Under the pieces are notes generated by a model, which had not been told where the DNA came from, made no database searches, and was given only the letters and a program-made list of their open reading frames with translations. DNA of 37,779 nucleotides from Ruminococcus sp. (GTDB taxonomy: Bacteria; Bacillota; Clostridia; Oscillospirales; Acutalibacteraceae): positions 1 to 37,779 of the forward strand of contig JAFRGI010000024.1 of assembly GCA_017433905.1 (NCBI GenBank), read 5' to 3'. Positions 1 to 37,779 of this stretch are shown piece by piece. The translations under genes were made by a program, and so were the position numbers. Every line of letters starts with the position of its first letter. Within the stretch, counting starts at the first letter, position 1.

Positions 1-152
1 GATAACTGCGCCCAAAATGAGCAAAAACCAAATAATATCGAACGATAACGCTGAGGGGTACCTGCCATTGAACTGATATTGTTCCAAATGAGAATTAAGC
101 GCAATCGTAGAGAAGAAAACGTGAATTTTTAGAGGTTACCAGAAAGAATAAA

Positions 153-701
153 ATGAAACGAAAAACAGCAAAAGAAATCCTCGCCGAGTCCTTTCGGGAA
201 TTGGCAGAGAATAAAAATATTGATAAGATTACAGTAAAGGATATTACTGAAAACTGCGGCTATTCCTCGGCAACTTTCTATCGTCATTTTAAGGATAAAT
301 ACGACCTGATTGTGTGGGAGCATACACAGGGCGTGGCTGGAATTATGGCTCAAATCGGCAAGGAAGGTTATCCTTGGAAACAAACTCTGATTGACGGTGC
401 GAACTCGTTTCAGAAAAACAAAGAATATCTGGAAAATCTATTGAAACATACAACCGGACATGATTCGTTCACTCGCAATATGACGGAGATCAATTACAAC
501 GCGCTGAAAAATCAGATTATGCAAGCGAACAGGATCAGCACACTCGACGAAAAGACAGATATGTATATTCGCCTGTACTGTCAGGGAACGGTAGCGCTGA
601 CCTGCGATTGGATTTTCGGAAGATATAAAGCTACTCCGGAGGAACTTGCTGAGGTTTTTGAAAACTCTCTGCCCAAACCGCTTAAACAATATCTTTATTA
701 A
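153..701 (+). CDS. TetR/AcrR-family transcriptional regulator
   Basis: A 182-residue DNA-binding regulator. Residues 1-55 form a TetR-type helix-turn-helix, with the typical 'ITVKDITENCGYSSATFYRHF' core followed by 'KDKYDLI'. The remainder is a helical ligand or dimerisation domain resembling the group that includes DhaS-type activators; no ligand can be named. The gene stands alone upstream of the bacterioferritin-like gene, with 150 bp between them. That gap contains a 19-bp palindrome whose half-site ATGAGAA also occurs upstream of this gene at 88-94, so autoregulation and control of the downstream genes are plausible inferences. The start was chosen because it begins the helix-turn-helix domain; no strong ribosome-binding site is evident (GAAAG about 7 bases upstream). 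Confidence 0.88.
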   Translation: MKRKTAKEILAESFRELAENKNIDKITVKDITENCGYSSATFYRHFKDKYDLIVWEHTQGVAGIMAQIGKEGYPWKQTLIDGANSFQKNKEYLENLLKHTTGHDSFTRNMTEINYNALKNQIMQANRISTLDEKTDMYIRLYCQGTVALTCDWIFGRYKATPEELAEVFENSLPKPLKQYLY

Positions 702-722
702 AAATGAGAGAATTTAACTGAT

Positions 723-741
723 TTTTCTCATAATGAGAAAA
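723..741. promoter_or_regulatory. 19-bp palindrome, candidate TetR operator
   Basis: Two perfect 9-base arms (TTTTCTCAT and ATGAGAAAA) around one central base. It lies just upstream of the promoter at 759-786 and just after the regulator gene. Extra half-sites ATGAGA are at 704-709 and 88-94. The position suits an operator of the adjacent TetR-type protein; binding is inferred. It lacks a U-tract and is too compact for a good terminator. Confidence 0.5.
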
Positions 742-758
742 TAAGCAAATATTATAAA

Positions 759-786
759 TTGAAAATCCTCCAATTTTAGGTACAAT
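759..786 (+). promoter_or_regulatory. Promoter of the bacterioferritin-like gene
   Basis: -35 box TTGAAA at 759-764, 16-bp spacer, -10 box TACAAT at 781-786. Transcription would start near 793, giving a leader of about 60 nt with the ribosome-binding site GGAGG before 852. Confidence 0.6.
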
Positions 787-799
787 GATAATTAAGGTT

Positions 800-824
800 G
801 CGCACAATAATACAGCGCACAATA
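800..824 (+). repeat. Direct repeat in the leader of the bacterioferritin-like gene
   Basis: The 10-mer GCGCACAATA occurs at 800-809 and again at 815-824, a 15-bp period, in the transcribed leader. The second copy runs into the small palindrome CAATATTG. It may be a regulator or RNA-binding site; function unknown. Confidence 0.5.
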
Positions 825-851
825 TTGAATTTAAAAACGGAGGTTTTAATT

Positions 852-1301
852 ATGACAAAAATTGAACTGTTAAAGGTATTTGCAAAGGGCTGGTTCGGCA
901 ACTCACAGCAGCATTCTATCCACGCGCAGCTTCTGAAAGCTCGCGGACTGAATAAGCTTGGCGACAAGATCATGGCTGAATCCGACGAAGAGTGGGAGGA
1001 AGCGAAAAAGGTCAACGCGCGCCTGATCGAGCTGGGAGAGACCCCTGCTGTTGAGATCGAGTCTTATCCTGTTATCACCGACATCAAGGAAATGCTCGAG
1101 TATGACTGCAAGGACGCTGCCGAGGCTCTGCCGATGATGTCAAAGTCCCTTGCTATGTTTGACGACGACTACGTTACAAGACATATGATTGAAGAATTCA
1201 TCATCGACGAGCAGGAGCACTACAACTGGGTAAAAGGTCATCTCTGCCTGATCGAGCAGATCGGTATGGAGAATTACATTATCGAAATGCTAGGTAACTG
1301 A
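852..1301 (+). CDS. Bacterioferritin-like (ferritin-superfamily) protein
   Basis: A 149-residue four-helix protein. Residues 105-146 closely follow the last helices of bacterioferritin ('DYVTRHMIEEFIIDEQEHYN', then 'LIEQIGMENYI'). By eye alignment to E. coli Bfr, the helix-D ligands are kept (E120, H123) and so is the helix-B Glu (E47). The first-helix Glu is Ser18, the helix-B His is Glu50, and the helix-C Glu is not in register (A90, with E91 next to it). The ferroxidase centre may therefore be altered. Likely role is iron storage or peroxide detoxification in the cytoplasm. The start at 852 has AACGGAGG upstream; an in-frame ATG at 798 has none and would fall within the leader repeat. A small terminator follows. 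Confidence 0.82.
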   Translation: MTKIELLKVFAKGWFGNSQQHSIHAQLLKARGLNKLGDKIMAESDEEWEEAKKVNARLIELGETPAVEIESYPVITDIKEMLEYDCKDAAEALPMMSKSLAMFDDDYVTRHMIEEFIIDEQEHYNWVKGHLCLIEQIGMENYIIEMLGN

Positions 1302-1308
1302 TAAGATT

Positions 1309-1337
1309 AAGGCTGCCGATTTCGACAGCCTTATTTT
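1309..1337 (+). terminator. Short intrinsic terminator after the bacterioferritin-like gene
   Basis: AAGGCTG (1309-1315) pairs with CAGCCTT (1326-1332), followed by ATTTTG. The stem is short and the T-tract weak, so it may be partial and allow read-through into the MarR gene. Confidence 0.55.
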
Positions 1338-1348
1338 GAAATAATGAG

Positions 1349-1789
1349 GTGATTATTATCAATAATTATGATAACATCAAACTCGACAATCAGCTCTGTT
1401 TTCCTTTGTACGCCTGCGCTAAAGAGGTCGTAAGGCAGTACAGAAAGCCGCTTGAAGCACTGAACCTGACCTATACGCAGTACATCGTGATGATGGTACT
1501 GTGGGAGCACGGCGGCATGACAGAAGGCGAGCTCGGCAAAAAAGTACGCCTTGACTCCGGTACGCTTGCGCCGCTGTTGAAGCGTCTTGAAAAGCAGGGT
1601 TATATCAACCGCATTCATCCCGAGTTTAACGAGAACAAGTTGATGATCTCACTTACCGAACAAGGCGAAGCGTTAAAGGAAAAAGCGGTATCTATACCGC
1701 AAATGATGGACGGGTGCATTCAGCTTTCAAGCGAGGAATTGACTATTCTAAAAAAACTACTGGACAAGGCATTGATCAGTATGTCATAA
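1349..1789 (+). CDS. ohrR: OhrR-type organic peroxide-sensing MarR-family repressor
   Basis: A 146-residue winged-helix regulator close in pattern to B. subtilis OhrR. '[20 protein letters not shown]' carries the sensing cysteine (Cys17 here, Cys15 in B. subtilis). The two tyrosines that hydrogen-bond to it are also present (Tyr31 and Tyr42 correspond to Tyr29 and Tyr40). Cys23 is an extra cysteine where the B. subtilis protein has serine. The DNA-binding wing is at about 62-95 ('[19 protein letters not shown]'). No ohr peroxidase is adjacent; the neighbours are the bacterioferritin-like and MBL-rubredoxin genes, which are the likely targets. The start is uncertain: GTG 1349 overlaps the only Shine-Dalgarno-like sequence (GAGGTG 1346-1351), which is better spaced for an ATT or ATC codon at 1355/1358. 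Confidence 0.87.
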
Positions 1790-1811
1790 TAGTATCAAAG
1801 GAGGCTTTGCT

Positions 1812-2753
1812 ATGATTGTTAAAGCAGTAAAATTCAGAAAAGACGGATTTTATACCCAGCCCTTCGCATTCGGCGGCAAGGAAGGCGTAGAAAGATATGA
1901 TAAGAACATCCGCTACCGCGGCAGCTTGCAGAACTATTTGATTGATACAGGCGACGAGGTTATTCTTGTTGATACAGGCTTACCTGCGGGAACTCCCGAA
2001 GAAGCGCCCGACGAGAACAGCTTGGCATATACCGGCAAGGACATTTGCTCGTATATGGATGCCCTCGCTGATCTCGGTTACAAGCCTGAACAGATAACGA
2101 AGATTCTGCTCACACATAAGCACGCCGATCATTCCGGCGAGTTAAAATCTTTCCCCAACGCCAAGATTTATGTAAATCAAGATGAATTGAGCGCGGCTGA
2201 ATTGCAGGGCATTGACAATATAATCCCTGTCAAGTTTACCGATGGCGCGTACTATAATTTCCCCGAGAGTCAGAAGATCACCGACGGCGTGTATTTCATC
2301 AAGGCACAGGGTCACACCAATGGTAACAGCATTATTGTTGCCGAAAATGACGGTTTGTTCTATATGCTCCACGGCGACATTACCTATGTAGACGAGGCGC
2401 TGTATGAGAATAAACTCTCTGTCGTATTCGAGGACATTGCGGCGGCGCGTGAAACACTCGACTGTGTGCGTGAGTTCATCCGCAATCATCCGACCGTGTA
2501 CTGCGGCACCCATACGCCGCAGGGTTATGAGAATCTCGAAGCCAACCGCGTAATGGATTTGGATAACCCTGTGGAAACGATCTTTGAAGAATATGACTTC
2601 ACTGCACAGGAATCCACGGGAATCTATGTCTGCTCTATTTGCGGATATGTCTACGATCCTGCCGAGCATGGCGGAGTCGCTTTCGAGGATTTGCCCGACG
2701 ATTGGCGCTGTCCGCGCTGCAAGCAGCCAAAGGAAAAGTTTAATAAGGCATAA
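1812..2753 (+). CDS. MBL-fold metallohydrolase with C-terminal rubredoxin domain
   Basis: A 313-residue two-domain protein. Residues 1-250 are a metallo-beta-lactamase fold with the full hydrolase-type metal set: H102xH104xD106H107, H168 in GHTNGN, D189 in HGD, and H234. Residues 270-313 are a rubredoxin, with C274xxCG and 'DDWRCPRC' giving C300xxC303. Flavodiiron proteins also carry an MBL domain and sometimes a rubredoxin, but they have the HxExDH pattern and a flavodoxin domain. This protein has neither, and its MBL part looks more like lactonase-type hydrolases. Substrate unknown; an electron-transfer or redox-sensing role for the rubredoxin part is inferred. The gene follows ohrR by 22 bp with a strong AAAGGAGG site, so the two are probably co-transcribed. 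Confidence 0.88.
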
Positions 2754-2784
2754 TTTCGATATCTACTATACCATTTCATAATAA

Positions 2785-2830
2785 GGAAAGGGCGGTTATT
2801 ACGAGCCGCCCTTTCCCGCATAATAACCGC
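2785..2830 (+). promoter_or_regulatory. Two mutually exclusive hairpins in front of dinB
   Basis: Hairpin A is an 11-bp perfect stem, GGAAAGGGCGG (2785-2795) with CCGCCCTTTCC (2806-2816). Hairpin B is a 10-bp perfect stem, GCGGTTATTA (2792-2801) with TAATAACCGC (2821-2830), ending three bases before the AGGAGG of dinB. They share bases 2792-2795, so only one can form. Neither is followed by a T-run. It could be a weak terminator of the upstream unit or a translational switch; which one is unknown. Confidence 0.5.
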
Positions 2831-2846
2831 ATCAGGAGGCGATAGC

Positions 2847-4061
2847 TTGAAGCAAATCATTATTCACGTTGATATGGATGCATTCTACGCCTCTGTTGAA
2901 ATGCGAGATAATCCCTCTCTACGCGGCAAGCCGCTGATTATCGGCTCTATGCCGAATGAGCGCGGTGTGGTCGCAACCTGCAGCTATGAAGCGAGAAAAT
3001 ACGGTATCCACTCTGCGATGAACATCAAAGAAGCTTATCGGCGATGTCCAAACGGAATTTATATGCATCCGAACTTTGATAAGTACAAAGCGGTGTCCGA
3101 ACAACTTCACGAGATATGGAACACATACTCCGAAGCTTCAGAGTATGTAGCTTTAGATGAAGCTTACCTTGACGTTACCAAGCAAGCCGAGAACTTTGAC
3201 GGAGCACGTGAGATTGCGCGTATCATTAAGCGCAGAACGCTTGACGAGCTCGGACTTTCCTGCTCTGTCGGCGTTGCGTATTCAAAGACGGCGGCGAAAA
3301 CCGCAAGCGAGGAGAAAAAGCCAAACGGCTATTTTGAGATACCCGACAAAAAGGCTTTTGTAGATCTGATGATTGACCGCGATGTGCGCTCTCTCTACAC
3401 AGTTGGAGTGAAAACCGCCGAAAAGCTCTACGCTGCAGGACTCCACACCGTCCGTGATGTTCAGGAAAAGCAGGATGAAGTTATTCGTCTGCTCGGTAAG
3501 CAGGGGCATTGGCTAACGCAGCTCGCGTTCGGTATTGATAATCGAAAGGTTGAGCCGTATTTACCACAGAACGCAAAATCAATCAGCCGGGAATTGACTT
3601 TTCAGGAGGACGTTACAAACGAAGTCTTGTTAAAAGATATACTCTTTTTGCTCTCGCTATGCGTGGAAAACCGCGCAAAGCGTTACGGCTTATACGGAAA
3701 AGGTGTAACCCTAAAAATCACCTTTTCGGATATGAAAAGAATTACACGCTCTAAGTTGGTAGTATCGTGCGATTCCGCAATCGAAATTTATAAGGAAGCG
3801 GTACAGCTTTTTGAGCTGGTGGAGAAACGTCCGATTCGCTTAATCGGCGCGGGAATCTATAACCTTTCGACAGAGTATGAAAAGCAACTCAGCTTTGATG
3901 ATTATTTACAGGATACAAGCCGCACAGGGGAGTCAGAACTGAAAGAACAGTTCGATAAAATGCAGTGCAGATACGGTCTTGATTTTGAAGGACATTTGGA
4001 GCAGATTTACCGCTGGGATACGCTTCACAAAACAGCGGAATATATGAGAAAGCATAGTTAA
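2847..4061 (+). CDS. dinB: Y-family DNA polymerase IV (translesion synthesis)
   Basis: A 404-residue error-prone polymerase. The palm motif 'HVDMDAFYASVE' supplies D9 and the steric-gate region F13/Y14; 'VALDEAYLDVT' supplies D104 and E105, so the catalytic carboxylates are intact. A helix-hairpin-helix/thumb region spans about 185-235 and the little-finger domain about 245-370. 'KQLSFDDY' at 346-353 is a likely sliding-clamp binding peptide. Translation starts at TTG (2847) behind AGGAGG with 7-base spacing. I see no LexA box of the Firmicute type (CGAACATATGTTCG-like) in front of the gene, so SOS control is not evident; the paired hairpins at 2785-2830 may act instead. Confidence 0.93.
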   Translation: MKQIIIHVDMDAFYASVEMRDNPSLRGKPLIIGSMPNERGVVATCSYEARKYGIHSAMNIKEAYRRCPNGIYMHPNFDKYKAVSEQLHEIWNTYSEASEYVALDEAYLDVTKQAENFDGAREIARIIKRRTLDELGLSCSVGVAYSKTAAKTASEEKKPNGYFEIPDKKAFVDLMIDRDVRSLYTVGVKTAEKLYAAGLHTVRDVQEKQDEVIRLLGKQGHWLTQLAFGIDNRKVEPYLPQNAKSISRELTFQEDVTNEVLLKDILFLLSLCVENRAKRYGLYGKGVTLKITFSDMKRITRSKLVVSCDSAIEIYKEAVQLFELVEKRPIRLIGAGIYNLSTEYEKQLSFDDYLQDTSRTGESELKEQFDKMQCRYGLDFEGHLEQIYRWDTLHKTAEYMRKHS

Positions 4062-4094
4062 AACTGCTGAGCGTAATGCTAAGGGTGTGCGTTT

Positions 4095-4430
4095 TTATAC
4101 TGTTATTTTTATGATTTCCGAGAATTCGTTCTCCTCAAAGCCGCTTGTCACGGTCGCTTCAACGATTTCGTTATGCTTGCATCTGCCGTCCGTGCAAATG
4201 AAATTAGCCGTTGCCGAGCTGTAGTCATTTGCCCATGTCCAAGAAGGCTGACCGTAGGTGTGAGCATCGGAGAAGACGTAGGTAACCTTCTGCGCGCTGA
4301 AACTTGTGGTGTTGAACTTAGTAGCGTGCTTTAAGCGGAGAGTAACATTCATAGACGAGGTGATACTCGCCCTGCTCGTCAATCCAGGGTACTTTTTCGG
4401 GAGTGATTTTGCCGAATTCTCTCTTAATTG
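4095..4430 (-). pseudogene. Remnant of a secreted repeat-type surface protein
   Basis: On the minus strand, 4095-4320 encodes a peptide with 'SWTWANDYSSATANFICTDG' and 'EIVEATVTS'. This resembles the cysteine-bearing beta-sandwich repeats common in large secreted proteins of Ruminococcaceae. Upstream sequence (4321-4430) encodes 'FGKITPEKVPWIDEQGEYHL', typical of the same proteins, but in another frame that stops at TAA near 4321. The two pieces therefore represent one gene with a frameshift. There is no start codon, signal peptide or ribosome-binding site, and the homology stops at the inverted-repeat element at 4433. It is a dead C-terminal fragment. Confidence 0.6.
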
Positions 4431-4432
4431 TT

Positions 4433-4558
4433 AAAGCAATACCGCATCATTCAGTTGTGCGGTATTGCGCAGTGAGATTTTTCGTCAGAGTGCACCAATA
4501 AATGGAAGTAAGGCTTGACGCCTTGCCGAAAATTTTGGGATGGTGCGGTGTTGCCTTA
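4433..4558. mobile_element. MITE-like inverted-repeat element, copy 1
   Basis: About 126 bp, bounded by AAGCAATACCGCA (left) and the inverse of TAAGGCAACACCGCA (right). It shares both ends and the inner block AGATTTTTCGTCAGA with the element at 24480-24648, in the same orientation. The left end also folds as a perfect 11-bp stem (4436-4446 with 4458-4468). Read on the minus strand this stem is followed by TTTAA, so the element could terminate lysC, whose stop codon is only 3 bp away. No protein is encoded. Confidence 0.7.
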
Positions 4559-4560
4559 AA

Positions 4561-5766
4561 TCAATCAAAGAATTTGCGATGGATTGCGCGTACTGCCTGA
4601 TCCGCGTCATCCTCGTTGATGAGAACAGAAATCTTTATCTCAGATGTGGAGATCATCTGAATATTAATCTGTGCGTCAAAGAGCGCTTCAAACATGGTCG
4701 AAGCAACGCCTGAATGACTTTCCATTCCTGCACCGACAATCGAGATCTTTGCAACATGATCGTCAAGAAGAATTTCGCTTGCGCCCTGAGAAAGCACATA
4801 GTCCTTCAGAACCTCCACAGCTGTTTTACCGTGCGATCTGGCAACCGTAAATGAAATATCTTTTTTACCGTCATGACCCTGGGATTGTAAGATGATATCT
4901 ACGTTTATACCCTTTTTGGCAAGACGTGAAAACAGTTTGAACGCAATTCCCGGGATGTTGGGTACGCCCATAACTGAGATTCTGGCAACTTCTGTATCCT
5001 TCGCAACACCGCTGATTAACATTTTTTCCATTTTCGTTTTCTCCTTTACGATTGTGCCGGGCGCTTTGGTCAGTGAAGAGAGCACCTCTAGCTCGATATT
5101 GTATTTTTTCGCCATTTCAACTGAACGGTTATGGAGCACCTGCGCGCCGAGTGTGGCAAGCTCTAGCATTTCGTCATAAGAAATTTCAGCAAGCTTTTTC
5201 GTGTTTTCAACTTTACGTGGGTCGGCGGTGAACACGCCTTCTACGTCCGTGTAGATCTGGCAAAGATCCGCGTGCATTGCTGCTGCGATGGCAACTGCAC
5301 TGGTGTCCGAGCCGCCTCTGCCGAGGGTAGTGATGTCACCGCGTCTGTTAACACCCTGGAAGCCGGCAACAATAACGATGTTGCGGCGGTCAATCGCATC
5401 CTGAATACGCGCCGGATTTACGCGCTTGATACGTGCTGCAGTATGAGCGGAGGAGGTGTCGAATCCGGCTTGCCAGCCTAAGAGCGAGGTGGCGTGATAG
5501 CCAAGCTTTTCTATTGCCATCGCAAGAAGAGCAATAGAAATCTGTTCACCTGCCGCAAGAAGCATATCCTGCTCACGTTTGGATGCCTGGGGGTTAATCT
5601 CCTGCTGTTTTTCTACGAGAACGTCCGTAAAGTCACCCTGTGCAGATACTACAACAATGACGTCGTTGCCCGCAGCATAGGTATCTGTGACAATTTTAGC
5701 CACGTTCATTACACGTTCGGCATTGGCAACAGAAGTGCCGCCGAATTTCTGAACAATTAAACTCAT
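4561..5766 (-). CDS. lysC: Aspartate kinase
   Basis: A 401-residue enzyme phosphorylating L-aspartate at the first step of lysine, threonine, methionine and diaminopimelate synthesis. The N-terminal kinase domain (about 1-245) has 'VQKFGGTSVAN' and 'TTLGRGGSDTSAVAIA'. Two ACT regulatory domains follow (about 265-401), so feedback inhibition is expected but the effector cannot be told. The start has GGGAG upstream. It follows homoserine dehydrogenase by 119 bp on the same strand; that gap has a 7-bp hairpin at 5816-5833. The 3' end abuts the MITE-like element. Confidence 0.95.
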   Translation of the reverse strand: MSLIVQKFGGTSVANAERVMNVAKIVTDTYAAGNDVIVVVSAQGDFTDVLVEKQQEINPQASKREQDMLLAAGEQISIALLAMAIEKLGYHATSLLGWQAGFDTSSAHTAARIKRVNPARIQDAIDRRNIVIVAGFQGVNRRGDITTLGRGGSDTSAVAIAAAMHADLCQIYTDVEGVFTADPRKVENTKKLAEISYDEMLELATLGAQVLHNRSVEMAKKYNIELEVLSSLTKAPGTIVKEKTKMEKMLISGVAKDTEVARISVMGVPNIPGIAFKLFSRLAKKGINVDIILQSQGHDGKKDISFTVARSHGKTAVEVLKDYVLSQGASEILLDDHVAKISIVGAGMESHSGVASTMFEALFDAQINIQMISTSEIKISVLINEDDADQAVRAIHRKFFD

Positions 5767-5885
5767 TTAATATACTCCCTTTTTAAATCCGGAAAACGGC
5801 TTGAGCGTATCCGGAAAGTATGTGTGCATACTTGTCTATGTGTTTGACTTTGTTAACGGTCGAAGCGTGCTGTGACCCGGTATGC

Positions 5886-7115
5886 TTATAAATTACCGAT
5901 GCGGATGGTGGAGCAAATTTCTACACCGTCTGCCGCAAGTTGTTGAAGTTTTTTCGTAAACTCGCCGTAAGGAAGTTCCTCGGTGGTAAAGGCAACTCTG
6001 TTACCGCCATTTGAAGAAATGGATTGCACGGAGCCAAAGATCTTTTCTGCTTTGGCGATTGAGTCAGCACCCTTGACGCGGACATACATCGCAAAGATGG
6101 ATTCGTTGACATGGATGATGTTGCTGCTGTTGCCGTCTGTCCAAAACAGGAATCTTCTCTCCTTGAAGTGCTGACAGCAGTCGACGATATCAGCAACCAC
6201 CGCGCTTGCTGTGGGGAGCTTGCCGGCGCCCTTACCATAGAAAACAACGTCACCTGTGCAGTCGCCGCGAACCATAATGCCGTTAAACTCACTGTCAATA
6301 TTAGCAAGCTGACTTTTGGCGGGAACAAGCATCGGAGCCGTGATGATATCAATTTTTCCGTTCGAAAGTTTTTTCACTCTGCCGATCAGCTTGATGACAC
6401 AGCCGAATTTTTCGGCATATTTGACATCCTCGAGCGTGATGTGCGTGATGCCCTCTGTATGTACAGATTCAGGGTAGACATGCTTGCCAAAAGCAAGAGA
6501 AGCGAGAATACAAATCTTGCGGCAGGCGTCGTGTCCTTCGATATCTGCTGCGGGATTTCTTTCGGCAAAGCCGAGCTCCTGCGCAAGCTTCAGTGCATCC
6601 TCAAACTGCATGCCGTCCTCGATCATTTTGGTGAGGATGAAATTGGTGGTACCGTTCAGAATGCCTGCGATCTCATCGACAATATTGGCAACGAGACATT
6701 GGTTCATTGGGCGGATGATCGGAATGCCGCCGCCGACGGAGGCTTCAAAGAGGAAGTTAGCATTTGTTTCCTTGGCGATGGCGAGCAGCTCGGCGCCGTA
6801 CGCCGCAACAAGCTCTTTGTTGGAGGTGACAACGCTTTTACCGGCTTTGAGACTGCGTTTAACGAATTCATAGGAGGGGTGCAGTCCGCCCATCACCTCG
6901 ACGATGACGCGGATTTCGAGATCATTAATAATTTCTTCAAAGTCCTTGGTAAATCTGTTGGCGATAGGACTGTCGGGAAATTCGCGCAGATCGAGTACTT
7001 TTTTGATATAGATTTCTTCGCCGATTCGGGAAAAGAGCTTTTGTTTGTGTGTCAACAGGATTTCGGCGACGCCTGAACCGACTACGCCGTGTCCCAAGAT
7101 TGCTACTGATACCAT
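5886..7115 (-). CDS. hom: Homoserine dehydrogenase
   Basis: A 409-residue NAD(P)-dependent enzyme reducing aspartate semialdehyde to homoserine, committing carbon to threonine and methionine. It has the Rossmann motif 'ILGHGVVGSGVAE' (residues 6-18), the catalytic-domain signature 'GILNGTTNFILTKM', and a C-terminal ACT-like domain ('FAMYVRVKG' onward). Ribosome-binding site AAAGGATGG precedes the ATG. It lies 44 bp downstream of the penicillin-binding protein gene and upstream of lysC, so all three may be co-transcribed. The shared theme could be peptidoglycan precursor supply, since aspartate kinase feeds diaminopimelate. Confidence 0.95.
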   Translation of the reverse strand: MVSVAILGHGVVGSGVAEILLTHKQKLFSRIGEEIYIKKVLDLREFPDSPIANRFTKDFEEIINDLEIRVIVEVMGGLHPSYEFVKRSLKAGKSVVTSNKELVAAYGAELLAIAKETNANFLFEASVGGGIPIIRPMNQCLVANIVDEIAGILNGTTNFILTKMIEDGMQFEDALKLAQELGFAERNPAADIEGHDACRKICILASLAFGKHVYPESVHTEGITHITLEDVKYAEKFGCVIKLIGRVKKLSNGKIDIITAPMLVPAKSQLANIDSEFNGIMVRGDCTGDVVFYGKGAGKLPTASAVVADIVDCCQHFKERRFLFWTDGNSSNIIHVNESIFAMYVRVKGADSIAKAEKIFGSVQSISSNGGNRVAFTTEELPYGEFTKKLQQLAADGVEICSTIRIGNL

Positions 7116-7159
7116 ATTCTTACCATCCTTTTATTGTTACTGGATTGAACCAAATGTTG

Positions 7160-9592
7160 TTAATCTACCACGGCTTCCGGTGTACTGCTTTCGCCACTGC
7201 CCTGTGATTCGGGCGGCAAGACGGATGACTGGGGATCAACGGCAGAGCTTTGTTCACCGTCGGAGGATTGACTGTCACCGGAGGATTGACCGCCACCGGA
7301 GGATTGACCGCCGCCTCCCGAGGGCGAATAGCTGCTTTCACCGCCTGCATAAGAGTTTGTATCGCTGCCATAGCCGTAGCCGTAATAGTTATTATTGTTA
7401 TTATAAGAGTTCCAATCGTAAGCGGAATCGTCATACCATGCAGAGCCGAATGCGGGCATATTATCTTCAGTATAGTAACCGATATATTTACCGGAAACGT
7501 TATCTGTGGAAATGACCAGACCTGTAGACGGGTTGTAGGTCGCGGCGATGAGATTTTTGGAAATATTATATTCCTTTTGTTTTTTGTCCTTGAGATACTC
7601 ACCCATGACGGTGGAAAAGAATTTTGCGGAACGTGTTTTATCGTTAATGGTTTGCGGACTGTCATAGCCTGTCCATGTTGCCATAACGCCGTAAGGTGAC
7701 AAGCCGCAGAACCAACAGTCGCGGTCACTATCTGTCGTACCGGTTTTTCCGACGATATCCCAACCCGATACACGCGCGTAAGACGCATAGGTATTAGCGC
7801 TGTTTTCAACGTTGTAGTGGAGCAGGCGGTTCATAATACCTGCCGTTTCGGCGGAATACGCCTGTTTGGGTACAGCGTCGCGGTGATCAATAATGATGTT
7901 GTCCTCGGAATCTGTGATATAGTAGTAGGTGTAAGGCTTGTAGTAAAGACCTCCGTTGCCCATGTAGGTATAGGCAGCAGCCATTTCGCGGACGGTGGCG
8001 CCGCCCGTGAGACCACCCAGAGAGAGGGCACCGGTGTTGACACGATCCGCTTCATTGAGATGGGTGAAGTTCATTTTGGTTACCGCTTGCTCGTAGGCGA
8101 CAGAAGGACCGCCGATCAATTCCATAACCTGTACGGCAACGGCGTTCGAGGAACGTTCGATTGCATCGGGCAAAAGAATATTGCCAAGGTAGGAGCCGTA
8201 GGCGTTTTTCGGACCCGAAATATATTTGCCGGAAGCTTCGTCGTACTGATATTTCGGGAGCGGTTCATCACGTACGGTAGAGGAGAAATAGAGTTGTTTG
8301 TTTTCGATCGCGATAGGATAGACGAACAGCGGTTTAATCGAGGAACCGGGCTGTAGTGCAGAGCGGGCTGCTCTGTCCCATGCAAGATCGGTGGTTTTAC
8401 GGTTGGAACTGCCGACGGTGGCGATAACGCGTCCGTCGAAGTCCATCAAAACGGATCCCAGTTCAATGTTCAAATCAGAGCTCTTGTCGATTTCCATGGC
8501 CGCTTTTTCAATGAAGTTCTGCATTTTTTCGTCCATGGCGCAATAGATTTTCAGACCCTCGGTATAGATTTTGTCGCTGGCAGCGTCTGTGCTGATGTTG
8601 TAGTAGACAGCCAGATCGGCGCACAAATCGTAGAAAAGCTGGTCATAATACCAGTTTTGCACATCACTGTCATCGTCATCCTCGTTGTCAGAGGCGCTTT
8701 TGAATCCGACAAAAGTCATATTAGCGCTTTCTTTCATAGCGTCGTCGTATTCCTCTTGTGTAATGATTTCCTGATCGAGCATTTCATGGAGAATCAATTC
8801 GCGGCGTTCCTTATTGTTTTCGGGATACATCAGCGGGTTCCAGCGCGAGGGATTCTGCGTGATACCCGCGATTGCAGCGCATTCTGCGAGAGAACAATCC
8901 TTGATGCTCTTGTCAAAATAGAGCTGAGCTGCCGCCTCGACCCCCTGACAATTGTTGCCGAAGTTGACGACGTTGAGATAGGCTTCCAAAATCTGATCTT
9001 TAGTGTATTCCTGTTCGAGTTTGAGTGCTTTGCAGATTTCGCGCAGCTTACGGTTGATACTGACCTCGTTGTCGTCCGTAATGTTTTTGATCAGCTGCTG
9101 GGTGATGGTGGAACCGCCGTAGGAATCGTTGCCCATAGCGAGTGTGGCAACAGCCGAGAGCGTGCGCTGCAAGTCCACGCCGTTGTGTTCAAAAAAGCGT
9201 TTGTCCTCAATGGCAACCTGCGCTTCTTTCATGTAATCGGGAATATTTGGGTTATCGACCCAAATGCGGTTTTCTGTGCTGTAGAGCTTACGTGTTTCCG
9301 TAAACTCGCCGGTTTCGCTGTCCTTTATATAAATAATACTGGTTTGGTTCATGGATTTTGCTTTGAGGTCAATGCCCGTCGGTTCGGAAGCGAGCGCGAA
9401 AATGTAGATGCCGAACGAAATCGCCGTGACAATACCCGCCACTGCGAATACAGAAAAAATCGTTAGCAAAATTTTGCCCAGTCCCTTAAAGAATCGTTTT
9501 GCGCTGCTTTCGCTTCGTTTGTAGGTAACCTCAGGCTGCTCGTTGGGTTTGCCCATGTAGCTGCTGATGTCCGTTTCACGTTTGTTACGCAT
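7160..9592 (-). CDS. Class A penicillin-binding protein (PBP1A type)
   Basis: A bifunctional peptidoglycan synthase, 810 residues from the ATG at 9592, which has AAGGAG behind it; the frame stays open a further 26 codons upstream. It has a cytoplasmic N-terminus, one membrane helix (about 40-66) and a glycosyltransferase domain with E129 in 'EDKRFFEHNG' and 'GGSTITQQLIKN' (159-170). The transpeptidase domain has S417xxK420, S481SN483 and K616TGT619. An acidic insert lies near 303-311. The last roughly 60 residues are a low-complexity Ser/Gly/Gln/Pro tail with a GGGQSS-type period encoded by an 18-bp tandem repeat; such tails may span the wall. It is followed closely by hom. Confidence 0.95.
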   Translation of the reverse strand: MRNKRETDISSYMGKPNEQPEVTYKRSESSAKRFFKGLGKILLTIFSVFAVAGIVTAISFGIYIFALASEPTGIDLKAKSMNQTSIIYIKDSETGEFTETRKLYSTENRIWVDNPNIPDYMKEAQVAIEDKRFFEHNGVDLQRTLSAVATLAMGNDSYGGSTITQQLIKNITDDNEVSINRKLREICKALKLEQEYTKDQILEAYLNVVNFGNNCQGVEAAAQLYFDKSIKDCSLAECAAIAGITQNPSRWNPLMYPENNKERRELILHEMLDQEIITQEEYDDAMKESANMTFVGFKSASDNEDDDDSDVQNWYYDQLFYDLCADLAVYYNISTDAASDKIYTEGLKIYCAMDEKMQNFIEKAAMEIDKSSDLNIELGSVLMDFDGRVIATVGSSNRKTTDLAWDRAARSALQPGSSIKPLFVYPIAIENKQLYFSSTVRDEPLPKYQYDEASGKYISGPKNAYGSYLGNILLPDAIERSSNAVAVQVMELIGGPSVAYEQAVTKMNFTHLNEADRVNTGALSLGGLTGGATVREMAAAYTYMGNGGLYYKPYTYYYITDSEDNIIIDHRDAVPKQAYSAETAGIMNRLLHYNVENSANTYASYARVSGWDIVGKTGTTDSDRDCWFCGLSPYGVMATWTGYDSPQTINDKTRSAKFFSTVMGEYLKDKKQKEYNISKNLIAATYNPSTGLVISTDNVSGKYIGYYTEDNMPAFGSAWYDDSAYDWNSYNNNNNYYGYGYGSDTNSYAGGESSYSPSGGGGQSSGGGQSSGDSQSSDGEQSSAVDPQSSVLPPESQGSGESSTPEAVVD
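7262..7315 (+). repeat. 18-bp tandem repeat in the PBP tail
   Basis: Three near-identical 18-bp units (7262-7279, 7280-7297, 7298-7315) of the form GGAGGATTGACCGCCACC, with a more divergent unit at 7244-7261. In frame they encode six-residue QSS-containing repeats in the C-terminal tail of the penicillin-binding protein. Slippage would change tail length without breaking the frame. Confidence 0.85.
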
Positions 9593-9890
9593 ATGAACTC
9601 CTTCTTTGTGGTGTTTATATAGATTTAGTTTATGTGGAGCAGACGGGATGAAACCACCGCTTTTTTTCAAAGACGGGATATAGTTCTCGCCGACACTTTT
9701 TTATCTGACACAATCAAATTATTTGTGATTGTAAACATTAGTAAAAATTATTATAGCACTTTTTCGGGGAAAAATAAATATGTAAATCAAAATTTTCGAA
9801 AAAAATTTCGTTTCCATGCGATCTATTACAAAAAAAGATGAATATTGCACGATGAAAGGGAGAAGATAAGCAAAAAGGATGGATAGTACT
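9593..9890. other. Divergent intergenic region, 298 bp
   Basis: Lies between the divergently oriented PBP gene (minus) and the BofC-like gene (plus). It is AT-rich. A TATAAT on the minus strand (9750-9755) is a possible -10 box for the PBP operon, but I see no good -35 box in front of it. No gene, RNA or hairpin was recognised. Confidence 0.4.
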
Positions 9891-10214
9891 ATGAAAAAAA
9901 TTATTTTATTTTCAGTCACGGGAGCCATTTTGATCAGTTGTGTATTGATTGCATCGTTTGCAGAGCAGCGCGCTGCAGGAAACCTGCCGATGACGACGCA
10001 CAGTGCGACTGTATCCGGGCAGGAAAAGCGCTTTCTGATGGGGAGCGAGGGCGGACGCCTGGTTGTTTACCGACTGGGGGAGAAGAAGCCGTTTATGACC
10101 ACGGACACCTTTACCTATATGCTCCCGAAGGCGGACAAGCAGAAGCTGGAGCAGGGTATTCTGATTGAGGGAGAAGCGGCGCTGCGGCGTACCCTGGAAG
10201 ATTACTGCAGTTAA
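9891..10214 (+). CDS. Small anchored protein with BofC C-terminal-like domain
   Basis: 107 residues from the ATG at 9891. An N-terminal hydrophobic segment (about 4-24) is a membrane anchor; it contains LISC, which could be a lipobox, but hydrophobic residues continue past the Cys. Residues 50-107 ('GRLVVYRLGEKKPFMTTD', then 'MLPKADKQKL', ending 'LEDYCS') match the pattern of the BofC C-terminal domain found in spore-forming Firmicutes. In B. subtilis BofC is a forespore protein of the sigma-K checkpoint. A sporulation role here is inference only. AAAGGATGG precedes the chosen start; a nearer upstream ATG at 9879 is part of that sequence. Confidence 0.65.
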   Translation: MKKIILFSVTGAILISCVLIASFAEQRAAGNLPMTTHSATVSGQEKRFLMGSEGGRLVVYRLGEKKPFMTTDTFTYMLPKADKQKLEQGILIEGEAALRRTLEDYCS

Positions 10215-10404
10215 TTCTTCTACGCGTATTTTTCTACGCGTACTATGGGTTATTGGTGGAGGATACTGTACATTTTCGCGGGATAACATCATCAGGTGCC
10301 TTACCATCCCATTTTGCGGAACGCCGTTTAGCGGTTGTTCAACCGGAATGCTGTGGTTTTTCTTCGGGCGATATGCTGATATTCTTTGTTTTGCTTCCCA
10401 AAAC

Positions 10405-10433
10405 TTTACAATAGCGCTGATTTGTGATATGAT
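10405..10433 (+). promoter_or_regulatory. Promoter of murI
   Basis: -35 TTTACA (10405-10410), 17-bp spacer, -10 TATGAT (10428-10433). The predicted start of transcription is about 28 nt before the murI start codon and would serve murI, the DUF1934 gene, argS and the membrane protein gene. Confidence 0.75.
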
Positions 10434-10467
10434 ATAAGTTAAATTATCGTATAAAAGAGGGATGTGT

Positions 10468-11286
10468 ATGTCGGCAGAAAACGCAATCGGTGTTTTTGAT
10501 TCGGGTCTCGGCGGTCTGAGTGCGGTCAGGGAGTTCCTTCGTGTATTACCGCACGAAAAGATTATCTATTTTGGCGATACGGGACGCGTTCCCTATGGTA
10601 CGCGTAGTTGCGATACAATCAAAAAATATGCTGTTCAGGATACCAATTTCCTTCTGCGTCACAATGTCAAGATGATTGTTGCAGCCTGTGGCACGGTTAG
10701 TTCTGTGGCAGGGGATTTGTTGCGTGACTCCCTTAAGGTTCCTTATACGGGCGTGGTTAATCCTACTGCTTTTACAGCTGCACGCGTAACGCGTAACGGA
10801 CGCGTCGGCGTGATTGGTACATCTGCCACTGTCAGCAGTCACAGCTATCGGCTCCGTCTCAACAAGCTCAATCCTCAAATTAGGGTGTTTGAAGAAGCGT
10901 GTCCGCTCTTTGTTCCGTTGGTGGAAAACGGCTTCATTGATCGCTGCGACGTTATTGCCATGGCTACGGTTGCACGGTATCTCTGGCCGCTCAAGGATGA
11001 AGGGATTGATACGCTCATTCTTGGCTGTACGCACTTTCCGCTGTTGAAAGAAGTCATTTCGGACTATATGGGACCGGGCGTGCGCTTGATTGATTCGGGG
11101 TTGGAAACGGCGGTTTACGCCGCCAAGGTACTCGGTGAGCAAAAGCTGCTTAGTACGCGCGACGAACAGCCCGATCCTGCATTTTATATCAGTGATACGC
11201 CGGACAGCTTTTCTTCCGTCGCCAAGCTGTTCCTTGGCAGGAACATGGAGCATGCCGTCACACAAATCGACATCGAAGCATATTGA
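10468..11286 (+). CDS. murI: Glutamate racemase
   Basis: A 272-residue enzyme making D-glutamate for peptidoglycan. The N-terminal 'GVFDSGLGGLSAVREF' carries D11/S12; the two catalytic cysteines are C74 in 'AACGTVSS' and C187 in 'LGCTHFPLL'. The first motif is usually CNT; here the Asn is Gly, an unusual change beside the catalytic Cys. ATG 10468 is preferred over 10462 because AAAGAGG is 7 bases upstream. A promoter lies just before it. The next gene starts 7 bp after the stop with its ribosome-binding site overlapping the stop codon, implying an operon. Confidence 0.92.
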   Translation: MSAENAIGVFDSGLGGLSAVREFLRVLPHEKIIYFGDTGRVPYGTRSCDTIKKYAVQDTNFLLRHNVKMIVAACGTVSSVAGDLLRDSLKVPYTGVVNPTAFTAARVTRNGRVGVIGTSATVSSHSYRLRLNKLNPQIRVFEEACPLFVPLVENGFIDRCDVIAMATVARYLWPLKDEGIDTLILGCTHFPLLKEVISDYMGPGVRLIDSGLETAVYAAKVLGEQKLLSTRDEQPDPAFYISDTPDSFSSVAKLFLGRNMEHAVTQIDIEAY

Positions 11287-11293
11287 GGTACAT

Positions 11294-11749
11294 ATGGAAG
11301 ATAAGGAATTGAATCCCTACAGAATCACCATCATCGGCGAGCAGACGGTTGATGGTGAAAACAATAAAATCGAGGTGCTGACCGAAGGGAAATTCATGCG
11401 CAAGCACGATCATTTTTACATTGGTTACCGCGAGTATGACGAGGAAAATCCGATGAAGGTTTACAATAACGTAATTCGCGTTGACGAAGATATGGTGACG
11501 ATCAGCCGTACAGGTCCTCAGCGTTCGCGTTTGTTGCTGCAAAAGGGAAAACGACACCAATGTATTTATGAGACGGTAGCAGGTACGCTCACCATCGGTG
11601 TGTTTACCAAGATGCTCAACAGTACTCTCGGGGAAAGAGGCGGTATGTTAGAGGTTAGCTATACGCTGGATTTTAACGCCGATTTGGTCAGTGAAAACTG
11701 CTTCCATATTACAGTAGAAAAAAAAGAAGCGCAAGCAAAGGAAGAATAA
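11294..11749 (+). CDS. DUF1934 (YwiB-like) protein
   Basis: 151 residues, predicted beta-barrel of the calycin-like DUF1934 family: 'ITIIGEQTVDGENNKIEVLT', 'GTLTIGVFTKML' and 'GGMLEVSYTLDFN' follow the family layout. B. subtilis YwiB is next to argS in the same order, which supports the call. The GAGG ribosome-binding site overlaps the end of murI. Biochemical role unknown. Confidence 0.85.
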   Translation: MEDKELNPYRITIIGEQTVDGENNKIEVLTEGKFMRKHDHFYIGYREYDEENPMKVYNNVIRVDEDMVTISRTGPQRSRLLLQKGKRHQCIYETVAGTLTIGVFTKMLNSTLGERGGMLEVSYTLDFNADLVSENCFHITVEKKEAQAKEE

Positions 11750-11755
11750 GAGGTT

Positions 11756-13498
11756 ATGAAAATGGATACATACGCACAGTCTGTTCATCAGCTCAGAAAC
11801 GCTGTAAACGCGGCGATGACAAAAGCAATTGAAAACGGGGCGCTGCCCGAGGCGGCATTGCCTGAATTTATCATAGAGGTTCCGGCGGACACCGCTCACG
11901 GCGATTTTGCCACCAATGCGGCAATGGCAGGCGCAAAGGCATTCCGTATGCCGCCGTTCAAAATCGCGCAGGCGATTACCGCGCATCTCGATCTGGAAGG
12001 CACTTTTTTTGATCGTTTCGAGACCGCCGGACCGGGATTTATCAATTTTTTTCTCGGCGCACAGTTTTATGCCGCTACCGTTCGGGAGATCTTGTCTGAT
12101 CCCGCGGGCTACGGTGCGTCTGATTACGGCAAAGGCGAACGTGTGATGGTGGAGTTTGTTTCCGCCAATCCCACAGGTCCCATGCACATGGGTAATGCGC
12201 GCGGCGGCGCGCTGGGGGATTGTCTCGCCGCCGTGCTGGATAAAGCTGGATATAGTGCATACCGCGAGTTTTATGTCAACGATGCGGGTAATCAGATTGA
12301 AAAATTTGCAGAATCGCTTCAGGCGCGGTATCTTCAAATCTACAAAGGTGACGCCGTTGTGTTTCCCGAGGACGGTTATCAGGGAGGCGATATCATTGAT
12401 CTTGCCCATGAGTATAACGACGCTTACGGCGACATTCTGCTTCATGTTACGCCGGAGGAGCGCAAAAAGGCGCTGGTTGCCTATGCTCTGCCGAAGAATA
12501 TCAACAAAATGCAGGAGGACATGGCATCGTATAAAATCACCTATGACAAGTGGTTTTTCGAGAGTGAGCTGCACAAAAGCGGCGCGGTCAAAGCGATTGT
12601 CGATATGCTGACCGAGAAAGGACTGACCTACGAACAAGACGGCGCTGTGTGGTACAAAAATAAGCAGGTTCTTACGGAGCAGCTGCTCCGCGAGGGCAAA
12701 AGCCAGCAATATATTGACAATTTGGAACTCAAGGACGATGTGCTCATTCGTCAGAACGGCAATCCCACCTATTTTGCAGCAGACATTGCTTATCACAAGA
12801 ATAAATTCGACCGCGGTTTTGAAACGCTGATTGACGTTTGGGGCGCTGACCACCACGGGCATGTGATGCGCATGAAGGGCGCAATGGATGCTGTCGGTTG
12901 TGATGGCAGCAAGCTTCACGTTGTGCTGATGCAGCTTGTCAAGCTGCTGCGCGACGGAAAACCGGCTAAAATGAGTAAGCGCACGGGTAAGGCGATCCAG
13001 CTCCGCGATTTGCTTGAGGAGGTGCCTGTTGACAGTGCGCGGTTCCTCTTTAATACGCGTGAGGCGAACACACAGATGGATTTTGATCTGGACGTTGCCG
13101 TCAAGCAGGATAACCAAAACCCGGTATATTACGTACAGTACGCACATGCGCGTATTTGCAGTATTTTCAAGGCGCTTGCCGCAGAAGGCGTGACGCCGCG
13201 CGTATGCTCCGACGCGGAGCTGGCATTGCTGACCGCGTCGGAAGAAAAGGAGCTGATTAACCATCTCGCGCTCTATGGCAACGAGATAATCTCTGCCGCC
13301 AGAGATTATGATCCAACCAAGGTTACACGCTACGTGACACGTCTTGCAACATTGTTCCACAAGTTCTATAACGCTTGCCGCGTTAAGGGTGATGACGAGA
13401 GCTTGATGCAGGCGCGCCTTGCGCTTTGTGCCTGTGTGAGGGTGGTTATCAAAAATGTGCTGACCATGTTTAACATCCATTGTCCGGAGAGCATGTAA
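11756..13498 (+). CDS. argS: Arginyl-tRNA synthetase
   Basis: A 580-residue class I synthetase. The N-terminal additional domain is at about 1-120; the HIGH signature appears as HMGN (144-147 in 'NPTGPMHMGNARGG') and KMSKS as KMSKR ('KPAKMSKRTGKAI'). The C-terminal DALR anticodon domain follows ('YVQYAHARICSIFK' onward). It starts 6 bp after the DUF1934 gene. A very long reading frame on the opposite strand is its shadow. Confidence 0.96.
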   Translation: MKMDTYAQSVHQLRNAVNAAMTKAIENGALPEAALPEFIIEVPADTAHGDFATNAAMAGAKAFRMPPFKIAQAITAHLDLEGTFFDRFETAGPGFINFFLGAQFYAATVREILSDPAGYGASDYGKGERVMVEFVSANPTGPMHMGNARGGALGDCLAAVLDKAGYSAYREFYVNDAGNQIEKFAESLQARYLQIYKGDAVVFPEDGYQGGDIIDLAHEYNDAYGDILLHVTPEERKKALVAYALPKNINKMQEDMASYKITYDKWFFESELHKSGAVKAIVDMLTEKGLTYEQDGAVWYKNKQVLTEQLLREGKSQQYIDNLELKDDVLIRQNGNPTYFAADIAYHKNKFDRGFETLIDVWGADHHGHVMRMKGAMDAVGCDGSKLHVVLMQLVKLLRDGKPAKMSKRTGKAIQLRDLLEEVPVDSARFLFNTREANTQMDFDLDVAVKQDNQNPVYYVQYAHARICSIFKALAAEGVTPRVCSDAELALLTASEEKELINHLALYGNEIISAARDYDPTKVTRYVTRLATLFHKFYNACRVKGDDESLMQARLALCACVRVVIKNVLTMFNIHCPESM

Positions 13499-13500
13499 AC

Positions 13501-14163
13501 ATGACGGGACTCGACAAGCTCCGCAAGCGTCAGATACGCAAATCATTGCCCCCCAAACTGGCGGTTACCTTTTTGATGATGTTGTTCGGCTGCGCTATGA
13601 GTATGCTCGCTGTTTTTCTGGAATGTGCATCTGCCGAGTCTCTTCCGCAGTGGCTGACATCCATTGACATCAGAAGTTTTTCCGTAAGCTTGCTTCCGTG
13701 GGTATTTATGGCTCTGCCCATTGCGCTTTTTGCCCGAACGCCGTTGCGCGCCGCTGTAAATGTAGGTGCATTTTTCAGTGGCAAGTGGATCGGACGTCTG
13801 GTGTATCTCAGTTTGATTACGCACACGCAGCTTGCGTGGGATGACTTTCGTTTTTGGTTGATCTTTACGGCAGTTTCGCCGCTGATAGCTGTCGTCTGTT
13901 GGTATGGACGCGGCGTTGGTGCATCGGCAGGCTTTGCAGCGGCATTGATCATCTCCTTTTTCTTTCTATATGTTTTTCACTTCACTTCGACCTTTCGGGA
14001 GTTTGGCTTTCATTGGCAGTATGGTTTTTTGCCGCTGATTTTTTTGGCGGTAGCGATCGGTATGCTCTGGAGACGACCGCTGCAAAGTCTTTTTTCAGTG
14101 CTTGGCGGTTTTGCGTTGGCATACATATATGTTTTGTTGCCGTTTTCGATTCCGGTTGTCTAA
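13501..14163 (+). CDS. Polytopic membrane protein of unknown function
   Basis: 220 residues with a short basic N-terminus ('KLRKRQIRK') and about six hydrophobic segments (about 19-42, 52-75, 80-105, 113-150 as two helices, 165-185, 192-215). No family was recognised. It starts 2 bp after argS with GGAGAG inside the argS end, so it is probably translated from the same message. A long hairpin follows. Confidence 0.75.
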   Translation: MTGLDKLRKRQIRKSLPPKLAVTFLMMLFGCAMSMLAVFLECASAESLPQWLTSIDIRSFSVSLLPWVFMALPIALFARTPLRAAVNVGAFFSGKWIGRLVYLSLITHTQLAWDDFRFWLIFTAVSPLIAVVCWYGRGVGASAGFAAALIISFFFLYVFHFTSTFREFGFHWQYGFLPLIFLAVAIGMLWRRPLQSLFSVLGGFALAYIYVLLPFSIPVV

Positions 14164-14198
14164 TAACGGGGCTTGTTTACTCCATGACGAAACGTTCC

Positions 14199-14247
14199 AA
14201 ACAGCAGGCACATAACCGAAGCAAAGACGGTTATGTGCCTGCTGTTT
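14199..14247. terminator. 20-bp perfect hairpin between convergent genes
   Basis: Left arm 14199-14218 and right arm 14228-14247 are perfectly complementary over 20 bp, with a 9-base loop. It lies between the membrane protein gene (plus) and accA (minus). T-tracts are minimal on both sides, so it is either a bidirectional terminator using the TTT ends of the arms or a hairpin that protects 3' ends. Confidence 0.65.
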
Positions 14248-14278
14248 GATTATGTTCAGATTCGGATAAAGACAAAAA

Positions 14279-15109
14279 TTATGGGATGAGTTCACTGTCA
14301 ATTGTTCCGATTTTGCGGAAGCGAGCGTAACGCTGTTCGGTCAGTTCCTCGTCTGTCAGGGCTAGGTTTTTTTCAAAGGTGCGCATAATAAGCAGCTTGA
14401 GACTTTCAAACATTGACTGATCGTCCGCTTTGGGCTGTCGGATGATACGTTCGATCATGCCGAAGCCGAACAGATCCTGTGCCGTCATTTTGAGTGCCGC
14501 CGCTGCCTGCGGTGCTTTGGCACTGTCTTTCCAGAGAATCGAAGCGCAGCCCTCGGGGGAAATGACAGAATAGACCGCGTTTTCGAGCATCCACACCTCG
14601 TCGGCAACTGCGAGAGCAAGCGCGCCGCCGCTGCCGCCTTCTCCGATCAGAATGGTAAGAACGGGTGTTTTGAGCGTCATCATTTCCATCAGGTTTTCGG
14701 CAATCGCCTGCCCCTGACCGCGTTCTTCCGCGCCGATACCCGGAAATGCACCGCTGGTGTCCACCAGGCAGAGCACGGGACGACGGAATTTTTCCGCCTG
14801 CTTCATCAGACGCAACGCTTTGCGGTAACCTTCGGGATGTGCTTGACCAAAGTTACGCTCCATGCGTTCCTTGGTGTTCCTGCCTTTTTCAATACCGATA
14901 ATGGTGACAGGGGTTTCATAGAGCATGGCGAGTCCTGCAACGATTGCCTTGTCGTCAGAAAAACGCCTGTCGCCGTGCAGTTCGATGAAGCTGTCGCCAA
15001 ACATATATTTGATGTAATCCACTGCTGTGAGCTTGTTGGAATCCCTCGCCGCCAATACCTTTTCATAGGCAGTATTGGTATTGACAGGGTTGGTATTTGA
15101 ATTAGCCAT
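14279..15109 (-). CDS. accA: Acetyl-CoA carboxylase carboxyltransferase subunit alpha
   Basis: 276 residues. Together with AccD it transfers the carboxyl group from carboxybiotin to acetyl-CoA, making malonyl-CoA. It has the crotonase-type core with 'GRNTKERMERNFG', 'DTSGAFPGIGAEERGQGQAI' and 'ILIGEGGSGGALALAVAD'. It is the last gene of the operon; its ATG is 2 bp past the accD stop. Confidence 0.95.
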   Translation of the reverse strand: MANSNTNPVNTNTAYEKVLAARDSNKLTAVDYIKYMFGDSFIELHGDRRFSDDKAIVAGLAMLYETPVTIIGIEKGRNTKERMERNFGQAHPEGYRKALRLMKQAEKFRRPVLCLVDTSGAFPGIGAEERGQGQAIAENLMEMMTLKTPVLTILIGEGGSGGALALAVADEVWMLENAVYSVISPEGCASILWKDSAKAPQAAAALKMTAQDLFGFGMIERIIRQPKADDQSMFESLKLLIMRTFEKNLALTDEELTEQRYARFRKIGTIDSELIP

Positions 15110-15111
15110 AT

Positions 15112-15966
15112 TTAATCCTCCCCGTAGCCGTGCATTTTCAGTAGTCTGGCAATGGTCGGTTTCAAGGATGCACGCGGTACAACTGCGTCTATAAACCCTT
15201 TTTGCAGGACAAATTCCGCAGTTTGAAAGTCTTTTGGCAGTTTTTGACGCATGGTTTGTTCGATGACGCGCGGACCCGCAAAGGCAACCAGTGCGTTTGG
15301 TTCCGCGAGGATGATATCACCCTCCATCGCGAAAGAAGCGGTGACGCCCCCTGTCGTGGGGTCGGTCAGTACCGTGATATAGAGCAGTCCGGCGTCGCTG
15401 TGACGCTTGACTGCTCCGGATGTTTTTGCCATCTGCATCAGTGACAGGATGCCCTCCTGCATGCGCGCGCCGCCCGAAACGGTGCATATGACCACCGGCA
15501 GCCTGTTTTCTGTGGCATATTCAAAGGCGCGGGTGATTTTTTCACCGGTTACCGTTCCCATGCTGCCCATCATGAAATCTGCGTCCATCACGCAAAGCTC
15601 GGTGAGGACGCCGTTGATGGTGCCTGTGCCGCAGCGTACAGATTCGTTTGCTTTTTTGCAGGCTTTTTCCAGTTTTTCGTTATAACCCGGGAAGGAGAGG
15701 ATATTTTTGGAGGTCAGATCTTTGTCCTGTTCGCGAAAGCTGCTTTTGTCGGTGAGCAGATCGATCCGTTGTTTGGCGCTCATGCGGAAATGATGATGGC
15801 AGTGCGTGCAGACGTGGAGATTTTCTTCCATGTCTGTTGTGAGCAGCAGTGTGTTGCATTTCGGGCATTTTACCCACATTTCCTCGGGTACAAACGGCAC
15901 GTTATGCTGTTTGTCCGCCGTTGTTTCCAATTCGTTTTTCGGTTTTACAAAAGCAAAAAGATCCAT
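15112..15966 (-). CDS. accD: Acetyl-CoA carboxylase carboxyltransferase subunit beta
   Basis: 284 residues. An N-terminal zinc ribbon has C34xxC37 and C53xxC56; the carboxyltransferase core has 'CTVSGGARMQEGILSLMQMA' and 'TDPTTGGVTASFA'. It partners with AccA, encoded immediately downstream. Ribosome-binding site GCGGAG precedes the ATG, 14 bp after accC. Confidence 0.95.
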   Translation of the reverse strand: MDLFAFVKPKNELETTADKQHNVPFVPEEMWVKCPKCNTLLLTTDMEENLHVCTHCHHHFRMSAKQRIDLLTDKSSFREQDKDLTSKNILSFPGYNEKLEKACKKANESVRCGTGTINGVLTELCVMDADFMMGSMGTVTGEKITRAFEYATENRLPVVICTVSGGARMQEGILSLMQMAKTSGAVKRHSDAGLLYITVLTDPTTGGVTASFAMEGDIILAEPNALVAFAGPRVIEQTMRQKLPKDFQTAEFVLQKGFIDAVVPRASLKPTIARLLKMHGYGED

Positions 15967-15980
15967 TTATTACACTCCGC

Positions 15981-17333
15981 TTATTTTTTCATCCGACGTT
16001 TTTCAAAGCCCTGCATAAAATCCGTGGTGTATGTGCCCGTGACAAATTCCTCGTCGCAAAGGATTTCCGCAAGGAAATTGCGGTTGATGTCGATGCCCTC
16101 GATTGTCAGCTCGGAGAGCGCCATCTTCATTTTGCGAATGGCTTCCGCGCGGCTTCGCGCCTGCACGATTAGCTTGCCGATCATCGAATCGTAATACGGC
16201 GGCACGACGCAGTCCTGATAGAGAGCTGTGTCGAATCGTACAAACGAGCCTCCGGGGGAATGCATGCGCGTGATTTTGCCGCAGCTGGGACGAAAACCCA
16301 TGTCAGGATTTTCCGCGTTAATGCGGCACTCCATGACGTTGCCGTGTATAAAAATACTGTCCTGTGTCCGTGTCAGCTTGGCGCCCGCGGCAATGCGGAT
16401 TTGCCACTGAACGATATCGAGACCCGTGACCATCTCCGTCACACCGTGTTCGACCTGCAGACGGGTATTGACTTCCATAAAATAGAAATCATTATTTTGA
16501 TCCAGAAGGAATTCCACGGTGCCTGCGTTGACATAGTTGACTGCTTTTGCCGCTTTAACGGCGGCATTCATCATTTGTTTGCGCGTTTTTTCATCCAGTG
16601 CAGGACTGGGACTTTCCTCAATCATCTTTTGGTTGTTGCGCTGGACGGAGCATTCTCTTTCTCCCAGACAAATCGTGTTGCCGTATTGGTCGGCGAGCAA
16701 CTGCATTTCTATGTGCTTAACGGGGAAAATAAATTTTTCCAGATAACACGCGCCGTCGCCGAATGCAGCCCTTGCCTCGGCGGACGCCGAAAGAAACGCA
16801 TCCTCGAACTGCTCCGCGCTGTCAACACGTCGGATACCTTTTCCGCCGCCGCCCGAGCGCGCCTTAACCAGCAACGGAAACCCGATTCGCTCCGCTTCCT
16901 TTTTGGCTGTGTTGATATCTTGGACGACGTCGCAGCCGGGTGTAACAGGTACGCCGGCTGCGCGCATGGTTTTGCGCGCGATGTCCTTATCGCCGAGCAT
17001 GGCGATCATGGAGGAGGTGGGACCGATAAAACTGATATTGCACTGCTCGCAAAGAGAGACGAACTTTGCGTTTTCGCTGAGCAGGCCGTAGCCGGGATGA
17101 ATTGCCTGTGCGCCGCTCTCAACTGCGACCGTCAGAATTGCAGGTATATTGAGATAGCTGTCGGCAACACGGCTGTCGCCGACACAGTAGCTTTCATCGG
17201 CGAGCTGAACATGCATGGCGTCGCGATCCGCCTCAGAGTAAATGGCAACGGTGGAAATGCCCATTTCGCGGCAGGCACGGATAATCCGCACGGCAATTTC
17301 GCCGCGGTTGGCAATTAATATCTTAGAAAACAT
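15981..17333 (-). CDS. accC: Biotin carboxylase subunit of acetyl-CoA carboxylase
   Basis: 450 residues. It carboxylates biotin on AccB using ATP and bicarbonate. It has the N-terminal 'ILIANRGEIAVRIIRACREM', the ATP-grasp glycine loop 'KARSGGGGKGIRRV', 'FMEVNTRLQVEHGVTEMVTG' and the C-terminal biotin carboxylase domain. Length is standard. It lies 42 bp downstream of fabZ. Confidence 0.96.
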   Translation of the reverse strand: MFSKILIANRGEIAVRIIRACREMGISTVAIYSEADRDAMHVQLADESYCVGDSRVADSYLNIPAILTVAVESGAQAIHPGYGLLSENAKFVSLCEQCNISFIGPTSSMIAMLGDKDIARKTMRAAGVPVTPGCDVVQDINTAKKEAERIGFPLLVKARSGGGGKGIRRVDSAEQFEDAFLSASAEARAAFGDGACYLEKFIFPVKHIEMQLLADQYGNTICLGERECSVQRNNQKMIEESPSPALDEKTRKQMMNAAVKAAKAVNYVNAGTVEFLLDQNNDFYFMEVNTRLQVEHGVTEMVTGLDIVQWQIRIAAGAKLTRTQDSIFIHGNVMECRINAENPDMGFRPSCGKITRMHSPGGSFVRFDTALYQDCVVPPYYDSMIGKLIVQARSRAEAIRKMKMALSELTIEGIDINRNFLAEILCDEEFVTGTYTTDFMQGFEKRRMKK

Positions 17334-17375
17334 GTAGATAACCTCATTGCTTGCGTAATCACATGGGGAGTGCTG

Positions 17376-17801
17376 CTATGCTTCCTCGTTGGGAATCAGG
17401 GCAAAGCTCAACTCTGCGCTGACGCAGAGCTTGCCGTCTACGTATCCCTTGGCGCTAATAAAGTAAAAGGGCGCCCGGATTTTGGTGAGGGTGCAGACGC
17501 TTTCAAGTGTGTCGCCGGGTTTGACGGGATTTTTGAACTTGACGTTGTTCATTTTCGTAAAATACGGCGTGCAGTCATGCGCTTTATCTGCAAGCAGACA
17601 ACAGCTTGCCTGACCCATCATTTCGCAGAGAATCACGCCCGGAACAACAGGATTGCCGGGGAAATGACCCTGCAAAAAGAATTCGTTGCCTTTTACCGTG
17701 TAGGCGCCCCTTGCGGTCGTCTCGTTCATTATTTCGCTTTTCTCAACGAGAAGCATATGATCGCGGTGGGGCAAAATGTTTTTGATTTCTTCCTGATTCA
17801 T
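17376..17801 (-). CDS. fabZ: 3-hydroxyacyl-ACP dehydratase
   Basis: 141 residues, hot-dog fold. Catalytic H46 in 'GHFPGNPVVPGV' and E60 in 'ILCEMM'. It dehydrates beta-hydroxyacyl-ACP in fatty acid elongation. AAGGAG precedes the ATG, 10 bp after accB. Confidence 0.95.
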   Translation of the reverse strand: MNQEEIKNILPHRDHMLLVEKSEIMNETTARGAYTVKGNEFFLQGHFPGNPVVPGVILCEMMGQASCCLLADKAHDCTPYFTKMNNVKFKNPVKPGDTLESVCTLTKIRAPFYFISAKGYVDGKLCVSAELSFALIPNEEA

Positions 17802-17811
17802 GTCGCGCTCC

Positions 17812-18246
17812 TTATTGTATGCGGAACAGCGGCTGACCGTATTCGACCAGCTCGTTGTTGGTTGCGAGAACAGCTGTGATCTCGCCGTCCTCCTCTGCCT
17901 GAATTTCGTTCATGCACTTCATTGCCTCAATAATGCATACGACGTCGCCCTTTTTGACGCGCTTGCCCACGCTGACATAAGGATCGGCAGTCGGGGAAGG
18001 TGCGGAATAGAACACGCCGACGATCGGCGCGTTGATGGTTTTACCGGTTTCCTGCTTGGCAGCGGTTGCGGGAGCTGTTTGTACGGAAATCGTCTGAACA
18101 GGCGCGGCAGGAACAGCTATGGAAGACGCATTTGCAGCAGATTTTTTCAGGAGCACCCTGCTGTCGCCCTCCTGTACCTCCAGGACGGCGAGTGAGGAAT
18201 CCTCAAGCATCGACACTAACTCCTTGATTTCGTCTATATGAAACAT
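17812..18246 (-). CDS. accB: Biotin carboxyl carrier protein of acetyl-CoA carboxylase
   Basis: 144 residues from 18246. An N-terminal helical part, an Ala/Pro/Thr-rich linker (about 38-70), and a biotinyl domain with 'IEAMKCMNEI' whose K110 is the biotinylation site. The start was chosen because AAAGGA lies 9-10 bases upstream; ATG 18255 is too close to it. This is the likely main consumer of biotin imported by BioY, encoded at 33785. Confidence 0.94.
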   Translation of the reverse strand: MFHIDEIKELVSMLEDSSLAVLEVQEGDSRVLLKKSAANASSIAVPAAPVQTISVQTAPATAAKQETGKTINAPIVGVFYSAPSPTADPYVSVGKRVKKGDVVCIIEAMKCMNEIQAEEDGEITAVLATNNELVEYGQPLFRIQ

Positions 18247-18272
18247 GAAAATCATTCCTTTGCTTTTTAAAG

Positions 18273-19502
18273 TCAAATTTTTCGAAATACTACGCACGCG
18301 TCGTGACCGCCGAAACCGAGGTTCGTGGAGGCGGCGACAGTTATGTTGCGTTTTACAGCAACATGGGGCGTGTAGTTGAGATCCAGCTCATCATCCGTCT
18401 CGTCAAGGTTGATCGTTGGAGGAATCATACCTTCCTCAATCGCTTTTATGGCTGCAATCGCCTCGACCGCACCGGTTGCGCCGAGCATGTGACCCGTCAT
18501 GGACTTGGTGGAACTAATGCTGGCGTCGTAGGCGCGTACGCCGAGAGCGTTTTTGATCGCTATGGTTTCCGTGAGGTCGTTGAGGTGAGTAGATGTGCCG
18601 TGCGCATTGATATAAACTGCCGCACTGTCCTCAACTGCTGCCTCGTCAAAGGCAATTTTTATCGCGCGTGCCAAACCGGCGCCTTCCGGGTCGGGCGCGG
18701 TGATATGATGTGCGTCACAGGTATTGCCGTAGCCTGCGAACTCTGCGTAAATTTTTGCGCCGCGCGCCTTGGCGTGCTCGTATTCTTCCAGGATCAGCAT
18801 ACCTGCGCCTTCGCCCATGACAAAACCGTCTCGATTCTTATCGAACGGACGGGAAGCTGTTTTGGGGTCGGGATTGGTGGAAAGCGCTTTCATGTTTTGG
18901 AAGCCGGCGATGGTCAGTCTGGCAACCACAGCTTCCGCGCCGCCTGCGATGATGGCGTCGGCATAGCCGTCCTTGACGGCGTGAAAGGCTTCGCCGATGG
19001 AATTTGTACCGGTTGCGCAGGCGCTCATGACAGAGAGCGACACACCCTTGGCGTGGAATCGGATAGCAACGTTGCCCGTAGCAATGTTGCCGATCATCAT
19101 AGGAATGAAAAAGGGAGAAACCTTGCGCGGACCGCCGTTTTCAAGTCCGACGGTGTTGTTGACGAAGGTGTTCAGTCCGCCGATGCCTGCGCCGATGTAA
19201 ACGCCGAAACGGTTCTCGTCGATGTGACCGAGAATACCGCTGTCGTCTACGGCCTGCTGGGCTGCCGCGATGGCGTACTGACAATAGGGGTCGAGTTTTT
19301 TGATTTCTCGTTTTTCAAAATACTGCAGCGGGTCAAAGTTCTTGACCGTACCCGCGATATGAACTTTTAAATCACTTGTGTCGAAGTTTGTGATTTCTTC
19401 AATACCGCACACGCCGTCGAGCATGTTTTTCCACATGGTGGGCACATCGTTGCCGACGGGACAGACGGCGCCTAAGCCTGTTACTACTACTCGTCTTGTC
19501 AT
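18273..19502 (-). CDS. fabF: 3-oxoacyl-ACP synthase II
   Basis: 409 residues, thiolase fold. Catalytic triad C162 ('SACATGTNS'), H301 ('NAHGTSTHLND') and H338 ('STKSMTGHMLGATG'). It condenses malonyl-ACP with acyl-ACP. It is the only condensing enzyme in this operon; fabH is not here. AAGGAGG precedes the ATG, 10 bp after fabG. Confidence 0.96.
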   Translation of the reverse strand: MTRRVVVTGLGAVCPVGNDVPTMWKNMLDGVCGIEEITNFDTSDLKVHIAGTVKNFDPLQYFEKREIKKLDPYCQYAIAAAQQAVDDSGILGHIDENRFGVYIGAGIGGLNTFVNNTVGLENGGPRKVSPFFIPMMIGNIATGNVAIRFHAKGVSLSVMSACATGTNSIGEAFHAVKDGYADAIIAGGAEAVVARLTIAGFQNMKALSTNPDPKTASRPFDKNRDGFVMGEGAGMLILEEYEHAKARGAKIYAEFAGYGNTCDAHHITAPDPEGAGLARAIKIAFDEAAVEDSAAVYINAHGTSTHLNDLTETIAIKNALGVRAYDASISSTKSMTGHMLGATGAVEAIAAIKAIEEGMIPPTINLDETDDELDLNYTPHVAVKRNITVAASTNLGFGGHDACVVFRKI

Positions 19503-19512
19503 GCCGTCCTCC

Positions 19513-20256
19513 TTAAATCGCGAGACCGCCGTCGACGCGGATGACCTCGCCCGTTACATATGCCGCTTCGTCCGAGCAGAGGAATGCGACGACATTGGCA
19601 ACATCCTCCGGTGTGCCGATACGTTTGGCGGGAATCTGTGCCTGCATGCTATCTTTGATCTTATCGGAAAGTGCGTTGGTCATATCGGTGCCGATGTAAC
19701 CGGGAGCAACGGCGTTGACCGTTATGCCTCTGCCGGCCAGTTCGCGCGCAACGGATTTGGTCAGACCGATGATGCCTGCTTTGGACGCGGAATAATTCGC
19801 CTGTCCCGCGTTGCCGATCAAACCGACAATGGAGGAAGTGCTGACAATTCTGCCGCTGCGCTTCTTCATGAAGTGTTTGTAAGTGTGCTTTATCATATTG
19901 AAAGCGCCCTTGAGGTTGACCGCAATCACGGTGTCAAAGTCTGACTCATCCATGTTGAGTACCAGCTTGTCGCGGGTAATGCCCGCGTTGTTAATCAGCA
20001 TGTCAATGCCGCCGAAATCGGATATCACCTTGTCGACAACCTCTTTGGAGGCGGCAAAATCGGCAACATTGCAGAGATACTGTTCCACTTTGGTGCCGTA
20101 CTGCTCCAATTCGTTTTTTGCTGTTAAGCCCTCGTTTTCCTCGCCGACATAAAGAATCGCGATATTGGCGCCGGCAGCGGCGAGTTTTTTGGCGATCGCG
20201 AGTCCGATGCCGCGTGAACCGCCCGTAACGACGGCGGTTTTATTATCAAAATCCAT
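19513..20256 (-). CDS. fabG: 3-oxoacyl-ACP reductase
   Basis: 247 residues from 20256, where GAGGTG is 9 bases upstream; an extended frame to 20310 has no site. NADPH motif 'TGGSRGIG' (11-18), 'NNAG' (89-92), N114, and catalytic S142, Y155, K159 in 'YSASKAG'. It reduces beta-ketoacyl-ACP. A paralogue stands alone at 29674. Confidence 0.95.
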   Translation of the reverse strand: MDFDNKTAVVTGGSRGIGLAIAKKLAAAGANIAILYVGEENEGLTAKNELEQYGTKVEQYLCNVADFAASKEVVDKVISDFGGIDMLINNAGITRDKLVLNMDESDFDTVIAVNLKGAFNMIKHTYKHFMKKRSGRIVSTSSIVGLIGNAGQANYSASKAGIIGLTKSVARELAGRGITVNAVAPGYIGTDMTNALSDKIKDSMQAQIPAKRIGTPEDVANVVAFLCSDEAAYVTGEVIRVDGGLAI

Positions 20257-20317
20257 TGTGCTGCACCTCGTTTTTATATGGTAAGGACGGATGGTTCTGT
20301 CCGTCCGCATAAACCTC

Positions 20318-21220
20318 TTAAGAAAGAATCTTTGGAATATCCTCCGGCGTTTCGACCTTGTACGTCCGGACGTCTGCGTTGATTCTGCCGATTAAGCCCG
20401 TGAGTGTTTTGCCTACGCCGGCTTCTATGAAGGTATCGACGCCGTCGGCGATCATATTTTCAACAATTTGCTGCCAACGGACGGGTTTTTCCACCTGTGC
20501 CCGAACAAGTTGCCTGTAATCGCCCTCATAGGGGTGTGCTGTGCAGTCGGAATAAACCGGAAACCGCGGATCGGAAAAACGGACATTTTCCATATATGTA
20601 GTCAACCCTGCCGCTGCTTCCGTCATAAACGGCGAGTGGAACGCGCCGCTTACGGCAAGCTTTTTGCCTTTGCCGCCTGCTGCCTTGACCGCGTCGCAGA
20701 ATGCGTTGCAGTTCTCTGTGGTTGTTGCGACGACTGTTTGGGCAGGGGAGTTATAGTTGACAGGATATGTTTTTTCAAACTGCGCGCAGATTTTCTCCAC
20801 CTGCGCGGGTGTTATTTTCAACACGGCGACCATTGCGCCGGGATTTGCTTTTGCTGCTTGATCCATCAGTTCGCCGCGTTTACAGACGAGCCGGAACGCG
20901 TCCTCGTCGGAGAGCATGCCCGAAAAAGCAAGCGCTGCGATTTCTCCGAGAGAGAAGCCTGCCGTACAGTCGGGCACGATGCCTTTTTCCCGAAGGGCGT
21001 ATGCAGCTGCCAAATCGGTTATAAACACACAGGGTTGTGTGTTTATGGTTTCTTTCAGTTCTTCGGCAGTGCCCGAAAAGCACTGTGCCGAGGTGCCGGG
21101 ACGGATACGGTCTGCCATGCTATAGATCGACCGCGCTGCGGACGACGCGTCATACAGCGCTTTTCCCATGCCGGTGTACTGAGCGCCCTGACCCGAAAAA
21201 ACCAACGCTATTTTACCCAT
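20318..21220 (-). CDS. fabD: Malonyl-CoA:ACP transacylase
   Basis: 300 residues. 'VFSGQGAQYTGMGK' (7-20), nucleophile S90 in 'GFSLGEIAAL', and H195 in 'GAFHSPFM'. It loads malonate onto ACP. Its start overlaps the last 13 bp of fabK, with AAAGGAG inside the fabK coding end, which indicates translational coupling. No acpP gene lies beside it. Confidence 0.95.
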   Translation of the reverse strand: MGKIALVFSGQGAQYTGMGKALYDASSAARSIYSMADRIRPGTSAQCFSGTAEELKETINTQPCVFITDLAAAYALREKGIVPDCTAGFSLGEIAALAFSGMLSDEDAFRLVCKRGELMDQAAKANPGAMVAVLKITPAQVEKICAQFEKTYPVNYNSPAQTVVATTTENCNAFCDAVKAAGGKGKKLAVSGAFHSPFMTEAAAGLTTYMENVRFSDPRFPVYSDCTAHPYEGDYRQLVRAQVEKPVRWQQIVENMIADGVDTFIEAGVGKTLTGLIGRINADVRTYKVETPEDIPKILS

Positions 21221-22158
21221 TTTGCCGCTCCTTTGAGAACCTTTTCCGCCTCGCTGAACATTTCGACGATCATGTCGCGTGCGGGTTGTTCTTTTTTTAT
21301 CATGCCGGCGACCTGTCCCGCAAGCACGCAGCCGTTTTTGACGTCGCCCTCGCGTGCGGCGAGACGCAATACGCCGGCACCCATCTTTTCAAGCTCCTCG
21401 TCGGAGATTTCGGATGCGTTATATTCTGCTTTTGTGTATTCTCTGGTGAAGGTGTTGCGGATGGAGCGGACGGGGTGTCCGAGCCGCTTTCCCGTTACCA
21501 CGGAGTCGATATCCTTTGCCTTGAGCACTTTATCCTTATACGCCTGCGAAATGGTACATTCCTCGGCGACCAGAAAACGCGTGCCTACCTGAACGCCGAC
21601 TGCACCGAGCATAAATGCCGCGGCGATCTGTCTGCCGTCGGCAATGCCGCCTGCTGCAATGACCGGAATGCTGACCGCGTCGACCACCTGCGGAACCAAT
21701 GCCATGGTGGTCAACTCGCCGACGTGTCCGCCGCTTTCTCCGCCTTCGGCAATCAGGGCGAAGGCTCCCATTTTTTCCATCTTACGTGCCAGTGCGACAC
21801 TGGGAACAACCGGGATTACCTTGATGTCTGCGGCAGTCCACTTTTCCATATATTTGCCGGGATTGCCTGCGCCGGTGGTGATAACCTTCACACCTTCCTC
21901 CACGACGACGTCTGCGACCTCGCCGGCAAAGGGGCTCATCAGCATGATGTTCACGCCGAAAGGTTTTTTGGTCAACTCTCTGCATTTGCGAATTTCCGCG
22001 CGCAGCTGCTCACCGTTGGAGTTCATTGCAGCAATAAGACCCAGACCGCCTGCATTAGATACGCCCGCTGCCAGCGAAGCGTCGGCAACCCATGCCATAC
22101 CTCCCTGAAAAATCGGGTATTCCAACCCGAGATTTTGGTCAATCACAGTAGAAATCAT
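21208..22158 (-). CDS. fabK: FMN-dependent enoyl-ACP reductase
   Basis: 316 residues from 22158, with AAAGGAG seven bases upstream; ATG 22164 is too close to that site. A TIM-barrel nitronate monooxygenase-like flavoprotein: 'YPIFQGGMAWVADASLAAGV' at the start, 'EGGESGGHVGE' and 'VIAAGGIADGRQIAAA' for FMN/phosphate binding, 'GAVGVQVGTRFL'. It performs the last reduction of the elongation cycle and replaces FabI, so triclosan insensitivity would be expected. It is the first gene of the operon, with a leader of about 255 nt. Confidence 0.94.
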   Translation of the reverse strand: MISTVIDQNLGLEYPIFQGGMAWVADASLAAGVSNAGGLGLIAAMNSNGEQLRAEIRKCRELTKKPFGVNIMLMSPFAGEVADVVVEEGVKVITTGAGNPGKYMEKWTAADIKVIPVVPSVALARKMEKMGAFALIAEGGESGGHVGELTTMALVPQVVDAVSIPVIAAGGIADGRQIAAAFMLGAVGVQVGTRFLVAEECTISQAYKDKVLKAKDIDSVVTGKRLGHPVRSIRNTFTREYTKAEYNASEISDEELEKMGAGVLRLAAREGDVKNGCVLAGQVAGMIKKEQPARDMIVEMFSEAEKVLKGAAKWVK

Positions 22159-22274
22159 ATGCATTCTCCTTTCCCGGAGCTTGTTTCGATAATATATATC
22201 CTTTGCGCCTTTGCGTATTGTAGCGGAGTCAAAAATATTGGACATGCGACAGTGACTTCCGCGTGTTTTTGCTG

Positions 22275-22318
22275 AAAAAACACCATCTGTGTAAAAATAA
22301 ATATGCACAGGGAGATGG
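22275..22318 (-). promoter_or_regulatory. Attenuator-like hairpin in the fab operon leader
   Basis: On the minus strand 22318-22306 (CCATCTCCCTGTG) pairs with 22291-22283 (CACAGATGG) through 9 bp with a bulge. TGTTTTTT follows directly, an intrinsic-terminator layout, about 95-140 nt into the transcript and upstream of fabK. The U-tract can instead pair with AAAAACAC just downstream (22262-22283), an alternative hairpin. A further hairpin starts near the transcript 5' end (22377-22404). The effector is unknown. Confidence 0.45.
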
Positions 22319-22420
22319 AACAGGCACTTGCGCGTACACGTATATGCAAGATTTTATTGGTTTTCGGGTGTGAAATACCATTGCTGCGGCTTTGCGGCAA
22401 TGGTGACATTGTTGTTTTTT

Positions 22421-22449
22421 ATCATACCGCAAATTCACTTTAAAGTCAA
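22421..22449 (-). promoter_or_regulatory. Promoter of the fab-acc operon
   Basis: On the minus strand: -35 TTGACT (22449-22444), 17-bp spacer, -10 TATGAT (22426-22421). A perfect 10-bp palindrome ACTTTAAAGT (22437-22446) overlaps the -35 box and spacer and could be an operator. It does not obviously match the FapR or FabT sites I know. Confidence 0.75.
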
Positions 22450-22544
22450 TCGTTTATTTTATCATCAAGTTGAAGCGTCAAGTCGAAGGGAGAGCGCGGC
22501 GAAGAGTACAAAAGTTCGTGTTTTTTATTTTCGGAAAAAAGTGC

Positions 22545-22573
22545 TTGTTTTGCGACGGGATTTGTGATACAAT
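22545..22573 (+). promoter_or_regulatory. Candidate promoter of lepA
   Basis: -35 TTGTTT (22545-22550), 17-bp spacer, -10 TACAAT (22568-22573). The -35 box is imperfect. Transcription would begin about 25 bases before the lepA start codon. Confidence 0.55.
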
Positions 22574-22603
22574 ATTCTATATATGTGTAAAAGGGTGAGT
22601 ATC

Positions 22604-24415
22604 ATGTCATTTCCCCAGGATAAAATACGAAATTTCAGTATTATCGCGCACATTGATCACGGCAAAAGCACACTCGCAGATCGTATTCTCGAGCATACCA
22701 ACGCCGTTTCTGCGCGCGATATGGAGGCACAGCTTCTCGACGATATGGAACTGGAGCGTGAGCGCGGCATTACCATTAAGGCGCGCGCTGTCAGCGTGGT
22801 TTATACGGCTGACGACGGAGAGGATTATCTGTTCAATCTGATTGATACGCCGGGTCATGTTGACTTTAACTATGAGGTTTCCCGTTCTCTCGCTGCTTGT
22901 GAAGGTGCAATCCTTGTGGTTGACGCGTCGCAGGGAATTGAGGCGCAGACCCTGGCCAATACCTATCTTGCTGTGGACAGCGGGTTGGAGATTGTTCCGG
23001 TTGTCAATAAGATTGATCTTCCCAGCGCCGAGCCCGACCGGGTCATCGGCGAGATCGAGGACGTCATCGGCATTCCGGCCGAGGATGCACCCAAGATTTC
23101 CGCTAAAGCGAATGTCAATATCCACGCGGTGCTTGAGAAGGTCGTTTCCGATATTCCCGCGCCGCAGGGCGACGTGAATGCGCCGCTGCGCGCGCTGATT
23201 TTTGACAGCTACTACGACAGTTATAAAGGCGTTATCATCTATGTTCGCCTCAAGGAAGGACAAATTCACCCGGGCGATGAATTTAAGCTGATGGCGACAG
23301 GCTCTGTTTTTAACGTGGTGGAGTGCGGCTTGATGCACGCGACCAGGATGGAGAAAACCGACGGACTCTATGCGGGAGAGGTTGGTTACATTTCCGGTTC
23401 GATTAAAACTCTTGCAGATGCGAAGGTCGGTGATACCGTCACCCTCGTTTCCAATCCCGCAGACGAACCGCTTCCCGGTTACCGCGAAGCACAGCCGATG
23501 GTGTTTTGCGGTATTTATCCCGTAGACGGTGCAAAATACGGTGATCTCAAGGATGCGCTCGAAAAGCTGCAGCTCAACGATGCGGCGCTTTCCTTTGAAC
23601 CGGAGACCTCTGTTGCGCTCGGCTTCGGTTTTCGCTGTGGTTTCCTCGGACTGCTCCATATGGAGATCATTCAGGAACGGTTGGAGCGTGAATACCTGTT
23701 GGATCTGATTACCACGGCGCCCAGCGTTATCTATCGTATCACGCGCACGGACGGTACCGTCGAACTGATTGATAACCCGACCAATTATCCCGATCCATCC
23801 CTGATCGCCTCTGCCGAAGAACCCGTGACGGACGCGCATATATACGCGCCGAAGGATTATGTCGGCAATATTATGGAGCTCTGCCAGGACAGACGCGGTA
23901 CCTTTGTCGATATGCAGTATATCGATGCGGACAGGGTTGATTTGCATTATGTTCTGCCGCTCGCAGAAATTATTTACGATTTTTTCGATACGCTCAAATC
24001 ACGCACACGCGGCTACGCGTCATTTGATTATGAGCTGAAGGATTACGTGCCCAGCGAGCTGGTGAAGCTTGATATCATGCTCAACGGTGAGGTGGTGGAC
24101 GCCCTTTCGTTTATCATCCACAAGGATAAGGCGTACGGCAGAGCAAGAAAAATGGCGGAAAAGCTGAAGGAGAAAATCCCGCGCCAGCTTTTTGAGGTGC
24201 CGATTCAGGCGTGCATCGGCGGAAAAATCATCGCTCGTGAAACAGTAAAGGCGATGCGCAAGGACGTTCTGGCCAAGTGTTACGGCGGCGATATCACACG
24301 TAAAAAGAAGCTCCTCGAGAAGCAGAAGGAGGGCAAGAAGCGCATGCGCCAGCTCGGTACGGTGGAGGTTCCGCAGGAAGCGTTTATGGCGGTGCTCAAG
24401 CTTGATACCGATTGA
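22604..24415 (+). CDS. lepA: Elongation factor 4 (LepA) GTPase
   Basis: 603 residues. It is a ribosome-associated GTPase that acts on back-translocation or initiation complexes. P-loop 'AHIDHGKST' (15-23), '[16 protein letters not shown]', 'VNKID', and the LepA-specific C-terminal domain '[20 protein letters not shown]'. AAAGGGTGA precedes ATG 22604; an in-frame ATG at 22583 lies too close to the transcript start. It is divergent from the fab operon. Confidence 0.96.
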
Positions 24416-24479
24416 CGGGCACCGGCGCATTCTCATTTTTTGCGTCGTCGGACGTTATTTCTCCGGGGATAAATAACTT

Positions 24480-24648
24480 TTAGGCAATACCGCATAATTC
24501 AGGTGTGCGGATTACGTAGTAAGATTTTTCGTCAGATTGAATAAATAATCAGTGCGCATACTGACGTATAGGTGCTGGTTTTTGAGCAATATGACGAAAT
24601 AATATTCCGGCAAGGCGTGCACCGTGAATTTGCGCGGTGTTGCCTTTA
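24480..24648. mobile_element. MITE-like inverted-repeat element, copy 2
   Basis: About 169 bp with ends TTAGGCAATACCGCA and (inverse) TAAAGGCAACACCGCG. It matches copy 1 (4433-4558) at both ends and in AGATTTTTCGTCAGA near the left end, but carries about 40 extra inner bases (24550-24605), including TGACGAAAT, an inverse match to the TTTTTCGTCA block. It sits between lepA and the next gene and ends 37 bp before that gene's start. No coding capacity. Confidence 0.7.
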
Positions 24649-24684
24649 TAATAATGTATAACAATCCGAAAGGAAAGATGATTC

Positions 24685-25482
24685 ATGCAGTATAAACAGG
24701 CTTTTGATTTAATAGCAGGTAAGGTGGAGGAAGAGCTGACCAGGAGCGGCTATGCCAGACAGAAGGTAACCACCGAAAATGAGAATGAGCTCGTTGCGTT
24801 GTTTACCGGTGAAAACATGGCGTATTCCGTAGTGTATATTCTCGAAAGACAGCAAATGGTGCTTCGCTCCTGCCCCATGACAGACGAGGGACCTGATAAT
24901 CAGTGGAAAGTCCTCGCTACATGGCTGTACGACGAGGAAACTTCATCGCAGAAGGATGCCGAGAGTATTGCCAATGACTTTATAGAGGGTGTTTCGGGTA
25001 CCATAGCCATAAAACGCGCCAAGCAGATGAAGCAAAAAAAGAAAAAGAACGACGACGGAAACGCTGATCCGAAGTTTCTTGCCAAGCGTTTTGTGACATA
25101 TTTTCCCGAGTTGAAGGATGAAATTCGTGAGGAGGAGGATTGCTACTATCCTTTCCGCGGCGCAACGTTTGCCAGGGAACACCTCGCACCCAAAATTGCG
25201 GCGTTTGTTCAGTCAGCCAAGGGTAGGGAGCTGGAGAAGTTTGCGAGCGTTTTTGATACGCAGTACGCCAACGGCGACGCGGATACGCGCGCGATCATCA
25301 CGGTCGTGTTGCTCAACTCGCTTGAGGACAGCGAGTTTACCAAGCTTTGCGACGTATTAAATGAGGATACGCAGATGGCGGCGCTTGCCGCCCGTAAATA
25401 CAAAGGTAAGGAAGTGAAGCCCGAAAAACCGCAAAACAAAACGGTTTCCAAGGCGAGAAATCTCCTCAACAGCGCCAATTAA
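24685..25482 (+). CDS. Protein of unknown function
   Basis: 265 residues, soluble, no signal peptide. Residues 1-105 look like a compact alpha/beta domain ('YSVVYILERQQMVLRSCPMT'); a Lys-rich linker follows at about 117-128 ('KQMKQKKKKNDD'); residues 130-265 are helical and highly charged. No family was recognised. AAAGGAAAG precedes the ATG. It is single, flanked by the MITE-like element and by the ribosomal protein operon promoter region. Confidence 0.72.
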   Translation: MQYKQAFDLIAGKVEEELTRSGYARQKVTTENENELVALFTGENMAYSVVYILERQQMVLRSCPMTDEGPDNQWKVLATWLYDEETSSQKDAESIANDFIEGVSGTIAIKRAKQMKQKKKKNDDGNADPKFLAKRFVTYFPELKDEIREEEDCYYPFRGATFAREHLAPKIAAFVQSAKGRELEKFASVFDTQYANGDADTRAIITVVLLNSLEDSEFTKLCDVLNEDTQMAALAARKYKGKEVKPEKPQNKTVSKARNLLNSAN

Positions 25483-25764
25483 ACGTCGGACAAGGCACAC
25501 CGTGCGCTTGATGGAAAACGGCGGACAGATTTGTGTTTTTTTCTTACCTATGTGGGGAGAAGAGCCAACATTTAGAATTTGGAGAGTTTGTAAAACAGAG
25601 TATTGATTTACAGAAATACATTACGCAACTTGCTGTCGTACGTTTAAGAAAAGAAATGAGAATGGTGAGAGTCAGATGAACCTATTCTCGTCTCGCGAAC
25701 GCGGAGGATAACTGTTCCCAAAACGTCCGGCACGCGAAATAAAAAATTCATTGAAATAAAAGTC
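25483..25764. other. Noncoding stretch before the L33-NusG operon
   Basis: Together with the promoter and leader, this makes a 394-bp gap without a gene. I see no tRNA cloverleaf, strong terminator or conserved RNA in it. The T-run near 25537-25544 has only a weak possible stem before it. Confidence 0.4.
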
Positions 25765-25793
25765 TTGACTTTGTCACGGACTTGTGGTAGAAT
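25765..25793 (+). promoter_or_regulatory. Promoter of rpmG-secE-nusG-rpl operon
   Basis: -35 TTGACT (25765-25770), 17-bp spacer, -10 TAGAAT (25788-25793). It is the only strong promoter seen ahead of rpmG; the leader is about 75 nt. Confidence 0.78.
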
Positions 25794-25876
25794 AATCTTA
25801 CCTCTAAAAGGGGTTTTCTTTTTGTGCCCCGCTGAGGGAGGCTAAAAATATTCCGAAATAACCGGGAGGTGCCGTT

Positions 25877-26026
25877 ATGAGAGTGAAAATCACATTGGCC
25901 TGCACTGAGTGCAAACAGCGAAACTACAACACAATGAAAAACAAGAAGAACAGTCCCGACAGACTTACCATGAATAAGTACTGTCGCTTCTGCAAGAAAC
26001 ACACTCCTCACAAGGAAACGAAATAA
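25877..26026 (+). CDS. rpmG: 50S ribosomal protein L33
   Basis: 49 residues, translated from the sequence as [20 protein letters not shown] with a second pair of cysteines in '[11 protein letters not shown]'. The four cysteines make this the zinc-binding (C+) form. GGGAGGTG precedes the ATG. First gene of the operon with secE and nusG, the usual Firmicute order. Confidence 0.95.
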
Positions 26027-26038
26027 CGGAGGTACAGT

Positions 26039-26323
26039 ATGGCTGATGAAAAAAAAGCCGACGTGAAACGGAGCGACTCCAAAAAGTCGCCCAAAACGAA
26101 CGTCAAAAAGAAAAAGCCGAATGTCTTTCAGAAAATTTGGAAGTACCTTGTTGCTTGTAAGGGTGAGTTGAAGAAGATTACATGGCCGACTGTTTCTCAA
26201 ACCACAAAGAATTTCGGTATTGTTATTGCCGTGATTATTGTGATGGGTCTGTTCATCTTCGGACTGGACACGGGTCTGTACGCATTGCTCGGATTAGTGA
26301 TGGGCACAGGTTCGGCTGCATAA
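26039..26323 (+). CDS. secE: Preprotein translocase subunit SecE
   Basis: 94 residues: a Lys-rich cytoplasmic N-terminus (1-38), the conserved amphipathic stretch 'GELKKITWPTVSQTTKNFGI' and one membrane helix (about 61-82). It is a component of the SecYEG channel. It starts 12 bp after rpmG with CGGAGG upstream. Confidence 0.93.
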   Translation: MADEKKADVKRSDSKKSPKTNVKKKKPNVFQKIWKYLVACKGELKKITWPTVSQTTKNFGIVIAVIIVMGLFIFGLDTGLYALLGLVMGTGSAA

Positions 26324-26361
26324 GAAAGTATTATCGCTAAATTTCGAAAGGAAGTAGTATA

Positions 26362-26904
26362 ATGCCTGATTATGAAGCAAAATGGTATGTTGTGCATACC
26401 TACTCGGGCTACGAAAACAAGGTTGCGGGCGATTTAATGACGACCGCGGAAAACCGACAGCTTCAGGATATGATTCTCGATGTAAAGGTTCCCACGGAGA
26501 TTGTGACCGAAAAGGTGATTAATCGCAAGGGTGAAGAAACTGTCAAAGAGGTTGAGCACAAAATCTATCCGGGCTATGTTTTTGTCAAGATGGTCTATAC
26601 GGATGAAACTTGGTATGTGGTACGCAATATTCGCGGCTGCACGGGTTTTGTTGGACCGGGATCCAAGCCCGTACCGCTTACGGAAGCGGAGGTATACCGT
26701 ATGGGTGTAGAACAGCGCAGCGTGAAGGTTTCTTACGCTGTCGGCGATTCCGTAAGAATTATCGACGGTCCGCTTGAGGACTGTGTTGGTGTTGTGGACG
26801 AGCTGAACACCGACGAAAACTACGTCCGCGTCATTGTTTCGATGTTTGGACGTGAAACGCCTGTCGAACTTGAGCTGGTTCAGGCAGAGCGAATTGAAGA
26901 TTGA
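26362..26904 (+). CDS. nusG: Transcription termination/antitermination factor NusG
   Basis: 180 residues. NGN domain (1-115) with 'WYVVHTYSGYENKVAGDL' and 'YPGYVFVKMVYTDETWYVVR'. C-terminal KOW domain has 'VGDSVRIIDGPLEDCVGVVD'. It binds RNA polymerase and couples it to the ribosome. AAAGGAAG upstream. Confidence 0.95.
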   Translation: MPDYEAKWYVVHTYSGYENKVAGDLMTTAENRQLQDMILDVKVPTEIVTEKVINRKGEETVKEVEHKIYPGYVFVKMVYTDETWYVVRNIRGCTGFVGPGSKPVPLTEAEVYRMGVEQRSVKVSYAVGDSVRIIDGPLEDCVGVVDELNTDENYVRVIVSMFGRETPVELELVQAERIED

Positions 26905-26941
26905 TGATAAATTGCCCGCTTTTTCATAGGGGCTGTTTATT

Positions 26942-27000
26942 GGGAACACCTGTTCCCTGTGGGAGGAAACCCTACACAGTGGCGTTCCGCAATTTACCAC
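26942..27000 (+). promoter_or_regulatory. Structured leader of rplK, candidate L1-binding mimic
   Basis: A small hairpin (GGGAAC 26942-26947 with GTTCCC 26952-26957) is followed by GTGGGAGG (26959-26966) and, about 30 bases later, ACCAC (26996-27000). The GTGGGAGG...ACCAC pattern recurs before rplA. L1 represses its own operon through an rRNA-like site in E. coli; applying that here is inference. Confidence 0.35.
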
Positions 27001-27022
27001 GAATTTTGGAGGTGCAAAAACA

Positions 27023-27448
27023 ATGGCTCAAAAGGTAGTAGGCTTAATTAAGCTGCAGATTCCTGCCGGAAAAGCTACTCCGGCTCCGCCTGTTGGTCCG
27101 GCACTCGGTCAGCACGGCGTTAACATTGTTGCGTTCACAAAGGATTTTAATGAGCGTACAAAGAACGACATCGGTTTGATTATTCCCGTTGTCATCACGG
27201 TATATGCCGACCGTTCGTTCACATTTATCACTAAAACTCCGCCTGCTGCGGTTCTTCTGAAGAAGGCTTGCGGTATTGACAGCGGATCGGGCGTACCCAA
27301 CAAGACAAAGGTTGCCAAGATTACCAAAGAGCAGCTGACAAAGATTGCCGAGCAGAAGATGCCCGACCTCAACGCAGGCTCCCTTGACGCAGCGGTCAGC
27401 ATGATCGCCGGTACGGCAAGAAGCATGGGTATCACTGTCGTTGATTGA
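27023..27448 (+). CDS. rplK: 50S ribosomal protein L11
   Basis: 141 residues with the N-terminal '[20 protein letters not shown]' and the C-terminal rRNA-binding domain ('[20 protein letters not shown]'). Part of the GTPase-associated centre. TTTGGAGGTG precedes the ATG. Confidence 0.97.
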
Positions 27449-27463
27449 TTTCAATTTAATCCG

Positions 27464-27494
27464 GGTGGGAGGAAAAATTTTCCGCTAGACCACC
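27464..27494 (+). promoter_or_regulatory. Structured element before rplA, candidate L1-binding mimic
   Basis: GGTGG (27464-27468) pairs with CCACC (27490-27494), enclosing GAGG and a small inner stem around AAAAATTTT. The sequence GGTGGGAGG...CCACC repeats the motif found before rplK. Confidence 0.4.
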
Positions 27495-27513
27495 TAAATA
27501 TGGAGGAAAACTA

Positions 27514-28209
27514 ATGAAACACGGTAAGAAATATGTCGACGCTGCGAAGCTGGTTGACAGAAACAAATTGTATGATACAGACGAGGCGCTTTCTACAGTC
27601 GTTAAGACTGCGGTTGCCAAGTTTGATGAAACCGTTGAGCTTCACGTAAAGCTTGGCGTAGATGGTCGTCACGCTGACCAGCAGGTTCGCGGCGCGGTTG
27701 TGCTCCCCAACGGTACCGGTAAAAAGGTTCGCGTACTCGCAATCTGCAAGGGACCTAACGAGGAGCTTGCAAAAGAAGCGGGCGCAGACTATGTTGGTGC
27801 AGAGGATATGACACAAAAGATCCAACAGGAAAACTGGATGGATTTTGACGTGCTGATTACAACTCCCGATTGCATGGGTCTGGTTGGCCGTCTCGGTAGG
27901 GTTCTCGGTCCGCGCGGCTTGATGCCTAACCCCAAGGCAGGTACGGTAACTCCCGATATCGCGAAAGCGATCAAGGAAGCCAAGGCAGGTAAGATTGAGT
28001 ACCGTCTGGACAAGACAAATATTATTCACTGCCCGATCGGTAAGATCAGCTTTGGCGCTGAGAAGCTCGGTGAGAACCTCGGTACCCTTATGGAGGCTAT
28101 CCTCAAGGCGAAGCCTACCGCAGCAAAGGGTCAGTATGTGCGTTCTATCGCTGTTGCTTCTACCATGGGGCCCAGCGTTAAAATCAATCCCGCTAAATTC
28201 GGCGCATAA
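27514..28209 (+). CDS. rplA: 50S ribosomal protein L1
   Basis: 231 residues with '[20 protein letters not shown]', '[20 protein letters not shown]' and the C-terminal '[16 protein letters not shown]'. It forms the mobile L1 stalk and in other bacteria regulates the rplK-rplA message. TGGAGG precedes the ATG. Confidence 0.97.
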
Positions 28210-28339
28210 TGGAGCGTCATACAGGGCTCATGCGATACGGTAAATGTTGCCGTATCACAAAATAGTTTAATATGAGCTAACGGTCAGGATGAGAGATATA
28301 GTAAACGTTGTCTGAAAAGTGGAAAGTCGATATTGGATA

Positions 28340-28520
28340 AAACCTTATTGTTGGACACCTGACGTAATCTTTCGTCCCAGCCTATCTGCTCGTCTTAAAA
28401 ATGCTGTTCTAAAGACAGCAGGTGCGTAAGCGTAAAGGAGAAATCCGCCTGCCGAGGAAAATGCAATAGGATTATTGTATTTTGCTGCCGTCCGAGGAAT
28501 ATTTCGGACGGCGTTTTTTT
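28340..28520 (+). promoter_or_regulatory. Ribosomal protein L10 leader with attenuator
   Basis: The 347-bp gap before rplJ has the features of the Firmicute L10 leader: a CAGCAGGTGCG...GTAAAGGAGAAATCCGCCTGCCGAGG region (28415-28457) able to form the L10-L12 binding stem with kink-turn, then a terminator at 28487-28520. L10(L12)4 binding is expected to favour termination. The left boundary is approximate; 28210-28339 shows nothing else clear. Confidence 0.75.
28487..28520 (+). terminator. Intrinsic terminator (attenuator) before rplJ
   Basis: GCCGTCCGA (28487-28495) pairs with TCGGACGGC (28504-28512), followed by G and seven T. It lies inside the leader, 36 bp before the rplJ start codon. Confidence 0.9.
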
Positions 28521-28556
28521 GAACCGCGATAAATCATTTTACGGAGGTGAAACTTT

Positions 28557-29117
28557 TTGCCCAGTCAGAGTGTTTTAGAGCAAAAGAAAGCAATTGTTGC
28601 AGAGCTCACCGAGAGATTGAAGAACTCCGTTACAGGCGTTGTTGTCAGCTATAAGGGTATCAATACCGAGGATGACACCAAGCTCAGAAAGGAGTTGCGT
28701 GAGAACAACGTTCAGTATACGGTTGTTAAGAATACGCTTCTTTCCCGTGCCTGCGAGGAGGTAGGTCTGGATGATCTTAAGCCCGTGCTCGAGGGTACGA
28801 CTGCTCTTGCAACTAGCGACAGCGAGTATGCTGCCGCAGCAAGAATTCTTTGCGGATACGCGAAGGAACACGATAACTTCAAGGTGAAGTCAGGTTATCT
28901 TGACGGTGCAGTTGTAGATATGGATACCATTATCGCTATCTCTAAGCTGCCCACCAGAGAGGTTCTTCTTGCAAATGTGCTCGGCGCATTCCAGGCGCCC
29001 ATCGCTGCGTTCGCGCGCGTGATGCAGGCTGTTGTGGACGAGGGTGGCTTTGATGCCTGTCTCGACAAGAAAACAGCAGAGGAGGCTCCCGCTGAGGAAG
29101 CTCCTGCAGCGGAATAA
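28557..29117 (+). CDS. rplJ: 50S ribosomal protein L10
   Basis: 186 residues starting at TTG (28557), with ACGGAGGTG 7 bases upstream. 'SYKGINTEDDTKLRKELREN' and 'YTVVKNTLLSRA' are typical of the N-terminal rRNA-binding domain; the C-terminus is helical and ends in an Ala/Glu/Pro-rich tail. It anchors L7/L12 dimers. Confidence 0.95.
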   Translation: MPSQSVLEQKKAIVAELTERLKNSVTGVVVSYKGINTEDDTKLRKELRENNVQYTVVKNTLLSRACEEVGLDDLKPVLEGTTALATSDSEYAAAARILCGYAKEHDNFKVKSGYLDGAVVDMDTIIAISKLPTREVLLANVLGAFQAPIAAFARVMQAVVDEGGFDACLDKKTAEEAPAEEAPAAE

Positions 29118-29173
29118 TGGAGTCCGCGCTTATATTTCTTAAATTAACGATATCATATTGGAGGTAATTTACA

Positions 29174-29551
29174 ATGGCATCAGAGAAAATCACTGCTATT
29201 ATTGAAGAATTAAAGGGCCTCACAGTTCTCGAGCTTTCTGAGCTGGTACATGCTGTTGAGGATGAGTTTGGTGTAAGTGCAGCTGCTGCTGTAGCTGTTG
29301 CCGGTCCTGCAGAGGGTGGCGCTGCTGCTGCTGCAGAGCAGACTGAGTTTGACGTAATCCTGAAGAATCCCGGCGGCAACAAGATTGCTGTTATCAAGGA
29401 GGTTCGCGCTGTTACTGGTCTCGGTCTGAAAGAGGCGAAGGCTCTCGTTGACGGTGCTCCCAAGACCCTTAAGGAGCAGGCTTCTAAGGAAGAGGCTGAT
29501 TCTATTAAGGAGAAGCTCGAAGCTGCAGGCGCTGAGATCGAAATTAAATAA
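29174..29551 (+). CDS. rplL: 50S ribosomal protein L7/L12
   Basis: 125 residues: N-terminal dimerisation part, Ala/Gly hinge (about 35-55) and C-terminal domain '[20 protein letters not shown]'. It recruits translation GTPases. TTGGAGGT precedes the ATG. Last gene of the operon. Confidence 0.96.
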
Positions 29552-29573
29552 ATTCAATTCAGTTTGTGTATCG

Positions 29574-29604
29574 GGACAGGAGTTTTGTGCTCCTGTCCTT
29601 TTTT
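29574..29604 (+). terminator. Terminator of the ribosomal protein operon
   Basis: GGACAGGAG (29574-29582) pairs with CTCCTGTCC (29590-29598), followed by six T. Confidence 0.92.
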
Positions 29605-29635
29605 GCTTTGCAGGTATTTCCCTGTTGAAGCAGAA

Positions 29636-29663
29636 AGAAATCCCGAGCATTGCCGGGATTTCT
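29636..29663 (-). terminator. Hairpin after the minus-strand SDR gene
   Basis: A 10-bp perfect stem (29636-29645 with 29654-29663), 8-base loop. On the minus strand it is followed by TTCTGCTTC, giving a moderate T-rich tail. It most likely ends the gltX-glnS-SDR unit. Confidence 0.6.
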
Positions 29664-29673
29664 AATAAGGTGA

Positions 29674-30411
29674 TTAAATGATAAATCCGCCGTTGACCCC
29701 CAGAACCTGTCCGGTGATAAATTTTGCGCGGTCAGAGCAGAGAAATACGGCTGCATTGGCTATATCCTGTGGCGTACCGAGGAGGTTGAGCGGTGTATCG
29801 TTTTTCAGTTCCAGAATCGTTTCCTGATCAAAGGATGCCATCATGTCCGTCATTACGATGCCGGGTGCAATACAGTTGACGCGGACGCCGCTGAGACCAA
29901 CTTCCTTGGCAAGCGCTTTTGTCATACCAATTATGCCTGCTTTTGCAGCGCTGTAGTGTACCTCGCAGGATGCTCCGACTTGCCCCCACATGGAACTGAT
30001 ATTGAGGATCGCACCGTTGTGAAGCGGCAACATCGTACGGCACAGTGCCTCCCTGCAGCAGTAAAATGTGCCGCTGAGATTGGTATCGAGCATGGTGCGC
30101 CAATCTGCGTCTGTGATATCCGTAAAAAGCTTTTGTTGTGCGATGCCCGCATTGTTTACGAGGATGTCTGTGCCGCCAAACGTGTCGTCTATGATGTCAA
30201 AAAGGTGCCGAACGCTATGGGGGGCGGCGATATCTGCATAAATGGCAAGCGTTTGTACGTTGAAGCGTTTATGCAGCTGTTCGGCAAGCTGTTCAGCCTG
30301 CTTTTTTTGTGTGTGAAAATGGACGGCGACGCGGTAGCCGGCTTCGGCAAAGGAGGTGCAGAGCGCATTTCCAATTCCGCCTGCGCCGCCGGTAATAAGT
30401 ACAGTTTTCAT
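29674..30411 (-). CDS. SDR-family oxidoreductase, FabG paralogue
   Basis: 245 residues. NAD(P) motif 'TGGAGGIG' (7-14), 'NNAG' (86-89), N111, and active-site S140, Y153, K157 ('YSAAKAG'). C-terminal 'FLCSDRAKFITGQVLGVNGG' is FabG-like. It stands outside the fab operon, 47 bp downstream of glnS, so substrate is uncertain: a second ketoacyl-ACP reductase or another ketone. The start is uncertain, since neither ATG 30411 nor the in-frame TTG 30420 has a good ribosome-binding site. Confidence 0.85.
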   Translation of the reverse strand: MKTVLITGGAGGIGNALCTSFAEAGYRVAVHFHTQKKQAEQLAEQLHKRFNVQTLAIYADIAAPHSVRHLFDIIDDTFGGTDILVNNAGIAQQKLFTDITDADWRTMLDTNLSGTFYCCREALCRTMLPLHNGAILNISSMWGQVGASCEVHYSAAKAGIIGMTKALAKEVGLSGVRVNCIAPGIVMTDMMASFDQETILELKNDTPLNLLGTPQDIANAAVFLCSDRAKFITGQVLGVNGGFII

Positions 30412-30458
30412 GCTGATCAAAGAGAATAATGATGGATATGTCGTTGTTTATCGGTCGC

Positions 30459-32141
<1,683 letters not shown>

Positions 32142-32161
32142 AGTTGTGCTGCCTCCGTAAT

Positions 32162-33616
32162 TTATTCAAATTTTGCCAAACCGATTTTCAGTCTGCGCAT
32201 GCTTTCCTCTTTGCCGAGGATGTCGAGAATCTCAATCGCGCCGCCGGGTGTGACGGTTTTGCCTGCGGCGGCAATGCGTACAGGCCACATGACGGTACCG
32301 TTTTTCAGCTCTTTTTCTTTTGCCATGTTGATGAGGCAATCGTGAACGGCGTTGGCTGTCCATTCCGGTAAAGCACGCAAACGCTCGCATGCGTCTTGAA
32401 GTATGATCGGTGCGTTTTCGAGATTGGTTTTGCTCTTTTTATTGACAAACAAGTCTTTTTCATAGGCGGGAAGTTCCGCAAAAAAGTCCAGCATGTCCGG
32501 GATTTGCGTCAGTTGCGTGACACGTTTTTGCAGGATCGCCGCAAATTTTTCAAATGGCATATCTTTTTCGCCGAATACCTGCTTGTAGAAGGGCATGGCA
32601 ACGGTTGTAAATTCCGCTTCTCCCATCGCTTTAATATATTCGCTGTTGAACCAGCTCAGTTTATCGTAGTCAAAGACAGACGGAGATTTGCTGATGCCTC
32701 CGATAGCAAATACCTGCTCCAGTTCGGCAAGCGTGAAAATTTCCCGGTTATCCTTGGGGCACCAGCCGAGGAGAGCAATGTAGTTGATAATTGCCTGCGG
32801 CAGATAGCCGTCGTTAATCAGATCATAAAAGCCCGTAGCGCCGTGACGTTTGGAGAGCTTTGAGATGTTGCCGTCTGCGTCCTTGCCCATAATCAGCGGC
32901 AGATGAATATAGGTAGGAATCTGCCAACCGAAAGCCTCATAAAGAAGGTTATATTTCGGTGTAGAACTGAGGTATTCGCTGCCGCGTACGACGTGGGTGA
33001 TACCCATTGTGTGATCGTCGATCACGTTGGCGAAATTATAGGTCGGATAGCCGTCTGTCTTAATCAGAATTTGATCCTGCAATTCGCAGTTTTCGACGGT
33101 GATCTCGCCGAATACTGAGTCGGTAAAGGTTGTACTGCCGTCTACCGGCATTTTTTGACGGATTACATAGGGAACGCCCTGCGCAAGGAGTCGGTCAATT
33201 TCCTCCTGCGGCAGATCGCGGCAGTGACGGTCATAGCCGCCGCCGACATTCTCGTTTTGAATACCTTCCAGCCGCTCCTTCGTGCAAAAGCAGCGGTATG
33301 CTTTGCCTTCTGTCAGCAGTTGTTCGGCGTAGGGAAGGTACATGTCCTTGCGTTCGGACTGAACATAGGGTCCAAATTCGCCGCCAACGTCGGGTCCTTC
33401 GTCGTGCTGTAAACCTGCAAGCTTCAGTGTGTTGTAGATAAAATCCACCGCACCCTCGACGAGTCTTTCGCGGTCTGTATCCTCAATACGAAGAACAAAT
33501 TTGCCGCCCTGCGATTTGGCGACAAGGTATTCATATAGCGCCGTTCGCAGATTGCCGACGTGCATAAAGCCCGTGGGACTCGGTGCGTATCGTGTTCTGA
33601 CTTTCAACTCAGCCAT
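32162..33616 (-). CDS. gltX: Glutamyl-tRNA synthetase
   Basis: 484 residues, class I. 'RYAPSPTGFMHVGNLRTALY' holds HVGN (19-22) for HIGH; 'KLSKRHGA' is the KMSKS motif; a helical C-terminal anticodon domain follows. GGGTGA precedes the ATG. With glnS next to it, discriminating (Glu only) charging is expected but cannot be shown from sequence by eye. Confidence 0.96.
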   Translation of the reverse strand: MAELKVRTRYAPSPTGFMHVGNLRTALYEYLVAKSQGGKFVLRIEDTDRERLVEGAVDFIYNTLKLAGLQHDEGPDVGGEFGPYVQSERKDMYLPYAEQLLTEGKAYRCFCTKERLEGIQNENVGGGYDRHCRDLPQEEIDRLLAQGVPYVIRQKMPVDGSTTFTDSVFGEITVENCELQDQILIKTDGYPTYNFANVIDDHTMGITHVVRGSEYLSSTPKYNLLYEAFGWQIPTYIHLPLIMGKDADGNISKLSKRHGATGFYDLINDGYLPQAIINYIALLGWCPKDNREIFTLAELEQVFAIGGISKSPSVFDYDKLSWFNSEYIKAMGEAEFTTVAMPFYKQVFGEKDMPFEKFAAILQKRVTQLTQIPDMLDFFAELPAYEKDLFVNKKSKTNLENAPIILQDACERLRALPEWTANAVHDCLINMAKEKELKNGTVMWPVRIAAAGKTVTPGGAIEILDILGKEESMRRLKIGLAKFE

Positions 33617-33635
33617 CCAATCACCCTTTGCATTT

Positions 33636-33671
33636 AGTATACTCCATTAGTATACCATATTTTCCATGTAA
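33636..33671 (-). promoter_or_regulatory. Candidate promoter of gltX-glnS
   Basis: Two TATACT hexamers on the minus strand (33654-33649 and 33641-33636), each part of a TTAGTATACY-type direct repeat with 13-base period. The upstream one has TTGTGC 17 bp before it as a poor -35 box. Confidence 0.45.
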
Positions 33672-33721
33672 GCACAAGATGAAGCGTGAAAATATGTGTC
33701 GATCAAAGGGGAATAAAAGCG

Positions 33722-33750
33722 TTGACAGTAGCGGAATAATGAGGTATAAT
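33722..33750 (+). promoter_or_regulatory. Consensus promoter of bioY
   Basis: -35 TTGACA (33722-33727), 17-bp spacer, -10 TATAAT (33745-33750): a full sigma-A consensus. Such a strong promoter suits a gene held by a repressor. Confidence 0.9.
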
Positions 33751-33751
33751 A

Positions 33752-33783
33752 TTGTCAACACAAAACAAAATAGAGGTTGACGT
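33752..33783 (+). promoter_or_regulatory. BirA-type operator of bioY
   Basis: TTGTCAAC (33752-33759), 16-bp spacer, GTTGACGT (33776-33783). This fits the inverted TTGTnAAC-N14-16-GTTnACAA arrangement known for biotin repressor sites in Firmicutes, with changes at the last two bases of the right arm. It covers the transcription start and ribosome-binding site. A further GTTGACA half-site coincides with the -35 box (33721-33727). Confidence 0.7.
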
Positions 33784-33784
33784 A

Positions 33785-34339
33785 ATGGAAGCTAAAACAA
33801 AAATAACAACTCTCGCGATGGTGCAGATCGCGCTCTGTACGGCGTTGCTCTGTGTTTCTGCGCTGATTGCGATTCCGCTGCCGATCGGTGTGCCGTTTAC
33901 ACTGCAGGTGATGTCGGTGGTGCTGGTCGCACTCATCCTCAAGCCGCTTCATGCATTGATTGCGCTGATGATCTACATTCTGCTCGGGGTCATTGGATTA
34001 CCCGTTTTTTCGGGCGGCAAAAGCGGTATTGCCACGGTATTGTCGCCGACAGGAGGGTTTATCATTGGGTTTGTATTGGCTGCTTTTTTGATCAGTCTGC
34101 TTAAAGGCAGCCTAAACAGCAAGTATGTGATGGTGAGATATCTCATGATAGCTGTCCTTGTGGGAATTCCGTGCATGTATATCCCCGGCATCGCATTGTA
34201 TATGGTATATACAGGAGCAGATTTGCTCAGCGCAGTTGCCACGCTTACCTCGGTGTTTATTATTTTTGATCTGGCAAAATGCGTTATTGCCGCACTGATT
34301 GCCGTTCCGTTGAACAAGGCACTGGCAAAAATACAGTAA
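33785..34339 (+). CDS. bioY: Biotin transporter BioY (ECF substrate-binding component)
   Basis: 184 residues from ATG 33785 (GAGG upstream), six predicted membrane helices. 'IPLPIGVPFTLQVMSVVLVA', 'YILLGVIGLPVFSGGKSGI' and 'SPTGGFIIGF' are family signatures. No ECF energising genes (ATPases and EcfT) are adjacent, so it would use a shared module. The BirA-type operator in front indicates repression when biotin is plentiful. Confidence 0.95.
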   Translation: MEAKTKITTLAMVQIALCTALLCVSALIAIPLPIGVPFTLQVMSVVLVALILKPLHALIALMIYILLGVIGLPVFSGGKSGIATVLSPTGGFIIGFVLAAFLISLLKGSLNSKYVMVRYLMIAVLVGIPCMYIPGIALYMVYTGADLLSAVATLTSVFIIFDLAKCVIAALIAVPLNKALAKIQ

Positions 34340-34342
34340 AAT

Positions 34343-34380
34343 AACCGCCGCGCTGTTTGTTGCATGACAGCGCGGCGGTT
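34343..34380. terminator. Terminator between bioY and the CDF gene
   Basis: A 14-bp perfect GC-rich stem (34343-34356 with 34367-34380), 10-base loop. On the plus strand TTGTGTTT follows. It could serve both convergent genes. Confidence 0.85.
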
Positions 34381-34418
34381 GTGTTTCATTGGAAAATAAT
34401 GGAAAACCAGCCCCAAAC

Positions 34419-35312
34419 CTATTTTTCGTTTTTTTTCGGGTTGATTTGCACCATAACGTGCTTGACCTGCGGAAAGTTATTTTTTATGTTGATACGCACC
34501 TGTTCGGTGATTTGGTGCGCGGCGAAAACGTTTAATCCGCCGTCAACGATAATTTCGATATCCACATAGATTTTGTTGCCGAAAACGCGTGTGCGCAGCT
34601 TGTCGAGATGCTCTACGCCGTCTACTGAGGCAGCGCAAATGCGGATACGTGTTTCGGTGATATCGTCACATGAGCGATCGACCATGCGTCTGATCGCGTC
34701 ATGAAACACATTGTATGCGATTTTGAAGATAAACAGGCAAATAACCAGACTGGCAACCGGCTCGAGAATCGGCACGCCGAATAAAGTTCCGCCGATACCA
34801 ATGAAGGAGCCCACGGATGAAAACGCGTCGCTGCGGTGGTGCCATGCTTCTGCAGCCAGCGAGGGAGAATCAATGCGTTTAGCATAGAATCTTGTGTAGT
34901 GGAACATGGCTTCTTTGATGACGATAGAGGTAACCGCAGCGATCAGAGCGAGAGGGCTTTGGAAGGTCAGGTCGTGATAGGCACCGGTGGAGATACTTTT
35001 GATCGCGTCACCGCCGATGGTGCCGCTAGCCAGAAACAACGCTGCAGCAAGAAAGAGCATTGCGACGCACTCGAACCGCTCATGACCGTAGGGATGGTCG
35101 GAATCGGATTCACGTGCGGACAGACGGACGCCTGCAATTACAATCACCCCGCTGAAAACATCGGAGGCAGAGTGGACGGCATCACTAATCATGGCGCCGG
35201 AGTGAGAAACAATGCCCGCTGCGAGCTTAAACAATGTCAGCAGGATGTTGCCGATCATTCCGATCAGAGAAACGCGCGTGGCAATTTGCCGGGAGTTTTG
35301 CTGTTGTTTCAT
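34419..35312 (-). CDS. Cation diffusion facilitator metal exporter
   Basis: 297 residues. About six membrane helices, with metal-site residues H47xxxD51 ('SDAVHSASD') and H158xxxD162 ('HHRSD'), loop 'DSDHPYGHERFE' and a C-terminal cytoplasmic ferredoxin-like dimer domain (about 205-297). It exports Zn, Fe or Mn by proton antiport; the first-site His suggests Zn-type, but this is not decisive. AAAGGAGAAA precedes the ATG. Confidence 0.92.
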   Translation of the reverse strand: MKQQQNSRQIATRVSLIGMIGNILLTLFKLAAGIVSHSGAMISDAVHSASDVFSGVIVIAGVRLSARESDSDHPYGHERFECVAMLFLAAALFLASGTIGGDAIKSISTGAYHDLTFQSPLALIAAVTSIVIKEAMFHYTRFYAKRIDSPSLAAEAWHHRSDAFSSVGSFIGIGGTLFGVPILEPVASLVICLFIFKIAYNVFHDAIRRMVDRSCDDITETRIRICAASVDGVEHLDKLRTRVFGNKIYVDIEIIVDGGLNVFAAHQITEQVRINIKNNFPQVKHVMVQINPKKNEK

Positions 35313-35416
35313 AGTTTTCTCCTTTTAATCGAAAAGGGAGTACCGCAGACGGGGGTGTGTATGGCAACCGGAATGGTATATCATATGATGACGGAATTCA
35401 AAAAATGAATTGTAAA

Positions 35417-35456
35417 ATATCCGAACCCGTCTCCGAGGGGAGAAGGATTCGGATAT
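35417..35456 (-). terminator. Terminator of the GPH transporter gene
   Basis: Outer arms 35417-35428 and 35445-35456 pair with one mismatch, with an inner CTCC/GGAG stem. On the minus strand TTTTAC follows. The core sequence recurs in the hairpin at 37123-37158. Confidence 0.75.
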
Positions 35457-35487
35457 CGTTTTATTGTTGAAAATCTATTAGAACAAT

Positions 35488-35504
35488 AAGATCTTGTTTA
35501 TTAT
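35488..35504 (+). repeat. 17-bp direct repeat, copy at the transporter 3' end
   Basis: AAGATCTTGTTTATTAT, identical to 36917-36933. It overlaps the last codons of the GPH transporter gene. Confidence 0.85.
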
Positions 35505-36862
35505 GCTGTGGCTGCTTGCTTGGCTTCGTGTTGCTTTTTCAGTTCTGGAAGCTCTTTGTCGAACTTAAAGATCATGAACAGAATAATCGTGATGATGATG
35601 CAGATGATCGGTACGACGGTAAAGCCGATCTGAATAAAGAATTTTGTCGTATCGGACTGCACAGACAAAGCAGGATTATATCCGCCTGCATTCATCAAAC
35701 CCACCATGATCATACCGTTGAATGCAAAGGTCAGTTTCGCCAGGAAGCTGTCAAAGCAGGACAGGAAGCCTGCTGCACGAATACCGGTTTTTAACTCGGT
35801 ATATTCAATGACGTCGGCAAGCAGCGAGAATCTCATGCCCATGAGATAGCCGAGAGCGAACCACAAAATTGCCGTGCTGATGAGAATCAGTGGCACGTTC
35901 GTGCCGCTGAATAAGAACAGGACATTGGCGACTAAAGCGGCAATATTCATCACAATGCAGGAATTTTTCTTGCCTATTATACTGCAGAAGAAAGGAATGG
36001 TCAACTGTCCGACAGGCATAAAGATTGAGGTAACGATTCCCTGTATCGATTGAAGGGCGTTGTATGGCATGTCGCCGATATCACCGACATACCACTGGTA
36101 GTAATACACTACGCCTGCCTGTTTGATGGCAAATCCAATCAAAAAGATGAACATGGTAACGACAAGCAATATATACTGTCCGTTGATTGCCCTGAAGCCG
36201 TCTTTGACATGCATCTTTTCTTGATTTGCCGGTTTGACAATCTCTCTGGTGTTGGCAAAAGAAACGAAGAGCAGGATGACAGCCGGAATCGCGAAAATCA
36301 ACATAACCCAGAAATATGAATAGGTATTGTGATCGCTGTCGAATTGTTTCAAAAGCAACGGAGCGAAAATCTGTACACAAGCGCTGCCGATGGCTGCCAT
36401 GACCATGCGGTAGGTTACCAGAATGTTGCGTTCCTTGGGGTCAGACGACAGGCTGGGAAGCAATGCGGAAAGCGGTGTGTTCACGATGGTATAAGCTGTA
36501 CTGATAAGGTTATATGTCAGGAACGCAAATGTAAGCATTAATATCGATTCGTTTTTTACGATTGTCGGCAAGAGGAATGTAAGGACAGCAGCGAGTCCGA
36601 GCGGTATGGCGCCAATCATAAGATAAGGACGTGCCTTGCCGCTTTTCATATTCGTTTTATCGACCACGATTCCCATTAAGATGTCGGTGAATGCATCAAT
36701 CACCTTAGAGCCCAGAGTAATTAGGTGAAATGCCAATACATCCATTGACAGTCCCTGCGTATAGTAGGAATTCAGATACAGCACTAACATTACCCAAATT
36801 AAGTTGCTGGCCATATCGGCGAATCCGTAACCCAACCGCTGTCTCATTTTTGAAAATTTCAT
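35501..36862 (-). CDS. GPH-family sugar:cation symporter (MFS)
   Basis: 453 residues, about 12 membrane helices. It belongs to the glycoside-pentoside-hexuronide family related to MelB and XynP ('RQRLGYGFADMASNLIWVML' at the N-terminus, 'DKTNMKSGKARPYL' in the loop between helices 2 and 3). The imported sugar is unknown; no glycosidase or regulator is next to it. The start was chosen for the domain and an AGGGGATTG site. It has its own promoter and terminator and is bounded by an exact 17-bp repeat. Confidence 0.9.
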   Translation of the reverse strand: MKFSKMRQRLGYGFADMASNLIWVMLVLYLNSYYTQGLSMDVLAFHLITLGSKVIDAFTDILMGIVVDKTNMKSGKARPYLMIGAIPLGLAAVLTFLLPTIVKNESILMLTFAFLTYNLISTAYTIVNTPLSALLPSLSSDPKERNILVTYRMVMAAIGSACVQIFAPLLLKQFDSDHNTYSYFWVMLIFAIPAVILLFVSFANTREIVKPANQEKMHVKDGFRAINGQYILLVVTMFIFLIGFAIKQAGVVYYYQWYVGDIGDMPYNALQSIQGIVTSIFMPVGQLTIPFFCSIIGKKNSCIVMNIAALVANVLFLFSGTNVPLILISTAILWFALGYLMGMRFSLLADVIEYTELKTGIRAAGFLSCFDSFLAKLTFAFNGMIMVGLMNAGGYNPALSVQSDTTKFFIQIGFTVVPIICIIITIILFMIFKFDKELPELKKQHEAKQAATA

Positions 36863-36916
36863 GTTTCAATCCCCTAAACCTCTAAATAATTTACTTAAGT
36901 TTTCAACAACTATCTC

Positions 36917-36933
36917 AAGATCTTGTTTATTAT
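36917..36933 (+). repeat. 17-bp direct repeat, copy at the transporter promoter
   Basis: Identical to 35488-35504. It starts with most of the palindrome CAAGATCTTG (36916-36925), which lies on the predicted transcription start, and includes most of the -10 box. Confidence 0.85.
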
Positions 36934-36957
36934 ATCAAGTTATATGATTAATTTCAA
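36929..36957 (-). promoter_or_regulatory. Promoter of the GPH transporter gene
   Basis: On the minus strand: -35 TTGAAA (36957-36952), 17-bp spacer, -10 TATAAT (36934-36929). The palindrome CAAGATCTTG (36916-36925) just downstream is a candidate operator. Confidence 0.8.
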
Positions 36958-37122
36958 CCATTTTTAACAAAAAAACAGTTAATTTTTAAAACTTGTGAAT
37001 AATAATCGCTTTTTTTTTTTTTTTTTGATTATTTTTTAGTAAAAGACACAAATACATGTACAAAATGCAAAATAGACGTATAGCGGATGTGGGTGATGCA
37101 CATGACTGCGAAAACAAAAAAC

Positions 37123-37158
37123 ATCCAAACCCGTCTCCAACAGGAGGCAGATTTGGAT
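37123..37158 (-). terminator. Minus-strand terminator-like hairpin
   Basis: ATCCAAAC...GTCTCC (37123-37138) pairs with GGAGGC...TTTGGAT (37143-37158) with two mismatches. On the minus strand GTTTTTTGTTTTC follows, a good T-tract. It is a sequence relative of the hairpin at 35417-35456 and probably ends the unit holding the 104-residue gene. Confidence 0.7.
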
Positions 37159-37237
37159 TATCTTCGCTTGTCCTATCCGTATAAAAAAGATTTTTTTCGG
37201 CGAGTTTATGTCAGGGACTTGAACCCCCGAAAGAATC

Positions 37238-37276
37238 TATCTTAGTCACTATCTTGGTCAGTCAGTGACTAAGATA
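37238..37276. repeat. 13-bp perfect inverted repeat
   Basis: TATCTTAGTCACT (37238-37250) and AGTGACTAAGATA (37264-37276) around a 13-base loop. No T-tract follows on the plus strand (AAAAACC). It adjoins the tRNA-like fragment. Confidence 0.7.
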
Positions 37277-37378
37277 AAAACCACAGTTTTCTACTCGGAA
37301 ACATATTTTTGCATTTTACTGTTAGGCTTATCCTGGATAGTCAATTTAAGTTTTTCAGACTATGGGAGTTACCAAAAA

Positions 37379-37693
37379 CTAATGTATGATACGAAGTAGT
37401 GCCTTATGAAACAGACTTACATTTACGACTGAAAGCATATCTTGTCTCCCGAATGACTCCTGTATATCAATATCTATTCTATCGTTGTCACCCGAAGAAA
37501 AATCATAGTGTGCTTTTCTTCCTGTCGGAGCAGACAGCCATGTTCCTCCATCAGGAGTGTATGCTCCGTGATTTATCCTTATTTTTCCTTCAATAACTTC
37601 GACGCACAGTGTATTTATTCCCATTTCAACCGGTATTCGCAGGCAGTGCTGTCCTTTCAATACTATAAGTTCGCCAAATACAAGCTCCTTCAT
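37379..37693 (-). CDS. Small protein of unknown function
   Basis: 104 residues, no signal peptide or membrane helix; predicted mostly beta ('KELVFGELIVLKGQHCLRIP', 'GINTLCVEVIEGKIRIN'). No family recognised. Its ATG overlaps the TAA of the preceding gene by one base (TAATG), and GGTGG lies upstream, so it is probably translationally coupled to the antiporter tail. This arrangement is the main support that it is real. Confidence 0.5.
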   Translation of the reverse strand: MKELVFGELIVLKGQHCLRIPVEMGINTLCVEVIEGKIRINHGAYTPDGGTWLSAPTGRKAHYDFSSGDNDRIDIDIQESFGRQDMLSVVNVSLFHKALLRIIH

Positions 37694-37779
37694 TAATTTT
37701 CACCACCTATCAACTTTTTATGTGTTCTATCTATCCCGATTGCTCCAAGCGGAGCTGTTATCAGTATCGCAAGCACCGC
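37693..37779 (-). CDS. C-terminal end of a probable cation:proton antiporter (partial)
   Basis: The last 28 codons of a gene running off the right edge. The peptide includes 'AVLAILITAPLGAIGIDRTH' and a short basic tail, ending at TAA. The pattern of a final hydrophobic helix followed by 'ITAPLGAIGID' is typical of the end of CPA1/NhaP-type Na+/H+ antiporters. Too short for certainty. Confidence 0.5.
   Translation of the reverse strand, partial: AVLAILITAPLGAIGIDRTHKKLIGGEN

Follow-up and report, generated by a model that had tools for sequence, protein, structure and literature searches.

A candidate OhrR-controlled gene set encoding a ferritin-like protein and an MBL-rubredoxin fusion in Ohr-less anaerobes

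Three same-strand genes of a Ruminococcus species, encoding a ferritin-like protein, an OhrR-type MarR regulator and an MBL-rubredoxin fusion protein (MBL-Rd), are best explained as an OhrR-repressed operon by which Ohr-less anaerobes would respond to organic hydroperoxides, with a rubredoxin-linked metalloenzyme of the lactonase type as its effector, a reading to which we assign a probability of about one half. Under this scheme, reduced OhrR would occupy a 25-bp dyad (798–822) just downstream of the promoter and block transcription until an organic hydroperoxide oxidises its Cys14 and releases it, while a TetR-family regulator at 723–741, some 60 bp ahead of the likely start, would provide a second and probably activating input. 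The operon would then yield the ferritin-like protein together with smaller amounts of OhrR and MBL-Rd, whose genes lie past a partial terminator. MBL-Rd may be a lactonase-type two-metal enzyme (five His, two Asp and a Tyr) whose centre contains iron, kept reduced and active by a rubredoxin domain that supplies or buffers electrons, and which would most likely clear an ester, lactone or thioester derived from organic peroxides. The ferritin-like protein may hold or hand over iron and would have no normal ferroxidase activity.

The window, that is, the whole stretch of 37,779 nucleotides that was analysed, is contig C21 of its own assembly (1.13 Mb, 74% complete). Five genes follow one another on the plus strand: a gene for a TetR-family regulator (153–701; TetR_C_8, distantly DhaS-like, the resemblance to DhaS lying below the model's cut-off), the gene for the 149-aa protein of bacterioferritin fold (852–1301; Pfam Ferritin, E 8.6e-15), ohrR (from a GTG at 1349 or a non-ATG start near 1358, to 1789), the gene for the 313-aa MBL-Rd (1812–2753; Pfam Lactamase_B and Rubredoxin) and, beyond it, that for DNA polymerase IV (2847–4061). 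For the three genes at 852–2753, these coordinates and family calls agree with those of a first-pass annotation. Within 1346–1360, a Shine-Dalgarno-like GAGGTG is spaced to suit an ATC or ATT start of ohrR better than the GTG within it, and the bases of this region are identical in the relative G035.

The neighbourhood recurs well beyond this genome. A full-length fusion was found in four of 59 genomes (the window's own, G035 at 88% identity, G019 at 81% and G054 at 80%), and the ferritin-like gene in three of the 59, in each case sharing a contig with a nearby fusion; in G035 and G019, too, the ferritin-like gene is preceded by a TetR gene or the end of one. When genome contigs were scanned, 347 stretches encoded some relative at E 1e-3, and the best 80 of these all encode full-length fusions matched over residues 1–313 at 80–85% identity, their titles mostly naming MAGs and many of them ruminants or the rumen. 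In 82 loci, namely those best 80 together with L002 and L004, the open reading frames near the fusion clustered into HTH59 (30 loci), OhrR (28), ferritin-like (25), TetR (18), glutathione peroxidase (13), radical SAM (12), flavodoxin (11) and a small protein (10), all of them lower bounds because the contigs differ in length. The arrangement TetR, ferritin-like, HTH59, OhrR, MBL-Rd is seen again in L002, L059, L063, L068 (Oribacterium sp. C9), L074 and L076, in some with inserts; nearly all named loci come from MAGs, which may be mislabelled or misbinned. HTH59, the commonest partner of the fusion, is a helix-turn-helix protein of about 60 aa (for example L002:796-975) that matched no Pfam or NCBIfam model above cut-off; the Cys of its RCKW motif, near the protein end, is invariant (30/30), and the gene is absent from its usual place in the window locus. 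In the sister locus of G035, genes for a Crp/Fnr-like regulator and a cupin lie divergently upstream of tetR (L166:895-2311).

A consensus scan placed a promoter, TTGAAA-16-TACAAT, at 759–786 on the plus strand (10 of 12 matches). Such a match is weak alone, the scan having returned 7 sites where shuffled sequence gave 5.0 on average; counterparts with similar hexamers stand at a like distance in relatives. Just downstream of the −10 of this promoter of the ferritin-like gene lies the unstranded 25-bp dyad TTGCGCACAATAATACAGCGCACAA (798–822; pattern TTGYRCACAA-N7-GYRYAYAA), a candidate operator for OhrR of type A, defined as at least 57% identical to the window OhrR. A search for palindromes before orthologous clusters, as the first-pass annotation had proposed, found the dyad, one mismatch being allowed, at every one of the 13 ferritin-like loci that have a type A OhrR and at none of 15 others (genomes seen twice being counted once, and L061 and L074 having in-frame losses). 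It is the contrast, not the fit, that constitutes the evidence, because the pattern was drawn from the same sequences. Among the 15 others, the dyad has 4 mismatches in L003, with its broken ohrR, and 3 in L057, with no ohrR in view. Control of the locus by OhrR, though putative, is well supported by this correlation. OhrRs of other types come with different palindromes that overlie their respective promoters, for example TATATCGnnnnCGATATA in L051, L067, L096 and L098.

Taken anywhere in the contig, the dyad occurs in 15 of 17 OhrR-A loci and was not found in the contigs of the remaining two, L056 and L065. In L075 and L107 it precedes operons in which no ferritin-like gene is visible, and among stretches added later it is perfect in L190 (OhrR-A, 70%) and has two mismatches in L193 (68%). 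There are two exceptions: at L103:5142-5166 a dyad of the same type, 25 bp long with perfect 9-bp arms, stands before an FMN-reductase-like gene and the fusion in a locus with no OhrR, and in L191 (G485), which runs into the contig end, the dyad is present in a genome where only OhrRs of 45–46% were found. Like the two dyad-less OhrR-A loci, these exceptions count against the operon reading. A search of 13 genome handles, of which G679 and G780 are evidently one genome, found the dyad in 12, with a single match in the window's own genome and none in G019. A wide regulon was rejected, as 8 of the 12 positive handles have a single match; extra matches came from five rows (two being one genome seen twice), about equal to the 4 obtained with the reversed pattern. 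Also rejected were an RNA element at 798–822 (z −1.6 for the single sequence folded) and HTH59 as the dyad's binder, given that L052 has the dyad with no HTH59 in view.

The regulator itself can be lost. In G019 (L003, G019:C337) ohrR is broken and the dyad is gone, and in L074/L121 and L061, where ohrR has in-frame losses, the dyad stays within one mismatch; the neighbouring genes remain open. ohrR is dispensable, which counts against the reading as an OhrR operon, and 54 of the 82 loci, many of them on short contigs, showed no ohrR beside the fusion.

The annotation had also suggested that TetR, with its palindrome, adds a second input, and a separate candidate TetR-type site, a 19-bp unstranded palindrome at 723–741, was indeed found at the same promoter as the candidate OhrR operator. 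Its centre lies roughly 27 bp ahead of the −35, and this upstream position suggests activation by TetR. The palindrome appears to change with TetR subtype, with five site types: TCTCATnATGAGA in the window's kin; ACTGTAaaagTACAGT-like in L042, L047 and L076, whose TetR is roughly 30% identical; TTTTACAAAA...TTTTGTAA-like in L083, L099 and L104; AAAAGTCCC...GGGACTTTT in L073/L120; and a GTACC type in L059 and L074, where only some sites were the script's best palindrome, the rest were picked by eye with no statistic, and several are imperfect (L068, L091, L047, L076). An AAATTG...CAATTT repeat near the −35 was set aside as not kept, by eye, in G035. Between the ferritin-like gene and ohrR, a plus-strand hairpin with a T-rich tail (1308–1337; −14.3 kcal/mol, z −5.0) is likely a partial terminator; a hairpin precedes ohrR in all four relatives folded (z −3.2 in L002, −2.2 in L052, −4.8 in L063 and −3.0 in L068), and the consensus scan did not list the one at 1308–1337.

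The top model for the window MarR protein is NCBIfam OhrR (E 2.4e-47), at 160 bits against a curated cut-off of 200. It has the MarR fold, a Cys near the N terminus in the peroxidatic position and two Tyr partners: C14, Y28 and Y39, the three sensing residues that the first reading had noted, align with residues 15, 29 and 40 of the B. subtilis protein in 1z91 (E 6.4e-37), which carries Ser at 15. Residues 29 and 40 of B. subtilis OhrR are the Tyr partners in peroxide sensing. The role of its Cys15 is given in PMC10294975, and peroxide sensing by the window OhrR would follow from its family. A second OhrR-type gene in the same genome (53%; G000:C26:23451-23861, L174) lies between aquaporin-family and phosphorylase-family genes, with no peroxidase beside it.

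The window OhrR has no Ohr/OsmC-family peroxidase as partner. The statement that ohr is missing holds for the window's own genome, at 74% completeness, and OsmC/Ohr was found in none of nine genomes searched and none of 26 fusion genomes in a sample of 345 genomes of the order. The step from there to an alternative system is weak: OsmC occurs in 6 of the 345 genomes, and 66 of the 67 OhrR-bearing ones lack OsmC/Ohr whether the fusion is present or not. Lack of Ohr characterises the order in general, since Ohr is missing from all 26 fusion genomes yet also occurs in only 1 of 67 OhrR genomes, and the idea that MBL-Rd caused the loss of Ohr was rejected on these counts. Among 20 stretches fetched, 15 are OhrR loci of fusion-less genomes (15 of 43 such genomes), and glutathione peroxidase adjoins OhrR in six of them (L175, L176, L182, L186, L187 and L188), joined in L176 by thioredoxin and a pyridine-nucleotide oxidoreductase; none was found nearby in the other nine or in the window, which counts against the operon reading. 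The operon is not the sole possible organic-peroxide route in its own genome, because a cluster of glutathione peroxidase, thioredoxin and pyridine-nucleotide oxidoreductase exists there on contig C14.

In MBL-Rd, an MBL domain (residues 1 to about 255) is followed by a C-terminal rubredoxin domain (271–313, bases 2622–2750). The motif H102-x-H104-x-D106-H107 and the rubredoxin cysteines C274, C277, C300 and C303 are present in 101 of 101 fusions, W298 in 100 (Phe in L098), and the rubredoxin domain has 6nw1 and 6rxn as its top matches. The fusion bears the signature given for MBL-like lactonases in PMC11423328, with HxHxDH, five His plus two Asp, and a conserved Tyr that is invariant here. 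By position in the sequence, this Tyr192 lies three residues beyond Asp189. In AiiA and GcL the conserved Tyr reportedly likewise stands three residues after the Asp. By predicted structure and by sequence, the MBL domain groups with the AHL-lactonase/methyl-parathion-hydrolase type, with 17–23% identity in its best 30 structural matches, a comparison made as a VIA-align second look at Foldseek matches and confined to folds that Foldseek detects. It differs from the lactonases AiiA and GcL and from methyl parathion hydrolase in its C-terminal rubredoxin and its OhrR neighbourhood. A Desulfovibrio rubredoxin is listed as a lactonase in the part of PMC9659907 consulted, which gives no supporting evidence.

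Flavodiiron proteins with rubredoxin likewise combine an MBL domain and rubredoxin in one chain, and bind two irons through an H-x-E-x-D ligand motif. MBL-Rd, with His104 at the Glu position, lacks this motif, and membership of that family was rejected: at 313 aa it has no flavodoxin domain, and Lactamase_B and Rubredoxin are its only Pfam domains. It is nonetheless possible, if unlikely, that MBL-Rd is a rubredoxin-driven reductase in which a two-iron MBL centre reduces organic peroxides, H2O2 or O2 with no need of a flavodoxin domain. The intact rubredoxin Cys set and the link to OhrR fit such an enzyme, as do the redox families in the 82 loci (besides flavodoxin, FMN-reductase-like in 6, PNPOx in 7 and 5, nitroreductase in 4), and iron-binding MBL oxidoreductases exist, according to PMC5108564; the lost Glu, the missing flavodoxin domain, the invariant Tyr and the siding of structure and sequence with the lactonases all speak against it. 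The lactonase-type site is the main reason to prefer a hydrolase of peroxide-derived compounds, its iron centre guarded by the rubredoxin, to a peroxide reductase, although such a centre offers no known reason for a rubredoxin, a point against the operon as we read it.

In a quick tree of the 101 fusions, with half of its inner branches below 80% support and taxon labels that are those of MAGs, 13 of 14 Bacteroidota-labelled sequences form one group (support 82) inside Bacillota and the fourteenth adjoins it. This nesting suggests transfer of the fusion into Bacteroidota. Bacteroidota-labelled MAGs carry the fusion in L050, L064, L069, L090, L094, L095, L100 and L109; all but L109 have their own HTH59 subtype, and L064, L090 and L094 also have their own subtype of the ferritin-like protein, L050 and L109 one of a different subtype. 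A plasmid origin of the fusion gene was rejected, the MBL part having no match at E 1e-20 in 72,556 records.

The claim that the 852–1301 product is bacterioferritin-like proved right for the fold, a four-helix bacterioferritin bundle in the predicted structure (pLDDT 97.0), and wrong for most of the metal and haem ligands. The two-iron ferroxidase site of four Glu and two His has lost three of its six ligands. In the numbering of the A. vinelandii bacterioferritin chain, E51, E127 and H130 are retained as E47, E120 and H123, H54 and E94 are replaced by E50 and A89 in the alignment, and E18 by W14 through an offset of 4, the structural alignment pairing residue 1 with bacterioferritin residue 5. 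The haem-binding Met of the subunit interface is W48 here, and Met in 2 of 24 aligned rows. A canonical bacterioferritin site was rejected on these grounds. The ligand set was taken from PMC13168243, whose mini-bacterioferritin was rejected as a counterpart, since it keeps the ligands that the window protein does not. Locus L052 is otherwise arranged like the window, with polymerase IV behind, and holds a ferritin-like protein of another type (27% identity); the slot persists with its protein exchanged. We mention as a speculative and improbable extension that MBL-Rd represents a new class of enzyme, in which an MBL of lactonase fold uses an iron centre driven by the fused rubredoxin to reduce or reductively cleave organic hydroperoxides and replaces Ohr in anaerobes, with the ferroxidase-less ferritin-like protein as dedicated iron donor.

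Small foreign compounds are frequent ligands of MarR- and TetR-family regulators. We consider it rather improbable that the module answers, through OhrR and TetR, some other electrophile or small ligand (a quinone, fatty acid, bile or plant compound, or hypochlorite) that MBL-Rd hydrolyses: the lactonase/organophosphatase fold would suit this, and some loci have neighbours named by eye as transporter, cation-efflux-like or aldo-keto-reductase-like, but the Cys/Tyr/Tyr set is fully retained and glutathione peroxidase is a recurrent neighbour.

Across the 345 genomes of the order (cut-offs E 1e-12 for the MBL part and for OhrR, E 1e-10 for the ferritin-like protein), 26 have the MBL part, 10 the ferritin-like gene and 67 OhrR. 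OhrR is present in 24 of the 26 MBL-part genomes and 43 of the 319 others (Fisher 4e-17), and all 10 ferritin-like genes fall within the 26 (Fisher 9e-13), both values ignoring the relatedness of genomes. The two with no OhrR match are G558, where the fusion is present and which thus counts against the operon reading, and G703, a weak partial MBL match whose omission leaves 24 of 25. Rubredoxin was seen in 24 of the 26, G703 and G751 (cut by a contig end) being the others; the fusion is split over two frames in G483 and partial in G515. Nine ferritin-like matches have 77–100% identity (two of them partial) and that of G483 has 29%, and G501 and G485 have their ferritin-like gene on a different contig from the fusion. 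In a phylum sample of 398 genomes, the window's own included, the MBL part occurs in three at E 1e-60. The adjacency is real and very probably functional, as the recurrence of these neighbours in many genomes, and not in this one only, also indicates. Chance neighbours of no shared function are highly improbable given that the genes co-occur genome-wide even from different contigs and that the dyad tracks OhrR type, despite the shuffled gene order and the intervening genes of many loci.

Within the literature library searched, no paper on an OhrR-linked MBL-rubredoxin was found. OhrR-ohr regulons, as in Bacillus subtilis and Xanthomonas, have operators of the TACAATT type. The window locus shares with them the OhrR fold, the Cys and two Tyr, and a candidate local operator at the promoter, but its dyad is not of that type, a Cys near position 120 of OhrR occurs in 25 of 37 aligned rows, and a ferritin-like protein and MBL-Rd take the place of Ohr/OsmC. 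Its regulation would be cheap to test, because the dyad fades upon loss of the regulator and the TetR site varies with TetR subtype. With 66 of 67 OhrR genomes of the order Ohr-less, the targets of such regulators are in question, and the locus offers a concrete case, where a candidate operator has been located, two candidate inputs meet at one promoter and both effector proteins are unusual. The gene set occurs in many gut and rumen anaerobes and may let them deal with peroxide damage in the absence of the usual Ohr enzyme; if MBL-Rd acts on peroxides or their products, it would add a domain architecture to anaerobic oxidative defence.
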